From positions 9,672,001-9,736,000 of the forward strand of contig NC_003283.11 of the NCBI RefSeq assembly GCF_000002985.6: 64,000 nucleotides of DNA. The letters run 5' to 3'. The DNA is from Caenorhabditis elegans. Its lineage: Eukaryota > Nematoda > Chromadorea > Rhabditida > Rhabditidae. A program made the position numbers and the translations under genes. This document shows positions 1-64,000 of the stretch, piece by piece (position 1 is the stretch's first letter; every line of letters begins with the position of its first letter). The notes under the pieces are model-generated. The model searched no databases. It had not been told where the DNA came from and worked only from the letters and a program-made list of their open reading frames with translations.

Positions 1-926
1 AGATACCAATGAATCAGATAGATATGTGGTAAGGAATCCGAGACGAAGAATACCCATTATGATTTGAACAACTCCGACAAGAAGAGTGAGAGCACTTGTA
101 AATACAAGAGGATCCACGTATTCACCAAGGGGATAAACAGAAGGATTGATATCAGATGAGTTGGAAATTGGAATATCTGGAGCCAGTCGAAGTCTTGCGG
201 CTCCTACCATCATTGAAGCTACTGCGAAGACGCCTGGAAAAATGATTTAAAAATGATATTGATTTTAATTAGACCGTTTATTTTGTAAACTGTCATTTCT
301 AAGCCTTACCAATTGAAATATGTCGTGCAGTACCAAAAAACATGTATATTGTGCTCGCAAAAAACGATGAATACATTCCATAAACTGGTGGTACTCCTGC
401 TAAACTAGCATACGCCATTCCTTGTGGAACATGCATAATTCCAACAGTCAGACCGGCAATGACATCTCCATGAAAATGATCTTTCCATTGATAATTTGGC
501 AGCCATTCAAGAATTGGTATGTACTTCTGAAGCTTTTTTCGAAACGGAGAACATTCTTTCTTTTCGACAATATCTTGATCCGTAGTTGTACAGGGTTGGT
601 ACACCTGAAATATTGGAATGAAAGAACTGAAAACATGGAATGTGATCATTTGATAACAACAAAAATCATCTTATCAATACGTTGTTCATTGAAAACAAAA
701 AAAATGGCACTTTGATGAGCCATTTTATTAGATAATTTGATAGCTAAAACTTGGAAATTAATAAAACTGATAGTGAGACAAACATGAATCTAAAATAAAC
801 TGATTCCCTAGTTGATGAGTTTCTATTCTCCGCAGAACTTTCATGGAAGTTGAATTTACTTCAAAATAAATAAAAAACTGAATTCAAAAAAGTACAAACA
901 ACCAAAAAAAAACTCACCTCCTTCAT
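1..926 (-). CDS. sulp-8: SLC26 sulfate/anion permease, N-terminal part (runs off the left edge)
   Basis: Exons read complement(join(<1..233, 310..604, 918..926)). The start ATG at 926 gives MKE-VYQP and has an in-frame TAG just upstream in the same exon, which fixes this start. The 310-604 exon carries the SulP signature (GLTVGIMHVPQGMAYASLAG, then PPVYGMYSSF) of the first membrane helices; the next exon continues with VFAVASMMVGAARLRLAP and the start of another helix. SLC26/SulP proteins exchange sulfate or other anions across the plasma membrane. About 180 residues are inside the window; the rest of the membrane domain and the STAS domain lie to the left. The symbol comes from family plus presumed locus (ZK287.2) and was not checked; the family call is firm. 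Confidence 0.85.
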
Positions 927-1469
927 CACTTTCTATCTGTGAATGATAGTGTCTGCAGTATTGCGGCAATTCCGATTTGAACCTAAATAATGTAAATGAA
1001 ATGCAAAAACTACGAGATGAAAAGTGACAAAAGTCAAGTATACTATACGATTCCAATGATCATTCTCAATTTTTGTGAACCAGATCATTTTTTTGAAAAT
1101 ACACAAGATATTATTTAATTCTGCGATTTTACCTCACTTTTGGCAATTTTTTTTCAAATTAATTTTTCTCGGGTTAAAAATTGAAGTTGAAATATTAACA
1201 TTTTGAAACAGAAACACTGAAGAACATCAAGAGAAAAAAAGGAATATTTTTAAGAAACTGGTAGATTACAAAAAATGTGATTATAAGACCATTTTTATTT
1301 TCCTTTTGACATTTTCATGATAAAAAAGTAAAAAGCAATTTTAGAAAGGAACAAATATTTGAACACTTTTATCACTTGTTGTGTCATAGAAAAGACACGG
1401 TTAATGTATGAAAACTCTGGTTTATGGTGATAAGATAAAAATATATCTACTTCTTTTAAACCAACTCAC

Positions 1470-1565
1470 TTGATTATACGTTTCGTTTCCGTGGGCGTTT
1501 TCAAGCACGAGCCACCGATCATTGTTGTTATTCGCCGACGTCTAATTAGTTTGGTTGCAGCATTT
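1470..1565 (-). other. Candidate 5' non-coding exon of the SLC26 gene
   Basis: A GTGAGT donor on the minus strand ends an exon at 1470; the following intron would use the TTTAG acceptor before 982. The upstream limit is a guess. It contains an ATG (positions 1524-1522) that opens a reading frame out of phase with the transporter, so if transcribed it would form an overlapping upstream ORF. Only the splice signals support it. Confidence 0.35.
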
Positions 1566-4500
1566 TTAGAGCTAAAATCGGTAATATTAAAATGTTTGTT
1601 CATTCAATGAATGAAAGCAATGGGGAATATTCTGTGGAGCACAGTTGCATACACTTTATGCGGGTGTAAACATTCAATAGACAGAGAGGAATAGAGAAGA
1701 ATACAAAAGAGTGCGCAAGGGACATAACTTGATGAATTACTTTAGAAAATCTAGGATGTTCATACTGGCCGGGATTTTTGTTCGTTGAAAATAAGACAAA
1801 GAGTAAGAAAGATAATTAACCTGTAGCCTGAAAGTTTGATAAAAAAAGTGTTCGAGAAAACTAGTTTTTTCAGTTACTTCAAAAATAATAACTACAGTGT
1901 TTGCCACTTTTTTGAAATTGTCGTACATGTCACCATCCCAAAAAATGATTATAAAAAATTTTCCTTTCCTGTAGATTTTTTTCCTGTGAATTTTATTTTT
2001 TATGTGAATTTTATGCTCTCATTAAGTTTCAAATAATCATATTCTAACACTGTAGGGAATTGTTTTTTGATATTATAAAAATTCCCAGTACTCAATTGAA
2101 ATCCACCGAGTTCCTTTTTTCAGATCAGTACAAAATTCAATCATCTGACAAAAATGTACTTTCCTTCATTTTCAGATCAGATCAACGATTTTCAGGAAAA
2201 TTGAAGAAAACAAATTCGAAAGGCTTTGCAATTGTAGCAGGATGTGACAATTTATTTATTTGCTTGTTATGAATCTTCAAACCCTGAAATTACAAATTTA
2301 CATTTACAGCGTCATTTTGTCTTTTCCCAGTTCTTCTTTTGTCTACCTTTTGTTTGGACACAAATCCCTATTGTTATTACTACCGTACTTCTAAGATTTC
2401 CTGACCAAGATTTTGAATTTTAAGACTACGTTATCTCATTTAAATTCCTTTTTACCAAGCCGCCTCTCAATTCCATTTTGGTTTGGGTGTGGTGTGAAAA
2501 AGATTTATGGAAATAGAAATCGGTCCATGGAAACGAATCGGAGCGTTTCGACGGGAAGAATTAAAGAATGGGAAAAGCTAAGATCCGTGAAATTGAAAAT
2601 CAATTTCCCTCTATTTTGGTGGATTGTATTATATAACATTAATTTTCAGTCTGATTTTGTCAAGTTTTTATTATTTTTATTATTTTGTTCAATAACTTCA
2701 TTGTAGTCATTTTTAACAATCGCAAATCAAAACTTAAATTATTTCGAACAGTGTGTAATGAATACATATATACATTAAAATCCAAGAAGTAAAGATTCCA
2801 TGCTCATATATAAGTTCCAAGGATGAGTTGGAAACACGAATGCGTTTGCCAGAATATAAATATCTACCAATTTTTTAACACTTTGGTAATGATTTGTATT
2901 TTTCAAGCGAGTGAGCCATATAAAAGTTCAAAGTTTCTTTAAAAATATAAAGTTACGTGTATTATACGATTCAGTTGAGTGATACAAGTTCTAAATTTAC
3001 CGATAACTTTCTGGCCGGTTTCATTTCAAGAATTTCTTTCCAATTTTTTTTTCATTTATTTGCCCAATTTTACCTAACTGTGAAAATTCTAATACAGTTT
3101 ATCTCACCAGGCTCAGCCTCACTATCAGACTTTAATATAGTTTCTTTCCCTGTTTTGGAAAAAACATTTGAATAAAATCTGGGCAAGCATTTGCCAGTCG
3201 TTGCTGATATAGTTAGAGTTTGAAACTTCCAGAAATTACCAAAACTGTTTACCGTTTACCGATACTTCAAGCACAAAATCCAATATTAAAAATCGTGATT
3301 ATCCCACCTCATAAGCATCTATTTGTTTGCTAACCAAAGGATCTCTGCTTAAAATTTATTTAGACTTCTCACTCTTTCCACAATAATACCAGTTAAAATG
3401 ACGTATGTAGTTTCGTACCTCTCCAACTACATTTCATCAGTCGTTCCCACCACCTCCACTGTTTTCTTAGCTCCACCTCCTTTTCTTAAAACGAAACATA
3501 TAAGAAGCTGTGAATGAGCCATCTTCTTCCAAAACGCCTCCTCAGAAGGCGTGGGTTGCAGGTGTTTCAAGGATCCACTCGAGTGGACGACTTCTTCGTT
3601 TTGCTAAATTGTCTCTGAAATATTTATTGCTTTCTTGTGGGAAATACTCTAACAAGAGAAACTTTCTGTAAAGTTTGAGCTCATTTTTGTCTGGATTTTC
3701 TCTGAGCCAATGGGTTGTAATAAGTTGTTTTTTAGAGCCTCGTATTTTATTTCTCATTTAATCATTTGCCTGCTGATAGTTTTAACTTTGTGAAACTTTT
3801 AAAAATTTAACTTTTATTGTTGCTGTTTGCATTTTAATACCTTTTTAATGTTGCCATTCAAACTGGAGCAGCGTTAGTGGGGGTTAACAATTTAGAGAAA
3901 TTTGACTTTATTATAATCAATTACAAATACTTTAAAGACAATTAAAATATAAAATCCATAGCGAAAACTTTATTTTGGTCGGTTTCCAAGATGAAGTGTG
4001 GCAAAAACTGGGTAATCACCACTTTTTGAGTGCAAATTTAAAAATTTAGAATGTTCTTGAATAGTCCTCTGGAAGTACTCCACCTTTAATGTGTGATCAT
4101 AAACTTTTGCCACATTTTTTCATTAGTATCCACTTTATTCATAAGTTATCATCATAATCATCATAATTTGTGCATCATCTTGCTCTTTTGAGTCATCATT
4201 TCATTTAAACATTTACACATACACTCTTACAACCATCCAAAGAACATGAAGTCTTGGTGAATAATACACGACAGTCGCATTACACTAATGGGCCCATCAT
4301 CATCTATCTTGCTCCCACCCGATTTCTTCCTATTTTTTACACGTGACATAGACACAGTTTCAGTCGTGTCACTATTGCCTTGCTGAAAATTAAATGTCAC
4401 TCAAATTTACTTCCTGTGACCATTTCACAACACCACACACTTCCGGTCGGCTGGAATTAAATGATTATGAATTATACCTCGTGGACCTACTGTAATGAGT

Positions 4501-4999
4501 TATTAATAACGTTTGTTGCAATTTAAATATTGAAAAAAGACATCGACTTTAAAACTAAAGTGATACGTGATAATCATTTGAATCGTTGCCTAATTGTTTG
4601 AGGTGAGATGGAAATCTCTTTTTAAAAATTTACAACCTCGTGACAATTTCATAAAATAATATTTGGTGTTTAGCTTCGGTATACAAGTACAAGCATATGG
4701 TGTCTACAGTAACTACAATAACCTTTCTTGTAATACTTCAATTTCAAAAATAGTTTTTATGTTATAATTGGTATACTAAATAATAAAGACCTATGTTGGT
4801 ACTGGCCCATTATATTTTATGACGTCTCCTCTCGTTTTACTCATTTTTCCCAAACGAAAGAGCACGTTGGCAATGAGCAATGTGATTTTAAGGAAAAGAA
4901 GGGCGGAGCCACCAGACCCATATGCAAAGCAATCCCATTCCTGGTCTCTGCCTTTTTTCCTCGGTGCTCTTAAAATCCGTCTCCTCTCATTTTTACCGC
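1566..4999. other. Intergenic, no gene seen
   Basis: AT-rich sequence between the divergent SLC26 and neuropeptide genes. The open frames here are short, lack family motifs and are not joined by good splice sites. It probably holds promoter sequence for both genes. Confidence 0.6.
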
Positions 5000-5168
5000 A
5001 GTGTTTTGTGTGAACGATTGTTAGGGGGTGAAATCTAACAAAATGAGGAATTGGGTTAGGAATTTGGAATGTGTGTTCGCGACGATATTTGCAGTGTAAT
5101 GGATGAAGAGTTAAGTGAGGTTTAGAGATCATTCTGTGCTAGACAGATAGATTTGTGTTGTTACAAAG
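5000..5168 (+). other. Candidate 5' leader exon of the neuropeptide gene
   Basis: A strong donor (CAAAG then GTAAGTTTTT) closes a possible exon at 5168, and an acceptor (AATTCTAG) at 6263-6264 lies 22 nt before the neuropeptide ATG. The upstream boundary is not determined. A distal non-coding exon is common in nematode neuropeptide genes; here it rests on splice signals alone. Confidence 0.35.
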
Positions 5169-6264
5169 GTAAGTTTTTTTTATAAAGTAGCTTATCTTAT
5201 CAAAACAGAACTTTTTTGATTTTAATATCTCCCTAAAAGCTTTTCATTTCTCAGATGATGTTCGGAGTTGTTTTATTTTTGGAATTCGATAACTGGACTA
5301 TTGTATACTTTCGTTTATACTGCTCGATCAAAACTTTGTTATTGCAAACTGTGAAACATTACTAAAGGATCATTTTTGTCAATCTTACGTCTGACAGTGA
5401 GAATAAATTAAAAATTAAACAAATCAGCTTTGAGCGGATTTTGCTAAGTGAGGTACTCCGATTCCAAAAAAGTTGAGTTACTTGTGGTGATTTCACCAAA
5501 CACGGTAGGATGAATTCTTGCGTACCCTAATTATGAAAGTAAACTTGATGTTTATAATTTTTCAATTAATGGCAACGTAACACTTCTTATGAACACTAGA
5601 GTTATAAATTTGAGTCCACTTTTGTAAAAATATATATTTTCACTTTTTCACAAATTAACAAAATACGAAAACACGATTTTTCTTTCTTTTCACGATATTA
5701 CATCCCACTACTTTGCTTTGAACAGTTATGCAAATTGTCAAAGTTGAACTGATGGGTGGAAAACTAGCAGAGGTAGAACGGTACGGTGTACAACAAAAAA
5801 TATTTTAATGCACTTGCTACCCGCGTCTCGCCTCTTTTTAAGATTTTAAAAATTTTTGGTAACAAAGATTTCCGATATCTCAAATTTACGCACCGTCGAC
5901 CACATCTTACCTCATTTTCCAGAATCCCTTTAAAATTATTTGCGTCATGTGTTATTGATAGAGGTATATATAATATCACTCTAAAAGTATTACCTATACA
6001 CTACAAAAATTGTATGTCTATAGTTATAACGGTTCTCAATAAATTGCCGAATAACAGTCAACAATTTTTCATTTTCCATTTTTATTGACATCGAGTATTA
6101 TCGACACATTAACACCAAACTACTAGATTTGATTGACTTTTATGCTTCTTTTCTATCTTTTCTCAATTGCCCATATTTATTTTCAAGTGATTCTTGTTCT
6201 TTAACTAATTCCCAACATGTCGTTTTTCTTACTGCTCTTATTTTGAATCTTGCGCTAATTCTAG
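5169..6264. other. Presumed leader intron, no gene seen
   Basis: AT-rich, with frequent stops in all frames. It would be the first intron of the neuropeptide gene if the leader exon is real; otherwise it is promoter. Confidence 0.45.
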
Positions 6265-6286
6265 TTACAATTAAAGGTAAAACAAA

Positions 6287-7001
6287 ATGAGCTGCTCCTC
6301 GTCATCGATGCTCTTCTTGGTGCTCATCGCGACCACTGTGCTCATCGCCGAGTCTCGTGTATTCTATAACCGATTCGACGGCGGGCTCTCCTCAGATCGT
6401 TTCATGGAGCAGAAAAGGGATGGTGCTGAAGCCTCGTACGACTATGACGCCAACCAGTGAGTTATTACAATTTTGAGAGCTTTGACATAGAGACAACGGA
6501 AGAATATAATTGAAATCGGCATCGAAATCTAAAAAGGTTGAATTGGAAAAACTCAGATAAATTTAAATTTTTTATGTGTAAAACATCTGAAAATTTGAAA
6601 AATATTGAAAACTTTGAAAAGTCCCTGAATATCTTATGTTACCAAATTTAACTTTCAGTTACCTTATAAAAATATCCATCGGAGTATTTTTCCCCTTTTT
6701 TCTAAACATTTAATTAAAGTTTGCCCTATTATATCATGAGTTTCCCCACATTTAGGGTATTCAGGGTAGTCACCAAATTTTGTTTCAATTAATTCAAATT
6801 TTTAGTGTTTTCATAAAAAATCTTTAAAAAATATGTTTCCATTTTGTAAGGCAAAGTTTCAGAGTAATTCGAAACACAATGAAGCGCAACCGTCAATGCC
6901 TTCTCAACGCTGGTCTCTCTCAAGGATGCGATTTTTCTGATCTCCTTCATGCTCAGACTCAAGCTCGCAAGTTCATGAGCTTTGCCGGACCAGGAAAGTG
7001 A
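6287..7001 (+). CDS. Calcitonin/DH31-like neuropeptide precursor
   Basis: Two exons, join(6287..6456, 6863..7001), encode 102 residues. Residues 1-23 are a signal peptide (MSCSSSSMLFLVLIATTVLI then AES). A dibasic KR at 64-65 precedes one peptide, residues 66-100, followed by G101-K102 and the stop, which implies C-terminal amidation and ends the peptide in Gly-Pro-amide. Cys69 and Cys79 would close an 11-residue ring. A Gly/Ala-Pro-amide C-terminus with an N-terminal Cys ring is the hallmark of the calcitonin/DH31 family, whose members act on class B GPCRs. A second KR at 43-44 could release a spacer peptide. The ATG choice is set by the signal peptide. I could not recall the gene name with certainty, so none is given. 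Confidence 0.85.
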
Positions 7002-7419
7002 AGAGAATCGAGAAGGACACCTCACCTCAAAAGCGACGAAAAATTTACAAAATATTCTTCCAAAGCAATCAAATAGTGCACAATTTTTACAATTTTCAAT
7101 TGTATATAAAAACTGAAATAATCAACAATAAGAATAATAATTTACATTCAATCAAAAATAATAATAATTTGAAACAAAACAATTCTCTCGATCTCTTTAT
7201 CCATATTCTCCATTTCCTTTTCTCTCTCTCTCACTCTCTCCGTCAACTGTTTTTTGCCCATCAATGCACTCACTCTCTTTGAAATGAATGATTACAACTG
7301 TTAACTGTCAATTAATGTCCTGAAACTAAAGTAAGTGACGCTAGGCGGGTGGTTGTAAAACCGTGTCACTAATCAAAATTTTGGGAAGGCTGCCATGTTA
7401 TCACTACTGTCATTTCAAA
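7002..7419. other. Neuropeptide 3' region and short intergenic gap
   Basis: It holds the presumed 3' UTR (AAT-rich runs and a CT-repeat tract at about 7190-7245) and the promoter of the downstream Ly6-like gene. No coding signal was seen. Confidence 0.5.
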
Positions 7420-8142
7420 ATGACGCTGCGGCTCCAAAAGTTTATGGGTTTACTGGTTTTTTTACTGGTTTTATGTCTTTTTGATGATGCTTTTGCTTTA
7501 AAATGCTATGATTCAGAAATGCAGGTAAGATTTATCGTAAATTAGCTCTTTTAAAATATATTTTCTGTTTGAATCTTTAGTTTTCGAAAGTTTTTGAATA
7601 CTTGGTACCGTCAAATAATTTGTTTTGTGGATTTCAAATATGTTTGTACAGTACTTCGAGAACAATTCTGACATTTGCAGTATCAAATTATGTAATTAAT
7701 TAAAATTTAAAAAATAATTTAAAATAAATCATTGATAGTGTCTGACATTTATAGAAGTTTATGACCTCGTTATTTTTTAAACCCTGTGCTAAAAATGCTT
7801 TTTGATTCAATTGAAATACTTAAAATAAACGTAACTTCAGACGGCAAATTGTGAACCTATTCAATTATGGTGTATCAAGTTTATAAATGGTTCTACAATA
7901 ACTCGTGGATGTGCAAATGTGAACGACTACTGTTATGATGAGGATGAAGGGTATTCTTTTTGTTTTCTTAAAACATTGTTTTAGCAGTAGTTGCCTTTTG
8001 TAGATGCTACCCGACACGCGAGGAAAATGGCGTCACACAAAAATGGTGTTGCTGCCAAAAAGACATGTGCAATTCAGTAAATTCTCCCATGGCACTTTTT
8101 TCAGTTTTCTTTATAGTTGTTTCGTTGTGGGTATACTTTTGA
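7420..8142 (+). CDS. Small Ly6/uPAR-like GPI-anchored protein
   Basis: Three exons, join(7420..7524, 7841..7950, 8004..8142), encode 117 residues. The N-terminus is a signal peptide (MTLRLQKFMGLLVFLLVLCL...FALKC). The mature part is cysteine-rich and ends with CCCQKDMCN, the C-C-x(n)-C-N close typical of three-finger Ly6/uPAR domains. A hydrophobic C-terminus (MALFSVFFIVVSLWVYF) fits a GPI-anchor signal, so the protein is likely tethered to the outer plasma membrane. An upstream in-frame ATG at 7363 would add 19 residues ahead of the signal peptide and is less likely. Such nematode proteins often modulate receptors; the partner is unknown. Confidence 0.85.
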
Positions 8143-8194
8143 AGCTTTATTTTCAATTTTAGTTTTTTTTTTAATTTTGAATTCTTTCAACATA

Positions 8195-8204
8195 AATAAA
8201 TAAA
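8195..8204 (+). terminator. Poly(A) signal(s) of the Ly6-like gene
   Basis: Overlapping AATAAA hexamers at 8195-8200 and 8199-8204, 53 nt after the stop codon. Confidence 0.7.
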
Positions 8205-8340
8205 CTGAACAACTATGAGGTTATAAAAAAAAATAAACAATGCATTGAATGTCAAAATTTACATACATGGGGATGAGAATGAGCAAAAAATGATAGTTGC
8301 GAATTTCGCATACTTGACCGAACACATTGTGTCTTTCCCG

Positions 8341-8346
8341 TTTATT
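8341..8346 (-). terminator. Poly(A) signal of the multi-Kunitz gene
   Basis: AATAAA on the minus strand, 29 nt after the stop. The two convergent 3' ends lie within about 150 bp of each other. Confidence 0.65.
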
Positions 8347-8374
8347 TGAGGTTTTGAACTTATTTGTCAATTAG

Positions 8375-11300
8375 TCAATCATCTTCTACAATTGGATCAT
8401 CATTCATTGCCATCAGAAGACGCCTTTTGTAAACAAGATTGTATCCTTGATTACAGCAAAGTCGATTGCATTGAGAATTGCTCACAAAGTTGTTCAGACT
8501 TCCAGTGGGTGAGAAAGCAGCTCCACGACAATTTTGGAAGCTAAATCGAACACATCGATCTGCCAATGGATCGTAAGTAAAACGAATTTCACGGACAGGT
8601 TCGAAGTCTGGACCAGAGCAAACTGAGATTGGTGGACGGGATTGTAGGCAGAAGTTCACTGAAATTAATGAAAATATGTGTATGTGTTATTGCACACTTT
8701 GATGTGCGAAACAGTATTTTTTGGTGGTAGGCGTAAGTGATTTTTTTATGCACAAAGATAGTTGTTTTTGTGATACAATTCTGTGTTTTTAACTACACAA
8801 ACAGTTCAACCTACTTGGTGATGGACAACAATATGCTTCGTTTCCTCTCGGAGTACACACATGATCACCGGGACACTTTGCTGCTTTCGACGGATCACAT
8901 TGAATAGGCGTGCCATCAACAGTAATCAATGGATCTCCTTGTGGACACATGTTCCTCGGCACGAATGTGAATGGAGAAGAAGTTACCGGTGGTGATGGCA
9001 TCAGAGTTGGTGGTGGAGGAGGAACAGCCGACATTGGACTGTTGGCCAGAGCTATGAATTGAAAACTAGTTAAATATTCTCATTTGAATGAACTCACAAC
9101 TAAATTTAATTCCATTTGCCACACATGTTTCCAGACAATCAGTAAGTGAATCAAAATTGTTCTGATTTCCACCTTCTCCAGAATATATAAAATGAAGGCA
9201 TTGTCGATATTCCGGAGAGAAGAAATACCGGGAAAGATATTGATCTCCTTGACCACTAGCTGCTGGTTGTGAACATTGTGATGATGGTGGTGGCATTGGA
9301 GATTGGCAAGTCTTCATACAATCATTTCGAGTCAAAAAATTATTCATATTACCACCGTGTCCAGAATAAAGGAAAGATGTGCATTGACCTGCAGAGTAAG
9401 CCCAACGATGTTCAGAAAGAACTCCGAACCCAACATCAATGGGTTGACCACAAAGATTGTTCGAAGCATGGGTTGCAGGTACAAAGTCAATTACCATATT
9501 GGACGATTGTTCTTGTGGCTGAGAAACTTGAGCGGGAGGTGCAGGAATTGGCATCTGAACAGGTTCGAATGGTGGAGCAGGAATTGATTCAGGAACAAGA
9601 TGGCTCGTTTTTGGACAACAAAGGTTGTGGGGAGTCGATTGAATGCAGTCATGAGAATATGGGCAATCGGACTCGAAATTGCAACTGAAAATAAATTTTT
9701 TGAGAAGACCAGTGATGTTTTACAAGAATTGAAATTGTCTATCGTTTTACTTTTGAAAACAAAACTCACGATAAAAGATGTGTATGAACAGACATCTGCG
9801 GACTTCCTCCAGAACAAACATTTGTTGCTCCACAGGCTCTGCTACAAGAATCAAACGACTGGAAGTTATTCTGATTTCCCTTGAATCCTTTGTAGTAAAA
9901 CGGCTGACACAGTCGAGTTGCTGGATCGAAATACCAACGTCGAAGAAGAACGTTTCCAACTCCTTCTTCAATTGCTTGCTCACACGGCGGCTCATCTGAA
10001 TATACACTATGGTTGCACGTCATCTCAATTTAATTACCCATTATTGGACAGCAAATACTCTGCCCTTGTCCAATTTGACAGAAAGTTCCCATTGGACAAA
10101 TCTCTTGGCGATTCTCGCACATAATTGTAGCATCACCATAAATTGAACGACTGCATGGAGAATCGTTGTTGTCAGGAGGAGACGTGACGTACTAAAAATA
10201 CAAATACCTTTACTAATGACAGACTAAAGATAATACCAAAAATAAAAACTGAAAATAGTGAACTAACCGAGATATTTGGTGGAAGAAGCGTGGGAAGCGG
10301 AGAAATTGTGGTGGTGGGTGGAGGAAGGCTCGGGTATGGGTATATATTGAATGATGGAGTACCAGCTGTTGGTGATAGTGTTGGAATCGGATTAGATATA
10401 ACATATGGATCAGGGGGTGGGGAAGATTGGGAAGGAACGATATAATGAGTTGGTTGTTGAACTGAATTCTCTGTCTTAATGAAGTTGATCGAGACAACAG
10501 GTGAAGTGGATGTCGATCCAGTAACAAAAACACCAACTTGAGAAAGTTGAGACGGGGGTGCGATAGGTCCGACGTTGGGTATTTTAGATTCACCACTTCC
10601 GGAATTTGATGAATTAGTGGCCGATTGTGACGAGTCCGGTGCTTGAGAAGAAGATCCTGAATTGGATGGTGGTGGGATAGGTCCAACAAAAATATTGGAA
10701 GTAGCTGACGCGGGAGAAGAAACATATGGGATTTGAAACTGAGAAGATGTATCAACAACTGTCGAAGTTGCAGAATTTGTAACTGAAGCGGAAGCAGGGA
10801 TTGTTTGAGGAGAAGTATTGTTCTGTGATTGGGTTGAACTCAAAATAACTGAGGAATTCGGTTTTACTTCTGGATAAGCTGGTTGTGGAAGGTAGATAGA
10901 AGACGATGGATAGCCTGGTGGAAGCATGTAGTCAGTTGTTTGATATGGCTCAACCTAAAGCGATGGTTTATTTAAACACAAACTGGTATTTAAAGTTTTG
11001 ATATTTTTGGTTGAAAAAAGGTGATTCCTCAGAGACCTTAAAATTATACGGGTTCGTCTTTTAACCTAATACTCATCAAAACTTTTGACTCAAAATCCGA
11101 ACAACTTTTAAAAAATGATATTGTTTTGCTCACCTTCATTCCAAACTTATTGACTGTTGGTTTTGCGGATCCAAATGGATTCATAGGTATAGGTTGTTGT
11201 TCAACTTGTCCAAATGGAATTGTCTCGTGAGACGAAAATTTTCGTGGGGTCTCCCCAGTTGTTTTCTGATCAGTTGGAACATGTACAAACTCTACTAATT

Positions 11301-13659
11301 TCTGCTGTTGAGTATTCATCAAACTTGAAAAAACATGATCGACAATTGAAGGAGTTGTGGTCGTCGGTGGATTCAATGTCGGTAGTGTTTCTCCATGTGG
11401 TTCATAGATCAGAGTTGGATGTGGTGTAGTGCTGTATTCATAGATTGATGATTTTTCGGTAAATCGTTCGATCCATGGTTCCACGGTGATGCGACTTTGA
11501 GTTGGAGTTGGAGTGACGTAGTCTGAAAGCTGTGTAAATGTGAGTTTAAACCCTAAGCTTTGACATACATCGAATATACAAATTAGAGATATTATAGCGA
11601 ACTTCCCCTTTTGATTTTTGAGAACTCATCCTAAGGCATCCCTTATTGGATTCTGGAGCCCCAAAATCGAATCTGAGTAATATTGGAGCATACAACAAAA
11701 TGAAATTCAATTACATATCTAGCTAACGACAAGGGGACTTTCTCCGTAACAGCCCTGCCCCGGTTAAGATAGGTATACGTATTGTACATTTTTTCTTTCT
11801 TTATTAAGGTTTTAGTTACTTGCCATATGGATCGGTATGAACTCTAATATCTGCAGTTGGCGCAAACGTAGATGTACTCTGTGAAATTCTTGTTTCACTT
11901 GGAACCAAATTCTGAATAATACGCAACGGCGTTGATTCATAAATGACAGATGGAGTTGAAGGCGTGGTTGTGAACTCGTAGATATTCTCCTTCTTTTTGG
12001 GCTTCTCTGTAAGTTGGAGTATTTTATACTACCCTTGATTTTTTTGTAAACCTACTTCTTAAGCAGAGTCTCTCACACTTGTTCTTTTTATAGAACCTAT
12101 TATCATTTCCATCTCTACCGGAATAGAAGAACCGTTCACATTTCTTAGTGACTCGATCGAAATAATATCGAGGAATATTGAATGGCCCGTTGCCAATTGC
12201 TGGTGGAAGTTCACACGATTTTCTGGTTGGTTTTCCTAAAAAATTAAATAAACTGAATAAGTTCCAAACGTTCTAAAAACTCACCAATTCCACATGTTTC
12301 CAAGCACTCTTCCGATGTTTCAAAGCGATTTGAATTTCCACCTTTGCCGAGATACATGAATGGACTGCACGTAGTTGATGTGGGATCATAGTACCACATG
12401 TTGACAGTAACCGACCCAGGGAATCCCTTATCCGGAGACAAAGAGCAAGGATTTGGATCAAATACTTCTGGAATCTCAGCTTCGGTTGTTGTTGGTTTTT
12501 GCTTTGAATGCGTCGTGGAAAGAGTTGTTGGATGTGGAACTGAGCTTGTTTGCGGAGAAACTGAAATTTATTCCAATTAAAGGTCAAAACAGTTAGTAGA
12601 GTATTTACCTGTATAGAAAGATTCATGTACATCGGCAGGTTTAGTTGTTCGCAAAGATGGTGGTTGAAGGGAAACTGGTGCAGCAACCTCTTTTGGATAT
12701 ACCATTTTCTTTTCCTGAAAATGTTTTTGTGCATAAGAAAGAAATTGTTCAAAACAATCTTAATTTCAGTATTCTTACCATTTCAGGTTTCTCCATCTTC
12801 TTAAAGTCTTTTGTTGTTTCTTTTGGAAGAACTTTCATATTACTTGGCAACAAAATCGGTGGTTCTCCAGCACCACGACAGACTCGTTCGCACTGTTCGT
12901 AATCCATAAAAATGTTCTCATTTCCTCCGATTCCTGAGTATTGAAGTTCGTGGCAAGCGTCGGTTTTCCAGTCAAAGTAGAAACGACGCATTCGTTGTTT
13001 TCCATAACCGACAGCTGGCGGCAGGTGGCAACGGTTTGCGACTGAAAAATTAAAGTATATAGTTGGAAAGGAAAATACTAGCGCTAGCATGATGAGTCTG
13101 TGACACTGTAATGTAGCAGAGTCGGTGGCACTGTTCAATGTGCAAACGCGTGGTTGTACATATTATTAAGTTTTCCTAGTGGTTTTGGTGTTTTGAGGCA
13201 ACGGTACAGCTTGGTGAAGTAAGAACAAACGTAGGATTCTCAACTAATTCCAAAAGCTCGTAGAACCTTTGTTTGCACGACATGATCAATTTGTTATAAT
13301 ACGTTTAAAAACTTACATTTTCTGCTACTTGGACAACAATAAAAACTGTGTTCTGATTGTCCTTCGTGGCACCAGAATCCTGTTGGACATTTCTGTTCTT
13401 TGAGCCATGGTCTTGGTTGACATGGTCTAGGCTTATGATCTTCCATTAATAATGGGATTCCATCAGCACACAGCAATGAAAAATCTGAAATTTAAAAAAT
13501 AATCGTACACAGCTTTAAATAATTTTTTAAAGTTTAGATACCCTCATAATTGACACTTCGTACTGTTTGCGGTGATTTTACAATTTTATCAGCAGTAATC
13601 AGATGAACTATTTGAAGGACACATAACAATTTCAGACAATTGAGATAAAGTATCGACAT
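8375..13659 (-). CDS. Secreted protein with seven Kunitz-type and four lustrin-like Cys-rich modules
   Basis: Fourteen exons: complement(join(8375..8658, 8815..9051, 9098..9684, 9770..9995, 10038..10191, 10268..10954, 11134..11522, 11824..12006, 12056..12235, 12285..12560, 12609..12714, 12779..13041, 13317..13484, 13542..13659)), 3858 nt, 1285 residues, all phases agreeing. Signal peptide MSILYLNCLKLLCVLQIVHL. Order: Cys-rich module ending FYCCP (45-93); Kunitz at about 99-150, 260-308 and 316-367; a P/S/T-rich linker (about 370-790); Cys-rich module ending SICCP; Kunitz at about 845-895; Cys-rich CNFESDC...LCCP; two Kunitz at about 970-1110; Cys-rich module ending YCCP; a divergent last Kunitz (about 1195-1270). 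Kunitz domains inhibit serine proteases, but the first six lack the Cys14-Cys38 pair. Likely extracellular matrix or cuticle; the role is inferred. The intron after the eighth coding exon from the 3' end has a GC donor. Confidence 0.9.
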
Positions 13660-16600
13660 TTCTGACCCATTCGGGCCAAAGGTTTCGGATGATTTTTGGA
13701 GCTGAAACTGGGTAAAGTAAGAAACACGTTTAAAATTGGAACGGAAAAAATTATGAAGTATAACTGATAGAGTGTGAGATTATAAAATGTATCAAGCTCA
13801 AAATGTGTTTTCTAAATATAATAATCCTCAACGATGACAAAGTGTTTCGCGGCGGCGAGAGGTCCTCCCTGTTGAACGGAGGAGCACGGCGCATGAGGGT
13901 GCTCAGTTTCCGAATTTGTTTGTTTTTGTCGCCGATCTGACCCCCTTTCAACATCTTCCAGGCTTTTGTCCTCCACCTTAGCAGCTGCCTAATGAGTTTT
14001 TCGCCTTTTTGTGGGAGGAAGAGCTGGTGGGAAGAAGCACAAAGAGCACTGATGAATGAACGGAAAATCGAGAAGTGCGAAGAATGAGAGGAATGGCAAG
14101 ATTTGTTGTATCTAAATATTATATGACAATAAAGGAAAATGTCAATAAATAGTGAAATTGCCAAACATCAAACAACATGTATTCTCAGATGGCACTTCTA
14201 TATAAAATTGATGGATCATGAAGTTCGGATGTGTGTAGTTCAATGTAACAACTATTATTTATTGGAGAATTTTTACTGTTAATAGAAATATAGCTACTTT
14301 TAATGAACGTATATCTCTTTTGTATTATCTTGGAAATCATTTTCACCAACAAAAAATATTTGAGAAAAACCACATACGGCATCAGAAATACAGCCTTCGA
14401 TTATTTAAAACTGTATTTATTTTACTTGATTTGCGCCACATTACACTATAACTCATGTCTCAGTTTTTTATAAATCTAATTTAATTATTAATCAAAAAGC
14501 TTTTAAAAAGTCAATAAAAATATTTTGTCAATTTGCATTCTTTTGATAAACCTAGAAACAAGCGAGCCTGTAAAGTTGAGCAATTCAGTTGTATCTTTTT
14601 AAATTTTCAGATGGGATCTCTAAAAAATTTTTTTTTGTGAAAATCAAATTTAAATTAGTGTTTAAAAAGTTTTGAAAACATTTCTCAAAAAATTAATTCA
14701 ATGAACTTGATCCAAAAATCTACGTTTATAGAATGACAAAAATATTTGAAAACTTCAAAGGAATGTGATAAGAAATCAAAAATCTTGATAATGTTCAAGC
14801 CATTGCAGTGAATTCTAAATTAATCCTCACTTAAGCAGTGTGAAGTGTTTCTGTGCCCATCCCAAATCAGGTCAGCTCCTCTATTCATCTCCGAAAACCT
14901 CCGATTATTATTTTTCTCTGAATCTCTCTGTCTCCTATTATATTCACTCAATCCACTGTTCCTATCAGTGTCGCTATCCTATCCCCAAGCCGCCCAAATT
15001 GAGCCGTTTTAGGAGAGGAGAAGAAGGCTCTCGTACGATTTCACGACTCTCTGGGAGCAAGACACTCCTCCTCGTTTAAATCAAATACAGTGCGAGAGAG
15101 TAGAGATTGTTGGGATAAACAGGTGGATGAGCTCAATTTGAAACTTTAGATAAACGAAGCAGATATTTCCTTTTTTTGTTGTAATAGTAGAGGGATCAAG
15201 TGAACAGTTGACGTTTAAAACAAAAAATAACTGTAATTGGTCCTGTTGAGAAAGCGGGAAGTCGAAGTATTACTGGTATTTATCCAAAATGGTTTTAAAA
15301 ATAAAAGGAACGAATGTTATTGCTATTACATGACCAGTATTTTACAATCTGAAAAGTTTTTCAATGATCTAAGATTTCATAGTTTTTGCAGCGTTCTCGC
15401 TAAATCTTTTCTGAATTTTAGAGAATAAATACTTGTAGATCAAACCAAACAATTTGACCCAAAATTGGGATGTTGGATCAATGCTTGATAAATTTTTGGT
15501 TTAACGTTTTGGGGTGATAAAACTCAGAAGAACTTTACTGGCTTGATTATTTGACTTTTTCACAATGTTCATATAATTTCATCAAATTAAATAAATCAGA
15601 AAATCTTACCAAATACACCATTGTCAATTCTATGCTGCCCACGCAGTGAACGATCCTGGGAAGGGGGTGGATGTACTTTTACATGGAATAGTTGACCAAA
15701 GTTATTCGATATTCTAGAAGCGTAGGCGGAAGTTGTGACGGGTTTGTCAATCGGAAAAATATTTCGGTTAAATAAAATTTAAAGAACTAAGAGCAATAAT
15801 TGTTTTATCAGTATGTTTCATAATTTAAAACTCATCTTGAAACTTCTTATTTTAACTACCAAATTCTTGGGCAGATATAATTTTAAAACTATTCTGCAGA
15901 ATGAAACACGAACATTTTAACACATATCTGCCACAAACTGAAACTTGTAATCTAAAAACCTAATAAATTGTTTTGAAACGAATTTATCCGGTTGTTTCGT
16001 TAGTGATTAAAAAAAACAATGCGCTCTGAAAATTTGAAAGTCATAAAAGCAGGCTTCAAGCCTCACTCATGTTTAAAGACAAAAGAGGAGAGCCTGTGTC
16101 GATTTATAAGTAACAATTTCCTTTAAAATTGAGAGACTCACAAGAGGCGTGAAAGTAATAGCAACAACAAAAGTTTATGATTTAACTATTTAGACAAAAA
16201 CTTTAGAATTCGAGCACCGAGTTTTAACAAGCTGATCAGCGTTGGGTATTTTAATCATCCAGTATCATAAATGTGAAAATATTTATATCTTCCATTTCAC
16301 CTCAATTGATATTTGATATGCGATTTTGCAGATATAATAGATTTTTAAATAATAAGGATATTTTACCAACCTGTAAGGAGTGAGCAATGTTCACTAAAAA
16401 TTGAAATCCAAGGACTAGAATCATCTTTGAATCATTGCCAGATCGAATTTGGCTTCCTGGAAATGAAAGAAAATAAAAAAGAAACTGAGATTTTGCAACA
16501 AAAACGAATGGATAAGTGGCTTCAATTGAAATTCAGCGGATTCCATCAAAAAGTTGTTCAATAAAAATCGGGTCTACCTGCAGCTCCACCTATTCTTTTT

Positions 16601-17952
16601 TCTCTCAAACTCTTGTTTTCTACTGCTGCCTTGTGTCTTACATTCCCACACTACAATACAGATTCGGACGGTTCGGATATAAAAAATGGGATTTCCAAAT
16701 CGGGGAGTGGATCGAGGAACACGTTCAACAAACATACACTGTATTGGGTAGGGGAGTCGGTTTGCTTGTTCCGACATGAGAATCTCGAGTTACAACTCGC
16801 AAAACCAATTAAATCTTCTCGCAGACAGTAACTGATCCCCGTGGTGTAAATTTTGACCTATTGGTGTTTGATCTGATCACTTCGATGATAACAGAAAATA
16901 TATAAATATGTAGCTAAGTTGGAGAGTACGGTAGGTTACGGTGTGATCGCGGTGAGATATCAGGTGATTATAAACTATATAGTTTAAGTAAGCCCAAAGC
17001 CCAATAGCGGCCTGAATATACCTCGTTTTTAAAGAAACGTTTTAAGTTACTTCAGAATGAAAAAAAAACAGTCTAGAAGTATTGGGAATTAAATTTTCGA
17101 GTGGCAGTTATATTAAAAAAAATAAACCGATGTGTATAATTTTCATTGAGTTTTGCCCTACTTTGTGAACTTCAACACTTCTAAATATGTATGAACAATT
17201 TTGTGCAATTTGGCATTCGGAGGAACTACTGTATCTGAAATCGTGGCAGGACCCAGCCAAGAGAAGTAGTGTGCGCCTTTAAAGTGATACTTCACTTTTC
17301 ATGAAGTTAAGAATATCCGCAATTTAGCAACGTCGATTATTGAACAATAAACGTTTGTAGACAGTTTTAAAAGCAGAAAATTATCTTGGTCTATATTAAT
17401 GAGAGAACTCTACAAAAATCAGTATCCAAAATTTAAAAAAAACTTTGGCACAGAAACGAACAAGCAATCGTAATAATCAATTATTACGGAAAGGAATACG
17501 AAGAAGCGGCGAGAAATGTGCTGCAATTCGGTTTTGAACGTTTTAGCCGAATTGCAAATAAATTACGCGAGACGAGACCTCCTCCTTTTGCTCCGGCGGC
17601 TTGAACGGTGCCCGCAACCTGAACCTAAACAGCCTAAGCACATAAACGGCACGAGAATTGTCTCGTTGAGAATTATGAGACCAGAGGACACAGTTCATAT
17701 TTATATTTTTAGCGGAGAAAAATTAAATATTCAAGCGAGGAAGGATGATTTTAGAAGGTCAGAAGGGATTGGAGATTTGAATAAACAAATGAAAAGTGTC
17801 AGATCACATAGAGACTAACACGTCTGGATTTTAATGTGCTTTTTTTTGGGACGAATACATATTCACAAAAGGAAATAGAAGAAAAATCAGTGAATACAAG
17901 TAAAAAAGTGTGAAGAAACTGCCCGGGCGGTTGGCAGAAGAATGAAGATCGA
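13660..17952. other. Intergenic, 4.3 kb, no supported gene
   Basis: Mostly AT-rich. A moderately GC-rich patch at about 13840-14060 lies just upstream of the Kunitz gene and may be its promoter. Frames at 14840-15079, 16516-16831 and 17516-17818 lack motifs and usable splice context. No tRNA or rRNA signature was seen. Confidence 0.55.
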
Positions 17953-18520
17953 TTAGTGTCCGTACTTTTGGAATTCCCACTCACGATTGTCCAATGGGCA
18001 TACCTGAAAAGATAGAATTAGAAAATGTGTAAGCTTTTTGAAATGCTAGTTACGAGTACTTAGTAATTGAAAAAAATTAAATTTTCAAAAGTTGTTTAAC
18101 AAAAATGCATGCGGCAGGCTTCTGTTCCGCTTTGACATTTGAATAAATATCATTTTTTCAAAAATAAGCACGTTTAAAAGCAACCTACCTGTCGTGTCTT
18201 CAGCCAACGAGAAATGCAATGGAAGTGGAAAGCGTGATTACAGTTTCCCCATGCAACGGTACACTCATCCTTGAGCCCGGCTGCTTGATTCGCTTGGCAC
18301 TCGATGCACAGATCCATGATGTGATTGCGGCAAATAGCGCAGTTGTCGACCTGAATGTCCCAGGCCCAAAGTGCGACGGCACTCCATTTCTTGACCTTAA
18401 ATTGCACTATGTTTGTTAAAGCATGTAACATTGTATCTGTGTTACCTCGAAACGCTTCTTAACTGTCTGATTTGTGGCCTCCTCGACCTCCATAGCTGTG
18501 CTGTCGCTTGCTTGGGCCAT
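17953..18520 (-). CDS. rbx-1: RBX1/ROC1 RING-box subunit of cullin-RING ubiquitin ligases
   Basis: Three exons, complement(join(17953..18003, 18189..18395, 18446..18520)), encode 110 residues, the usual RBX1 length. The protein begins [18 protein letters not shown] and contains the RING-H2 domain: [18 protein letters not shown], then [20 protein letters not shown], then [16 protein letters not shown] at the C-terminus. These Cys/His residues bind three zinc ions; the N-terminal strand inserts into the cullin and the RING recruits the E2. The middle exon uses an AATTTAAG acceptor, chosen because it yields KKRFEVKKW as in other RBX1 proteins. A GTGAG donor at 18949 suggests a non-coding first exon upstream. 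Confidence 0.95.
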
Positions 18521-18949
18521 TTCTGGAAAAAATACAAATGAGAATAACAGTAATCATTTCAAAATAAGAGCGCAAAAGTAGCATTGATGATATAATGAAA
18601 TACTTAATATTGAACATGTTTATGCATACTATAATACTATAAGCCTAAACTAAATAGAGGATATGATTGATAAAATTGTTGTATCAGATTTTATGAAAAA
18701 TTGTACCCTAGAACAAGTGATTCACGAACCTAATACAACATTGTTGTACAAAGCCGCCGATAGAAAATGAGGAAACATGAAGGACTTGACATTATTGCTA
18801 ATATGTATTGAAAAAGGAGATACGCTGTTGTAAAATAAATAAAATGAAATCAGACTGAGCAACACTGCCGAAATTCTTTCGAAAGAATCATCAAAAACGC
18901 TTGTCTGCACACACCAGACGCTACGCGCATTTGCGTACACCGTACTCAC

Positions 18950-19020
18950 CTATTTTCTGTCTTCACGCTTTCGCTTTCTTTTTAAAATTTACTCGTCGCG
19001 TCTTATTTCTTGCCGAAACG
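18950..19020 (-). other. rbx-1: Candidate 5' non-coding exon of rbx-1
   Basis: On the minus strand AAAATAG is followed by GTGAGTACGG (donor just below 18950), and TTTTTCCAG precedes the rbx-1 ATG by 2 nt. The upstream limit is not fixed. The intron of about 430 nt between them shows no coding signal. Confidence 0.45.
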
Positions 19021-19146
19021 AACAAAGAAGAACAGGTTAAAAAGAAAAATTGTATTTAACAAAAATAAACCGTATCAGTTAGTATTTTAACAGTAATTCT
19101 AACAATTGGGACGATGAGAAAACAACTTTTAAATCGTTTCAAGATA

Positions 19147-19152
19147 TTTATT
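19147..19152 (-). terminator. AATAAA overlapping the ztf-9 stop codon
   Basis: The last codon and stop read GAA TAA A, so the hexamer AATAAA spans the stop itself. If used as the poly(A) signal the 3' UTR would be only about 15-20 nt. Confidence 0.45.
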
Positions 19153-20136
19153 CTGGCAAATCCGTGTATCCAATTCTCTTTTTCTTTCGCTCCGGAAAAC
19201 ATTTTTCAGTAATTTCTTTCAGCTTGTTTCCTAGATTTTTTCGATAGTCAATAACCATGTCGCAGTCGATGGTTCCGTCGGGTCTCTCGTGATGGCTTTT
19301 TATGTGCTTGATCACATCAGATTTTGCAATTGTCTGCCATTTTCTGTGACAGATTCCGCACTCGTAGAGCTCATATTTTCCGTGACGCGTATTTGCATGA
19401 TACACCATGCTTGATCTTTGTTTGGAAACAACGTCTCCACAAAGAGAACATTGAATTTGTTGCTTCGGCTTGATCGGACCACCGCCATCAGATGCTCCCT
19501 CGAATGAAGGACCGGCTCCACGTTCTTCTTCGTGACGTGCCAGAGTTTCGTCTGAATTAAATCCAAATGAGTGGGAATCATTATTATGTGTAAGTTTACC
19601 TAGAAAGGCATGATAAGCATTATCTACGAAGACAACAGGAGAAGATGACTGAATAGGTGTGCCAGTTGCTTCTGAGTTTTCGACTTTGACTCTGTTCTCC
19701 ACTGTGCTTGACACCGCATCGCTGATTTTCCCTTCAATCCGCATAGATCGACTCATTGCAATGCACCGTTCGAGCTTTTGGGTCAGTTCCTTCTTTTTCA
19801 TACTCAACTCCGGTGTGTAGCGATATTTTATCTGCAATTTAAATTATTGTTGAATTTTTTTTCTGCGTCTCTCAACATTGGAGACTTACAGAAAATTCGG
19901 TGAGTCCATGATCATTCATACAGTGACTGACAAGGGCGAATTCCGTTGGAAACTTAGCGTACTTACATTTTTCGCATCTAAAATAGTAAAGCTACGTTCA
20001 CCACATATTAAAAGTTAAAGACTTACTCATATGGGCATATGTTAAGATGATCACTAGCAATGTGTGCTTCGAGATCTTCCAGTGTGTTGTAGGCCTCAGT
20101 TTGAACGCAATCTAGACATCCCAGTAGTCGGTTCAT
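19148..20136 (-). CDS. ztf-9: C2H2 zinc-finger protein
   Basis: Exons complement(join(19148..19551, 19600..19831, 19890..19977, 20027..20136)) give 277 residues. Finger-like units in order: LGCLDC...HIASDH; YECEKCKYAKFP...HCMNDH; CSLCGDVVSKQRSSMVYHAN then TRH; ECGICHRKWQ...HIKSHH. The C-terminus is basic (ERKKKRIGY). Such proteins usually bind nucleic acid in the nucleus; the target is unknown. The 48-nt segment 19552-19599 has good intron ends but is also open in frame, so a 293-residue form that keeps it is possible. It lies upstream of rbx-1 on the same strand with a 0.6-kb gap. The symbol is from memory of the locus (ZK287.6). Confidence 0.85.
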
Positions 20137-21068
20137 TTTTTGAATGTAATAAATATATTCTGCAAATTTAGTAATATAGATTTAGAAGCGAACGGTTAAC
20201 AAAATGTGTTCGAAATCAACTGAAGACGCGTGGAAAAAGGAAAAGAATGGTGAGAAGAAGAAGGAAGGAAAATGGAGAGAAGGGGGTGGTTTTGTGTGTG
20301 TGAGGAGGAGAAGAAGGCCGGGCGGGCAATGGCCAGTCTCTTCCTCCTTTCTCCTTCCTTTCTTCTCCTCTTTCTTCTTTTTTCTTCTTCTCATCGCTCG
20401 GTTCGCGCTACATTGAAACGGAGAGAGAAAGGGAAAGAGAGAGGACAAAAATGCGACGACTCGTCTTCTTCCTATCTCTTTCTCTCTGCTGTGTGTGTGT
20501 GTGTGTTTTTGTGGCGATAGGAAAAAAAGAAAAAGGAGCGGGATGGGCGGAAGAAAAGTGGGAAAAACTGTTGGAAAAATGAAAACGTGAGAGAACAGAT
20601 ATGAGTCAGATTTTTGTGAAAAATAATTAATTTTGAGATAAAAAGTTGATGGTACAAATACCATGACCATGCATGGCAGTCTCTTTTTTGTTGAAATTTT
20701 TGTTTAGAAAACTTATTTAAAACCAATTCTTAAGGAATATGCATTTTTTTTAAACACGAAATTCGCTTTAAACAGAGTACTTCCATTGGAAAATGTAAGG
20801 GAAATAAACGATAAAGCAGCCGAAGCTACCATAAACTTTTTTGCGCATCGAGACCAGTCCAAATCAATCCATGCGCCTTTAAGAAAGTATGCCAAAATCT
20901 TGTAAAATTAAGATACCATTTTTTCCTAGCAAGAATTTCTCGCTTTCTGATAATTAATTTGGTAAAAAATTCTAAAGCTTATCTGAAACCTTTCGTCTTA
21001 TAATTTTACAGACTCGGTTTATATTTTATTTTGATAATTAAAAAATAATCAAGATTTTTCAGAGAAAA
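20137..21068. other. Divergent promoter region with strong purine/pyrimidine tracts
   Basis: Between ztf-9 (-) and the pseudouridine synthase gene (+). The stretch 20215-20560 alternates AG-rich and CT-rich blocks with a short GT run (about 20490-20505). Long open frames here are compositional artefacts. No gene supported. Confidence 0.55.
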
Positions 21069-22686
21069 ATGAACACACTGCGACGAATATCGACATGTCG
21101 ATTCACAAGTAATACAGCGTCTTCAACTTCTTTGGAGTCTGCACCGGCTCCACTAAATCCAAAAGTTCAGAAAGCTCTGACTCCTGCCACGTTTTCAAAT
21201 CCCAATCAGCTGGCTCGATACCTATCGAAAAAGGTTTTGGCTCACGCTCCAGGTCGATTTGTAGTGTTGGAAAAGCCATATGGATTGTCATGTGTTGGAC
21301 AACTTCAAGAAAATGGTGGAGTATTTGGGAATAGTGTTCGAGATGAGAGAAAAACTGAAAAATGGGCTGGTACAATCAAAGCAAGGACTCAAGAACAAAT
21401 GGGAGTAACAATTTCCGATTGTATCAAAGATTTGAGAAAGTTGCTCCGTGAGCCTCAGCTCAGTTTCTGTACAGGCTTAAAACGATACTTATCTGGTGCA
21501 ATTGTTCTTCCATGTAATGAAAAGGATTCCAATATTCTGAAAGAATGTATCAGAAGCACTTCTTCAAATGTCGAACCCCCTTTTATGTATAATGCCTTGT
21601 AAGTTTTATCAATTTCTAAAGTTTAATTTTAGTATTTATTATTTTAAAGTTCAGAGCAATCACAATTGGAAGACCTGAAAAGAGCAGTGGAGTCATAACT
21701 GGATTTGCCACGTTTCGGAATGTCGGAAAGCACAAAGAGTACATTTTCGAAGAAAGAAAAACAACGAAACGGGCAAAAACTGGAAAATACGCTGTAGAAG
21801 GACATATGAGCTATCGAGTACTGGACACAAAAAATGGAATTTCATTGATCGACTTTTCAGTAAATAAATGTAAATTAACCAAAAATCTTCCGAAAAAAAT
21901 CATCTTGGTATATTTAATTTCAAATTAAAAAGTACGACGACGCTGGGTTTTTAGATAACAAATGTTTGAATACATATTATTTTTGTATTGAATATTATAT
22001 TTCTTCAGTTGCTCGTCATCTCCCACGACTGATGCTAACTCAGATGTCTTGTCCGATCCTCGGAGACACTATCTACTGGAGACGTTTGGCCGACGTGGAT
22101 GGAGTTCCTGAACTTATCAGCGCGGGAAACATGGGGCATAGAATTGTAAGTCACCAAAGTTATTTTGTAAAGAAAAAAACTTGAATCTTATTCAATCTTA
22201 CAATAAGAATTGAACTTTTAAATCTTAAAAAAATGTATATCTTAAATACTATCAAAATCAATCTGTATTGTACTGTTTTACTCCCCATATATTTGCAAAA
22301 TAAGTTTGACAAAACTGGAAAGTTGCCATGTTTTTCTAAAATGACTATTATTCCAGTTCATCCCACCTCATCTTTGTTCGACGCTCGAAACTTCAAATCG
22401 AAGTCTACTCACTTCACTTCCAATTTATTGCCACGTGTACAACACAATTTTCGAAGACGTCGGTGGTCATGAAGCACATGGTCTCGTTGCAGCTGCGAAA
22501 CCACCGGGTATAAACTTTTTTGATTTGCAAAATCTGAAGCTTCCTATATTTTTAGCTCATTTCATAGCAATGCTCGATCTACTTGGTCTTCGTCATGCTT
22601 ATAAAGATTTTATGAATAGATCTGAAAAACCTTCAGAAGACTCATCGTCTTCAACATCACGAACATCGGGAGATGTCGTATTTTAG
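21069..22686 (+). CDS. Divergent RluA-family RNA pseudouridine synthase-like protein
   Basis: Five exons, join(21069..21598, 21655..21869, 22009..22145, 22357..22507, 22556..22686), 387 residues. The basic, S/T-rich N-terminus (MNTLRRISTCRFTSNTASST) resembles a mitochondrial presequence. FVVLEKPYGLSC (about 64-75) matches the conserved KP-G-L element of RluA-type synthases, and CPILGDTIYW matches the conserved PI-GD segment near the end of the fold. The catalytic loop, normally HRLDxxTSG, reads TGLKRYLSG (about 135-143), so the catalytic Asp is Lys. Active members convert uridine to pseudouridine in rRNA, tRNA or mitochondrial RNA; this one may be inactive or structural. The donor after the second exon (GTAAATTAAC at 21870) was chosen to preserve frame. 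Confidence 0.8.
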
Positions 22687-22764
22687 GATCTCAAATTTTA
22701 TTAGTTCAGTTATTGTAAGAAATCTTGTCAGTTTTTTGTTGTTGTCTGTTGCTCTTTGTTAACT

Positions 22765-22770
22765 AATAAA
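22765..22770 (+). terminator. Poly(A) signal of the pseudouridine synthase-like gene
   Basis: AATAAA 79 nt after the stop codon. Confidence 0.65.
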
Positions 22771-24064
22771 ACGCAATTTTTCTTGACGTCGCTCTGCCAT
22801 AAATTTTCAATCATCTTCTCTTCTCTTTCTACTGCTGCCGTTGCACCCTGGGTTTGAAAAATTTCTCTTTCATCCCGTTGCAATGGTTTACGGATTACGG
22901 TAGATGTCTCGGTTCAGTTTGAAACGTTAAACAGTGTATTGAAATTACGATTGGCATCGGATTTGAACTTTCAGGTACTGATGGAGACATAATTTGAATA
23001 GATATTTCTAGAAATGAAAACCTTGCAGTTGAATATTTGAATTGAAATATTGGATATCAAGAAATTACAACATTTAAAAAAATCAAATCAAAATGGCAAA
23101 ACATTCAGAGAAATGAGTTTGCTTGTATTACTTGGTTTTAAAGGCGCATGACTCTTTGAGATTACTCTATTGAAAATTTTTGAAACGTGAGAATTTCTAG
23201 TTCGCAAATTCGTAATAAATTTGATTAAAAAATATGTTGAATGTATCTAATTCACAGTTGCAATATTTTTTCTTACTATTATTTTCCATTGTATCTGAAA
23301 AATTAACAAGTTTCTCATTTTCATTACTACATAGTCATCGTGAAATTTCAAACACTAAATATATTTTTTCCAAGTAATTTTTGATTCCAATTCTTAATTA
23401 TATTGATGAACAGATAGTTATTTTTGGGCCAGGAAAATAAAATTCAATGTAGCAATATATATTTGCATCAACGGAGCTCAACACCATTATATATCCTTAT
23501 TTTCCCTGAATTGCCTTTATTGTGCTCGGTTGTAGCTACACTTGTAGACCCACGTCATCTGTCCACACCGCCTACTCGTTTGATCTTCTTTCCCGCGCAT
23601 TCGATCTCTAAGTCACTCAATCTCCTATGCTATTTTAGTGAATCACGCACATGCAATAGCATTTGCTCACAATTGCAGACACTCAGTTACTGTGAGACAG
23701 GCAATATAATGGCCCTTCGGGATATCGAGTGTTGTCTAGAATGAGGTAAGTTGTGAGAAGATAGGAAGACAACGAAGTAAGATAAAGGAATTGTATTTGA
23801 CTAAAAAATGAAATATCAATTTGATAAAAATATGTTTTGAAACTGTAAATTAATTTAATACATTGTTTTCTTTGACAGATCTTTGCATGTTCAATCAGTT
23901 TCTGATCTGAAACTTTCAGCTGAAAAGTATAGACGAATAAATAGTCAAATTTAAGTAAATTGATAATCTTAGATAGACCTAAAAAAGTAAAGTGAACCAA
24001 TTCACGATTCGGTACGTTTCTGCCATAGAATACAACTCATTTCTTAAAATGATATAGAACAATA

Positions 24065-24140
24065 CTTTAAAGAGTTATTCTAAAGAGTTCTAAGAGTTAT
24101 TAAGAGATATTACTCTAAAGAGTTACTAAAGAGTATTCAA
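24065..24140. repeat. Degenerate short tandem repeat (AAGAGTTA-like)
   Basis: About seven imperfect copies of an 8-12 nt unit related to TAAAGAGTTA, in both orders, within otherwise unremarkable AT-rich sequence. Confidence 0.6.
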
Positions 24141-25128
24141 TCTGAACCTTAAAGGAACATTAAAACTGAAGAAGATTATTTTGTTATTCGTTCTATCATT
24201 ACTACAATCTTGCTCTTTTGATCTCTTGTCTCATGAGTATTTTGGTAGTTCAATCTGACAATTAACAAATTGTTATGCAGGATATTCGCAAATTTGGCAA
24301 TCCTTATCATATCAATTACCGTCAAAGGTGGAACATACCATGTTTGAAACGAAATGAAGTCAATTGGAACATATAGAACGGTTACAGTATGCTCGATAAA
24401 GTATAATTTGATAAACTTTATTTTGTAAAACTATTGTATCAATCATCTACGGCATTAATCCTCAACCTTGAAAATAGATATGAAAGTAAAGTTGACAAGG
24501 CACAAAATTGGAACATAGTGATCGAAAATAAAGATATCTATTAATTGGAAATTGTTCGGCGAGGGGCTCTTCGAAACATTTACTGGGGTTTTATGAAAGT
24601 TTCTTCTAAAAAACATAATTTAAGATTGAGAGGTGCTCTCAATCAATTCAATATTTTCAAAGAAATAATCATATTCTGTGAAATCAACACTTAAATTATA
24701 CATTTTTTCATATCTTTTAAAAAATGGAGTTGTATTTACAGGATTTAATGAGATTGTTGAGAGTGACGTCACTGACGAGCAGATATGTTTCAAACATGAA
24801 CTAATTAGTTTCTAGTATAGTTTTGCCTAGTTTCTTATATATTAAGCAGAAACAACGGACCAGTTCTTCAGCTTCTGAGAGTAGATTATATCTTAGGAGC
24901 ATACATGAGCACTGTATGTACCTTCTTTGTCTAACTTTCTTTGAGTATCTAAGTCTCTTCAGGTTCTATATCCATCATTCAACCAAATGACACTGCAGGG
25001 ATGCCTATCTCCTGACTGAACCCACCAGTCGTCTCTTGCTCATATTCCTCCTACCTTCTGCTTCTATTTTCTCAGCGCATCTTGTCCACCTACAGTAGTA
25101 AATCTCCTCCCTTTCCTTACGTTGCATT

Positions 25129-28100
25129 ATGAGATATCTCCCAATTTTTGTGTTTCTCGGATCATTTGGCTATACGGAAACTACATTAACAAAGGAACTT
25201 ATCAAAGATGCAGCTGAGAAATGCTGTACAAGAAACCGTCAAGAATGTTGCATTGAAATTATGAAATTTGGGTGAACCGCTTTTACGAGCACGAACAATG
25301 CGATAATCGGTATAATTTAGAACCCCAATTCGATGTGGTTATGACAGGGATCCGAAGCTACCCGGATATGTCTACAAATGTCTTCAAAATGTGTTGTTTG
25401 CAAAAGAACCAAAGAAAAAGATTAACTTGGATGGTGAGCGTTTTTTTTTCAGGTAAAATTCTCCTCACAAGCCAAGATATCAAGTTTTGTTTATTCTTAA
25501 GAAATATAGGAAATGACTAATACGGTATGTACAAGTTAGTTTTAACTTGAGGAAAATCGAGAAACCGGTGGCATAGCGCCCGCCCGTGAGGTCATTGATT
25601 GGCCGGAGGCAGAAAGACCACACGCATTGAAAAGTCACAATATCTTTTCTGCCTCTTTCATTCGTATACTCTTTGGAAATTTTCAATAATTTTGAACATT
25701 TTTTTTTTAATATTCTTGCCTCAAATTGTTTTGAAAAAAATCAAAGTAAATCATCAGAGGCTTCTCTGATTTCAAAATAATAGTTAGAACGTAAGTAAAG
25801 AGAGAGCGTTTGAAATTTTTCATGAGTAAGATTATTATTACTACTTATCTTTAACTATTTGAAATTTAAAAATGGCATGCAATGTATGGGAGAAATATTT
25901 GAAGAAAGCGCCCAAGACTTCAAGAATATCTGAATTTGAGGAGTTATATCACAAAAACTGAGCCTGCAACCTATACTAAAAAGTATACCAAAACAAAGAT
26001 AAAATTAAAGTCTTTGTTTCTGAGTATTTATTATCATTTGAAAAATTATTTAATAACACGTAAAACGTCTTCAAACTAACCCCAATTTAGAATGTTCGCG
26101 CTCTCTCTTGCTGAAATCAATTATAACTATGATAGAATGATTATTCGAATAATTCATAAGGGCTATTATTTTTTCACTTTAAATTATAAAACGAATACTT
26201 TACCAATTTTGAAACAAAGTTTCTGCCAATGTGAAATTAAACTGGAAATTGAAGTTTCACCGCTAAGTTCGAAAGCAAATGTTGGGCATTTCCATAATCC
26301 GAGTTACAGCAGAACGAGATGTTATCATATAGTAAAAAAATTGTTCAAACATTTTTCGATATTTTAGAAATTAGAAAAAATGCAGTACGATGACGTAGAC
26401 AATGGTAAGAGGAGGAAGATAGTGCGTATGTGTGCGCAGAGAGGTACAAGGCTTCGGGCATTGGGCAGTCGCCACCATACGCTCGATCGATATATTCAAA
26501 GTCGGTCAGGCTTTTAACAATTTGAAGCTTACTGATATCAGTAAATTTGTGATAAATGTCAAGGATACCGTGTCTTTGAAGCAACTTAAGCTCTCTATAG
26601 TTTCCTGATTTGATTTCACTTCAACATACTACATTTCCAGTTATTGATAACACTTATCAACTAGCATTTAAACATTTTCTCATATCTATAATAATGTTTG
26701 ATTTCCTGTAAATAGTTTCCTCTTCCATTTCGAATTGTAATATTTCCCTCAATAACATTGGAACCTTGTTCAACTAAATAGGGATCACTTTGACAACACC
26801 TAAAGCATCTACAAAAAATTTTTGGTAATGTAACAACCAAGTTTTCTAAAAGAATTTGACATGCTCTATTTGTTAGAAAAACTTTTTGATTATGTTTCAG
26901 GCTCAGTTTTTGAGATATTCAACTCTAAAGTTGCAACTTGTTCTAGGTGGTCCGTTCAATTGTCCTAGGGTTGTGCAGGCAATTGGTATTGCGCAGGGAG
27001 AATAGACGGACCCTTGTGTCTTGCGTACCACCTGTCATCATGTTTCGAGAGTAGATATTCTTCAAACCCTCAAACTATTTAGAAATATATTTTTTAGCCT
27101 CAAAAAGTTACGTTTTTCGTTCAGAATTCTATTAGGGCTACGTTTTAACATAAGTTTTAAAATAGGCTTCTTTATTTGTTTTTGAGATATTCATGGCCAA
27201 AAAAAAACTTTACAGTATTGAATTTGGCTCTAATATTTTTCAATACTTGTTCTCTACAATGTTAAAAAAAAATTAATTTCGCCTACTCATTTGATCATTT
27301 AATAGATTTATGAAAACATAAAAATTATGATAACAATGTCTTTGAATTCTCTGATAATGTTCATAATTTGTTTTGATCTTTCTCGTGTTATCTCTCCAAG
27401 ATAAAAGAGTGTTCTACTGCGAGCACTGATACCATATCTTTGCATGTTTATCCTTTTATCAGTTGACTCACTCTTTTGTTAGGTGTATTGATTAGATGGG
27501 AGACTCCCCTGCAACAATTGTCCTACAGGAGCAGAGCAGTTGCTTTTTTTCTTTTGACATCTTGCATTTTTCGTTAGAAAGAAAATATTTAAGTGCCGCC
27601 GGGAGCAATCTGTTTTATTTACAAATATATCAGAATGCACGGCATCAGCTAATAAATATTGAATAAGTATTTTCTTGTTCTCACCCCTGTACAGTTTGCT
27701 TTTCTATTCCTCATTACACCTCCCAATCCAGGTGTGCTTGGTCCTTCATCTTATTAGATCTGCCATACGGTATAGGAATTACGATCTACAGTCGTCATAA
27801 AAGAGTCCGCAATACCGTCATGTGTGTCGAGTTGCAACAAAAGAGTATATGGGAAATGAGAGACTACGGTAAATGAGAGATACCGTAGACGAGATATAAT
27901 GTAAGAGAGTGGTAGATCAAATGAGATGAAAAACGCGTCGATTAGGTCCATCCAGGAGAAACTAGATTGCGTAGAGCAAACATAGCTGTTTTGACGGGAA
28001 CAATGTTTTTTGAGACTACAAATATCATAGCTTCAGCTACATCTGAGGTTTTCAAATTTTTCTCGAATAGCTGATAAAGTGAAACTTCATAATGAAGGTA

Positions 28101-29552
28101 GATATCAGTGCTCAAATAATGTATACCGTATTCCCCGTTATTGTATTAGACCTTATTGTTCAATTTTACCAGCTTATATTTTAGTTAGCGTTTGTTCTAT
28201 TCAAATATTGCCAATTGAGAAACTATTATTTCTTTTTCAATTGCTTGCAGTTAAAATTTATTGATATCTTTAAAATGAGTTGATAGTGAGATATAAAGCT
28301 TTCAATTAAAATAATGTGGTGCAATACTATTAGAGAAAATACAGTAATCTTACTAAACTAAATGCACGCGTGATTAAATCCAAAAAGTACAGAACTTAAT
28401 TGGTTTATTTAGGTGCGTTCCCCTGAGCAGAAATTGTCTTAATATAAATTAATTTGAAAATCTGAAATTCGAGAAATTTCTACTTTCTGTAAAGTTGTGA
28501 ATATTCACTAATTTTATTGATAATATGAGGTTTATAGAAAAACTTACAAATGCATTTGACTCACAGAATTGCTATAATTTTACGATTTCCCAGAAGAGAC
28601 TTTCCCAAAAGAAATCGTTATTTTTGAGGGACAAATTGTCTTAATTATCGATCTATTATTTGCCTCTTCACACGTAAAACATGCCAACACCTGTCTCTTT
28701 TGACTCCGCCTCTCTGATTGCCCCGCCCATTTGCCCATCCCACGCCCTAATCTCATATTGTCTTTATTCAGACTCCGTGTGCTGCTCCGTGTTTGGCAAC
28801 GACCAAAACGATTCTGGAAGAAGATGTGAGAATCGTTGCAAGAACCTCATGACCAGCCCTTCCATCGACGCTGCCACACGTCTGGACAGCATCAAAAGTT
28901 GCTCGCTTCTGGATAATGTACTGTATAAAGTGAGTTTTTGTTAACACAGAATTTCAGTTCGCCTATTCTAGTTAGACAAACGGGTAAATTGAAAATATTC
29001 GGTGCAATCTGTCTTATGGTTTTTTCAGCTCCTGCCTATTTCAGTACGTAGTCCTAATTTTTCCAGTTTTAAAGAAAGGATCCCTAGTTGACCAAAGCCA
29101 AGTTTAAAAATATTAAATTATCTCCAACTCTGTAAAAACGGCTGCGATTTGCAGACTTTTTCTTGGTCCAGGCAAACAATTTTGGAGTTCGTCCCATCCA
29201 TTCCCTCGTCTATAAAATTCATCCTAAAACGGAGAAAATTAAAAAAAAAATTCAATTGGCAAGCGGAAAATCCGATAGTGGATAGATATCACCCCAAAAA
29301 TTGTTCGCCTAGGTTGAGATACATTTTTGGAGCAGTGCGTCAGTCCAGGAACCACGTTTTTCAAAGATATCTCATTCGATATTCTAATCGTTCAATTCGA
29401 GTTAATCAAGTGTGTCATAAAACAAATTTATTTTTCAGTGTTTTGAGAAATGCCGGAGCCTCCGTAAAGATGGTATCAAAATTGAAGTGCTCCAATTCGA
29501 AGAATACTGCAATGCAACGTTTATCCAAAAGCGAACTTTCCGAGGAGTCTGA
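25129..29552 (+). CDS. Secreted cysteine-rich protein, family not recognised
   Basis: Four exons, join(25129..25271, 25321..25433, 28772..28929, 29439..29552), 175 residues, phases consistent. It starts with a signal peptide (MRYLPIFVFLGSFGY). The mature part has 14 cysteines: KCC, ECC, PIRCGY, YKCLQN, DSVCCSVFGN, RRCENRC, KSC, LYKCFEKCR and EYC. The spacing looks like a disulfide-stabilised secreted nematode domain, possibly duplicated (CC...C...C halves), but I do not recognise the family and give no function. Exons 2 and 3 are separated by 3.3 kb. The join is supported by matching phase (G then AC gives Asp) and continuous cysteine pattern; without transcripts the long intron remains the weak point. 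Confidence 0.75.
25434..28771 (+). other. Long intron of the secreted cysteine-rich gene
   Basis: A 3.3-kb GT-AG intron, far above the local typical size. It has no supported nested gene. A structured inverted-repeat element lies at 26945-27033, and paired short arms (AAAAGAGTG / CACTCTTTT) lie about 50 nt apart near 27402-27478. Confidence 0.6.
26945..27033. ncRNA. Structured intronic element, possible non-coding RNA
   Basis: AGGTGGT (26945) pairs with ACCACCT (27027-27033), GGTCCGT pairs with ACGGACC (27006-27012), and an inner stem GCAAT-TGGT-ATTGC is extended by flanking TGC/GCA. The segment is richer in G+C than its surroundings. No known RNA family was recognised, and no promoter or box elements were identified. 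Low confidence. Confidence 0.25.
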
Positions 29553-31054
29553 ATCTGGGCTCATTAGCCTAAAACATCCCTAATCCGCCGTTGTCATTAT
29601 GGCACTCTCCATCATGAGTGGTCCAATTTTTTCTTTTCTTTCTAAACCTTTTTATTTTATTTTTTGTAACACCTCTATGTCTACCTCTTAATCAAAGCTT
29701 TGAGCTTTACTCACTTTGAGTTATATTTTTAATCTTGTGTTCTCCTTATGTTGAAGAAAATTTTCGATACGCAACTTGTCATATTGTTGTATATATTTTT
29801 AATAGAATTTTTTGAAATGTCCTATTCTTATTGATTTCTTCTTAACATTCTCTTCAAGAATGTTTTCGGATGCGCTCAGATGTCATGAAGGCGCACTACG
29901 GTGCGGTCCTGATTTTATTTATTTTTTTTTTCATAAAAAATATATCTTCTCTTGTTGGTTTCTCCTAAAGTTGTCAAATATGAATATTCAAGTACTTTCT
30001 ACGATCTTTTTTATTGAATAAATTGTTTTATCAACGCACAGAACCCATACGACATAATCAACAAAAAATGATAAGAAAGTGATTTTCGAACTACAAATTT
30101 TATCAATTTTTTTTCAATTCTCTGCTTTCTAACAAATTCTAAATTTTATTTGTAATTTTAGTTATTCAAACTGCAAAACGAGCAAAACTTTATTTCTTAT
30201 CCGTTTTGAAAGATTAATAAACTAAATGTAATGTTGTTTCTCATATTCTGCTTGTTATTTTAAACTGAATAATGCTTTAGAGCTAGCAAGGAAAAATCAA
30301 TCAATTCATTCGAAATTGATAAAATGGCCATTAAGGTTTTTTTTTAAATTTTATGTGTTAACACATGTGTTGGGTTTCATCATAAACTTGTACTTGGTGG
30401 AATTCAAACTATATAAGTTTAGATTTTTTGTAAATCAACACAAGTTACCAAAACTGTTCAGGCGTGATCCGAGTTTGAAGTATGGATTCTGCTAACTTAA
30501 GTTTAGAATACAATATAAGAATAAAGTTAAGAAAACAATTAACTCAAGAAATGCCGATGTTCTTAAAAGCAATTTTCAATGTTCAAGCCATAGAATTTAA
30601 GTACTTTTTTATTGACTCTCTGCTAAAAACCAAAAATGCAAAAACTTAACTGCCAAAATATGATTCTGATCTAGTTGTTTTCGGAATGACTACATTAAGC
30701 TCAAAAAATGCAATGTGAGAAAACCAAATGTCATTCTGAACTATTTTCAGATGTTCCAAACGTTTAATATCTACGGCTATACAATTGAAACTTATATTCA
30801 ACTGACTACAAAGATGCAACTCGCTGAATTTTGAAACTCTCCATGATCTTAACAGAATTTTCTCGTATGACTAAGTAGAACAGAATAAAACAGAAATCTC
30901 ACAAGTTATAGGGCACCTTCACTTACTGAAAAGCTGAAAAAAAAAGCGAAAAGAACTGTTCATGTTTGCCTGACGAATGACTATTAACAAATAAGCTTTT
31001 TTTCTCTTCTTCTTTCGACTCTCTTGCTCACATTTATCTTTGTTTAAATTTCAG
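29553..31054. other. 3' region and intergenic, no gene seen
   Basis: Probable 3' UTR of the cysteine-rich gene, with AATAAA at 30017-30022 (465 nt after the stop), followed by AT-rich sequence without coding signal. Confidence 0.5.
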
Positions 31055-31223
31055 GGCATTTGTCGTAATTCCACGAAATTTCAGATTTCAGCTGAAAAAA
31101 GTATTAGTGCTCCAGCAGGTGAATAAATTTATAAGAAACATGTTTATATTATTTTATTTTCAGAACAGAGCAATGAACAGTTTCATCCTAATCAGGCCGA
31201 AGGCCCACTGTTACAGAATAATG
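31055..31223 (+). other. xbx-6: Two candidate upstream exons in frame with xbx-6
   Basis: Exon A (31055-31118) and exon B (31164-31223) are each bounded by good acceptor and donor sites. Joined to the exon at 33358, the combined 124 nt stays open and in frame with the xbx-6 start (A ends phase 1, B ends phase 1, then AT-ATG). The encoded stretch is Ser/Gln/Asn/Glu-rich, for example ISAEKSISAPAEQSNEQFHP. Either a longer isoform or spliced 5' leader exons; no in-frame ATG was found in A or B, so another upstream exon would be needed for coding. Confidence 0.45.
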
Positions 31224-33357
31224 GTAAGTTTGGAATTAAAAACGCAAACAGTTTCTTTGTGAATATTAAACTTAGCCTATTATTAGTTACGATAGAAGTC
31301 ACAACATACAGTAACCAATCCTGTTTTTTCTCCTTTATCTTCCTAGATTACGTAAATATGAAATAGATTAGATTTAAAAAACTTCCAATTTGTTCGATGA
31401 AACGGTCCATAATCGTTTATAAATATTTTAAAAATCGAACCGAACGGCACACGCGTGTTGTTATTTTTATATATATAACCTAAAAAATAGAACTTTGTAA
31501 TATTTTTACGTGTTCTTTTTCAAACTTTATCTGAACTGAAATGAAAGTTTATTTCAATTTCAGCGAAATGTATTGGAACGGGAATTCCAACAAATATCGT
31601 TTTTATATCAAGCTTGATAATGGTAGGGGATTTCAAAAGCTTTTTTATTTCCGAAAACGAAAAAACAAACTACTTTTAATATATTTGAACCAGTTTCAAG
31701 CCTACTGTACGGCTTTCAAGGGAGACGCACGATAGCGCGCGATTGGGTGTCGCCCCGCGAACTATTTTTTGACGCATGCGCCTTTAAGTGTACTGTAGAA
31801 ATTCTGCGATGAATTTTCACGCTTTTTTCGATTTCTCTCTTCATTTCCCTTCTATTGTCTTCCGTAGGGAATCAAAATCATACAAAGTTTTTAAAAAATT
31901 AATAAAATTTTGGATTTTGTAATCTGTTTTATCGTCTGGAATTTTTTTAAGCTTAGAAAAACTTAGTAAATTATGTAAAAGTTTCGAGATTGTTAGCATT
32001 TAACTTATTGATCATCTCACTATTGTTGATGAAATTTTTTGTTCAAACTTTTGATGTTTTCACTTTCTCCTCATCTCTTCCGTTTTTCTACAGAGATTTC
32101 TTGATCTCTCAACGGTGACTCAACATTTTTCATTCTATACAACTGTTCCCTCACTTTAAAAATTTCTATATCTCTATGATATAGTTTTTCTTTCGATTCA
32201 TGTTCCAGTGTTAGATGTGAAACACTGCTTTTAAGCTTCACTGCTTTTTCAAAAGAGTAGTGGTCTTCGAGCATCAACACATGCGTTTCTCTTGTTTCTC
32301 TCCTTTGGCCGAGGTCGTTGTATTTTTTGTTTGACCTGGCGAGTAAAAGAGAGACAACGTTTCATTGCTTTCTCTGTTCCTGTTTTTCATAGATTATCAC
32401 GTCGTTCTTGTTCCGACAATACAAAAAAGTCACCGTTCAAACTAAAACCTACATTTTTGAATAGATGCTCTATATTGAGAACTACTTAAAACTCTTGTTT
32501 TCTGGTCGACATCGATTTTTTTTTGACGAGGCAAACCCCGACCATTGCAAACAATAGAGACGCAGATATCCAAAGCCTTGGTCAGTTTACTGCGTCTCTT
32601 CTCTCAACGAGATCTCATCACAATTGCCCGATGCTGCATTCTCGTGAAAGTGAAGAAGACGTGCCATTCTGTTGCGAAATCACACGTCTTCTTCTTCCAC
32701 TGCATTTTGGTTTTTCTACTTATTTGAAGTCTAGGCATGAATGAGAAAGATAATACCCGTCTCAGTTTTCGAACGAAGAACGTTGAGCGTATTTACTTTC
32801 CTATCGACAAATATGAGTACATTCGTTCTTTCTGCTCGAACGCTAAAAATTCGTGCTCTAGCAACACCAGAAAGTACCGGAGTTTGAGTTATTTGTAACT
32901 GCATCTGAAAATCTTTCTATAATATTTTGTCTTCTTAAAAATCCGAGCACCAGTATAAAACACACAATTTTAATACTAAATCTGTAGAAGCTCATCTTTT
33001 TAAACTAAAATATGACAAATTCTTCATTCCTGAAAACAATCAAATTATTTTCATCTTCTCAACCATTCTAATCCTTCAATCTAGATATGACTTTCCCTCT
33101 AAGCCTTAAAATAATCTTATTTCTTCCTATAACTGACGCACATTTCTCTAGCTACTAGAATTTGTCTGAAAACAGACGAGAAATTCCCCTCGTGAGCTGG
33201 AGAACCATGTTTCCATGGAAACTCGAGTAATGTGATAAACAACTGGGACTTTTTAAATTGCCATTTCCATGAAATTCTATACTTTTTTGCTTCTATCTCA
33301 CTTGTTGACTACATTTTATTCTTGTATTTTCGTTTCAATAATATTATTTAATTCCAG
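31224..33357 (+). other. Intron or promoter upstream of xbx-6
   Basis: It holds a CG-containing patch near 31700-31800 that looks like a dispersed-repeat fragment and the X-box at 33209-33222. A minus-strand frame at 32071-32280 encodes a charged 69-residue stretch with no family match and no splice partners. Confidence 0.5.
33209..33222. promoter_or_regulatory. X-box (RFX/DAF-19 site)
   Basis: GTTTCCATGGAAAC is a perfect 14-bp palindrome matching the nematode X-box consensus RYYNYYATRRNRAC. It ends 137 bp before the xbx-6 ATG, within the range where DAF-19 sites drive genes of ciliated sensory neurons. This agrees with the xbx (X-box regulated) naming of the gene. Confidence 0.85.
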
Positions 33358-33359
33358 AT

Positions 33360-35104
33360 ATGTCGTACAATCAACAGCCATACAACCCGGCTTATCAGAA
33401 TCCCTACCCCAATCAAGGCCCTCCGCCACCAGGATTCAATACAGGCGACGGACAAAATCAAAATCAAGGTGAGAGATTTTTTAAAAACAAAATAAAAAAG
33501 TCAGCGATATCAGAAGTTAGACATAAATTAAGAATATTTTAACTTCCAAAATAAATAAGTAAAGAAGATATCGAAACTTTTAGCAACTAGCTCTTCGATC
33601 AATAAATTTGATCATTTTTTAATTGTATTTTTGTAATGTGACGTCATTAATCGAAATACCAAAGGAAACCCGAAAAAAAATCGACAAAATTTGTTAATGC
33701 GCAAGGTGGATTTTTTTCAAAAATTTTACATTGAAACGTATTAAATTATATTTTCACAACTAACTGTTTTAAAACGATTCAAAACCTCAATATTCTTAAG
33801 GTGGAGCCTATTTCTCACCACCGCCACCAATGCACGGAGCTATGTTCAATCAGATGGAAAATGGGCAACACGGTGGTGGAGACAATCCAGATGGAAAGTA
33901 TTCATTCCAATTTTCTGATAAGACTGTCCGCGCTGCTTTCGTTCGAAAAGTTTTCAGTTTGGTCTTTATCATGGTAAGTAGTACTTTCAAAAAGTTTTAA
34001 ATCTATTTTCAAAAAATTTTAGCTTTGCATCGTTGCCGCAGTCACTGTTATCCCGTGGGTTCATGATGATACGATGAGAATGGTCCGCAGAAATTCGGCT
34101 CTCTACCTTGGGTCCTAGTATGTACATAAATTGAAATCTTGATTAATATTTAATATTTCCAGTGTAATCTTCTTCGTTACCTACTTGTCATTGGTTTGCT
34201 GTGAAGGAGTTCGTCGTAAATTCCCAGTTAATTTGATTGTCACTGGAATCTTCGTAAGTTCATTTTAATATAACAAGTTTCCCTTTATCAATCCAAAAAT
34301 CGTTTTCAGACTCTAGCAACTTCAGTTATGACCATGGTCATTTCAGCTCATCATGATGCTAACGTGGTTCTTCTGGCATTGGCGATCTGCATTGGATGTA
34401 CGTTCTCCATTGTCATTGTCGCCTCTCAGACGAAATTCGATTTGACTGCGTAAGTTTTTTTTTAAATCAAATCTTTTTTTCAAATGCTGTGCTAAACCTG
34501 CAATAAGCGGATTTATACTCTAACAAGCACCAATTTTCTGAAATTTAAGGTACCTAGGTTATTTAGTCGAATTTGAAACTAATTTTTAATATATTAAATA
34601 TGTTCTGACAAGATGTACGCAGATTAATTTTTGTAAATAGCAAAATTGGCAAAAACTAAACTTAGTTCAGAAATTAGAATGATGACGAATAATTTATAAC
34701 CACTGATCTTCAAAAAATATATCCGAAATACTAAATTTTCAGCCACATGGGATATATCTTAATCATCTCAATGTGCTTCATGTTCTTCGGACTTGTTGTC
34801 GTGATCTGCTCAATGTTCTTCAAGATCAAGTTCTTGATGATGGTATATGCTCTCGGTGGTGCTCTTATCATGATGCTCTACCTCTTCCTCGACGTTCAAA
34901 TGCTGATGGGAGGAAAGAAATACGAAATCTCACCAGAAGAATATATTTTTGCTTCTGTTCAAATCTTCATTGACATTGTCCAGATGTTCTGGTTCCTTCT
35001 CAGTTTGTTCGGATCCAGGTAAGAAATTCATTGGGAAACTTTGAAATTTAGCTAGACATTCTCAATAAACCCTCTGGTTATTTCCAGAAACTGAATCTTC
35101 TATT
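33360..35104 (+). CDS. xbx-6: TMBIM/Bax inhibitor-1 family membrane protein (lifeguard type)
   Basis: Exons join(33360..33468, 33801..33973, 34023..34117, 34163..34253, 34310..34449, 34743..35018, 35098..35104), 296 residues. A Pro/Gln/Asn-rich cytosolic N-terminus (MSYNQQPYNPAYQ...) precedes the first helix at VRAAFVRKVFSLVFIM. Seven hydrophobic segments follow, including LYLFLDVQMLMGGKKYEISP and EEYIFASVQIFIDIVQMF, the diagnostic TMBIM C-terminal motifs with acidic residues that sense pH or Ca2+ in relatives. These proteins sit in ER/Golgi or plasma membranes and influence Ca2+ leak and cell death. The last coding exon adds only Asn-stop; an alternative acceptor at 35532 would give Asp-stop after a Ser. 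The gene faces tag-120 tail to tail. Confidence 0.92.
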
Positions 35105-35237
35105 TCTCTATCACATTTCGTGTGGTAAGGCGGTTGAGTTTGTGGTATTTCAAAAGGCACGTTTACTTTTTAGATTTTTTTGTGTCATTGTTCACTAACG
35201 CTGTATTAGTAACATTGTGCCAATTTAAATGAATGTG

Positions 35238-35437
35238 TATTATCGAAAAAATACGATCGCACAAATTTCTCATAATTTTTTTTTGATCTACGCTGTTGAC
35301 TAGGCTCCTCCCCCAATCTTGTTGCCGCTGTTATTTTGTTGTGGCTGTCTTGTCGAAGGAAGGGGAGGAGCCTAGTCAACAGGGTAGATCAAAAATAAAT
35401 TATGAGAAATTTGTGCGATCGTATTTTTTCGATAATA
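35238..35437. repeat. Long inverted repeat (fold-back element)
   Basis: Left arm 35238-35314 and right arm 35362-35437 are reverse complements over about 76 bp with about two mismatches, separated by a 47-nt loop. The ends read TATTATCG...CGATAATA. It lies between the two possible terminal exons of xbx-6, so the transcript using the distal exon would contain it as intron. High arm identity suggests a recent insertion or conversion. Confidence 0.9.
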
Positions 35438-35532
35438 TGTGAATCATTTGGTTGATAAAAGCAACAATTTTCAGTTTCTATGTTGTGAAAAGCTTTTTAT
35501 CAACTTGTAAACCTAATTATTGTATTTTTCAG

Positions 35533-35809
35533 CGACTAAACAACGGCCTTCACCCGACTTCATCGATTCTCGATTCTTCAATTCCTTCTTCTTTTTCTGT
35601 TCTATACTAGATTCCATGCCTAATTTACACACTGGTAGTTCACTTTGTTCTTCTTTGCCTGTCCCCTGCTCTGTCCCTCACCCCGAAAAATTTCTAACAA
35701 AAAGAAACGAAAACTGCTGTTGTTTAAGATGTCTCGTTCGCTACTTTCCCGCTTAAACTCGTAATTATTTGTGAAATGAAACTTAATATATATTTTTGAA
35801 TGAAATAAA
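35533..35809 (+). other. xbx-6: Alternative terminal exon and 3' UTR of xbx-6
   Basis: A TATTTTTCAG acceptor ends at 35532; the exon begins C-GAC-TAA, finishing the split codon as Ser then Asp-stop. AATAAA at 35804-35809 follows. The proximal exon at 35098 has a TTTCCAG acceptor and ends Arg-Asn-stop. Which is used, or whether both are, needs transcript data. Confidence 0.5.
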
Positions 35810-35856
35810 ACATGTATTTACAGCAAACAATAAAACATATAAAAATGTGAAAAGAT

Positions 35857-37806
35857 CTAACGACCTCTTCCAAAGATGTTGAGAAGCATCAGGAAGATAT
35901 TCAGAATGTCCAAAAAGATTTCCATCGCAGCAAAAATGTAATCTTCTGGTGATAATTCATATTTACGACCACCCATCAGAAGTTGTACATCAATAGCCAA
36001 ATAGAACATCATTAAAAGAGCAGCAAGTCCAGAATAAACGGAATAAAGGAATTGCCAATTGAATGCCAAAGTGAAGATGAGTGCAAAGATTCCAAATGAG
36101 AAAAGAACCATTGAAAGCATGAAAGCGATTCCCATTTTGCTCGTCAAATCTGATTTCGTTTTCATCGAGAAAATAATGACTGATCCACTGCATACTGTGG
36201 TGATACATAGACAAATTAAAACTGATTGAACATTATAACAAGCAGTAACAAACATTGTCATGACTGCTGCCGAGAGAGTCTGAAATATACAATAATTTTA
36301 GATTTCCTTTTACGAAAATTAACACATGTTTCCAGCAATCCTACCGTAGCCTACCCTATCTCAAAGCACATTAAGAATTCTGAAATATCCAGAAAGAAAT
36401 TGAAGTTATCTTGTCAAGAATGTTCATGGTTATACATATATTTTAAAGAAAAAAAACTATTGTCCACGAGGTGTCAGAGTGTCCCATGTCGGTTTGATCT
36501 ACGTAGATCTACAAGAATTGCGGGAATTTAAACGCAGACTTCTCAACTGATTTCGCATCATTAAGAGCGTGCTGACGTCACATTTTTGGGAAACAATTCC
36601 CGCATTTTTGTAGATCAAGCCGTTATGGGACAGCCTGACACCACGTGATTTTAGTGGTTAAAATTAGGAAAATAGAATTTAAAGCGGCCCGGGACTCTCT
36701 AAAATAATGATTGCGTTTTTGGAATGTGATAGAACCTTACAATACGTTTTGTAACGTTTTTATTTTCTTCCTACTAAAAACCACTTTTTAAAAACCTTTT
36801 TACTTAAAAACTTACGAAAATAGTGAGAAGAATGATATTGACTGGAAATTGCCTTCTCAAATTACCACAGCAAGACAACGCAATTGCAACAACCAAAAAT
36901 ACAATTCTGAAATTTATATTATCATTCGAAGATAATCAAAACTCTATTGTAACTCACATCGCAATGAAATATACCCAAAAGTTGTTCTTAACCCAATCCT
37001 GAAACGGTTCTGATACCATAGGAATTACACAGAACGCTGCTGTGATGGCAAACTGAAAATGTGAAAAGTACAGGTTTGTTGAAAGTCATTTTGGATAAAC
37101 TAACCATAATTGTGACAAGCATAAACACTTTTCTGACGAAGGCCGCCCGGACTGTTTGACTTCTGAAAATCAAAAAGTTTAAGATCTCCAAGTTTATTCA
37201 AAATTTTGTAACGTATGTGTTCGTTAATGTCTTTGTTTTTGGGAAAAAGAGAGGCACAGTCTTCCAAGGTATGTAGGCACGCCTAACATATACCTATATA
37301 CTTAGAAGATAACCAAAAGTTTGCTTAAACACGTGAAAACTCGGAATTTAGGAGAAACTTTCTGGAAAAAAACATTAAAAGCTGCTGATTGCCAGCAAGT
37401 TTAAAAAAAAAATTGCCAATTTTTAACAGGAAGTTGCCCCTAAATTACTCTAATCAAATTATTTGATTTTTTAAATGTTTAACTAGGAAATTAGATGTTT
37501 TTCGTGTACATTGGCAGGTAGGTACGCATATAGGTACATAGTAGGAATAGGTCGCCTATAAAGCGATCATGCCTGTTTGTGCTTGTTTTTTCAGAAGCCT
37601 AAAACCATGTTTGGTCTGGAAAAGCCCAGTTATTTTGTATAAACAAAATAAACAATTAAGTGAATCAAAAAATATTAAAAAAATGTTTGCAACAATTTCG
37701 TCTAGGGTAACCTTCAGACTTTAAAAAATAATACTTACGAGAAATGCAAGTTGTACTTTCCATCTGGATCATCTTGAGCTGTTGTGGCTCCATATCCTTG
37801 CTCCAT
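35857..37806 (-). CDS. tag-120: TMBIM/Bax inhibitor-1 family membrane protein, paralogue of xbx-6
   Basis: Five exons, complement(join(35857..36279, 36816..36906, 36958..37052, 37105..37162, 37739..37806)), 244 residues. It begins MEQGYGATTAQDDPDGKYNL, much shorter than the xbx-6 N-terminus, then VRAAFVRKVFMLVTIM and seven hydrophobic segments. The C-terminal motifs LAIDVQLLMGGRKYELSPED and YIFAAMEIFLDILNIF match xbx-6 closely. Several introns fall at the same codon and phase as in xbx-6 (after the first helix, after the second, before TLSA), so the pair arose by inverted duplication. It probably acts in intracellular membranes on Ca2+ handling or stress survival. The symbol is from memory of the locus (F40F9.2). 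Confidence 0.9.
36464..36647. mobile_element. MITE with inverted ends, in the last intron of tag-120
   Basis: Left end CCACGAGGTGTCAGAGTGTC and right end (reverse strand) CACGTGGTGTCAGGCTGTCC extend as imperfect inverted repeats of about 55 bp, through TTGATCTAC and GCGGGAATT blocks. The core contains TTCTCAACTGATTTCGCAT and GCTGACGTCACATTTTT. It has no coding capacity. A one-ended relative lies at 52628-52738. Confidence 0.8.
37260..37600. repeat. TAGG/CCTA-rich degenerate repeat in a tag-120 intron
   Basis: Two patches (about 37262-37312 and 37515-37575) contain repeated GGTATGTAGGCACGCCT / GGCAGGTAGGTACGCATA-like words within the large first intron. They resemble dispersed C. elegans GTAGGCA-type repeats; the boundaries are unclear. 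Confidence 0.4.
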
Positions 37807-39545
37807 TCTGTTAACTGAAATGAACTTGAAATCAATAAATTAATAATCAGCAGCCTCAAAAAGTGGAGTGAGCGATTGGCAGTCCAAAATTTTTTGCCGA
37901 TGACTAACAATCACGAGAGATGAAGAGACAGAAAGAGACTGCAAACGTTTATTTGCACATTGGAAATAGAAAATAGTGATGTGGAAATAAGAGTAAAAGA
38001 GAATGGAAATTCGAGAGCATTCCTGAATATAGGTACTTACTGAAGTATGTTACTTGATAGGGTATTATCTGAGTTCATGTGAAAATTGTTCTGAAGCAGT
38101 TATTAAACTAAAAATTTATCATTGATCATGATAATGTATGATAAATTCAGTTCAAAATTAAGGTAAACATCATTGACCCTGGGAAAAATGGAAAAAAGTA
38201 TTGAGAAACTGTGAGCTCCGCGGAGCACAAATATTTGATTGATGATAGAGAGTTAGAAAATAATTCCCACATTTTTTATCATATAAAAAAGTTTGAAATT
38301 AGTGCATGCTTAAATATCTTGAAATTTAAGTTACTAAAACATACTTAAATATAGATTAAGCTTTCAGAAGGTATTCAAGTTGTAATTTTCCTTCAGAACA
38401 ATTAATTTTTTAACCTTGAAAACAGTTGTTAAAGTTAGCAATGATTTCATAATATATCTAGAAAAAACCAAAAGAGAATGAAAAAAAGAGAAGAGAGAAA
38501 AGTAATGCAAAAACATGGAGTTGTTGACAAAAGGCTCGTTGATGTTTCTCTTCTGAATAACTACACCGGGCATAGTCACACGATTGAAAATGGAAAAATG
38601 AAATAGAATACGCAGTGACCGCCTTTTTTCATGTATGTTAATGTGAGTCATGAACTGGGTTTGATGAATTTTTCAGTTGCTACATGCTTTCTAGAATACC
38701 TAAATTTGAAATTACGTTGGTATATTAGCACTGGAAAATAACATTCATCAATTTTTTTTTAACTTTTAAAGTTGCTTAAAGCAAATTTAATAAATCTTTT
38801 GAAATCCTCTTATAAAAAGCAATAACTTAGGAATAAGTTCAACAAAGTGAGTTACCTGAAAGTCTTGCATTCCCTTAACTCTTCTTTGACAGCTCTTATC
38901 TTACGGTGCCCTTACTAAAAATATATTTAACAGTAAAAATACGTCCCAATTATTATTCCATATTTTTATAGTTAAACAATTTTTGATAAAGCCAAAACAA
39001 TTCGAGATATGAACTGTCGAAGTAAAGCTGGTTTGCTTACGGTGAAAGACCATAGGAATCGCGCGCATGTTCTACTGACGTGTAATCTTCTGATCCGATA
39101 CTCAAAAGGTTTGCACATTCAACAGTTCAACGATTAAAAGATGAAATTCAAGTACATTAAAATTTCAAATCAATATTCCAAAAGTGTTTAAAGCAATATT
39201 GAATTTTACCTTTGAAAGACACCAAAACGTGGTTTACCGTTTAAAAGGATAAATAATGAAATCGTTGATTATACAATGAAGTAATAGAAGAAATAGGTTC
39301 TATATGCAGTTTGAATGTACTGATAAGACGCCCCACATGACTCACAGCGATGTACCGTGCACCAACTTATTTGAATATGACTTGTGATGACGAAACGAGA
39401 TTAGTTTCTGTGTAGTGGTGTTGCGAAATGGTTCTGACTCAATTATCTAATCAAACAATTTTCATTGGTATCATTGGTCCGGTTAATATTTAGATCACAA
39501 CCCTTGGTAGTAGGTTCAACAAAACAAGAGAAAACAAAACAATTT
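37807..39545. other. Intergenic, no gene seen
   Basis: Between the tag-120 start and the methyltransferase stop, both minus strand. Minus-strand donors at about 38857 (CTTTCAG then GTAACT) and 39040 (CACC then GTAAGC) could belong to non-coding first exons of tag-120. No coding signal. Confidence 0.5.
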
Positions 39546-41577
39546 TCAAGACTTCAAATTTTCAGAAGTGAATTTAGAAATCAAATGTTCTGCTGATGCA
39601 TCTTGTTGACAGCACAACAACTCCAGTACAATATGTTCCTTTCCTTTCGATACTTCACCATATCTTATCATATTGACAACCGTCACTGAATACATGAGAT
39701 CAGACAAATGAATGTTGTTTAGGAAACGAGTACAGCTGAAATTTTGTATTCTAAGTAAATATGTTGATTTCAACTTTTCCCTACCTATCTGCACAGTCCT
39801 TTGCGAATTCCCTATGTCTATCTGTCAATCTGGCCCATCCCTCATTCTCATACTCTTTCCATATTTTAACTTCTGGCAGCACACGGTTTTCCATTTCTTC
39901 TACAATTGATGCTGAGCGGCTAAACTTTTTCTTCTTTTGTCCACCTTCTGTTCCATTAGTCTCTGAATTATTTTCCGATGGCTCATCCGATTCCGGAGCG
40001 GTTGGAATGGAAGTTGATTCAACTTCTGGCTTGGAGTCCTCATGAACTGCAGATAACACAGGAAGGGTTCTAAAACAATGACTTACAGTCTATAGAGAAT
40101 ACTTTTGAATTGTTAAATTTCATATATATTTTCCTCCATCATCAACAGAAATTTTTGAACTCACTTTTGACGAAGAACCTTCTTTTTCTTCGGTGCAGCA
40201 TCTTTATCTGTTTTTTCTTTTCCGTCAGCTGGTTTCTTCTTTTTCTCGGCTACTACCTTCTTTTCAACTTTTTCTGTTTTTTGAGGAGTCTTTTTCTTTT
40301 CTGTCATATCAAGAATTTCATTAATATGAACAATTCCTCCTTCTGGCTTCAATGCTTTACAGGCTGCCAACCAATGTGCTCGACAAGACGGTAAAAGTCC
40401 CAAATATACTCGATCCGCCGTTTGATCAGGGCACACTCGACGACAATCACCATGTATCACAAGAAGACGATCATCAACATTGTTAACTTGTGCACTTCTG
40501 ATTAAACTTTCAAGAATCTCATCATTCCAATCAATTGCTACAACTTGTTTAGCTTCACACGATACAAGAAATGTGAGAGTGTAATAACCGAGACTGGCAT
40601 ACATATCCACAATTGTCTGTCCTTGGCAAGACCATTTTGAGATTCGTTTCATTTCTGCTTTTTTCGAGTTTTCAAATACTCGCTTTGTGGCATCGTAGCA
40701 AAACTTGATTCCACGTTCATCCACGTAATCAACCCATGCATCTGCACCAAGAAGAAGATCAACATGAGGAGTACGTTCCTCATCAATCAGCCTTTTTCGG
40801 CCAACACGAGCAACATTAAGAGATTGTGCAACAACTGCCCACAGTTCACGACCTGCAATTTGGAGACTATGAAATCATGACTCATTAGATAAAACACGTA
40901 TACAAAGAGTACACATATTTTAGTACTTTCATAAAATTGTTGACGGAACTGATATTGAAACTCATTTTAAAACTATGAAAAAGTTGTAAAACTCAGTGAC
41001 TTGGAAAAGTTAGATGATAAGCAAAAATGTAGCTCTTCCTTTTTCGTGAGATAACAAATATTAAATTGTTTTTTCTTCATCATCAGAGAAAATTTTAAAA
41101 ATATTTGTTTGGGTCCAGTTAAAATTTGATTCAACCAATATTTTACCAAAACTGTTTATTTTAACCTTGGACAGGAGAACTTATCAAACTTATGGTTAAA
41201 GGTGGTCTAAAAAAAGTCTTGCCTAGGTTTTGCTCAAGATTTGGCAGCTTGTGAACCAAATCTGACAAACTTTTAAATCTCATATTCAAATTTTAAATTT
41301 CTTACTTACCAATATATCTCCAATTGATATGGGTAAATGTATTCTGTGGAAAAACAATCATATCTCCATGCTTTTCCCATTTCTTTGGCAAATCTCTCTG
41401 CATTTCATCGTCCCACAACGACTTGCTCAATGCTAACTTTCTGACCTTAAAACTGAGAATTTAAATCCACATCACATGCTACTACAATCTTACATCTTCG
41501 AGCATCTGGCCGAAGTTTGATGCTTTTGCCAGGACACCATCACTCGTCTTCCGTCGTAAACTGGACGTTCTCTCCAT
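39546..41577 (-). CDS. TYW2/TRM5-like tRNA-modifying methyltransferase (TRMT12 family)
   Basis: Five exons, complement(join(39546..39735, 39785..40069, 40165..40852, 41310..41445, 41494..41577)), 460 residues. The N-terminal part LPKKWEKHGDMIVFPQNTF and the following WRYIGRELWAVVAQSLNVAR fit the TYW2/Trm5 D2 region. The AdoMet motif reads VDMYASLGYYTLTF, where family members usually have D-x-Y-x-G-I-G-Y-F; VVAIDWNDE and VIHGDCRRVCPD follow. These enzymes act on tRNA-Phe near position 37 in wybutosine or m1G synthesis. Between GGIVHINEIL (about 244-253) and WKEYENEGWARL (about 372) lies a roughly 120-residue K/E- and S-rich insertion; YSVTVVNMIRYGEV then supplies the expected last strand. The fourth exon uses a TTTTAAG acceptor. 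Confidence 0.82.
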
Positions 41578-43266
41578 TGAGGTTAAAAGAAGAACGAAGT
41601 CCGGCTGATTGGTGGGTAATAATAGAATTGATCTGTGTGAAGATAAATGAATGATATATTGTGATGGGTCGAGGAGAAAAAATACGTAAGTGGCGATAGA
41701 CATATAGTGAAAGCGCAAGACAATCTTAAAACAATATTCAAGACAATAAAGAGATACACGATTTTAATATGAAATACTGTGAAGCAGTCTTTCTTCAAGA
41801 AACGAAGTTGTCTAAAATTCTAAAATATCATGAGAAAACAAAGAAATTAAGCTAACTTCTCTGATTCAATCTACTCCTGAAAAACTCTAAGATCAATCAG
41901 CAGACCCTACATGTGAATGAATCAGTGATGTTCATTCAGCCCATTTTCGTTGAATGGTTTCAAAATGGGCGGAAATTCCGTTTTCTGTGGATTTTTAAAA
42001 ATTATTTCCCACTTTTGTAATGTTTCAGGATTTTGGACGATTTTGAGTATTTTATACCAATTTCATTTTTAAAGTTGACATTTACAGAATGTTCAAAATG
42101 TTATGGTTTACCATACGCCGTTTTCGATTTTATGGAAAAAAAGGAGCTTTTATAGCCAGATTATAAAACAACTATGGAAACTGACAAAACTTCAACAAAA
42201 GAACACTAATCCTAAAAATACAATGAGGAGAAATCTGAGATTCAAGAAGTATCCGGAACATTTTTTGGATAGAAAGGAACGGATCAGAACAAAACAGTGA
42301 AACCGAATCCCCATCATGGTGTTCTCTATAACATCGTTTTTTTTGAGGCGCGAAAAGCTTAGCGTGAAGAAAAAACATGGTTCTCTCCCTCTTTCTTGTG
42401 GGAGGTAGTGAGACATCTTTCGTCAACTTCTCCCGGGAGCTCAATCTCCTCCCCGTCGGGATGTGGCAAACAATAGAAAGAATAGAAATCGAGGAGATCA
42501 CAGACAACTATTTCCAAGTGTCTCATTTTGTTGCCGAAGGGATGGACCTTAGGATTCATCTGCGTCTCTTCGAGTGACCACAGTCTATTAGATAAAGCGC
42601 ACTCGTTATCAGTGGGCAAAAACACTTGATGGATATTTAAAAATATATTAAAAAATTTGAATTTGGAAGCAGATAAATATTACCAGTTGTGTTTAAATAC
42701 ATTGCTGGCGTCTTTATTGGTGTTTTAACGATATTCTCAAACACGAAGTTATTGCCAATAGTTTCACAATGGAACAAACTTCAATTCCTAAGAATATGAT
42801 AATCGAAATTCTAAAACATTATTTTAAAATCCGAGAATAGAGTAATGAGTTAGCACGAACAGTGTTACAACTTCTTTCATCAGTTTAATTGGTTTTATGA
42901 GTGCTATCAGCGAAAAAATATAACACGGTGTGCAGGGTTTTTGGTATTATGTCAAATTTGTCCAATTTGTAAAAAATATTGGCCGTACAAGTTCTTAACG
43001 CCATTCTAGAATTGTGGAAAATTTAAAAGTGTCCTCATTTTGAAAAACTACTAAAGTACAGTAGACGCACTACATTACGGAATTTCCGTAACTTTCCAGA
43101 ACAACTCATTGAAAAAAATCTTCATGGAATTTAAATTTGGCACGATTTTATCAAATATTCATAAGTTCACGTTTCCACATATTATTTTTTGCAACGAATT
43201 TTCCAATTATTGTAATTCAACGTAAAGTTGTTGCTAAACAATTTATTTCTCAATTCGCTAGAAAAA
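41578..43266. other. Divergent intergenic region, no supported gene
   Basis: It contains overlapping frames on both strands at 42359-42625 without motifs or splice context. It probably carries the promoters of the methyltransferase and PDZ genes. Confidence 0.5.
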
Positions 43267-44330
43267 ATGGAAAAAGGTGCACCGCAAAACAATGCTGACG
43301 AGGAGGCAAAAGTAGAAGTTCCACCTCCAGCTCCGAAAACCGTAAGTTGTCCAGATCGAAACATTTTGTAAAAATGCATTTAGACATCCGCCGAGAGAGC
43401 TCCTGAGAAAGTTTCAGCCGAAAAAGCTCAGGAACAAGAGAAATCCGCTATGGGCTCAGTGCCGATTCCGCCAGAAAGAGAGAAACATATTAAAGAAAGA
43501 AAGACCGGATACGAGTATTCAATTGTTACAATCAACTACAAGCCTGGAACGAAGTTTGGATTGGGAATCAAGAACGTCTTCAACAAGAGTATCTATGTGA
43601 TTAAAGTTGAAGAGAGTAAGTTATGTAGTATTAAAATAAATAACTTGAGACAAGAAGTGAAGAAGGAGAAACAGCTACTTAAAAACAAAAAAAAAGAGAA
43701 CAATAGTTTGATTGCAGATTCACTTGTCAGTGGAATATTCAACGTGGCTGATCGTATCATTGATGTTGATGGGGAACCAGTGTATGACAATGCAAAATGC
43801 AAAGGACTTCTTGTCAAAGCATTGAAAGAGAAGAAAGTTTGCACGTTGTTGATTGAACGAGGAATCACTGAGAGTGCATTGAAGGATGCTACTGTTAGGT
43901 TTTAAGAACATTTGGATAATTTATTTAAATATATTCAGAACGAGATGAATGAAGAGCACACTCAATCTGTCATGGCCCCACCTGATGTGAAGAGTATCAT
44001 GCGTAAGCTTGAAGCTCACAATTTCCTTCGTAAATCTCCATCTTGTGAAAGTGCGGCTGCTCCAAATCCAGTTCCCAGTGCAATGACGAAAAATAAAGAA
44101 GGCAAAGGAGAGAGAAAGGCGTGTATTTTGGAAGATGGTCACAAATCTGTCATGATTCGTATGGATAACGAGGAGAATCGAAACAAGCTCAAGGTATTCT
44201 GAAATTTTTAAGCACATTTTGAAAGAGTTTTTTTTTTCAGAAAGTGGAACCCAAAGAGCCACCGAGAAGACTTGATCCTAAGACTCCACCGAAACCAGCG
44301 GCACCTGAACCAAAACCGGAAGGAAAATAA
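43267..44330 (+). CDS. Small single-PDZ protein
   Basis: Exons join(43267..43341, 43384..43615, 43718..43893, 43939..44193, 44241..44330), 275 residues. The acidic/proline N-terminus (MEKGAPQNNADEEAKVEVPP) is followed by one PDZ domain at about residues 65-150: KFGLGIKNVFNKSIYVIKV holds the GLGI carboxylate-binding loop, and ENSLVSGIFNVADRIIDVDG is the usual helix-strand core. The C-terminus is basic, then Pro-rich (KTPPKPAAPEPKPEGK). PDZ domains bind C-terminal peptides of partner proteins. Introns are inferred: 43616-43717 is 102 nt, open in frame, but removing it restores a normal PDZ core. At 43894 a GTTAGG donor keeps the frame. I do not assign a name; nematodes have a group of small PDZ proteins like this. 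Confidence 0.85.
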
Positions 44331-44362
44331 TATATTGAACTTCAATGCCTTACTTTAGAATG

Positions 44363-44368
44363 AATAAA
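44363..44368 (+). terminator. Poly(A) signal of the PDZ gene
   Basis: AATAAA 33 nt after the stop codon. Confidence 0.7.
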
Positions 44369-44696
44369 TGGTTCAATGACATGTGTTTGCTTTTAAGTCT
44401 TTAGTATTTGGAAATATGTTCTGAAATTATGATAAAGCCATTCTAAAGGTTTTATATAAGTTTGAAAAATTTGATTCAAATGTTTAATTAGTTTTTGATC
44501 ACTTGTATTATTTCCTTCAAGTTAACCAGGAAGTAAGTTTTAAAATCAGAAGCATCCGTTCTCGTGATCACAAAAATCGTTTTTATTACTGGAAAGACAA
44601 TGATTCTCAAAGGACATTGTCTAGTCAAACTATGCTAATATATATTTTGGATCTGTCTGTACCCCAATTCAGTTCGGACGTTTATTTCTGGAAACA

Positions 44697-46051
44697 ATGG
44701 TTTACCAACTGACTTGCACCGTTATTTCTTTGTTTCTCAATTCAATTCTCATATGTCTGATCTGGAACAAGTCACCCGCGCAAACAGGAAAATATCGATG
44801 GCTCATGATGTACACTGCATGCTTTGAAATATTTTGGGGAATATACGATTTGCCTGCAGAAATTGTGAGTTTAAATTACATCAACAATTTTCCAATGTTT
44901 TACTAACAAGAAAACCGCAAGTTTTTCAAATGTATTCTCTCCAATTTTTTAACTTTTCAATATTTTCAAAAATTTCAAAAACTTTTAAATGCAATCAATA
45001 ATCAGATTTTTGTAATGTTTATCAAGTGCCACATTAGTTTAATCGGTTTTAAGATAGCTCACTCCGTTGGTAGTGCATTCATTGTCTTCCGTATAAACCA
45101 TCCCGACTCGATTCTAAATTCCGAGCTGTCTTCATGGGTGGTTCTGATATACACTGCAATATTCGGTGCATCGATGGCTCTATTTGCATCTCACTTTGTC
45201 TATCGTTACGGATCAATTGAAATGTAATGATTTTTTAAAATTGTTGTTAACGGATCATTTTCAGCTCGTTTGGCAAAAAGTTCACTTCTGATTGGAAACT
45301 CGGTATTATTCTGATATTCCCTGTAGTGTATGCCATCTGGTGGGCGGCAACTGTACGATTCTGCTTTTGGCCCAATGAAGATTTGAGGGAGTATACCAGG
45401 TAAACTAGAAGTATAAAGTACATCACATGAATGTTTTTGTTTTTAGGGAATTGATTATGACTACAGTCGGACAAGACATTGAGAATATTAGCTATGTTGG
45501 AACACGATTTTATATTGATTCGGTGAATGGAACAAAACATTTCAATATAACCGCTTGGATTGGAGTTTGTCAAATGTTTTTCATGGTGGTCCGTTAAAAT
45601 TATAGGAAGATCAATTAAAAAAAAAAATTTTTAGGGATCTTCCATGGGATGTGTATTTGGATTTGGATTCATGTGCTATTTACGTCTTTCAAATCAGATT
45701 TCAATGGTCTCGATGGCTGTCAACAATCTCCAAAAGCAACTTTTCTATTCACTTGTTCTTCAAACTCTTATTCCATTTGTTCTCATGCACATTCCAATTA
45801 CAATTTATTATCTTTGTCCCATGCTCGACATGGATTTGGATTTTGCTAGTGTCTTCGTAGCATCTACAATAACCTTATACCCGGCTGTCGACCCACTGCC
45901 AAGTTTTTTCGTAATTAAAAGTTATCGAGAAGCAATTCTGAAATTTTTTCGGAAAATCAATGTAGCTTCCAAGAATACAATGGTTGTAACATTTACAATG
46001 AATAGCGTTCGAAATGAATCAAACGTTGGCCACACACCTGCTATATTTTGA
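44697..46051 (+). CDS. Str-type seven-transmembrane chemoreceptor
   Basis: Five exons, join(44697..44864, 45054..45223, 45265..45399, 45447..45588, 45635..46051), 343 residues. Family marks in order: SPAQTGKYRWLMMYTACFEI in helix 1-2; IAHSVGSAFIVF; SFGKKFTSDWKLGIILIFP; NLQKQLFYSLVLQTLIPFVL; then YPAVDPLPSFFVIKSYREAI near the C-terminus. These are the conserved blocks of the nematode Str superfamily (str/srj-like) of presumed odorant receptors in chemosensory neurons. The start is uncertain: the ATG at 44697 leaves a short N-terminus, about 20 residues shorter than the neighbouring copy. The fourth donor (GTCCGT after GTG) is weak. The ligand is unknown. Confidence 0.85.
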
Positions 46052-46401
46052 GTTTTACATTCAATTAATAATGTGTTTTACTTGTCTGCTGTTGTAAATA
46101 TGAATAGATTTGGAAATTGTTCTTATTCTAATGAGTAAAATTAATTGTTCACAAGTAGAACTTAGAGGTTCGAATAGTAGATTAAGAATTGATGTATGTA
46201 GTATACAAGAACTTATATCTTGTTATTCAGTACTAACTACATGTTTCAGCCCCTGAGATTTCTTTTAAATCACTATATATTTATTTTGATTAGGTGGGCA
46301 CGTTTTCGAGATATTGAAGTATTGTCTAGTTCACAATCTCTAGAGGGCCAGCTAGACGTTAATGAAATACGCCCCTTTTCAAATTTCTTCATACTTCCTG
46401 T

Positions 46402-47724
46402 ATGAGTTTTACGTCTATTATTTTCTCCATACCTGATAATTCAACTGATTCACTGAATTCAATGATAGTTCAACTGATTTGTACTATAATTTCTGCGATC
46501 CTAAATTCAACTTTGATAGTTTTAATATGGACCAGATCCCCTCCACAGACAGGAAAATACAGATGGTTAATGACATTTACCGCTGTTTTCGAAATATTTT
46601 GGGGTGCATTTGATCTTCCATCAGAAATCGTGAGTTTTCAAAAGTAACTGTCGTTGCTATATTTTTTAGGATTTAGATTGCTCATTCGGCTGGATGTGCA
46701 TTTATTGCTTTTCGTGTTGATTATCCAGATTCAGTTCTTCAACCATATCATTCTGGATAGATGCTGATGATTTACTGTGCAATTTTTGGAGCATCAATGG
46801 CAATTTTTGCTTCACATTTTTTGTATAGATTCGGATCAATTGAAATGTAAGCTAATATGTCTTCAGATTCTTCTATTCTGAATATTTCAGAAAATTCGGA
46901 AAAAAGTTCACAACCGGTTGGAAATTCAGCCTTTTATTCTTGTTTCCCCTGATGTATGGTATCTGGTGGTGGAAAAATCCCGATATGGATGAATATATGA
47001 GGTCAGTACTATCAATTTGTTTTTTTTTTCTGATTGAAAACTATTAAAGAGACTTGATCATGAGAACAGTTGGGCAACCATTTGAAAGAATTACTTATTT
47101 TGGTGCAAAATTTTATAATTACGACGAGGAAGGAAGAATGTCATTGAACAAAAATGCTTGGATTGGACTTTGTCAAACTTCATTTATGGTGGTGAGAATT
47201 TGTTAAAATTTACAGAACAGTGTTTAGTGTTCTGGATTAAGCACAGGAAAAAGAGAACATTTAGATTTGAATTAGCCAAATTTTCTAAAAACTTTTTGAT
47301 TGTTCAATAATTGCAGAGCAGCTCTTTGGCATGTGTGTTCGGTTTCGGAACATTGTGCTATCGGCGTCTTTCGGATACGTTATCAATTGTTTCAAATGCC
47401 CCAAATAATCTTCAAAAGCAACTGTTCTATGCATTATGCTTCCAAACTCTTATCCCTTTAGTTCTAATGCACTTTCCCATCACCATTTTCTTCCTCGGTC
47501 CAATGCTTACTCTTGATACTGATTTTACCACAACGATTGCATTCCATACAATTATAATTTATCCAGCTGTTGATCCACTTCCAAACTTTGTTATCATCAA
47601 AAACTATCGCGAAGCTGTGTTGAATATGTTCCGTTGGATGTTCTGCGGAAGACAAGCAAATTCTCAAAACCCGCACGGTGTTGTTTCCATTAATAGTTTG
47701 AATATTCATACAACAACTTTGTGA
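46402..47724 (+). pseudogene. Str-type chemoreceptor with one in-frame stop (tandem copy)
   Basis: The same exon layout as its upstream neighbour: 46402-46629, 46677-46846, 46891-47001, 47050-47191, 47317-47724, all splice sites intact and phases matching. Exon 2 contains TAG at 46758-46760, in frame, at the position where the neighbour has Trp (LSSW versus HSG-stop), so a TGG to TAG change is the simplest explanation. Everything after it remains open for over 250 codons, including NLQKQLFYALCFQTLIPLVL and YPAVDPLPNFVIIKNYREAV. The third exon is 24 nt shorter than in the neighbour. It could be a recent pseudogene, a strain-specific null, a sequencing error, or a readthrough gene. Confidence 0.85.
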
Positions 47725-47730
47725 AGAGAA

Positions 47731-47736
47731 AATAAA
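47731..47736 (+). terminator. Poly(A) signal of the second chemoreceptor copy
   Basis: AATAAA just after the stop at 47724, suggesting a very short 3' UTR; a retained signal fits a recently lost gene. Confidence 0.55.
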
Positions 47737-47755
47737 CGTTTTAAGTAAATATTAT

Positions 47756-47761
47756 TTTATT
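47756..47761 (-). terminator. Poly(A) signal of the SLC46-like gene
   Basis: AATAAA on the minus strand, 154 nt after the stop, only 20 bp from the convergent plus-strand signal, so the two 3' ends nearly overlap. Confidence 0.6.
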
Positions 47762-47914
47762 GCACAAATCGTTTAATGTAGATATTAAGAAAAAGAACAC
47801 CCGTTCATGACAACACAGAGTAAAAGACAAGTGGAAGCAGCTTCTAAATAACAAAAAAGTTCACATAAATTACAAACAAAGAGTATGAAAACAATTATTT
47901 CCCCGAAGACATGA

Positions 47915-50900
47915 TCACACTTCACGTCGAGATCCGCTGTCTGAATCTACCGCCGTATTTGAAATACTTCGTTGTTCGAAATCTCCGATTGGACGAAATT
48001 CAGGTTCATCTCGGGAGTCAGTTTCTTCTTCACGTCGAGTACGGAGCTGTTTATCAAGTTTCCATTGTGGACGCATTAGCATATGGATCACTCTTTAAAA
48101 ATACAATTATCTAACATTTGCAAAATCTTTTTGAGGAACATTACAAACATCGAGAAAAATTATTTTTCTACAAAAATGTGTTTCAATAAATACAGCTCAC
48201 ATTAGAAACTCAAGATAACTCTGCTAAAGCCTATAATATTCCATTCGACTGAACGGTAATGCTTAAAACAAAAATTGAATTCAAACACTCACAATTGCCC
48301 TATAAAAACAGTAATCTGGAAGCATCCTGACACGAAAAACGCAAATCCCGGCCACCAAGTAAGTGTCATGTTGAAAATGTTGTTGAATATCAGTGATGAC
48401 AAAATTGGTGAGAATGAAATAATAATTGAGACAACAGTCAGTAATCGAGCCGTCTCTTCTTTGGCAACCATTCTTGGCAAAAATGAACGATACGCAGGCT
48501 GCATACCACCCATTACTATGCCAAAAATGCATGCTGAAAGTGATATCAATAGAATTAGTTTGAAATTGATTGAATCTTACTATAGAAGATATGTTCAGTT
48601 CGTGTAGCAAATGCTGTAAGGAATGATGTGGCTGCTGAGCATGCGAGAGCTGCAATAATCAAAAGAGAATCCTTGCCAAGCCAATGAGAGAAAGTTAGAA
48701 GAATTGGACATAGAATCATTCCGAAACAGTTAACAAGTTGTCGTGTTAAAGAAAAATAACTGAACAATTTGTCATTCCAGGCGAATGGAAGACGTTTGAC
48801 CAGAAGGAGAAGAAGTGCTGGGTCTGAATAATAATCAAAATTTAATATTTAAAAATTTCACGAAGACATCATCCGTTTACTGATATTTTTATGAATATCC
48901 AAATTAATAAATTAACTTACCAAAAGAAAGGAATTCAATGAACACGAAAGCCAATGATACACAGAGGCATAATCTTGTCCATCCTGGTCTTCTTACTGTC
49001 AAAACTCCAAATACATTTTCAAGGTAGGAAGTGAATCTTCTCATTCCAATGATTTTCGGTGGAAGCTCCTCGGCTTCAACTTCTTCTGCTTCATTCAATT
49101 GATTGTAACTAAAATCTTCTTTCTTTGGGAAATGGGTTTCCCTTACAAAGAATATTGCATAAATCAATGAGATCAGAGAAAGTGCAGTTTCTAAAATATA
49201 TTCAACAAAAAACTTTAACAAAGCATTGGACACTTACGAATGAATGCACATTCCACATAACTTAGCGCATGACGTTCTACTGAAATGATAGCAGGAACTG
49301 CTAATAGTGAAACTATTAATGTTCCATTTAGCATCCCGATTGATTGCACAAAAGAAGCAAGACCAACACGGAATGGAACTGTTGACGAACCCTGCAAGCA
49401 TATTTTTCTTTTCAGAAACTTATTTATTATTCGAAATTAAAATATCTTACCGGTTTCAACTTATGCCGACAATCATCAGTGACAATAGCCAATGAAGTTG
49501 AGAAAGTTGCAGCGCCACCGCCAAACATTCCCAGCATAAACTCGGAAATGAAAAACCAATAGTATACATTCACAGTTTCATATGTTAGTGTGGCACATAG
49601 AAGTATGAAATTGTTAATGAAAAGTCCGAAAAGAGAGAACAAAAGTGGTGATTTTCTTCCATTTCTATCTGACCAATTTCCAATTAATGGTGAAACTATC
49701 AACGTCGGTATTGTACCCATTATCTAAATTCTTATAATTTATCAGTATAAAATACTGAATGCCCACCTGCAAGTATATTTTTGTATTTGCAATATCTTTT
49801 TCCACATCATCTTGCAACGTTCCATTAGAACTGGCAATAGAAGCACATGTGTACGTGGCATTGTCTGCCAGTTCACGATGTGTCTGTGCAATTTGAACAC
49901 ATCTTGCCCAATAGGTGAAAAGTGAGTTATTTGTAGTCATGAGGCCAAAACCGCACATCACAAGAAATAGAATAGGCTCCACATTCACCGGACAACTGTA
50001 ATAAAAGTTGAATTTGACTAGGTTCATTTTTTAAAATAAGTTTTTTCAGACTTTACTTTGGGTAGTTCCAACAATTTATTTGCGAAAAAAAGTTATTCCA
50101 AAAATCTATAAAGATGCAGTTTCGCTTTCAAAATTCTATGCATCCGTTGTGAAAAATTTTTTTGATCATTTAATTTATGTTTAACTGCATACAAAAGTTT
50201 GAATACATATTAATAGACTTACCACCAAACTCCTTTGGTCTCATTGAGTGCATGGAAAGTTGATCTTCTCCTAACCTGAAATCAAAAATCATTTCCGGTT
50301 TCTTCTTTATTGTGTTAATCCTATGAAACCGTAAAAGGACATAACTTTTTATAGACGCTACCATCAAACAATTTTGAAAAATGATAATGAAACATCAGTT
50401 ACAACGTTTTTAAGAATGTTGTTAACACATTTGAAAACGTTTGCCAATTTCAAAACATACAATTTAATTTCAGCTTCCACAACTATTTCATAGAAAAGTG
50501 TACAAAAAAATACGAGAAGGCGTTTTCAAACTTTTGTCATGCAAATTAAAAATCTCGAAACTACCTTTTTCAGTTCTCTTCCAGCTTTATCAAGTTCCCT
50601 TAATGGTATCATAACAAGCAAAATTAAGTCTCTTCGATCTCCAAAAAGCTTGGAATAAAATCAAAACGAGAGCTCTTAAATTGAGACGCCCAGTGCGAGT
50701 AGAGACTCAAAAAGAGAGCTGACGCAGAAAGAGAGAGCCGAATGAGGGCGGAGTGTTAATATAAAAAAGAGCACGTTGCAATTGTCGTCCACGTTCAAAG
50801 TCACAATGAGCCATTTTTTATTTGGTTTGAACTAATAATTTGAAAGACAAATAAAGTCTCCGAAATAGATGGTTTTTAGTCTATTTTCGCATGTTTTCTG

Positions 50901-51960
50901 TAGAGAATAACTGTTCCCTTTTGTTTCTAAACGAGTTGGTTGTGGCCTAAAAAAGAAACAGAAAAAATACTGTATTGCATTTGTTGTACCTGGTGTGTCC
51001 TGCCATTTTATGATTTTTGCTTTCTTTAATCGGTTGCAAATGATTTTTATTTAAAAGCACATAAGCAGATGAAGAGAATTAGAAACAATATATATGACTC
51101 TATGTTTTATGTTTACAATTTTTGGGTGCCTGGACTGTGGAATGTGGATGTGGAATAGTTACAGGAGTGCGTAAAAAAACATATGGATCTTCTAGAAAAA
51201 AACATTTATAAAAAGTTTGCATGACTTCTAGAAAAATATTTGTAAAGGAGCAAAACTATTAGGTCAGTCAATAAGTTTTGTCGTTTTTTCTCAATTTTTA
51301 TTATTTCTTAGATATTTTTTTTGTGGTTATGTAGAAGACTGTTAGTAATGATAGCCCAACATCTGAGAAATAATCTAAATTGAGAAAAGACGACAAAACT
51401 TATTGACTGACCTAATAATTTGACGGCATAGCACTTTTAAGGTTTGGTTGAACTAGAGTTAAACTTGGTGAAACCCTCGTGTAAGAACTTTACAATGAGT
51501 TAATTGTGTTGACGCTCTACGTGAAATTTAGGAAACCAGAAAATGAACATCTTCCAGCCAGCATTAGGGTAACTTGTTCTAGAAGTTTTTTATAAGTTGT
51601 CAGAGTTTTCCCAGGACATTGCCCACAACGGCGAGTCTATGTTAGATTTTTTAGGTACAGTAAAATGTCAGGTATCTCTGTGTAAGAACTTGGCAAAATT
51701 CTACTAATTGTAAGAAGCTAGAAATTAATTTAATTTTCAACGTTTCAATATTTTGAGAAAGTCTATAGACCTTCTAAAAAACCTATAGGTTAGCATCACT
51801 TACCTGTTCAGAATGTTTTCAAATATAATACATGAAATCTCACCGAAAACAATCGTGTATCATCTGTCACCACTGACATTGAAATTTCTGATTGTGGTGG
51901 CTCTGCATTCTCAGATTCAAGTCGCCTCCGAACAGGCTGCACGTGGTTATTATGATCCAT
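47915..51960 (-). CDS. SLC46-like major facilitator transporter
   Basis: Nine exons: complement(join(47915..48092, 48293..48533, 48581..48823, 48921..49190, 49238..49391, 49451..49723, 49767..49995, 50223..50275, 51844..51960)), 585 residues, phases consistent. A hydrophilic N-terminus (MDHNNHVQPVRRRLESENAE) precedes helix 1 (CPVNVEPILFLVMCGFGL). An extracellular loop with several N-x-T/S sites (DNATYTC, SSNGT) follows, then the MFS loop 2-3 signature LIGNWSDRNGRKSPLLFSLF and FMLGMFGGGAATFSTSLAIV. A long acidic loop (ETHFPKKEDFSYNQLNEAEE) splits two six-helix halves; the tail is charged. SLC46 relatives carry folates or other organic anions with H+ in plasma or lysosomal membranes; the substrate here is unknown. 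The first intron is 1.6 kb and holds a MITE. Confidence 0.88.
51257..51417. mobile_element. Mariner-type MITE
   Basis: A 157-bp element (51259-51415) bounded by TA duplications. Terminal inverted repeats of about 38 bp begin TTAGGTCAGTCAATAAGTTT and the reverse complement closes the right end with two small differences. The TTAGGT...ATAAGTTTTGTCG ends and TA target are typical of Tc1/mariner-derived non-autonomous elements. It sits in the first intron of the SLC46-like gene. Confidence 0.92.
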
Positions 51961-52627
51961 TCTAGTGAAGAGTCATATCTAAACCAACTATTTCTTATGG
52001 ATTGGTATGATGCTGATCTACCCAGCAGAATAAAATAATTGACAGAGGACGATACAAATTTTATTAATAAATCAACAAACTGGGCAGATGTTACTGTTTG
52101 AACATGCAAATAGTCTTTGAAGAATAAAAAATATAAAGAGAAACTATGAGAATCCAGTGAAATAAACAGTCAATGTGACTGACAGAAATAGTGTGAAAGA
52201 ATAAAAGATTTAGAGAAAAAGAAAGAAATTGAAGAACAGGTTGTTTATTATTGTTGACTTCTCAGTGTGAAAAAAATCTAAACAGAGAAAATGCAGTACA
52301 CAGCTGAGCGACCGTAACAATGAACCTCCATTAGAAAAGAGAAATAGAGATTGAAAGAGAATAAAATAGCCAGCAGTACATATGCTTACGGGTGGTCAAG
52401 GGTGACAGACCTCATAAGAAGGGAGAGAGAAAGAGAGAAAGAGGTCCAAAGGGCTGCTGGTAGGGTCATTTGAGACTCTAGACGCAATACTCGTGAGCTT
52501 CTTACGCAATGAACGTAGCACATGCGATTTTGAGCTGACATGGTATGTTTAGAGTAGAATCAAAGTAAAAACAGCTTATTCTTTTTTTTTCAATCAATTT
52601 TGAAAAGGTAGCTTTCGAGATGCTTTA

Positions 52628-52738
52628 GATTTCTCAACTGATTTCGCATGGTTAAGAGTGCGCTGACGTCACATTTTTCTGAGCAAAAACTCCCGCATTT
52701 TTTGTATATCAAACCGTGATGGGACAGCCTGACACCAC
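52628..52738. mobile_element. One-ended copy of the 36464-36647 MITE
   Basis: TTCTCAACTGATTTCGCAT, GCGCTGACGTCACATTTTT, CTCCCGCATTTTT and TGATGGGACAGCCTGACACC occur in the same order as in the right two-thirds of the tag-120 intron element. The left terminal repeat is missing. Confidence 0.8.
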
Positions 52739-53543
52739 CTTTAAGAAATTAACAACTATGGTTGAGTCACGCCGAAGGCCACGGCAGTGTAGTACAGATA
52801 TGCACAAGAAATTTGTTAAGAAATCATACACGAAATATTTCAACAAAAACCAAAAAAAATGCAGGAAATTTTTGAGAAAGGTTTGAATTGAATTTAAAAA
52901 TTAAAATTAAGGTACAGTAACCTACGAGATTTTTCATTGTGCAATACATAATTAAAACAAATTGAGAAGTTCCATTTTTGAAAAAGTAGGTACTGTAATT
53001 TTTTGCTTTCTTTTCTTCAAATAGTTGCAAAAAACGAGAATTAAATACTTACGATCCCGGTAGTGACCAGAATAAACAAGAATCTTTCAATTTTGAGTAT
53101 TTGAGTATGATTTTAAAGTTTAAAAAAATCAGAACCCTATTTTATGCTAACATATTTTTAGATGTTTTAATGAGTTTGAAAGTTTTTAGCGTAAAAACAG
53201 ATGTGTTAACAACACGTGCTTACAACTTTACGAGTATAAATTTCGAAAGATCGTCGTCGAAAAAGATGTGAATATCATAGAAAAAAATAATTTTTGCTAT
53301 TTACATGTTTTGCTGTTTCTAGTGGTATCGAGACACACATTTTTGCAAAAAAGTTGAACTTGGGGATAACGATTCAACAAATAAAATACTATTTCAAGGG
53401 AGTTCGTGACTTTTTATTTGGGGAAATTGTTTGCGTTTTTTATGATTTATGATTTGTTTGTTTGTGCCTGTGAAGTACGGGGAAAGATCATAAATTACAA
53501 AATATAAACAAAATCTTTTTGAAGTTTCTACAAAGTTGGTCTA

Positions 53544-53608
53544 CAGATCCCGGAAGAGGGTGGGGAAATACACAACTAGAGAAAAAAAACGGACAAGAAC
53601 CTGGGGAT
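53544..53608. repeat. 65-bp duplicated segment, copy 1
   Basis: Matches 54114-54177 in direct orientation except for one base in an A-run and one substitution. It starts CAGATCCCGGAAGAGGGTGG and ends near TGGGGAT. Confidence 0.9.
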
Positions 53609-54113
53609 CTACAGTAATTGGTTAACAGAGTTTTCATTGAAAAATCATAAAATATTCACTTACAAATAGGAAGACTAATAGTAATACAAATCAAACTTTA
53701 TATTGAAATATTCAGGAATTGAAATAGTAAAGTTCTGATTATTTTCAAAATCATCGTTTGATGACCATTCGATAAGAAGGGCACAAAACTGAAGTTACAA
53801 CTGGTAAATGCGATTAAGAGTTCCGAGTTCAGAAGTCGAAATGACCACTCAAAATTCGTTGAAAATAATTTTTTTGAATGTAGAAAAAAGCTAACTTCTA
53901 TAACTTTGATAAGGAAAAATTAGAAGTTTCCAATGTGTCTTGTCATATGTCTTATCAGTGTTTTATCATCAGGTGCTGGAATTCGATGCGAAAAAATATT
54001 TTTTTAAATTAAAACTGGAAAAAAAATCACAATAACTCAAATTCGTAGGAGGGGAAAAATAACATTATAACATTGAAACAATCACAAGAAAAATGGCGAT
54101 GTTCTAAAACATT

Positions 54114-54177
54114 CAGATCCCGGAAGAGGGTGGGGAAATACACAACTAGAGAAAAAAACGGACAAGAACATGGGGAT
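54114..54177. repeat. 65-bp duplicated segment, copy 2
   Basis: Second direct copy, 506 bp after the end of copy 1 and 128 bp beyond the glucosidase stop codon, so within its likely 3' UTR. Confidence 0.9.
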
Positions 54178-54304
54178 GGATAGTAAAGCAATAAAGAAAC
54201 CCCAACTGTTGGAGAAAAAAGTACAATTGACGTTCAGATAAATACATATGAAATGATACCGAAAAGGAACCCAATTTTTAAACGATGAACAGAGTGTGGA
54301 AAGA

Positions 54305-57300
54305 TTAAAATTCGATATGAACTTTGAAGCTCGACGTAAGAAGAGCCTCGGGTTTGCGAATGACAAGAACCTTCGAGTCGTGATCGTAGGAGAATTCGAG
54401 TGATTGAACTGGATCGGAGACACGGGTGATCTGGAATTCAAAAGATATTTGTAGACATGAGCATCAATAAAAATGAATAAGGATTTACCTCAACTTTTTT
54501 CGGTGAGCTCTCCACACCGCGCACAACAACTCTTTCAATCCAATTCTTGGCAGCGTACTTTCCATCGAGATGCTCTCCTTCTAGCATTGCAGAATTCTTA
54601 GACAATGTTGTGTACTTGAACGAAGCCTTCACAAACTGGCCGCTTTGATAATCATGAGTATTTCCGTCATCCAAGTAAATTTCTCCGTTGGAATTTTCAT
54701 TTGAGTCAAGTGCAACAAACAAAGTAATTGGATCGTCTTTCATGAGTGTTGCGGATCTACGGATTCGTTGCCAGGTTGGAATAATAGTTCCTCCACGTTG
54801 ATAAATAGGAGTGAATGTGATTGGAGCGTCAACGTAGATTGATTCACCACGAACTTCATTTCCAGAAACCCATTCAAACCATCTCTCCGTCTGAAAAATG
54901 ATGTTTAGATTGGTCAAAATATTTCGATAATTATATAAATTTTCCAATACAAACCTTGTGTTCTCCTCGTGGAAGTTTTACTTGAACATTGAAAGTATCC
55001 TTTTCGACAACTGGTCTTGCGAGGATTCCACTTCCAACCATCCATTGCTTCTGCTCTTCGAGCAATAAATCGTCATTTTCGAATTCATAGAATAATGGTC
55101 TCATTGGTGGAACTCCATTTTCAGTATGTTGCTGGAAAAGAGTGTACCAGTACGGGAGAAGAGCATAACGGGTTCTTAAAGCTTCACGAATGATCTGCTG
55201 AGTTTGCTCCGAGAAAAGCCACGGCTCACGACGGCGAGTATCAATATGAGCATGAGCACGGAAGAATGGTTGGAAGGCTGCAGTCTGATACCAACGGGAG
55301 AGCAATTGTTCATCTGGATTTCCGAAGAATCCTCCGACATCTGCTCCAACAAATGGAACTCCGGCAATACTCAATGAGAGGGTCATTGGGGCGGCGATTT
55401 CAAGATGTCCCCAATCGGCAGTGTTGTCTCCAGTCCAGATTGCCGCGGTTCGTTGAGTTCCGATGAATCCAGCACGACTCAAAAGGAAAGGACGTTCTTT
55501 TCCGCCTGTTCTAGCAATCATGCCATCAAAAGTAGCAGATGTGTACATCATTCCATACATGTTGTGAATTTCACGATGTTCGATTCCACCATAGTGAATT
55601 GATTCTTTGTCCATTGTTATTTCAGGTCCACTGAACACAGATGGTTCATTCATATCGTTCCAAATGTGAAGATTGCTTGACGATCCGGTGTATCTATCGA
55701 ATGCGAATTGATCCTTCCAGTATGACCGTGTATCTGGATGCCAGAAGTCAAGATATTCACTGGATCCTGGCCAACAATGTCCTTCAAAATCAGATCCATC
55801 AACTCTTTTGACAAACAATCCCTTGTCTTTAGCATCCTTGTACACATAATATCCATCATCTTTTTTGATGTGAGGATCGACAATAGTAACCATTTTTCTA
55901 CCTTTTGCAGCAACTTTATCAACCATATCATTTGGAGTTGGGAACTTATGCTTGTCCCATGTAAAATATTTCTTTCCGTCGGTGTGCTCAATGTCAAGCC
56001 AGATTACATCCATGGGCATATCGTGATCATCAAATCCTTGATTTACAGTAGCTACGTCTTGTTCATCATTATAATTCCAGCGACATTGATGATATCCGAT
56101 AGAGAAGAGAGGTGGAAGTGGAGTGACGCCTGTCAGCTTTGAATTCTGGCGTTGGACATCTGAAAATAACATCGTTTAAGATTCGAACAACAGCATAATG
56201 TATTTAAATTTTGACTAAACTGATTTTCAAATTGAAAAAAATTAATTTGGGAAAACCGCTCGAAAAAACGAAACATTTTCTCAAATTGTTAAAATAATTA
56301 CTAAATTTGAAATTGAAAACTTTTATGTTTCTTTCAGTATTAATTAGTAAAATTCTACGCAGTAAACTTACCCTTCACAGTTGGTCCAACGAAAAAGAAA
56401 ACATCTACAAGGCCGGATTCAGATATAAAGTGAGCATCAAAATGTGGAACATTATCACTGGATCCAGTCACTTTGTCGAGCATTTTTCCAAAAAGTCCCT
56501 TTGATGTAACAGATGACTGAGTGTCAACCCATGTTTCCGCTGCGTTGAACCATAATGCTCCAACCGATCTGTTAGCACGGTGAGCCAAAATGTATGGAAT
56601 TGAAACATAAAGTGCCATTGGATTGTTCAGTTCATACTCGAAAACATCTAAATTGTAAAGACGGTAAGGATCACTGTTTCCGACTGTATTGCGAAGAGCA
56701 AACGCGTCAGCGTGTTCTGGAAGACCATAGGCAGTTTTGAAATTGACAAATGAAATGTCGACTCCGACGCTGCTTGAGCCGTGTTGCTTGTGATCAGTGA
56801 ATCCTTTGAATCGTTCCTCCCAGAATCCTTCTGGATACTCTTTGCCCTCTTCTTTTGTGCGGAACTCTTCTACCTGAAAATGAGAGATTTATTGTACGAT
56901 TCTGGTTTTATTTCGAAAACCTTGAGTTTTCCATCCCTATTAAGTTGAGCAACGAGCTCATCAAATTCGTTAAAAATGCTGACGAGGAATGGTTTATAGG
57001 TGACTACAACTTTCAATTTTTTATTTCCTCCAATAATCTTAGCCTCTTGATCTCCATTCTCGACACTAGAAAATTCTAGTTCTTCTGGAAGAGAAACCAA
57101 TGCTGGATTCGGAACATAACGCTTTCGGATTGCACTTTCAGGCTCATCAATCTGGACACGCACTGTTGAATCCTATAATTTGGGGATTCATTAGTTTTGT
57201 TGGATTTTTCGGAAACTCACTGCCAATCCTATAACATTGATCTTGAGTGTGTTCTGGGAATTGCGAACATTGGCCGTCCAAACTGCGCCGTGGTGTGTGA

Positions 57301-57508
57301 TGGAGTCAGCAAGAAGTTCATAGCCAGTTGGCTCCTGAAGACTCCAGTTATGATGGTTTTGAGACCCACGCCTCACTGTTATAGCTCTATGCTGTTTGCA
57401 AAATGCACTCTGCTCGCAAGTTTTAAAATCGTCTCGTTTGACCATCTGAACGGCCAGCGGAGTGGCCAGAAGAATGATTGGGACGATCCAACTGCTCCCG
57501 GCGGTCAT
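54305..57508 (-). CDS. aagr-3: ER glucosidase II alpha subunit (GH31 neutral alpha-glucosidase)
   Basis: Six exons, complement(join(54305..54430, 54489..54890, 54955..56159, 56372..56873, 56921..57172, 57221..57508)), 924 residues, close to other GANAB proteins. A signal peptide (MTAGSSWIVPIILLATPLAV) leads into DDFKTCEQSAFCKQHR, the conserved N-terminus. The GH31 barrel includes PLFSIGYHQCRWNYND, the nucleophile motif LHIWNDMNEPSVFSGPE (Asp about 516) and the acid/base motif AAIWTGDNTADWGHL. The enzyme trims the inner two glucoses from N-glycans in the ER lumen during calnexin-cycle quality control, with a separate beta subunit for retention; as expected it has no KDEL (ends VHIEF). No defects were seen. 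The symbol is from memory of the locus (F40F9.6). Confidence 0.93.
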
Positions 57509-59238
57509 TACTGGAATCGAAGGTTTGTAAACTTTTTCTCAAAATGCCTAATACGTCTCAGTTATTTATGAATTCAATCAGTTCTTGATGAAATAATTAT
57601 GTGACAAGGAAAGAAAACCAATAATCTTAACAAAATAAATTATATTTAGTGGTTGGGGAAAGAGATGTACATAGAAAGTAATTATTTAGCAAATTTACCC
57701 AAACAATTTCTAAAATCCGCGTAAAAATGTTTTGAATCGCCTCGAGACTCAAAAATGGGAGGATTGCTTGTTCCTTTGAATTACGGTAGTTTTTCGTAAA
57801 ACTTTTAATTATTTTCCTTTTCTCTATTTTCGAATGCCAAAGTTTTTGATTTTCTTTTTTAGGTAAAAATAATACTCAATTAAAAATAAATCGAGAAAAA
57901 AAAACCGATAACAGCGTTACATCGAATGGTGACGTTGACAAAGTGCCTGCTGTGTACATTGGTTTGAATGAGCGTCTATAGAGCGTGCTTGCATAGTTTT
58001 CGAGTTTTTGAAATGCGGGACGTTTAAATCAGAATTATTTTGTTTTTTCTCTTGTCTACTTTCATTTATTCTACAATTCTCTTAATTTATAAAAATTTAG
58101 TAATATTTCAGATACTTCGACGACGTGAAAGCCATTTGAGACTTCAGCAGCAGCCAATTGTCACTGGTGAGTTCTTTTATTGGTTAAAATTTAATATTGA
58201 AAATCGATAAACTAAAAAACTCTGCATAATTAAATAGTAAATTCGTGTTCAATTTCGTTCTTTCCGAAAAACAATGTTGAATTCAATCGTCGACTGAATT
58301 TCTGATTTTTTTTTCTGAAAAGATATCACATTTTCTATTAATTCTAAGTAGTCTGAACCAGCTGGGCGACAATTCCAATTTCGCTATTTTGACAGTTAAA
58401 CAATTGCGGAAAATACTGAGTTATCGAAAGTTCATCAATTCATCAATTTCCAAAAATGCCGATTGCTGGGAAATTGAAAATTCTCTAAAAATGTTCATAT
58501 CCAAGAAGAAAATCTGAAAATCTGTAAATTTTTATAAGTTAATATACAAAGAAAAATTAGATAAATCTTTTGCCACAAAAACTTCACTGCTGTACGAATT
58601 AAATTTTCTTTCATTTGTAGATTTTTTTCAAAATATTTTAAATGTGCACAAGACATTTGGCCAAATTTTTAACTTGATCAATGTCGATCAATATATTTGC
58701 CGAAAATGTTCTTTTGCCGCCCATCCTGGTCTGAACTTAAAAATGTTTGCGCAAATTTGCCTCTAAGTTTTTTTTCTAGTAAATTGGAGAATAAAAATTC
58801 GCAAAAAGATCTCAATCACCTCATAGGCAACAATTGCAAAAATATCCGTTCAATAATTCTTTATGCAAATACTGAACAGTTAAGATAATTTCATCATTTC
58901 AATATCTCGACTTTGCTTCACAAAAGAACAATCAATAATTCGACGGCAAGCTGACAAATCAGCCATCTATCCATCTGTCCGTCTGTCCACACAAAAACAT
59001 ACAAATCGAGTATGCGGAGGAGGAGTCTATGTTCTTTCCCTCAACTCTCTGCTTCTCTCATCTTCTCTTCCCTCTCATCTCGGCCCGTACAGCTGCATCA
59101 AAGACTCTCAAACATCGGCGCGGCGCGGGCGCACGCTAAATAAAAGGGGGAAAAGGTAGTGAAACGACACGTGGAGACGCAGAACAAGCAGCGGGTACCG
59201 TAGTCGCGCAGACCTGCGAATCACCGATTTGTCCGCTG
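57509..59238. other. Divergent promoter region between glucosidase II and drap-1
   Basis: AT-rich apart from 59030-59240. A plus-strand exon-like unit at 58112-58166 (ATTTCAG acceptor, CACTG-GTGAGT donor, open in one frame) could be an upstream leader exon of drap-1. Otherwise no gene. Confidence 0.45.
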
Positions 59239-59247
59239 TATATAAAG
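59239..59247 (+). promoter_or_regulatory. TATA box of a probable drap-1 promoter
   Basis: TATATAAAG in a locally GC-rich stretch, followed 30-60 bp later by a pyrimidine-rich region and a candidate leader exon. Confidence 0.5.
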
Positions 59248-59269
59248 GAGGGAAGAACGCGAGGTCTGC

Positions 59270-59424
59270 GTGTGATCGGCCAGCGCCTTTCTGCTCCTAT
59301 TCTCCGTTTTTCCCCCTTCTATCTCCTCTTTATACACTATTTCCCTTAGATTCTCTCGTCTCCTCACCGAAGCGCTCAATCACTCGTCTTTACGCGCTCT
59401 CCTCCAGTCCTGGCCAGTAGATGT
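59270..59424 (+). other. drap-1: Candidate 5' non-coding exon of drap-1
   Basis: CT-rich sequence beginning about 25-30 bp after the TATA box and ending at a strong GTAAGTGTG donor. An ACTTTCAG acceptor at 59951-59958 opens an exon that runs into the coding start at 60165. The 5' limit is a guess. Confidence 0.45.
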
Positions 59425-60164
59425 GTAAGTGTGTGTGTGTGCGTTGACATCGAATCGAATCGACACGACGCAGAATGGAATAAATGGCGTTATCATTAAA
59501 GAATGAAATAACCAAAATGAAAGCGAGAAATAGAAAAAAGGAAGATACCATCACGCCTCTTTTTTGTTATCAATTGTTGTACTGATGTGATGATCTATAT
59601 TGTTATAGTGATCGATGAGACCCGAACGGCTGTGTACATACAGAACATATAGAACATAACACACTTGTTGCGAAACGGAGTTGCTCTAACGGGAAATGAA
59701 ATATAACAAAATCTAATTATCTGAATCCCTTTGTTACTGAGCACAGAATATTTTAATAATTCCAATCAATATCAAATAGTGACCATTAATTTTAGAAAAA
59801 AAAGTTTGCGTTGATTATTCATGGGCTCTAAATGTCTTTTCCAAAGTTGTTAAGAGAGCTTCTATGAATGAAACATCATGTCCTTCTTTCATGGTTCAAT
59901 AATCTCTCATTTCATCGCTTTACCTCAAGAGTATTATACAGTAGCTTCCAACTTTCAGTTAGTCTCAGGCCCATCATCGATGACGTCTTCGGAATAGTTC
60001 TATATCTCTCGAAAACCACCCGTTGTTCGTTCTTTCTCTCTCTCATTTTGTGCCTCCAAATCTCCACAACATCGTCTTCTCTCGTCAGCAACGTTTCCGT
60101 CGGAGACACTGACACTTTTGGAAGGAAACCAGAGAATACATATTTCGAGAGAGGAGAAAACAAG

Positions 60165-61590
60165 ATGGATCAGAATAGAGGAAGCGATGTTGGCTTTGCG
60201 GTGCCGATGTTACCCGTCAATTATGCATCGGCTACTCGTTAGTTTTGACCTTATCTTTTAGGGTGGATGGAACAAAAAAGAAACTCGATTATAGATAATC
60301 GGAAAACGTACATTCATAAAATCTTAAAATGAAAGCTTATTTATTTTCAAAAACCCTTAATTTGTTTTGGGTAAAACCGTCAGTATCCGGCATCATTTCT
60401 GGATCATGAACTATCTAGAAACTTCAAAAAATATGCGACTTAAAACAATTTGTAGATGTAATATCTAAGAATTAACAGATTAGGATCAAATCGTTATTTA
60501 AATTTATTTTTCAGAAAAAATGTCAACGTTGGCATCCACTTCATCAGCCGGTGCTTCATCATCAACAGGTAGCAGCAACCAACAGCAGCAACAGGCAGCT
60601 GCTGTGATCCGAAGACGTCGTTTCAGCACTGCAAAAATTCAGCCAACACGCATAAAGAAGGTTATGCAAAGTGATGAGGATATCGGAAGAATGGTTCAGT
60701 CAGTTCCTGTCAGCATCGGAAGAGCAATGGAGCATTTTGCGGAGAAGTTTTTACAGGTGAGAAGACTCAGTCATAGTTATTTTGAACCTTGAATATATAT
60801 TTGAGGCTGCCGCAGAAGCTACTCAATTCACATCTTCAAAGACGCTAAACCCTCAACACATGAAGCAGGCGGTTCTCAACACTCCACACTTTTCATTTCT
60901 AGAATCAGTCTTCAAAGATGTTGCACTTCCACAGCAAGCATCTGAATTGAATACTGCACGTACCGGCATGACATTGAGAGGACAGCAAATGCTCCAAGAG
61001 CAACAAAATTCAGATTTTGCTAGTGCAATTCTTGCCAATGCGCAGATGCAAATGATGCAAATGGATCAACAAGCATTGAAACAAGAAGATGGAACTATTT
61101 CTCCTTATTTAGTTGATCCGCAATCCCCAGCAGCACCACTTCCACTTTATCTTCAAGGGATTCCATCCAATTATCCAGTAGTTCAAGAACTCACAGCCAC
61201 CGTACCACTTTCTCCTAGCACTCCGACAACTCAACTCGTAAATGGTATGCTAGGAATGCTCAAATACTCGAAAAAAGATTCTGAAGGACAACGTCTCACA
61301 GGATTAAAACGAGCATCTACTGATGGTGATGGAGAAGACAGACCAAAGCGAGGACGCCCAAAGAAGTTAAAACCTGAAAAATGTATTGATGATGATCTCT
61401 ACGAGGAAGCTTCTAGGAATATAGCCAAGGTAATATTTGAAAAGTTTAGACATAGAATCAAAATGTTCTAAAGATGTAATTTGATTTACGGTTCTGTGAT
61501 CCTTTTGATCTAAAGCAAAATTATCATTTTCAGGAAGACAAGGATCGCGAGTTGATGCCTCCTCCAGCACTGCCTATTGGCCGTCCGTGA
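60165..61590 (+). CDS. drap-1: NC2 alpha / DRAP1 TBP-binding transcription repressor subunit
   Basis: Exons join(60165..60237, 60515..60756, 60806..61429, 61534..61590), 331 residues. A Ser/Thr/Gln-rich N-terminus (QQQQQAAAVIRRRRFSTAK) precedes the histone fold, about residues 60-140: RIKKVMQSDEDIGRMVQSVP then VSIGRAMEHFAEKFLQ and AAAEATQFTSSKTLNPQHMK. This is the H2A-like partner that pairs with NC2 beta, grips TBP on the promoter and blocks TFIIB/TFIIA. A Gln/Met-rich stretch follows (QMQMMQMDQQALKQ), then a basic KRGRPKKLKPEK motif resembling an AT-hook/NLS. Starting at 60520 (MSTLAST) would drop 26 residues; the frame is also open upstream to 59868. The symbol is from memory (F40F9.7). 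Confidence 0.92.
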
Positions 61591-62102
61591 TCCTCACTTC
61601 TCTATGAGAAATTTTATTCTTCTCCTAATCGTGTACTTTTCAATGGTCTCGTTGCCCTCCATTTCTGATCTAAATTTCTCCTTTTCTATTGCTCCAAGTT
61701 AAGAAAAAAAAAACAAATCCTCACCGGGTCTACCCTATTCTCTATTTCTCTTGTTTTATTCATTTTTTGTCGTTCACTGGCAAATCAAAATTTAATCACT
61801 TCGATGTTCTCCCAATATGAACCATTACCGACCCACACCTTCATAAATCAGGATGCTCGTCGCTTTTCATTAAACCTTCCAAATGTTCTCTGTCATATGT
61901 TTAACTTGTTTTGCTCTTTGTCTCTCTAATTCAATTTTTCTCTTCATTTTTATATTTGTCATGCTTTAGAATTCAATTTCCGTTTTTGTAGTATTTAATA
62001 TAAAAATTATTCAACCAGAAAACGTATATTTCCGACAGAAAAGACCACTAAACTCGCGCAACAACTAGAGCGATCTACATTATATTAGTATTCAGCTAAA
62101 TT
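61591..62102. other. drap-1 3' region
   Basis: A 512-bp gap of T-rich sequence between drap-1 and the EF-hand gene on the same strand. No gene. The spacing would allow an operon, though it exceeds the usual 100-300 bp. Confidence 0.55.
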
Positions 62103-63316
62103 ATGGATCTGAGCGAAGATGAAGATTTATTAAACATTGAAGAAGAAGGGGAAAATGAGAGCCAAAAAGAAGAAGTAGATTCTGTAATTGTTGGTTTGTA
62201 ATATTTTGTCCAATTTAAACAAAAAAGGAAGTTCAGAAGATATTCGACGTCGTCTTTTCGATGTATTCAAGATGTTTGACGAGGATTCTGATGGTTTGAT
62301 TGAAGTGAGGATTACTGTAGTTACTGTTGAAACTTGGCTTTTCACGTGGTGCTTTTCTCCAACTTTCTACTCATTTATATCATTAAGAACCGGATCAAAT
62401 AGACATTCCACCTAGTGTAGGCGTCACGGGGAGCCTATTCCCGCCTTCCCACTCGCCTTCCTCGCGCCCTTCAGTAGGGTGAGTGAAGAGGCGAACACGC
62501 CTCGAGTGCATGAAGTTATTTTTCATACTTCATAAACTCTTAAATGTTTCTCCTGGCTCTTCCAATTAGTAGGAGCGTCGTCAATATAAAAGTTGTACCT
62601 ATAGCTGAAAATTTCTTATTGATATTCGTTGAAAACTCAATTTGCATCTCTATAGGTTTTCTTTGTTTTCGATATTCTAGTATTGTTTTGGTTATTTTTA
62701 TTGTAACAGTTTAGAGATTCAAACCCGCGCCAATGCATGAAATATCTCAAAAAGTTCACATTTTTTGAAAAATTTGGTAAAAACTGACTCAAATTTTTCA
62801 AAAGTCGAAATACTTTTTGGAGAGTTTTATTATGATATTCGGCTATTATGGACCTCCACTGAATCTTTTAAATCCACTGAATCTTTAAAATGTCTCCACT
62901 GAATCTTTTAAATCTTTCTTAAACTGAAATTCCAGACCGACGATGTGAGTCACGTTCTCCGAAGCTTTGGATTGAACCCCAGTCAAACGGAATTGCAATT
63001 GGTCAGTGAACAAACTGCAAAGAAAAATGGAAGAGTTTCATTCGATGACCTTCTGCCCCGTGTCGTATTGGCAATTCAAAATGAAGAATGGAAAGATGAT
63101 ACTCCGAAACAAATCCATGCTGCATTTCAAGTAATAACATCTAATAATTATGTTCAAAAAGATACATTATTGCAATTGCTCACTTCAATTGGAGAACCAT
63201 TGACTCCACAAGAAGTTAAGCAATTTCTGAATCATGTCAGCATTCGAGCAAATGGAGATATTGACTGGGTTTCGTATGTTAAAGACACTTGCGAAATGAT
63301 TACTTCTAGAGATTAA
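62103..63316 (+). CDS. Calmodulin-like EF-hand protein
   Basis: Three exons, join(62103..62193, 62237..62304, 62936..63316), 179 residues. An acidic leader (MDLSEDEDLLNIEEEGENES) precedes a calmodulin-type fold starting DIRRRLFDVFKMFDEDSDGL. The first loop (DEDSDGLIETDD) has the D-x-D-x-D-G spacing to bind Ca2+, with Asp at position 12. The next (AKKNGRVSFDDLL) lacks the first acidic residue, and the third and fourth (TSNNYVQKDTLL, RANGDIDWVSYV) are degenerate, so probably only one site is functional. It resembles myosin-light-chain or EFCAB2/DRC8-like proteins; the subgroup is not certain. The first intron (42 nt) was placed with the TTCAG acceptor at 62236. Confidence 0.82.
62413..62515. 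repeat. GC-rich dispersed-repeat-like segment in an EF-hand intron
   Basis: A compact GC-rich block (GGCGTCACGGGGAGCC, then CACTCGCCTTC pairing with GTGAGTGAAGAGGCGA). It contrasts sharply with AT-rich flanks and looks like an old repeat fragment. Confidence 0.45.
62855..62917. repeat. Three-copy tandem repeat in an EF-hand intron
   Basis: Three copies of TCCACTGAATCTTTTAAAT-like units (about 18-23 nt), ending 18 bp before the splice acceptor of the last exon. Confidence 0.85.
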
Positions 63317-64000
63317 ATCTTTAATTTTAGTTGTAAGGATTATCACTTTTTTTTTTGGAAAATTTCTATAAATCTTCATAAACGTGGATGCCTTCAACCA
63401 TCCCAACTTTGTTGGAAACTAAAGCCAAGAGAGCAAATTTTCCAGAAAATTAAGATATGTACGTTTCAAATCTTGCGTACCGTCTGAATTTAGTTGCAAA
63501 CCCTTTGGACATGGCCTTGTTCTCAGAAAAATAACATTTTCACAGACCCACTTACACTTCTAGTTATAACCTTGTGACACACTTTCTTTTGGATCACTGG
63601 TAATCGTAACTTTATGATGAGTTGAACAACTTTCCATATCAAAACTAGACATGAATAAAAGTGATTCAACGATGTACCTTAGGGCGTTGACGATCAAATT
63701 ATCATTACCTACGGATAATCAGTATCTATTATAATACGAATATGTCTTTTCGGTGATGGAAATGTCTGAAAATCGTTTAATATGTTGCAGACGGATAATT
63801 TTAAACAATACAAGAAGCTAACTCGTCAATGTTTTAAATACATCGTGAGCCCGTTGTCCCCAGAATTTCAGGCCGTGCGTGACTGCAAAGTTTTCAAAAC
63901 CACAATTGCACATATCAGCCCTCCTTTTTGTTGGGCCTCTAAAGAGCATGACAACTTTATTTGTTAAGCAAAAAATTACCAATTAGTTTGTGTTCTACAG
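63317..64000. other. 3' flank, no supported gene
   Basis: AATAAA near 63655-63660 could end the EF-hand transcript. The frame at 63782-63967 has no motif. The next gene, if any, lies beyond the edge. Confidence 0.5.

Follow-up and report, generated by a model that had tools for sequence, protein, structure and literature searches.

A Str chemoreceptor gene of Caenorhabditis elegans interrupted by a premature stop: a probable recent loss, apparently with more than one lesion

A Str receptor gene of C. elegans, here called gene B, is interrupted by an in-frame stop codon next to an intact gene of the same family, gene A. The locus raises the question of whether gene B was lost by this single base and how recently, or whether the stop is bypassed. 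Both genes lie on the plus strand of the window, the 64,000 nt stretch C5:9672001-9736000 (C5 being taken as chromosome V) of a genome of 100,286,401 bases in 7 contigs, and positions without a prefix are those of the window. Gene B occupies 46462-47724, and its five exons were anchored by comparison with gene A. Exon 1, which opens with the ATG at 46462 in phase 0 (46462..46629), and the 170 nt exon 2 (46677..46846), the stretch that had first drawn attention, were placed by neighbour comparison and spliced alignment, for exon 1 to the gene A protein. Neighbour comparison also gave exon 3 (46891..47001), exon 4 (47050..47191, 142 nt) and exon 5 (47317..47724), which ends in TGA. The introns are all GT..AG and fall in phases 0, 2, 2 and 0, the same as those of gene A. 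A sequence-only reading of this DNA had proposed a five-exon Str gene with exon 2 at 46677-46846, and these coordinates proved exact; the poly(A) signal that it mentioned corresponds to an AATAAA just 3′ of the TGA (47731..47736, plus strand), a possible signal of this kind.

Gene B has a single in-frame TAG, in exon 2 (46758..46760), which the gene model and the codon alignment place at codon 84 of about 332. As had been claimed, gene A carries TGG (Trp) at this position in the gene models and the codon alignment. When the TAG was entered as X, gene B matched the Pfam profile PF10326 (7TM_GPCR_Str) at E 3.4e-78 with 263.6 bits, above the gathering cut-off of 22.4, and covered profile positions 3-306 of 307. 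Gene B is nevertheless a broken Str member, as its seven-helix frame is interrupted at codon 84 and its TM4 is 8 residues shorter. Gene A (44697..46051), defined by its gene model and Pfam, has five exons encoding 343 aa and matched 7TM_GPCR_Str at E 2.2e-88. Its intron 4 (45589-45634) has a weak donor, GTCCGT, at the 18th percentile of the family PWM.

When 15 sequences were placed in a tree, gene A and the loci L036, L037, L038 and L039 came out as the five closest relatives of gene B. Gene A is not the nearest of them, since gene B pairs with L039 (V:7.48 Mb) among the loci modelled, with a support of 100 in the protein tree and 95 in the nucleotide tree; the positions of A and L036 have weak support, 34 in the protein tree. 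At the position of the TAG, A, L036 and L038 carry TGG and L039 carries ATT (Ile), while L037 stops short; in the eight more distant rows that are filled at this column, the residue is F, I, V or L. Judging from these rows, Trp at this position is not conserved across the wider family. Because TGG is present in A, L036 and L038, it is likely the ancestral codon, from which the TAG would have arisen by a G-to-A change. L037 and L038, two of the five nearest relatives, are also broken in our models, which with gene B makes three of six. In the case of L037 (V:3236000-3238600), no convincing first two exons were seen in about 1 kb of upstream sequence, and a TAG lies inside the conserved NNLQ-QLFY stretch; it is probably another broken member. 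The model of L038 (V:9521000-9523800) contains two frameshifts and a TGA.

The family background was taken from 52 further loci of the same genome, which were hand-picked among the best matches, not drawn at random, and modelled by spliced alignment with no per-locus Pfam test; some of the stretches overlap, so that one gene may be modelled twice. A stop or frameshift was present in 12 of the 52, some of which may be artefacts of the automated models. Two Str-like loci in this set are otherwise open. L042 (V:15160500-15162800) has a TGA in place of the Trp of its best query L044 and is a candidate single-stop receptor, and in the model of L049 (V:18269500-18272800) a single TAA replaces the Tyr of its best query L040.

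The claim that all exons were intact and that only the TAG interrupted the gene fails at exon 3, which is 111 nt long in gene B instead of the 135 nt usual in the family and has no counterpart of 24 nt kept by the five closest relatives. The codon alignment with these relatives places the junction of this in-frame deletion at TGG TGG TGG (46964..46972, plus strand), and the exact breakpoint is ambiguous inside the TGG repeat. The 8 missing TM4 residues are retained in 5/5 of the closest relatives, and none of the 32 intact family rows has more than three gaps in this stretch. We tallied exon 3 lengths in the 31 models in which an exon of 91-149 nt is followed by one of 136, 139, 142, 151 or 154 nt, a rule that leaves out L036 with its fused exons 2 and 3. 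Exon 3 was 135 nt in 28 of them and 134 (L038, with a frameshift), 102 and 147 nt in the others. The edges of the deleted stretch in the relatives are TGG TGG on the left (5/5) and TGG on the right (4/5). Since TGG is thus carried at both edges, the deletion likely occurred between short repeats and could have arisen via slippage or microhomology. The stretch of TM4 that contains none of D, E, K, R, N, Q or H is 16 residues long in gene B versus 18-19 in the relatives, and the best 19-mer hydropathy is 1.16 versus 1.39-2.14. The 24 nt deletion is therefore a candidate further lesion on these alignments, and gene B may have functioned with it until the TAG appeared.

Nor were the splice sites of gene B as intact as had been stated, although all of its introns are GT..AG. 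Donor and acceptor PWMs were built from 159 introns (4 of them from gene A) of the 35 of 52 fetched loci that had no stop or frameshift and a score of at least 450; as the source models come from an aligner that already favors consensus sites, the scores denote predicted strength. The in-frame acceptor of intron 1, TTTAGGATTTAG followed by AT and ending at 46676, scored 4.0 bits (9th percentile), versus 9.7 bits (66th percentile) for an out-of-frame AG, TATATTTTTTAG followed by GA, that ends at 46669. This competing AG (TTTTTTAG followed by G; 46668..46669, plus strand) precedes the in-frame acceptor by 7 nt, and its use would shift the frame and lead to a TGA at 46718. Of 155 introns of intact models, 5 had a stronger AG in the 20 nt before the acceptor, and in only one was it stronger by more than 5 bits. 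The competing acceptor is thus a possible third lesion by its predicted strength, and the tandem arrangement leaves the splice pattern of gene B uncertain. Intron 3 combines a GTCAGT donor (33rd percentile) with an ATTAAAG acceptor (19th percentile), both weakish and inside the family range.

The dN/dS comparison called for in the sequence-only reading was run as a codon-model test of the B branch together with relatives, and omega came out far below 1. The tests covered residues 2-309 in gene A numbering, with the first 116 columns of L037, the stops and the frameshift codons masked. In the model with B, A and L036-L039, omega was 0.059 on the B branch versus 0.100 in the background, values that do not differ (2dlnL 1.70), and omega = 1 on the B branch was rejected at 2dlnL 22.05 with B and the five relatives. 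With B, A, L036 and L039 only, omega was 0.065, and omega = 1 was again rejected (2dlnL 9.46). The codons downstream of the TAG alone gave 0.061 (2dlnL versus 1, 16.51); for the 82 codons upstream alone, omega = 1 was not rejected (2dlnL 2.37). All of these omega values are rough because synonymous change is saturated, at about 3-5 per codon.

A neutral terminal segment on the B branch was best fitted at 0, with 2dlnL reaching 3.05 at 0.15 and 4.69 at 0.20 substitutions/codon. As the likelihood drops when a neutral segment is added, its length has an upper bound of roughly 0.14-0.17 substitutions/codon. In a table of family-conserved positions built from 32 of the 52 loci (no stop or frameshift, score of at least 350, aligned to gene A), gene B is identical to gene A at 41/41 positions, and its only two departures from the family are common to A and L039. 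Two broken relatives served as controls. The branch of L037 had an omega of 0.098; since this broken locus is also low, the omega test can neither exclude nor date a recent loss. The multiply broken L038 gave 0.695, a value that is not significant, because freeing all six tips improves 2dlnL by only about 9 at the cost of 6 parameters. The B-branch test rules out a long-dead neutral pseudogene. The earlier suggestion of a recent loss is supported by the low omega (0.059-0.065), the zero neutral period and the conserved positions: in these codon comparisons gene B appears to have been lost recently, after evolving under the same purifying constraint as its relatives and with no detectable neutral period.

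We therefore favor, with some reserve, the reading that gene B, a Str serpentine 7TM GPCR gene, was kept by ordinary purifying selection up to the recent past and is now non-functional in this genome. It is a real but ordinary young pseudogene, probably with multiple lesions (at least two); the transcript, if made, would be a target of nonsense-mediated decay, and the product would end before most of the seven helices. Loss by one base, as first proposed, is probably not the whole account, given the TM4 deletion and the competing acceptor as further candidate lesions.

The main alternative is that the deletion and the weak acceptor were tolerated, that the TAG is the sole defect, and that functional alleles persist in wild C. 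elegans, as in the "flatliners", the chemoreceptor alleles broken in N2. This phenomenon is described by Thomas and Robertson, 2008 (PMC2576165), and the point is repeated in a paper on copy number variation (PMC2822765). Gene B indeed shows no loss of constraint, but neither the five closest relatives nor the 32 intact rows show the TM4 deletion, and intron 1 offers a stronger, out-of-frame acceptor. A young fixed pseudogene is likelier than a one-base strain variant because more than one lesion is apparent, and we regard the one-lesion alternative as rather unlikely.

Stop-codon readthrough, which the sequence-only reading had also raised, would have the TAG translated in sensory neurons and make gene B a nematode "pseudo-pseudogene" like D. 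sechellia Ir75a, whose receptor would have a shorter TM4 and an altered ligand range in the nematode case. The constraint 3′ of the stop would fit such a gene, and the fly receptor offers a precedent (PMC5615767), but the same downstream constraint is expected from any recent loss. A conserved stop would mark a readthrough gene; here the four close paralogs that span the position have TGG or ATT instead of the TAG, L037 not reaching it. The product would, moreover, still be without 8 TM4 residues. Readthrough is also scarce in this species according to one survey, which counts 5 candidates in C. elegans versus 283 in D. melanogaster (PMC5100048). Recency accounts for the constraint and the paralogs are without the TAG, so that nothing speaks specifically for readthrough; we consider both the translated TAG and the resulting altered receptor very improbable. 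If true, this would carry stop readthrough in chemoreceptors beyond the receptors of flies and into the serpentine GPCRs of nematodes.

An erroneous reference base would need to involve only a single-base difference, but the 24 nt deletion would persist regardless. The reference assembly has been heavily resequenced, which speaks against an error at the TAG, and we give this explanation hardly any credence.

A transcript that splices out the TAG in frame is likewise very improbable, for although 24 of the 109 examined GT..AG pairs that remove the TAG keep a single open frame (such as 46695 to 46791, removing 32 codons, or exon 1 to 46760, removing 28 codons including the TAG), all 24 score below the four modelled introns (best summed scores 9.4 and 7.5 bits versus 11.7-18.6), the acceptor at 46760 scores -3.4 bits (0.6th percentile), and the products, 212-317 residues in the 15 listed of the 24, would lose receptor core.

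Gene B, read as a young pseudogene, clearly illustrates how chemoreceptor genes turn over: strong constraint acted on it until recently, and it was then broken. It also bears on genome scans, where "single-stop" pseudogenes need to be checked against several relatives, as comparison with gene A alone missed the in-frame deletion. Gene loss of this kind is already known and is ordinary in a large, fast-changing chemoreceptor family. The primary paper on flatliner chemoreceptor alleles is reportedly that of Stewart et al. from 2005. Among titles and abstract openings, searched without a gene name, we found no paper on the gene B locus, and we do not claim that it is absent from print; the locus is presumably in the lists of Thomas and Robertson, 2008.

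Gene B can be set beside three known systems. Like the flatliners (PMC2576165), it is a Str gene stopped in the reference strain, otherwise conserved and seemingly lost recently; unlike them, it has more than one apparent defect, combining the stop with the 24 nt TM4 deletion and the doubtful acceptor, the latter two with predicted effects. In having more than one apparent defect it resembles the multi-defect chemoreceptor pseudogenes of N2, which are presumed to be fixed (PMC2576165), but it differs from these in being still well preserved at the family-conserved residues. With the pseudo-pseudogene Ir75a of Drosophila (Prieto-Godino, 2016, via PMC5615767) it shares a premature stop followed by a conserved frame, whereas Ir75a is a fly ionotropic receptor with reported readthrough and gene B has further apparent lesions.
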